Below the pieces are notes generated by a model that was not told the DNA's origin, did no database searches, and saw only the letters and a program-made list of their open reading frames with translations. A DNA stretch of 11,142 bases from Chloroflexota bacterium (GTDB lineage: Bacteria; Chloroflexota; Dehalococcoidia; SZUA-161; SpSt-899): positions 1 to 11,142 of the forward strand of contig QLUL01000022.1 in NCBI GenBank assembly GCA_018725425.1, given 5' to 3'. Below, in pieces: positions 1-11,142 of this stretch (within the stretch, counting starts at the first letter, position 1; each line of letters starts with the position of its first letter). A program made the translations under genes and the position numbers.

Positions 1-15
1 AGCTAGAAACAGATA

Positions 16-468
16 ATGGAAAGAACTCTTGTACTAATTAAGCCGGATGCCCTCCAGAGAGGCCTAGCGGGGGAGATCATCTCCCGTCTTGAGCGGCGGG
101 GACTGAAGATAGTGGCCATGAAGATGATTCAAATGGATGCCGCCCTGGCAAAAAGACACTACGCTATTCACGAGGGTAAGGCATTCTTCGAGAAGTTGGT
201 TGCCTATATTACCTCGGCCCCGATCATCGCGGTCATCTTCGATGGCCCGCGAGCTGTGGATGTGGCTCGAAGAACAATCGGGGAGACCGACCCTGCCAGC
301 GCTGCCGCCGGAACGATCAGGGGCGATCTATCGGTGGAGATCGGGCGTAATCTGGTACACGGATCAGATTCGCTGGAGAACGCCCAGGAGGAGATCGGGT
401 TGTTCTTCTCGCCACAGGAAGTGATCTCTTATGAGAGGGAGATAGATCACTGGATCATAGAATCTTGA
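16..468 (+). CDS. ndk: Nucleoside diphosphate kinase
   Basis: Transfers the gamma phosphate of ATP to nucleoside diphosphates through a phosphohistidine, balancing cytosolic NTP and dNTP pools. The 150-residue length is normal for the family. Visible hallmarks are the N-terminal TLVLIKPDA strand with nucleotide-binding Lys9, the HYAIHEGKAFFEKLV segment (about 48-62), the GTIRGD motif (99-104) and the active-site NLVHGSDS motif with His115 as phosphoacceptor. The ATG at 16 gives a standard N-terminus, but no good Shine-Dalgarno sequence is visible in the 15 upstream bases present in the window. The 3' end runs 14 bp into the end of the convergent rsfS gene, so the two transcripts would be complementary there. 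Nothing in the protein is unusual; identification is firm. Confidence 0.97.
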   Translation: MERTLVLIKPDALQRGLAGEIISRLERRGLKIVAMKMIQMDAALAKRHYAIHEGKAFFEKLVAYITSAPIIAVIFDGPRAVDVARRTIGETDPASAAAGTIRGDLSVEIGRNLVHGSDSLENAQEEIGLFFSPQEVISYEREIDHWIIES

Positions 469-799
469 CCACCGTGGCCCCCTTATCCCACATTTCCTCT
501 AGGGCATAGAACTCGCGCTGCTGCGTGGAAAAGATATGGACCACGATATTGCCCAGGTCCATAATGACCCATCCGGAGCTTATGCTTCCCTCCTGCCGGC
601 GCGGAGAGATATGTTCTTTGGCTAGCACCTGGTCGATCTCATCACAAATAGCCTGTAGCTGGCGTTCGCTCTCACCATTGCAGATGACAAAATAATCCGT
701 AAAGCCGCAGATATCTCTCAGATCAAGCAGGAGAATGTCAGAGGCCTGCTTATTCAAGGTGGCATCTACTATCTTCCGGGCTATTTCGGCAGTTTCCAG
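455..799 (-). CDS. rsfS: Ribosomal silencing factor RsfS (probable CTG start)
   Basis: RsfS binds ribosomal protein L14 (uL14) on the 50S subunit and blocks joining to 30S, lowering translation when nutrients fall. The core is clear: KQASDILLLDLRDI, then FTDYFVICNGESERQLQAI, WVIMDLGNIVVHIF and REFYALEEMW. The first standard start codon is a TTG at 757, but it has no Shine-Dalgarno and would remove a helix normally present in the family. Upstream in frame the codons read LETAEIARKIVDAT, a typical RsfS N-terminus, behind a strong GGAGGT (813-808). The best start is therefore the CTG at 799 (8-nt spacing, 114 residues) or, less likely, GTT at 802. No ATG, GTG or TTG lies between the in-frame upstream TAA and position 757. 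The gene follows the PIN-like gene on the same strand, with a heptad repeat array in the gap. Confidence 0.9.
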   Translation of the reverse strand: METAEIARKIVDATLNKQASDILLLDLRDICGFTDYFVICNGESERQLQAICDEIDQVLAKEHISPRRQEGSISSGWVIMDLGNIVVHIFSTQQREFYALEEMWDKGATVVKIL

Positions 800-807
800 A
801 ACAGAGC

Positions 808-813
808 ACCTCC
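808..813 (-). promoter_or_regulatory. Shine-Dalgarno of rsfS
   Basis: GGAGGT on the minus strand, 8 nt before a CTG and 5 nt before a GTT codon. It decides the start of rsfS: the downstream TTG at 757 has no such site, while the protein sequence between CTG 799 and TTG 757 looks like conserved RsfS N-terminus. Confidence 0.75.
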
Positions 814-822
814 ACTCTTCTG

Positions 823-864
823 TAGGGGTTAGGGGTTATCCCCTATCCCTTATCCCCTACCCCT
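823..864. repeat. Heptanucleotide array 1 (foldback)
   Basis: Six 7-nt units in perfect phase: TAGGGGT, TAGGGGT, then TATCCCC, TATCCCT, TATCCCC, TACCCCT. The switch from G-rich to C-rich units makes a dyad; TAGGGG (830-835) pairs with CCCCTA (840-845) across a TTAT loop, and GTAGGGG (822-828) pairs with CCCCTAC (854-860). It lies between the stop of the PIN-like gene and the start of rsfS. There is no T-run, so it is not a classical terminator. Confidence 0.85.
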
Positions 865-865
865 T

Positions 866-1456
866 CTACAAATTGTAGATTAGTCTTCCGTTTCTTTCGG
901 ATGCTTTCTTCATCACGAAAAGATTATCGACAATACCGATTACTTTTTCTGCCGTGGCCTCGCCACGAAGAACGGTCATAATGTGCTTGGAGAGGGTGTT
1001 GCGGGTTCGAGGTCGCTTCGACTTATTGATCTTAGCCAGATTGGTGATAACCCGTTGCGTATCCGGATCCTCTGCTTCCTCTTTGGCATAGTTCGCAATC
1101 TCTCTAAAACTGTTTATTCTACGACACTGCCGGCCAAGCCGTGAAAGGTGCTGCACAAGCGGGTCGTATCCGGTGTCCTTGGAAAGAACTGTGAATTTCA
1201 AACCTTTGGCAGTCGTTTGGTTTAGCTCACCAAGATAGAACGCAATATGGAAGTCAAGGGCATTCTTTCCCTGTGCGCTGACCTGAATCCATTCTATCGA
1301 TTCGCCACGTTTCTGAGCTGAGGCAACCAGGTCGAATGGAATCTTCTTCTGTTGATTTCCAACGAATATGTAGACCTTAATGCCATCGTTTAAACTGTGA
1401 ATGTCAAATGTTTGAACGTTCTCGAAGTCGATAAAGAGAAACTCAGAATACTTCAT
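866..1456 (-). CDS. PIN/NYN-like nuclease-fold protein
   Basis: A 196-residue protein of the PIN/NYN type, metal-dependent RNase folds, although its substrate cannot be read from the sequence. Likely metal-binding acidic positions are seen in the usual order: FIDFENVQ near the N-terminus (Asp10, Glu12, Asn13), GKNALDFHIAFYLGEL (Asn65, Asp68), and VLSKDTGYDPLVQHL (Asp94, Asp98). Residues about 150-196 form a separate basic C-terminal segment (LSKHIMTVLRG...LFVMKKASERNGRLIYNL) that could be a small winged-helix or RNA-binding domain; this is inference. The gene appears more AT-rich than its neighbours (many Lys, Asn, Ile) and is bracketed by repeat arrays, which fits acquisition by transfer. 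The ATG at 1456 has only a weak AAGAG ribosome site. No antitoxin partner is present beside it. Confidence 0.7.
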   Translation of the reverse strand: MKYSEFLFIDFENVQTFDIHSLNDGIKVYIFVGNQQKKIPFDLVASAQKRGESIEWIQVSAQGKNALDFHIAFYLGELNQTTAKGLKFTVLSKDTGYDPLVQHLSRLGRQCRRINSFREIANYAKEEAEDPDTQRVITNLAKINKSKRPRTRNTLSKHIMTVLRGEATAEKVIGIVDNLFVMKKASERNGRLIYNL

Positions 1457-1480
1457 CGGATACTCTTAATCTCCATTATT

Positions 1481-1509
1481 ACTATGACACATGAACGCAC
1501 TTTTGTAAA
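1481..1509 (-). promoter_or_regulatory. Possible promoter of the PIN-like gene
   Basis: On the minus strand TTTACA (1509-1504, 5 of 6 to the -35 consensus) is followed after 17 nt by CATAGT (1486-1481, 4 of 6 to the -10). It lies about 25 nt upstream of the ATG at 1456. The match is moderate and only positional context supports it. Confidence 0.35.
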
Positions 1510-1522
1510 GGCCATAAGACGG

Positions 1523-1618
1523 GTGATAAGTGACAGTGATAAGAAGTTTTAAGGTTTAAGTTTTAGAGGATGAACGCCGGTGCTACCTAACACTTAACAC
1601 TTAGCACTTAACACTTAG
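1523..1618. repeat. Heptanucleotide array 2 (two arms)
   Basis: The left arm has GTGATAA, GTGACAG, a related TGATAAG, then TTTTAAG, GTTTAAG, TTTTAGA (1547-1567). The right arm has TACCTAA, CACTTAA, CACTTAG, CACTTAA, CACTTAG (1584-1618). The arms carry opposite-strand versions of TAAG-type units, so the locus is a large imperfect dyad. Its centre (1566-1586) reads on the minus strand as GTAGCACCGGCGTTCATCC, a possible degenerate relative of the GTAGCGCCGGGG repeat found at 9674-9697. Confidence 0.75.
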
Positions 1619-1659
1619 TGGGGAGGCCTCAAAACTTAATACGCGATACTCGTTGGGGC

Positions 1660-1689
1660 TTGACCGTGCTACGGTTTTTCGGCTATACT
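1660..1689 (+). promoter_or_regulatory. Promoter for the aminotransferase-serA unit
   Basis: TTGACC (1660-1665) and TATACT (1684-1689) are separated by 18 nt, each matching 5 of 6 consensus bases of a housekeeping sigma factor. The predicted transcription start, about 1695-1697, falls on the left target duplication of the adjacent 81-bp element, so the message would begin with that hairpin. It is the best promoter match noticed in the window. Confidence 0.65.
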
Positions 1690-1698
1690 TAATCCAGT

Positions 1699-1779
1699 GA
1701 GGCTCTTGCAAAAATCCGTTGGCCGAAGCTGAGATAACGCAACTGCCAGCTTCAGAGAATCCCTTTTTGCAAGAGGCTC
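1699..1779. mobile_element. 81-bp MITE-like element
   Basis: Terminal inverted repeats of 16 bp match at 15 positions: GAGGCTCTTGCAAAAA at 1699-1714, and 1764-1779, which read on the minus strand is GAGCCTCTTGCAAAAA. A 4-bp direct repeat CAGT flanks it exactly (1695-1698 and 1780-1783), as expected for a target duplication. Inside, GAAGCTG (1725-1731) pairs with CAGCTTC (1747-1753), so the whole element folds into one long hairpin. There is no coding capacity. The ends resemble those of some DDE insertion sequences of the IS4/IS5 type (from memory; not searched). It would lie in the 5' untranslated region of the aminotransferase message. Confidence 0.75.
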
Positions 1780-1783
1780 CAGT

Positions 1784-1818
1784 TTAAGGATTAAGGGTTA
1801 GGGGTTATCCCCTATCCA
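1784..1818. repeat. Heptanucleotide array 3 (foldback)
   Basis: Five units in phase: TTAAGGA, TTAAGGG, TTAGGGG, TTATCCC, CTATCCA. As in array 1, the units change from G-rich to C-rich at the centre, and the stem TAGGGG/CCCCTA with a TTAT loop recurs. It abuts the Shine-Dalgarno of the aminotransferase and so may affect access of ribosomes. Confidence 0.8.
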
Positions 1819-1833
1819 CGAGAGGAGGTAACA

Positions 1834-2925
1834 ATGTTGCGTATTCCCGGTCCTACCCCATGCCCCGAAGAAGTGCTTCAGGCAATGACCAAGCAGATGA
1901 TCAATCATCGCGGTGTCGAATTCCAGGCATTGATTGGTTCGATAACCTCCAGACTCAAGGAATTCTTCCAGACTAAGGGAGATGTTCTAATTCTCACTGC
2001 CTCGGGAACAGGAGGGATGGAGGCCGCGGTTGTCAATACCCTTTCCCCCGGCGATAAGGTGCTGGCAGTATGTAACGGTGTCTTCGGGGAGCGATTTGCC
2101 GCTATCGCCGAGACGTTCGGGGCCGAAGTGACGAGGCTGTCCTTTCCCTGGGGCCAACCCGACGACCCCGATGCTGTGCGTCGAACCTTAGCCAGCGACA
2201 AATCAATCAAGGCAGTGCTCGTTACCCATAACGAGACCTCCACCGGCGTAACCAGCGACCTCGCTGCAATCAGCGCGGTGGTGAAACAGTACGACAAGCT
2301 ACTGCTGGTAGATGCTGTAAGTTCTCTGAGCTCTATTGACCTCCAGACTGACTCCTGGGGGTGCGACGTGGTAATCACCGGCTCCCAGAAGGGCTGGATG
2401 GTTCCGCCAGGGTTGGCCTTTATCAGTATGAGCGAGAATGCCTGGAAAGCTCATGCCCAAGCCAGGATGCCTCGCTTCTACTGGGACTTCGCTCAGGCAA
2501 AGAAGTACCTGAAGTCAGGGCAAACCCCCTGGACCCCGGCGGTTTCCATTTTCTATGCTCTGGATGTGGCACTCGAGCTGATGGCCAACGAAGGGTTGGT
2601 CAACATATTTGCTCGCCATGCTCGTATAGGACAGAAAACCAGAGACCAGGTGAAAGCCCTGGGGCTTCCACTCTTCGCCGTAGAAAAATATGCCTCCAAT
2701 ACGGTTACCGCGGTCAAGGCAGCCGATGGCCTCGATACCAATCGCCTGCTCCAGATACTCCGCGAGGAGCACGACGTCATCCTTGCTGAAGGGCAGGGGA
2801 AACTTGCCGGAAAGATATTCCGCATCGCGCATCTGGGGTGGGTGACCGAGACGGATATTGATGCCGTGATTGAGAGACTGAGAGCAGCTCTGCCGAAGGC
2901 AGGCTTCTCCGCGGCCTCAACGTGA
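1834..2925 (+). CDS. Class V PLP aminotransferase (probable phosphoserine or serine/alanine-glyoxylate type)
   Basis: A 363-residue fold-type I, class V aminotransferase of the alanine-glyoxylate/serine-pyruvate group. Seen are the PGPTPCPEEVL start typical of the family, SGTGGMEAAV (57-66, phosphate-binding turn), HNETSTG (132-138), the VDAVSS motif with Asp160 for the pyridine nitrogen, and GSQKG with the PLP-binding Lys186. Length is normal. The ATG at 1834 has an excellent AGGAGGT five bases upstream. serA follows 115 bp downstream on the same strand, and no separate serC is visible, so the likely role is transamination of 3-phosphohydroxypyruvate to phosphoserine, as class V enzymes of this type do in some archaea and bacteria. 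Serine-glyoxylate or aspartate aminotransferase activity is also possible. Confidence 0.88.
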   Translation: MLRIPGPTPCPEEVLQAMTKQMINHRGVEFQALIGSITSRLKEFFQTKGDVLILTASGTGGMEAAVVNTLSPGDKVLAVCNGVFGERFAAIAETFGAEVTRLSFPWGQPDDPDAVRRTLASDKSIKAVLVTHNETSTGVTSDLAAISAVVKQYDKLLLVDAVSSLSSIDLQTDSWGCDVVITGSQKGWMVPPGLAFISMSENAWKAHAQARMPRFYWDFAQAKKYLKSGQTPWTPAVSIFYALDVALELMANEGLVNIFARHARIGQKTRDQVKALGLPLFAVEKYASNTVTAVKAADGLDTNRLLQILREEHDVILAEGQGKLAGKIFRIAHLGWVTETDIDAVIERLRAALPKAGFSAAST

Positions 2926-2930
2926 GCCGA

Positions 2931-2966
2931 AGCCGCGAGCGAAGCGTGGCGGGTGTGACGCTACTT
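2931..2966 (-). repeat. Possible degenerate REP-like hairpin
   Basis: Read on the minus strand this stretch begins GTAGCG, like the REP at 9674-9697, and then contains GCCACG and CGCGGC arms around CTTCGCT, pairing at 5 of 6 positions. It sits just after the aminotransferase stop codon. The match to the clear REP copies is weak, and it may be an unrelated hairpin. Confidence 0.3.
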
Positions 2967-2998
2967 TTCATTTTCTCTGTGACCTCTGTGGCTATCAC
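2965..2998. repeat. Dispersed repeat, intergenic copy
   Basis: A run of about 32 bp containing GTGACCTCTGTGGCTATCA recurs with one mismatch at 5879-5910 inside the NuoG-GltD fusion gene, about 2.9 kb away. On the minus strand its core has the near-duplicated pattern CACAGAGGT/CACAGAGAA. Confidence 0.8.
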
Positions 2999-2999
2999 T

Positions 3000-3027
3000 T
3001 TGAACGTTGAACCTGACAACCTGAATA
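3000..3027. repeat. Heptanucleotide array 4 (short)
   Basis: Four units in phase: TTGAACG, TTGAACC, TGACAAC, CTGAATA. It follows the dispersed repeat directly and ends just before the ribosome site (GGAG) of serA. It is short, and taken alone would be doubtful; the shared 7-nt phase with the other arrays is the argument. Confidence 0.5.
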
Positions 3028-3040
3028 GTGGAGAAATATC

Positions 3041-4615
3041 ATGAAAATACTGATCACCGATCCTCTTGCCGAGGAAGGCATAAATATCCTCCGGGCCTAT
3101 GCTGATGTGGATATCCGTCTGGGCCTGAAGCCCAAAGAGCTTCAAAGTGTAATCGGCGACTACGAGGCCCTGGTGGTGCGCAGCGAGACCAGCGTCACCG
3201 CCGAGGTTATCGAGGCCGGAAAGAGGCTCCAGGCCATCGGCCGCGCCGGCGTTGGTGTGGACAATATTGATCTCGATGTGGCAACTAGCCGGGGGATTGT
3301 CGTTGTTAACGCCCCGGAGAGCAACATCCTCTCAGCCGCCGAACATACCATTGCCCTCATGCTGGCATTGGCCCGCAACATCCCTCAGGCTCATACTCAC
3401 CTCAAATCGGGTAAATGGGAACGCAAGAGATTTATCGGCATCGAGGTTCGAAACAAGAAGTTGGGCATTATCGGACTGGGCCGTGTGGGTTCGGAGGTAG
3501 CCAGGAGGGCCAAGGGTATGGAGATGCACCTTACAGCCTACGACCCCATGGTTTCCATGGACTATGCCAGTAACCTTGGCGTTGAGCTTGTCTCCCTGGA
3601 ACGATTGCTCGAGGAATCCGATTTTATCACCCTTCATATTCCACTTACAGAGGCCACCAGGGGGCTAATCGGAGCCCGCGAGCTAATGTTGGTTAAACCG
3701 GCAGTTCGCATCATCAATACCGCACGAGGTGGCATCATCGACGAAGAAGCCCTCATGGCAGCGATCGAAGAAGGGAGGGTAGCCGGCGCTGCTATCGACG
3801 TCTTCACCCATGAGCCAGCTACGCAAAGCATTCTACTCAAGAGCGATAAGATCATAGTAACGCCTCATCTTGGGGCCTCCACCATTGAGGCCCAGTCCGG
3901 CGTGGCAGTGGATATTGCCGAGCAGGTCATCGACATATTACAGGGCAAGCCCGCCAAATATGCGGTCAATATGCCCCTGATTTCCGCAGACATTTTGCCG
4001 TTCCTGACACCATTCATGCTCACGGCCTCATTGGTAGGGAGACTGTTGGCTCAGCTTGCCGAGGGACAACTCAGCGCCATAATAATCAAGTATGAGGGTG
4101 AGATTGCTGATCATGGGACTGATGCGCTCAAGGCTGCGGTCATCGGGGGGTTCCTGGAATCAACCACCGATGAGCGGGTTAACCTGGTCAATGCCAACGT
4201 TATTGCCAGAAGAAGGGGACTCAAGGTCATCGAGCAGAGGAGCACCGCCTGCGAAAACTACGGCAACCTGATCACGGCAGAGATTACCACAAGCAGAGGA
4301 ACTGTTACCGCATCAGGAACCATATTGCGGGGAGAACCGCACATTGTGCGGGTGAATGAATATTGGATCGATATCGTTTCTACCGGGGGGTATTGGCTTT
4401 TTGCCCATCACCTCGACCGGCCCGGGATGATAGGGGCAGTGGGTATGATCACCGGGGAGGCCGACATTAACATCAGCTCCATGTACGTAGCCCGACAAAA
4501 ACCACGTGGCAGGGCTTTCATGGTCCTCGCCCTCGATGAACCCGTTTCCGAGGAGCAGCGTCAGAGGTTACTTGCTATCCCGGACCTTTATAGCGCCAAA
4601 GTGGTGAAGTTATAG
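3041..4615 (+). CDS. serA: D-3-phosphoglycerate dehydrogenase
   Basis: Oxidises 3-phosphoglycerate to 3-phosphohydroxypyruvate with NAD+, the first committed step of serine synthesis. At 524 residues it is the long, type 1 form: substrate and nucleotide domains (1-300), the intervening ASB domain (about 315-440) and a C-terminal ACT domain (about 453-524), a usual site for serine feedback. Visible motifs are GRAGVGVDNIDLD (68-79), the NAD-binding GLGRVG (145-150), NTARGGIIDE with Arg229, the acid-base pair Glu258 (HEPA) and His276 (TPHLGAST). A GGAG seven bases before the ATG supports the start. It probably shares a message with the upstream aminotransferase. It ends 9 bp from the convergent NuoG-GltD gene, with no terminator hairpin in the gap. 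Confidence 0.96.
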   Translation: MKILITDPLAEEGINILRAYADVDIRLGLKPKELQSVIGDYEALVVRSETSVTAEVIEAGKRLQAIGRAGVGVDNIDLDVATSRGIVVVNAPESNILSAAEHTIALMLALARNIPQAHTHLKSGKWERKRFIGIEVRNKKLGIIGLGRVGSEVARRAKGMEMHLTAYDPMVSMDYASNLGVELVSLERLLEESDFITLHIPLTEATRGLIGARELMLVKPAVRIINTARGGIIDEEALMAAIEEGRVAGAAIDVFTHEPATQSILLKSDKIIVTPHLGASTIEAQSGVAVDIAEQVIDILQGKPAKYAVNMPLISADILPFLTPFMLTASLVGRLLAQLAEGQLSAIIIKYEGEIADHGTDALKAAVIGGFLESTTDERVNLVNANVIARRRGLKVIEQRSTACENYGNLITAEITTSRGTVTASGTILRGEPHIVRVNEYWIDIVSTGGYWLFAHHLDRPGMIGAVGMITGEADINISSMYVARQKPRGRAFMVLALDEPVSEEQRQRLLAIPDLYSAKVVKL

Positions 4616-4624
4616 ATACCCATT

Positions 4625-6814
4625 TTATCTCCCTCCTTTCATCGAACCCCTTTTCGGAGGGAACTTTACTGCCGAAATCCTCAGCCTGAGATCACACTGC
4701 AAGCACAGCAGCGACTCTTTAGATGCTGCCTCTTCATCGTATCCCTTCTCAATCTCATCAAAGCTGTTAAGTCGCTGCCCTACAGATATGTGGGACATTT
4801 CACACCGTTGTTGGTGGGCAAAATTGGTCTTCCGCCCCAGCCAGGCTTTAGGCTCTTCAATTGGTGACAGTTCCTCATCTATAATACCACTGCCCCCAAG
4901 GTATTTGTCTATGGCAATAGCTCCTTTTCTCCCTGCGGCAATAGCCTTAATAACAGAGGCTGGCCCGGTTACAGCATCACCACCAGCGAAGACGCCCTCC
5001 CTGCTGGTAACACTGTTGGCGTTAATCTTAATATTACCTCGCTCAGTTGCCACTTGAAAGTTCTCCGGGATCTCGAGCATCTGGCCGATGGCAGCGATAA
5101 CGGTGTTATACTCTGTAATGAATTCACTGCCCTTTATGGGGACTGGGCGTCGCCTGCCGCTGGCATCAGGTTCTCCCAGTTCCATACGAATACATTGAAG
5201 TCTTAGCACTCCATTCTCATTCCATATCTTGTTTGGAGCCACCAGGTAAACAATGTTTACTCCTTCCTCTAGAGCACCATCTATCTCTTCTGTGCTGGCA
5301 GGCATCTCGGCACGAGTGCGACGGTAAAGAATAGTTACCTCTTTGCCGTCAAGCCTTAAGGCGGTGCGGGCGGCATCTATGGCAACGTTGCCGCCACCGA
5401 TAACCGCTACCCTATCTCCCAGCCTTACCCTTCGGCCTAGACTCACCTCTCTAAGGAAGCTGATAGCCTCTATCACTCCAGGGGCATCCTCCCCCTCCAC
5501 CCCCATTTTCGTTCCCAGATGCGCGCCAATAGCAAGAAAGATGGATTGATAACCCTGCTCAAGGAGGTCGTCCAAGGATTCTATTCTAGTATTAGTCTGA
5601 ATATCAACACCGACTTGCACGATCTCTTGAATCTCTGACTCCATAACCTCCCTCGGCAGGCGATATTCCGGAATGCCAACTCGCATCATACCGCCCAGAA
5701 CTGGCAGGGCTTCAAATACAGTGATCGCGTGACCTAGTTTTGATAGATAATATGCGGCAGTCAGCCCGGCCGGGCCTGACCCTACTATTGCCACTCGCTT
5801 ACCTGTTGGTGACGCCTTCTTCGTAGGACGGGCATCTTGCCCGTCATTCTTGGTGGCTATCAACCCCCGTCTTCCTTTTTTCATTTCCTCTGTGACCTCT
5901 GTGGCTATCAACCCCCGTCCCCGTTCAACGGCAAAACGTTTCAGGTTTCTTATAGCCACAGCCTCATTCACCTCATCGCGACGACAAATAACTTCGCAGG
6001 GATGATCGCAGACATGGCCAAGCACACCAGGGAAAGGAACCTTTTCCCTGATCACCGCTAATGCTTCGGAATATTTCTTTTCACTGATGAAACGAATATA
6101 ACGGGGTACATCTATCCCCGCAGGACAAGCGTATTTGCAGGGAACAAGTGCTGCTTCACGACCATTTCCCGCTTCCAATAGTCCAGCCTTGTCCTTAAGG
6201 GCACCAGTGGGACACACCTCAATGCAAGCACCACAAAAAATGCAATCGGCATCGGACAGGGAACGGTCGAAGGCAGTACCGATGTGGGTTTCCCTCCCCC
6301 TCTTTATAAAGGAGAGCACCCCCACTCCTCGCAATTCATAGCAAGCCCTAACGCATCTTCCGCAGAGGATACACTTACTCAAGTCATGCTCGAAAAGGGG
6401 ATTGCTGGCATTAACGGGAATGTCTTTGGGTCGAGTTCTCAAACGCTGCTGGGTAATCCCCAGATATTGGGCTACTGCCTGTAGTTCACAATTGAGGTTC
6501 TGGGAACACACCAGGCAATCGGGAGGATGACCGGCCAGCATCAATTCCATGGCGATGCGGCGTATATGCTTAAGTTGAGACGTTCCAGTCTTCACCACCA
6601 TCCTCTCTGTTGCTAGTGTAGTGCATGCAGCAGGTAATCCTCGCATGCCCTCAATCTCGACAACACACAATCGGCAAGCACCAAGGGGACTTAAGTCGGG
6701 GTGATAGCAGAGGTTTGGGATGTAGATTTCCGCATCTAACGCTGCCTCAAGTACCGTCTTCCCCTTTTCAGTTTTGACCTCATATCCATCAATGTTTAGT
6801 GTTATCGTTTCCAA
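4625..6814 (-). CDS. NuoG/HydA-like iron-sulfur domain fused to GltD-like FAD/NAD(P) oxidoreductase
   Basis: A 729-residue soluble electron-transfer flavoprotein. In order: [2Fe-2S] domain (Cys36, 47, 50, 64); His-Cys3 cluster (His96, Cys100, 103, 109); two [4Fe-4S] motifs (Cys148/151/154/158 and 191/194/197/201); GltD/NfnB-type N-terminal Fe-S domain (Cys226, 230, 269, 273, 277); FAD site GSGPAG (345-350); NAD(P) site GGGNVA (473-478); C-terminal LCLQC. There is no H-cluster or molybdopterin domain. Start chosen: TTG 6814 with GGAGG five bases upstream; reading further up to 6874 would only translate repeat DNA. Residues about 299-335, the linker before the FAD domain, are an in-frame insertion of repeats (REP at 5823-5845 plus a 48-bp duplication, giving RGLIAT twice). 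It is third after nuoE- and nuoF-like genes and probably forms their NAD(P)-linked partner. Substrate and bifurcation are inference. Confidence 0.85.
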   Translation of the reverse strand: METITLNIDGYEVKTEKGKTVLEAALDAEIYIPNLCYHPDLSPLGACRLCVVEIEGMRGLPAACTTLATERMVVKTGTSQLKHIRRIAMELMLAGHPPDCLVCSQNLNCELQAVAQYLGITQQRLRTRPKDIPVNASNPLFEHDLSKCILCGRCVRACYELRGVGVLSFIKRGRETHIGTAFDRSLSDADCIFCGACIEVCPTGALKDKAGLLEAGNGREAALVPCKYACPAGIDVPRYIRFISEKKYSEALAVIREKVPFPGVLGHVCDHPCEVICRRDEVNEAVAIRNLKRFAVERGRGLIATEVTEEMKKGRRGLIATKNDGQDARPTKKASPTGKRVAIVGSGPAGLTAAYYLSKLGHAITVFEALPVLGGMMRVGIPEYRLPREVMESEIQEIVQVGVDIQTNTRIESLDDLLEQGYQSIFLAIGAHLGTKMGVEGEDAPGVIEAISFLREVSLGRRVRLGDRVAVIGGGNVAIDAARTALRLDGKEVTILYRRTRAEMPASTEEIDGALEEGVNIVYLVAPNKIWNENGVLRLQCIRMELGEPDASGRRRPVPIKGSEFITEYNTVIAAIGQMLEIPENFQVATERGNIKINANSVTSREGVFAGGDAVTGPASVIKAIAAGRKGAIAIDKYLGGSGIIDEELSPIEEPKAWLGRKTNFAHQQRCEMSHISVGQRLNSFDEIEKGYDEEAASKESLLCLQCDLRLRISAVKFPPKRGSMKGGR
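5823..5845 (+). repeat. REP-like palindrome, copy 1 (inside the NuoG-GltD gene)
   Basis: GTAG followed by GACGGGC-ATCTT-GCCCGTC (sharing the G): a perfect 7-bp stem with a 5-nt loop. It is identical over 23 bp to 6850-6872 and, inverted, to 10663-10685. It encodes residues 324-331 (DGQDARPT) of the fusion protein without breaking the frame. The GTAG head is the hallmark of REP elements mobilised by RAYT (TnpA-REP) enzymes; none is encoded here. Confidence 0.9.
5853..5919. repeat. In-frame 48-bp duplication carrying the dispersed repeat
   Basis: The 19-mer GTGGCTATCAACCCCCGTC occurs at 5853-5871 and 5901-5919, exactly 48 bp (16 codons) apart, giving RGLIAT twice in the protein (300-305 and 316-321). 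The DNA between, about 5879-5910, is the second copy of the dispersed repeat of 2965-2998. The frame is kept and the insertion lies in an interdomain linker. Confidence 0.85.
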
Positions 6815-6819
6815 AATAC

Positions 6820-6824
6820 CCTCC
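6820..6824 (-). promoter_or_regulatory. Shine-Dalgarno of the NuoG-GltD gene
   Basis: GGAGG on the minus strand, 5 nt before the TTG at 6814. It supports the short start and places the repeat cluster at 6830-6894 in the untranslated gap. Confidence 0.75.
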
Positions 6825-6829
6825 TTATG

Positions 6830-6894
6830 AGTCTGGAGTCTAGAGTCTGGTAGGACGGGCATCTTGCCCGTCAACTCCAGACTCTAGACTCATG
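6830..6894. repeat. Heptanucleotide array 5, composite with a REP core
   Basis: Left arm AGTCTGG, AGTCTAG, AGTCTGG (6830-6850); right arm ACTCCAG, ACTCTAG, ACTCATG (6874-6894), which is the left arm in reverse complement. Between them sits an exact REP palindrome. The whole 65-bp block forms a long cruciform-type dyad with the REP hairpin at its tip. It fills the gap between the nuoF-like stop (6892-6890) and the ribosome site of the next gene, and the outermost heptad overlaps that stop codon. Confidence 0.88.
6850..6872 (+). repeat. REP-like palindrome, copy 2 (core of array 5)
   Basis: Exact 23-bp match to 5823-5845: GTAG head, 7-bp stem, 5-nt loop. The first G is shared with the preceding heptad AGTCTGG. 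It lies outside the coding region if the TTG at 6814 is the start. Confidence 0.9.
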
Positions 6895-8809
6895 ATGTCT
6901 TCCCCCAACTTCCAACAGGGATTGGATCCTCAGGAGTTAGCGGCTGCTCCCCACTGACCTTTGCCACCGCGTTAAACCGAGAGGGACATACATCGAGGCA
7001 GATTCCACACTTAATGCACTTGTGCTGGTCAATGACATGTATCATCCGTTTGCCGCCGGTGATGGCATCGACAGGACAGTTCCTCATGCAGATGAGGCAG
7101 CCCGCGCATTTCTCCGGAAGAATGTAAAAGGAGATAAGATTCTTGCACACCCTCGCCGGACATCGCTTCTCATTGACATGTGCTTCGTATTCCTCCCGAA
7201 AATACCTGATAGTGGTCAGCACCGGGTTGGGAGCTGTCCCACCCAGGGCACAAAGCGAGCCTGACTTAACGGCCTCACACAGCTCTAAAAGTAAATCTAT
7301 ATCCCCAGGTTTGCCACTACCCCCAGTAATGTCGGTCAGAATTTCCAGCATTTGCATTGTTCCCTCGCGACACAATACACACTCGCCACAAGATTCAGCC
7401 TGGGTGAAGGAAAGAAAGTATCTTGCCAGGTCAACCATGCAAGTTTCACTATCGGCAACTATCATACCTCCAGACCCCATGATGGACCCGGCAGCAGCCA
7501 GATGCTCATAGTCAACAGGGATGTCCAAAGTGCTTGCCGGTAGGCAACCCCCTGACGGGCCACCGGTCTGAACTGCCTTGAACTCCTTACCATCCGGAAT
7601 ACCGCCACCAATGTCATAGACAATTTGTCGCAGGGCGATGCCCATTGGCACTTCAATAAGTCCGGTGCGCACGACTTTACCGGCCAGTGCGAAGGTCTTA
7701 GTTCCCTTGCTGCGCTCTGTGCCGTAACCGGCAAACCACTCCCCGCTTTTCTGCAAGATAGCGGACACATTAGCCCAGGTCTCTACATTATTTATATTGG
7801 TCGGTTTACCTCGTAGTCCTGATGTGGCAGGGAAGGGAGGGCGAGCGTAAGGCATACCCCGCTTACCCTCAAGGGAGCGTATCATGGCCGTCTCCTCGCC
7901 ACAGACGAAGGCACCTGCTCCCTCTTCGATCTCTATATGAAAGCTGAAGTTGGAACCAAGGATGTTATCACCCAAAAGCCCATAATCCTGCATTCGATTG
8001 AGAGCAATTCTGAGCCTCTCTAAAGCCAGGGGATATTCGGCGCGACAATAAATATATCCACTAGTTGCCCCAATGGCATAAGCTCCAATGAGCATTCCCT
8101 CTAAAACAAAATGGGGGTCGCTTTCCAATAATGACCTATTCATAAAAGCACCCGGGTCACCTTCATCAGCATTACAGATAATATATTTTTCGGTGCCGGG
8201 TGCATCATGGCAGAAACGCCACTTGGTCGCGGTGGGAAATCCAGCCCCCCCCCGCCCCCTAAGCCCGGATTTGCCAATCTCCCCTATTATCTCCTCAGGG
8301 GTCATCTTTAATGCCTTAAACAACCCACTGTAACCCCCGTTGGCAATATAGTGATTAATATTTCCAGGGTCGATATAACCGCAATTGCGAAGTGCTATCC
8401 TTACCTGTGGCTTAAACATGGGCAATGCAAAAAGATTGGGGATGCCGTCAATTTCACCCTGGCCTATAGTGCAAAGAGCCAGATCCGGTCTGGGATTGTC
8501 ATTGACTATATAATCTGTTACCAGTTGGGGGACAATTTCCGGTGTAACATGGCTATAGCAGATGCGAGGCCGGCCACGCTTAGCAATATCAACCAAGGGT
8601 TCGGCATCACAGCAACCAATACAGCCCACCTCTATTACATGGGCATCTATGGCTCTCTGTTCGATCTCAGCATGGATGCGATTAAGCACATCTAATGCTC
8701 CCGAAGAGCGACCGCAGGTAGCAGTTCCAACATAAATGCGAGGCTTTTCACTATTTGCGAAAGCCTCCCATTCGGCTTTCGCATGGTGTTGTATTTCTTT
8801 AAAGGTCAT
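6890..8809 (-). CDS. NuoF/HymB-like NADH-binding flavoprotein subunit
   Basis: A 639-residue NADH:acceptor subunit of the HndC/HymB/HydB type, larger than complex I NuoF. Domains in order: a thioredoxin-like [2Fe-2S] region (about 20-115, Cys32, Cys63, Cys66/67), the FMN/NADH domain (GRGGAGFPT 185-193; CNADEGDPG 212-220), an SLBB region (about 370-430), the N3-type [4Fe-4S] site (Cys474, 477, 480, 520) and a C-terminal 2[4Fe-4S] ferredoxin (Cys568/571/574/578 and 598/601/604/608). It oxidises or reduces NAD(H) via FMN and passes electrons along clusters to partner subunits in the cytoplasm. The ATG overlaps the nuoE-like stop as ATGA, behind GGGGAGG, implying coupled translation. The extra ferredoxin domain is shared with electron-bifurcating hydrogenases and formate dehydrogenases, but no such catalytic subunit is adjacent. 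Confidence 0.94.
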   Translation of the reverse strand: MTFKEIQHHAKAEWEAFANSEKPRIYVGTATCGRSSGALDVLNRIHAEIEQRAIDAHVIEVGCIGCCDAEPLVDIAKRGRPRICYSHVTPEIVPQLVTDYIVNDNPRPDLALCTIGQGEIDGIPNLFALPMFKPQVRIALRNCGYIDPGNINHYIANGGYSGLFKALKMTPEEIIGEIGKSGLRGRGGAGFPTATKWRFCHDAPGTEKYIICNADEGDPGAFMNRSLLESDPHFVLEGMLIGAYAIGATSGYIYCRAEYPLALERLRIALNRMQDYGLLGDNILGSNFSFHIEIEEGAGAFVCGEETAMIRSLEGKRGMPYARPPFPATSGLRGKPTNINNVETWANVSAILQKSGEWFAGYGTERSKGTKTFALAGKVVRTGLIEVPMGIALRQIVYDIGGGIPDGKEFKAVQTGGPSGGCLPASTLDIPVDYEHLAAAGSIMGSGGMIVADSETCMVDLARYFLSFTQAESCGECVLCREGTMQMLEILTDITGGSGKPGDIDLLLELCEAVKSGSLCALGGTAPNPVLTTIRYFREEYEAHVNEKRCPARVCKNLISFYILPEKCAGCLICMRNCPVDAITGGKRMIHVIDQHKCIKCGICLDVCPSRFNAVAKVSGEQPLTPEDPIPVGSWGKTS

Positions 8810-9249
8810 ATGTCCTCCCCGTGAGTCTTATATCTCGCCAATACTTCCTTTGCCTTTGCCGGGGTCATTTTACTATGTACGTCTTGATCAACCAGCACTA
8901 CTGGGGCTAAAGCACAGCACCCCACGCAGGCAACCCTCTCCATGCTGAACTTGAAGTCATCTGTTGTTTGACCGCACCGAATGTTCAGTTCCCGCTCCAC
9001 ACTTTCCAGGATACGCTCTCCACCTCGTACATGGCAGGCAGTACCAAGACAAACCTTGACAATATGGTCACCGGGGCGGGTGAAGCGAAAGAGGGCATAA
9101 AAGGTAGCAACGCTATAGATATCGTTTTCCGAAATATCCAAAAATTGGCTGATTTCAGCGATGGCTTGCGGTGATAGATACCCCTCCGCCTCCTGGGCCT
9201 TCTGCAGTATCGGTATCAGGTTCGCCCTATCCTTCATAAATTGCATCAT
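8806..9249 (-). CDS. NuoE/HymA-like [2Fe-2S] subunit
   Basis: A 147-residue thioredoxin-like ferredoxin subunit that accompanies NuoF-type proteins. The four cluster ligands are in place: Cys67 and Cys72 (VCLGTACHVRGG) and Cys108 and Cys112 (ACVGCCALAP, with an extra Cys111). The N-terminal helical part (ILQKAQEAEGYLSPQAIAEIS, then SVATFYALF) is typical of the family, and the length is normal for hydrogenase- or formate dehydrogenase-associated forms. Three in-frame ATGs occur at 9249, 9246 and 9237. AGGAAG at 9257-9252 is 2 nt from the first and 5 nt from the second, so 9246 may be the real start. It overlaps the nuoF-like gene by 4 bp and is the first gene of the electron-transfer trio; a 56-bp gap filled with heptads separates it from the DUF1015 gene. 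Confidence 0.94.
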   Translation of the reverse strand: MMQFMKDRANLIPILQKAQEAEGYLSPQAIAEISQFLDISENDIYSVATFYALFRFTRPGDHIVKVCLGTACHVRGGERILESVERELNIRCGQTTDDFKFSMERVACVGCCALAPVVLVDQDVHSKMTPAKAKEVLARYKTHGEDI

Positions 9250-9271
9250 AGCTTCCTTTCAAGGGCCAAGG

Positions 9272-9320
9272 TGATAGATGATAGGTGGTAGATAACCCAT
9301 AACCCTTAACCCTTATCAAA
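9272..9320. repeat. Heptanucleotide array 6 (foldback)
   Basis: Seven units in phase: TGATAGA, TGATAGG, TGGTAGA, TAACCCA, TAACCCT, TAACCCT, TATCAAA. There is again a switch from G-rich to C-rich units. It occupies the gap between the DUF1015 gene and the nuoE-like gene, and the last units lie in the DUF1015 reading frame, whose stop codon (TAA on the minus strand, 9308-9306) is part of a heptad. Confidence 0.85.
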
Positions 9321-10877
9321 CTCCCAAAGGGGATTTGTAACCAGGCCCGCAGGGGTCTTAGGATAGAAATAGGTCGATTTCGGTGGCATCCTCACACCGG
9401 CATCCGCAACGGCAAAAAGACTGGAAATAGGCACCGGGTTGAGGAAGAACGCCAGTTGTGACATTCCCGTATCCACCTTTCGCAGGACTTCCCTTCCATC
9501 AGCGGAATACTCCAGATACTCCATCTCCTTTTCGGGGCTGTCTATCCCCAGCATCCCTCGTAGTATTACCCAATGGAGGAAGCTGACATCGAGGTCCTTC
9601 CAGGCCGGCGGTTTGTCCCCGGGGAGCATCTTATGCAGATAGGTTTTGGGGGTAAGCAAATAAAACTTACCTTGCCGGGGACGAGCCCCGGCGCTACATC
9701 CCGATAGGCCATAGAGTCCAAAGGCCATGCCTCTATCGCCCGCCTCCTTCAGAGCCTTTGCCCAAGTCGAGAGTCTGGAGTCGAGAGTCGAGAGTCTAGA
9801 GTCCCTCTCCTTGCCTCCCCGGACTCTGGACTCCAGACCCCAGACCCCAGACTCCAGACTCCAGACTCCAGACTCCAGACTCCCGGCTTCTTTTGAATAT
9901 GGAACTTCCTCGATATGGAAATAATCGGCCAGTTTTTCTTCCAGCTTCGCCATCCGCTCCGACTCGATACCCTTCACCAAACGATGCACCGGCAGCAAAG
10001 CAAGACCGGGATCCTGGGAATCGATCAGTGTCATCATCACAAAATTGAAAGGTTCATTACCACTACTGCCCGGATGAGCAGCAAGCTGCTCATCCCGATA
10101 AACGAGAGCCATCTCGTACCTATGGTGGCCATCAGCAATGTAGATAACCCTGTCGGCAAGAAACTCGGCAATCCTCCGAACCATCTCGGCCTCAGTCACT
10201 ACCCAGACATTGAAAGTTACCCCAAAATCGTCAACGGCGGTGAGCGTCGGGTCATCTAAGCTTGCCAGCAGTGGCTGAAGGCCGCCTCGAAGATCGGTTG
10301 CTGGGGTTCGGTTGTCGGTTGTCGGGGGTACGGGGTGGGGGCTGACCCCTAACCCCTGACCACTGACCCCTGACTGATTGAATATGCCCATTATAGGGCT
10401 AAGATTGGCTCGACAAGCTCTAATGAGATTGAGACGGTCTATAGACGGCTTCTTCATGGTTATCTCGGTGGGCCGAATTCGACCGGCACCCAATTTCTCC
10501 AGCCGTACCGCAGCGATAAGTCCCCAGTAGCTCCTGTGGCTATCCAGATATGGAACGCGATGCTCGGTGAGATAGAATGCCGGGTGCTGATCCCGGACCA
10601 GGACACCATCTCGGAGCCAATCATTCAGGGTATTCGCCGCGCGAGTGTATTTATTAGCTGATGACGGGCAAGATGCCCGTCCTACGGAATAATCGGGAAT
10701 GTCATCGGAAAACTCCTGGCCGAACTCAAGTCGGATGATATTATGGGGGTTTCTCCGGTGGTAGGAAGACTGCTGCTCCGGGGTGATGACATCGTATGGA
10801 GGGGTGATTACTGAGGAAAGGTCACCGATCATTCTGGCATTATAACGGATCCCGCGGAAGGGTCGAACATCTGCCAT
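9306..10877 (-). CDS. DUF1015 (COG4198) family protein carrying repeat insertions
   Basis: A conserved family of unknown function. Family hallmarks are RPFRGIRYN at the N-terminus (5-13), ITPPYDVITPEQQ (24-36), NPHNIIRLEFG (43-53), YIADGHHRYEMALVYR (246-261) and FNFVMMTLIDSQDPGLALLPVHR (277-299). At 523 residues it is longer than the roughly 400-450 usual. The excess maps to four in-frame repeat insertions: REP at residues 65-72, heptads at about 167-193, heptads at about 332-371 (7-residue period: SLESGVW, SLESGVW, GLESRVR) and a second REP type at about 394-402. All keep the frame and fall between conserved blocks, so the gene may still work. ATG overlaps the rph stop as TAATG behind GAGG, indicating coupled translation. 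Its stop lies in array 6. Confidence 0.88.
   Translation of the reverse strand: MADVRPFRGIRYNARMIGDLSSVITPPYDVITPEQQSSYHRRNPHNIIRLEFGQEFSDDIPDYSVGRASCPSSANKYTRAANTLNDWLRDGVLVRDQHPAFYLTEHRVPYLDSHRSYWGLIAAVRLEKLGAGRIRPTEITMKKPSIDRLNLIRACRANLSPIMGIFNQSGVSGQGLGVSPHPVPPTTDNRTPATDLRGGLQPLLASLDDPTLTAVDDFGVTFNVWVVTEAEMVRRIAEFLADRVIYIADGHHRYEMALVYRDEQLAAHPGSSGNEPFNFVMMTLIDSQDPGLALLPVHRLVKGIESERMAKLEEKLADYFHIEEVPYSKEAGSLESGVWSLESGVWGLESRVRGGKERDSRLSTLDSRLSTWAKALKEAGDRGMAFGLYGLSGCSAGARPRQGKFYLLTPKTYLHKMLPGDKPPAWKDLDVSFLHWVILRGMLGIDSPEKEMEYLEYSADGREVLRKVDTGMSQLAFFLNPVPISSLFAVADAGVRMPPKSTYFYPKTPAGLVTNPLWEFDKG
9674..9697 (-). repeat. REP-like palindrome, second type (inside the DUF1015 gene)
   Basis: On the minus strand GTAGC precedes GCCGGGG-CTCGT-CCCCGGC, a perfect 7-bp stem with a 5-nt loop. 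Head and hairpin geometry are those of the GACGGGC repeat, but the stem bases differ, so it looks like a sister subfamily. It encodes about residues 394-402 (CSAGARPRQ), between GLYGLSG and KFYLLTP, in frame. Confidence 0.8.
9765..9883. repeat. Heptanucleotide array 7 (17 units, inside the DUF1015 gene)
   Basis: A 119-bp stretch holds 17 consecutive 7-nt units with no phase shift. It starts AGTCGAG, AGTCTGG, AGTCGAG, AGTCGAG, AGTCTAG, passes through less regular units, then reads GGACTCT, GGACTCC, AGACCCC twice and AGACTCC five times. The two halves are reverse complements in style, forming a foldback. It encodes about residues 332-371 and is open in the gene's frame. Confidence 0.93.
10301..10377. 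repeat. Heptanucleotide array 8 (11 units, inside the DUF1015 gene)
   Basis: Eleven units in perfect phase over 77 bp: CTGGGGT, TCGGTTG, TCGGTTG, TCGGGGG, TACGGGG, TGGGGGC, TGACCCC, TAACCCC, TGACCAC, TGACCCC, TGACTGA. There is a G-rich to C-rich switch at the centre. It encodes about residues 167-193 of the DUF1015 protein, a Gly/Ser/Pro/Thr-rich stretch unlike the rest. Confidence 0.88.
10663..10685 (-). repeat. REP-like palindrome, copy 3 (inside the DUF1015 gene)
   Basis: Exact reverse complement of the 23-bp copies at 5823-5845 and 6850-6872. It encodes residues 65-72 (VGRASCPS) in frame, between FSDDIPDY and NKYTRAANTL. The same palindrome is read in opposite codon phases in different genes (DGQDARPT versus VGRASCPS). 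Confidence 0.9.
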
Positions 10878-11142
10878 TACCTCAGCCCCTCGATTGCGGC
10901 TCTCTGAATCTGGAGGAGTTCCTGAATCCCTTTCTCCGCCAGGGCAAGCAGGGAGTCAATGGTCCTCTTGGAAAAGGCCTTGCCCTCGGCAGTCCCCTGA
11001 ACCTCGATGAACTCGCCGGCATCGTTCATCACGATATTGAAATCGACCTCCGCATGAGAGTCCTCCTCATAGGAAAGATCGAGCAGTTGGACGCCGTCAA
11101 CCACGCCTACGCTGGTAGCCGCGAGCGCAGCCCTGAAGGGAG
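10877..11142 (-). CDS. rph: Ribonuclease PH, C-terminal part (runs off the window)
   Basis: RNase PH is a phosphorolytic 3'-5' exoribonuclease that trims tRNA precursors. The 88 residues present are its C-terminal third: from AATSVGVVDGVQLLDLSYEEDSHAEVDFNIVM to the VQGTAEGKAFS motif and the closing AEKGIQELLQIQRAA helix, all standard for the family. The reading frame is open to the window edge, so the start lies beyond 11142; the GTG at 11104 is internal. Its TAA overlaps the ATG of the DUF1015 gene (TAATG). It is the first visible gene of a minus-strand series that may be one operon. Confidence 0.96.
   Translation of the reverse strand, partial: PFRAALAATSVGVVDGVQLLDLSYEEDSHAEVDFNIVMNDAGEFIEVQGTAEGKAFSKRTIDSLLALAEKGIQELLQIQRAAIEGLR

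Follow-up and report, generated by a model that had tools for sequence, protein, structure and literature searches.

In the stretch of Chloroflexota DNA analyzed here (the window, 11,142 nucleotides in full), one 23-mer, GTAG+GACGGGCATCTTGCCCGTC, occurs three times without a mismatch, twice within protein genes and once in a gap. This locus raises the question of whether such a hairpin is a mobile palindrome that has entered translated genes and, if so, how it spreads, or whether the repeated residues are ordinary coding sequence. The three exact copies announced in a preliminary description were recovered at their places (Table 1) and none of 200 dinucleotide shuffles of the window reached three exact 23-mers (mean 0.00). 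Folded as single-stranded DNA, the element (REP-1) forms an 8-bp stem with a 3-nt loop (GACGGGCA-TCT-TGCCCGTC) and a free GTAG ahead. The 7/5/7 geometry proposed earlier holds for a sibling hairpin at 9674-9697, where it starts one base after GTAG, and not for REP-1. Three of the four clear copies had been described as lying in coding frame, and this was borne out, those at 5823 and 10663 and the sibling being in conserved open reading frames and that at 6850 in a gap.

The copy at 5823 lies between the Pfam domains Fer4_20 and Pyr_redox_2 of a single open frame and is part of a 24-residue stretch that is absent from both GltD-like orthologues compared, those of G013 and G014. The copy at 6850 is upstream of the conserved start of the GltD-like protein, and the 71-nt fold around it has a z of -8.3. 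The DUF1015 gene, whose nearest named relatives among the 120 listed are from Dehalococcoidia, carries four in-frame inserts absent in 6/6 aligned relatives: REP-1 at 10663 (+33 bp, ends approximate), two heptamer arrays, and the sibling, here class 2, as a 27-bp gap in the relatives. No target duplication was visible at the class-2 insert in the alignment with the six. The sibling is a real element, belonging to a family of 12 genome places (up to 3 mismatches) that shows a paired stem change, from GCCGGGG/CCCCGGC to GCGGGGG/CCCCCGC; the orthologue comparison covers the window copy only, of the 12, and another copy is within a 316-codon frame on contig C4.

Two minor observations concern the same genes. 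At 5860-5935, the GltD-like insert contains GACGGGGGTTGATAGCCAC as a repeated word, as well as CTCTGTGACCTCTGTGGCTATCA, which recurs near 2967-2998. In the DUF1015 gene, a near-perfect palindrome, GATGAGCAGC-AA-GCTGCTCATC, is present at 10070-10100; its residues are largely common to congener G013 and it was for that reason not counted as a further element.

Table 1. Features of the window and, in the last two rows, genome-wide locations of the dispersed REP-1 copies
Feature	Position	Strand	Remarks
Host gene, GltD/NuoG-like oxidoreductase	4628..6817	-	domains Fer2_4, Fer4_20, Pyr_redox_2; orthologues in G013, G014
REP-1 copy, GltD-like gene	5823..5845	+ (gene on -)	exact match; read as DGQDARPT
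Outer palindrome, GAGTC-type heptamers	6836..6891		REP at apex; fold of 6826-6896
REP-1 copy, gap between GltD-like and next gene	6850..6872	+	exact match; tip of heptamer palindrome
Host gene, DUF1015 protein	9306..10877	-	four in-frame inserts absent from aligned relatives
Class-2 REP, GTAGC + GCCGGGG-CTCGT-CCCCGGC	9674..9700	-	27-bp insert, DUF1015 gene
Heptamer array, GAGTC type, inverted arms, no REP	9770..9895		in frame, DUF1015; uninterrupted counterpart
Second heptamer array, TCAGGGG/CGACAAC type	10284..10376 (limits approximate)		in frame, DUF1015
REP-1 copy, DUF1015 gene	10663..10685	-	exact match; read as VGRASCPS
Hosts of the 18 intragenic copies			GltD-like, DUF1015, trpF, trpD, carB (2), rpoC, uvrD, pycB/oadA-like, ispG (2), glmS, ftsY (2), dnaE (2), panC, polA
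The 13 non-intragenic copies			window 6850; C1 6246, 7102, 9791, 16103, 17154; C76 three; C146 492, 1010; C321; C301

Genome-wide family and linked transposase

The draft genome to which the window belongs (1,518,579 bases in 342 contigs, 81% complete) was searched for both hairpin types. REP-1 is not confined to a few copies: 38 places were found, 15 of them perfect, in a count bounded at three mismatches. With the loop left free, the core occurred 26 times and the loop was always ATCTT; the reversed pattern gave no occurrence in the draft. Seven array copies (four on C146 and three on C334, possibly one array counted twice) were set aside, leaving a dispersed multi-copy family of 31. Eighteen of these are in open frames of conserved genes, a copy being called intragenic when conserved domains or alignment were present on both sides of it in one open frame, by which disrupted genes would be under-counted. 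The other 13/31 are extragenic, between genes or at gene ends. At the positions 492 and 1010 of C146 no gene was recognized, and for three genes of C1 (trpD, trpB-like and purF-like) the stop codon is the TAG of the REP itself. Against a rough coding share of 0.84 in a 216-kb sample, 18/31 falls short of random placement, and it is much higher than in REPs as reported, which are mostly intergenic. Among the 38 places no inverted pair was found within 400 bp, near neighbors sharing orientation, and a REPIN (inverted doublet) was on that ground rejected. On C76 (L184, 2949-3048), three REP variants with a GATGGGC stem lie downstream of a BFN_dom gene in a direct array (38-39 bp); the flanking words, AGTGATTC and ATCAAC, are present at other REP copies as well.

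A Y1/HUH transposase gene beside the hairpin, anticipated by the preliminary description, is present on contig C146. It is the only Y1_Tnp gene of the draft (152 codons; PF01797, over cut-off), and its neighbors are a ruvX-like gene and, immediately upstream, an array of REPs repeated directly in one orientation with a 43-bp period and running to the contig end. No REP copy was seen on the other side of the gene. The same array opens contig C334, where an alaS-like gene comes next, for which reason the two contigs probably adjoin; the names ruvX-like and alaS-like, as well as NuoF-like, are what we take these sequences to be. The best PDB match of the protein is the REP transposase TnpAREP 4er8 (E 4e-7), to whose HUH (HLH) and Tyr regions its stretches MPDHLHFI and LRYMIENPV align. 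Among 24 related proteins at E 1e-25 or better, three bear the name REP-associated tyrosine transposase or RayT, and identity reaches 87% in the closest that is full-length. An IS200/IS605 element was considered and rejected, tnpA being single in the genome and beside the REP array, not in a multi-copy mobile unit. Of 63 loci of RAYT relatives fetched, 32 were examined, and 7 of these had perfect-stem GTAG hairpins within 500 bp; against a background of 0.06 per kb, this supports a RAYT-REP link mildly at best. The GTAG family of 38 places, the Y1_Tnp gene beside an array of its own REP and the relationship to 4er8 identify the system as RAYT-REP with high confidence, and the earlier proposal that GTAG plus a hairpin is a RAYT signature gains support from them.

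Insertion sites and reading frames

Orthologues of seven REP-bearing genes (DUF1015, trpD, trpF, dnaE, ftsY, rpoC and GltD-like) were aligned, the other intragenic cases resting on Pfam or PDB matches. The REP-encoded residues were absent from the aligned orthologues of all seven, which came from the same genus and the same family. The trpD gene is exactly 33 bp longer than those of G015 and G017, and comparison with the solved enzyme 9ucw gives an 11-residue gap; trpF has extra sequence at the REP relative to G012 (ends approximate). Both REP sites of dnaE are empty in 4/4 congeners. In ftsY, the REP pair is inside a single insert that is absent from G012-G014, and G011 has a different heptamer insert there. 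At the rpoC site, REP and array occur together here; G012 and G013 have only an array, G011 has a different one and G014 has no array. Along RpoC of this genome and its congeners (L200-L205), several insertion hot spots were observed, with palindromic or heptamer sequences differing per congener at the same protein site. Near residues PDQIVSCHCERSEAIS of rpoC (L020) there is also an insert, CHCERSEAIS, found in this genome's RpoC only, which is presumably the translation of another widespread repeat (GTCATTGCGAGCGAAGCG type).

The 18 intragenic copies are read in five of the six frames, as DGQDARPT (6), GRASCPS (4), LTGKMPVL (4), QDGHLARH (3) and RTGILPV (1). REP-1 is stop-free in five of six frames, its sole stop being the TAG of GTAG, which makes it unusually tolerable inside genes. 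That TAG has been lost in 6 of the 18 copies, comprising all three in the stop-bearing frame (now CAG, CAG and CAA) versus 3/15 elsewhere (chance 0.025); the loss in the stop-bearing frame appears non-random, which is suggestive only, though, as the three copies are in neighboring genes and may share descent.

The open frame, kept at 18/18 intragenic copies, is what would be expected if the residues were ancestral coding sequence, palindromic by chance or by convergent selection. Identity among copies read in five frames is not explicable by coding constraint, however, and with the gaps in orthologues this refutes coding coincidence for the aligned genes, so that the probability left to that explanation is negligible. 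The same 18 open frames speak against an artefact of assembly, in which repeats would have been misjoined into genes, as do the congeners' separate assemblies, in which the corresponding rpoC, ftsY and dnaE sites carry similar inserts; moreover, the DUF1015 protein clusters as two sequences whose longest contig measures 11,861 bases and not 11,142, which may reflect a second assembly. Fragmentation and incompleteness of the draft, judged from the assembly and not from reads, lend some weight to misjoining, which is nevertheless very improbable.

Heptamer palindromes and the spread of copies

Period-7 arrays are frequent in this genome: 39 were detected in the 216-kb sample of 40 contigs (L140-L179) and none in shuffled sequence, and periods 5, 6, 8, 10 and 11 gave 0-1 arrays each in the same sample. 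Their units vary (GAGTCAA, CTTAAAA, GGTTCAC, AATTTGC and others); several arrays, in frame within genes, have inverted units after them. In the window, period-7 signal was observed at about 820-865, 1575-1620, 9770-9895 and 10284-10376.

We infer that the RAYT is the mover of the copies, with cut sites next to the hairpin and purifying selection as a filter, in a RAYT-REP (REPtron) system where single REPs have probably been pasted both into genes and between them. The enzyme would recognize GTAG and the 8-bp hairpin on single-stranded DNA, cut nearby and paste single REPs of roughly 27-33 nt at new sites. Copies that break a gene would be lost, and those surviving would be either intergenic or located in protein linkers and loops, with a net insert that is stop-free and a multiple of three. 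The heptamer palindromes in which many REPs sit likewise represent in-frame inserts at tolerant sites. Against this reading stand the small number of dispersed copies, the TAG losses described above, the composites treated below, and the absence of this REP from the Y1_Tnp loci of G015 and of the exact core from four congeners.

An alternative is that the REP is mostly a passenger of these palindromes, which would spread or expand by slippage, template switching or some other enzyme, carrying REPs with them. Consistent with this, 12 of the 31 REPs are within 30 bp of a period-7 array versus 2.2% of sampled positions, an enrichment that treats copies as independent, which composites are not, and that comes from an array finder that missed two visible cases (window 6850 and C283 6398). 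Moreover, ftsY, dnaE (2) and rpoC contain a REP plus array composite that is 89-97% identical over 94-102 bp, and these composites look, from their sequences, as if they had spread as larger units; the abundant arrays also occur free of REP, as at the rpoC site of G012 and G013. By contrast, 19/31 copies are more than 30 bp from a detected array, including those in both window genes, trpF, trpD and uvrD, and the genome has an intact RAYT beside a REP array of its own, making it unlikely that the REP is mostly carried by the palindromes.

For the RAYT-REP system, the ends of the moving unit were sought in the flanks of the copies. In eight copies, the hairpin is followed by AAC/T and the TAG preceded by C/TG, C/TGG or similar, with GTAG in seven and ATAG in one, and the uninterrupted GAGTC array at window 9770-9895 represents the empty form. 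The flanks of these eight copies are those expected from a 28-nt unit with a C/T cut at either end; descent of all eight from a single composite is as plausible. On its right side the trpD insert departs from C/T, and it has TGATCC upstream and AAATG downstream in common with the array beside the RAYT gene; C/T is not matched by the class-2 insert of DUF1015 either. A bolder reading, which we regard as doubtful, is that coding sequence is the main dispersed habitat, that the RAYT would paste 28-nt units (T-GGTAG-hairpin-AAC) at C/T in heptamer palindromes and that the composites would travel through dnaE, ftsY and rpoC as a larger in-frame mobile palindrome. No description of such a two-layer intragenic element, a REP nested in a travelling heptamer palindrome, was found among the matches listed in the open-licence literature. 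Just after the trpD stop (L017, 9791-9813 and 10129-10151), a 57-bp duplication (98%) of the internal trpD copy was observed, in which 35 bp from the coding sequence of trpD itself come after the REP; one-ended transposition or template switching between REPs is offered as a reading.

Known systems and related genomes

Rickettsia palindromic elements are translated in frame within many core genes. The inserts described here work like them, being palindromic, in frame and spread over many core protein genes, and differ in host lineage, in the linked RAYT and presumably in sequence. The Rickettsia parallel drawn in the preliminary description holds for in-frame palindromes, whereas intragenic REPs are not confined to Rickettsia, according to PMC3733652. 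There, Di Nocera and colleagues (2013) report intragenic GTAG and CGTC REPs in several species, with hosts such as DNA polymerase I, repair genes and dnaE in R. conorii; the REPs they describe are predominantly intergenic, and dimers or groups make up over half of those within genes. Both sets share REPs in coding sequence and the TAG of GTAG as stop of neighboring genes; unlike in that account, 18/31 copies are intragenic here and no inverted dimer was found. The principle of intragenic GTAG REPs has thus been known since 2013, and what is unusual here is the extent, the essential targets, the single REPs and the heptamer nesting.

Among REPtrons, the closest in form is REPSm of Stenotrophomonas maltophilia (PMC8266576), which shares with REP-1 the GTAG and perfect hairpin, 23 nt, an 8-bp stem, a 3-nt loop and a single tnpA beside REPs. 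Recognition of the GTAG hairpin and cleavage at CT are reported there as measured for other TnpAREP enzymes, CT being the dinucleotide cut by the enzymes of E. coli and S. maltophilia and, for a Marinomonas enzyme, one of two. Unlike other REPtrons, the present family has ca. 31 dispersed copies, more than half in genes, and a RAYT array that is direct and in one orientation. The 31 dispersed copies are low for a REP family, for which over 100 are given as usual in PMC2817692. According to Bertels and Rainey (2011, PMC3116915), REP doublets are the mobile unit and singlets are expected to be immobile remnants; the association of REP with RAYT is common to both systems, and the bare single inserts of 27 and 33 bp with clean empty sites set the present one apart from the inverted doublets described there. 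Heptamer repeats known from other bacteria, TAACTGA of Beggiatoaceae (PMC4679880) and GGGAATC of Xanthomonas (PMC4692102), are likewise dispersed period-7 arrays with some inverted units; here, units are many, inverted arms frequent, arrays in frame in core genes and REPs nested in them. Among the matches listed, no open-licence paper on RAYT/REP or on heptamer repeats in this lineage was found.

The usual view places REPs outside genes and takes REPINs to be what moves, whereas more than half of the dispersed single REPs here are in translated core genes. Clean empty sites in relatives provide before and after states, with which it becomes possible to test directly what moves, where it ends and how selection filters it. 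In this way, short palindromes can extend central enzymes, RNA polymerase and DNA polymerase III among them, by new stretches.

The distribution of REP-1 outside its own genome was also surveyed. In 400 genomes drawn from the phylum, the exact 23-mer occurred in the window's own genome only, and the exact core was not found in four congeners, whose genomes are 53-68% complete. G015, a member of the same family outside that draw, has eight exact REP cores, none in a long frame and two in frames of 100 and 110 codons; all eight look intergenic, as judged on open frames of at least 100 codons and not on homology. This REP was not seen at either of the two Y1_Tnp loci of G015 (L187, L188). All eight cores (L192-L199) are preceded by an ACGCCT(G/A)ACCTACG word, which makes the REP of G015 part of a longer interspersed repeat.
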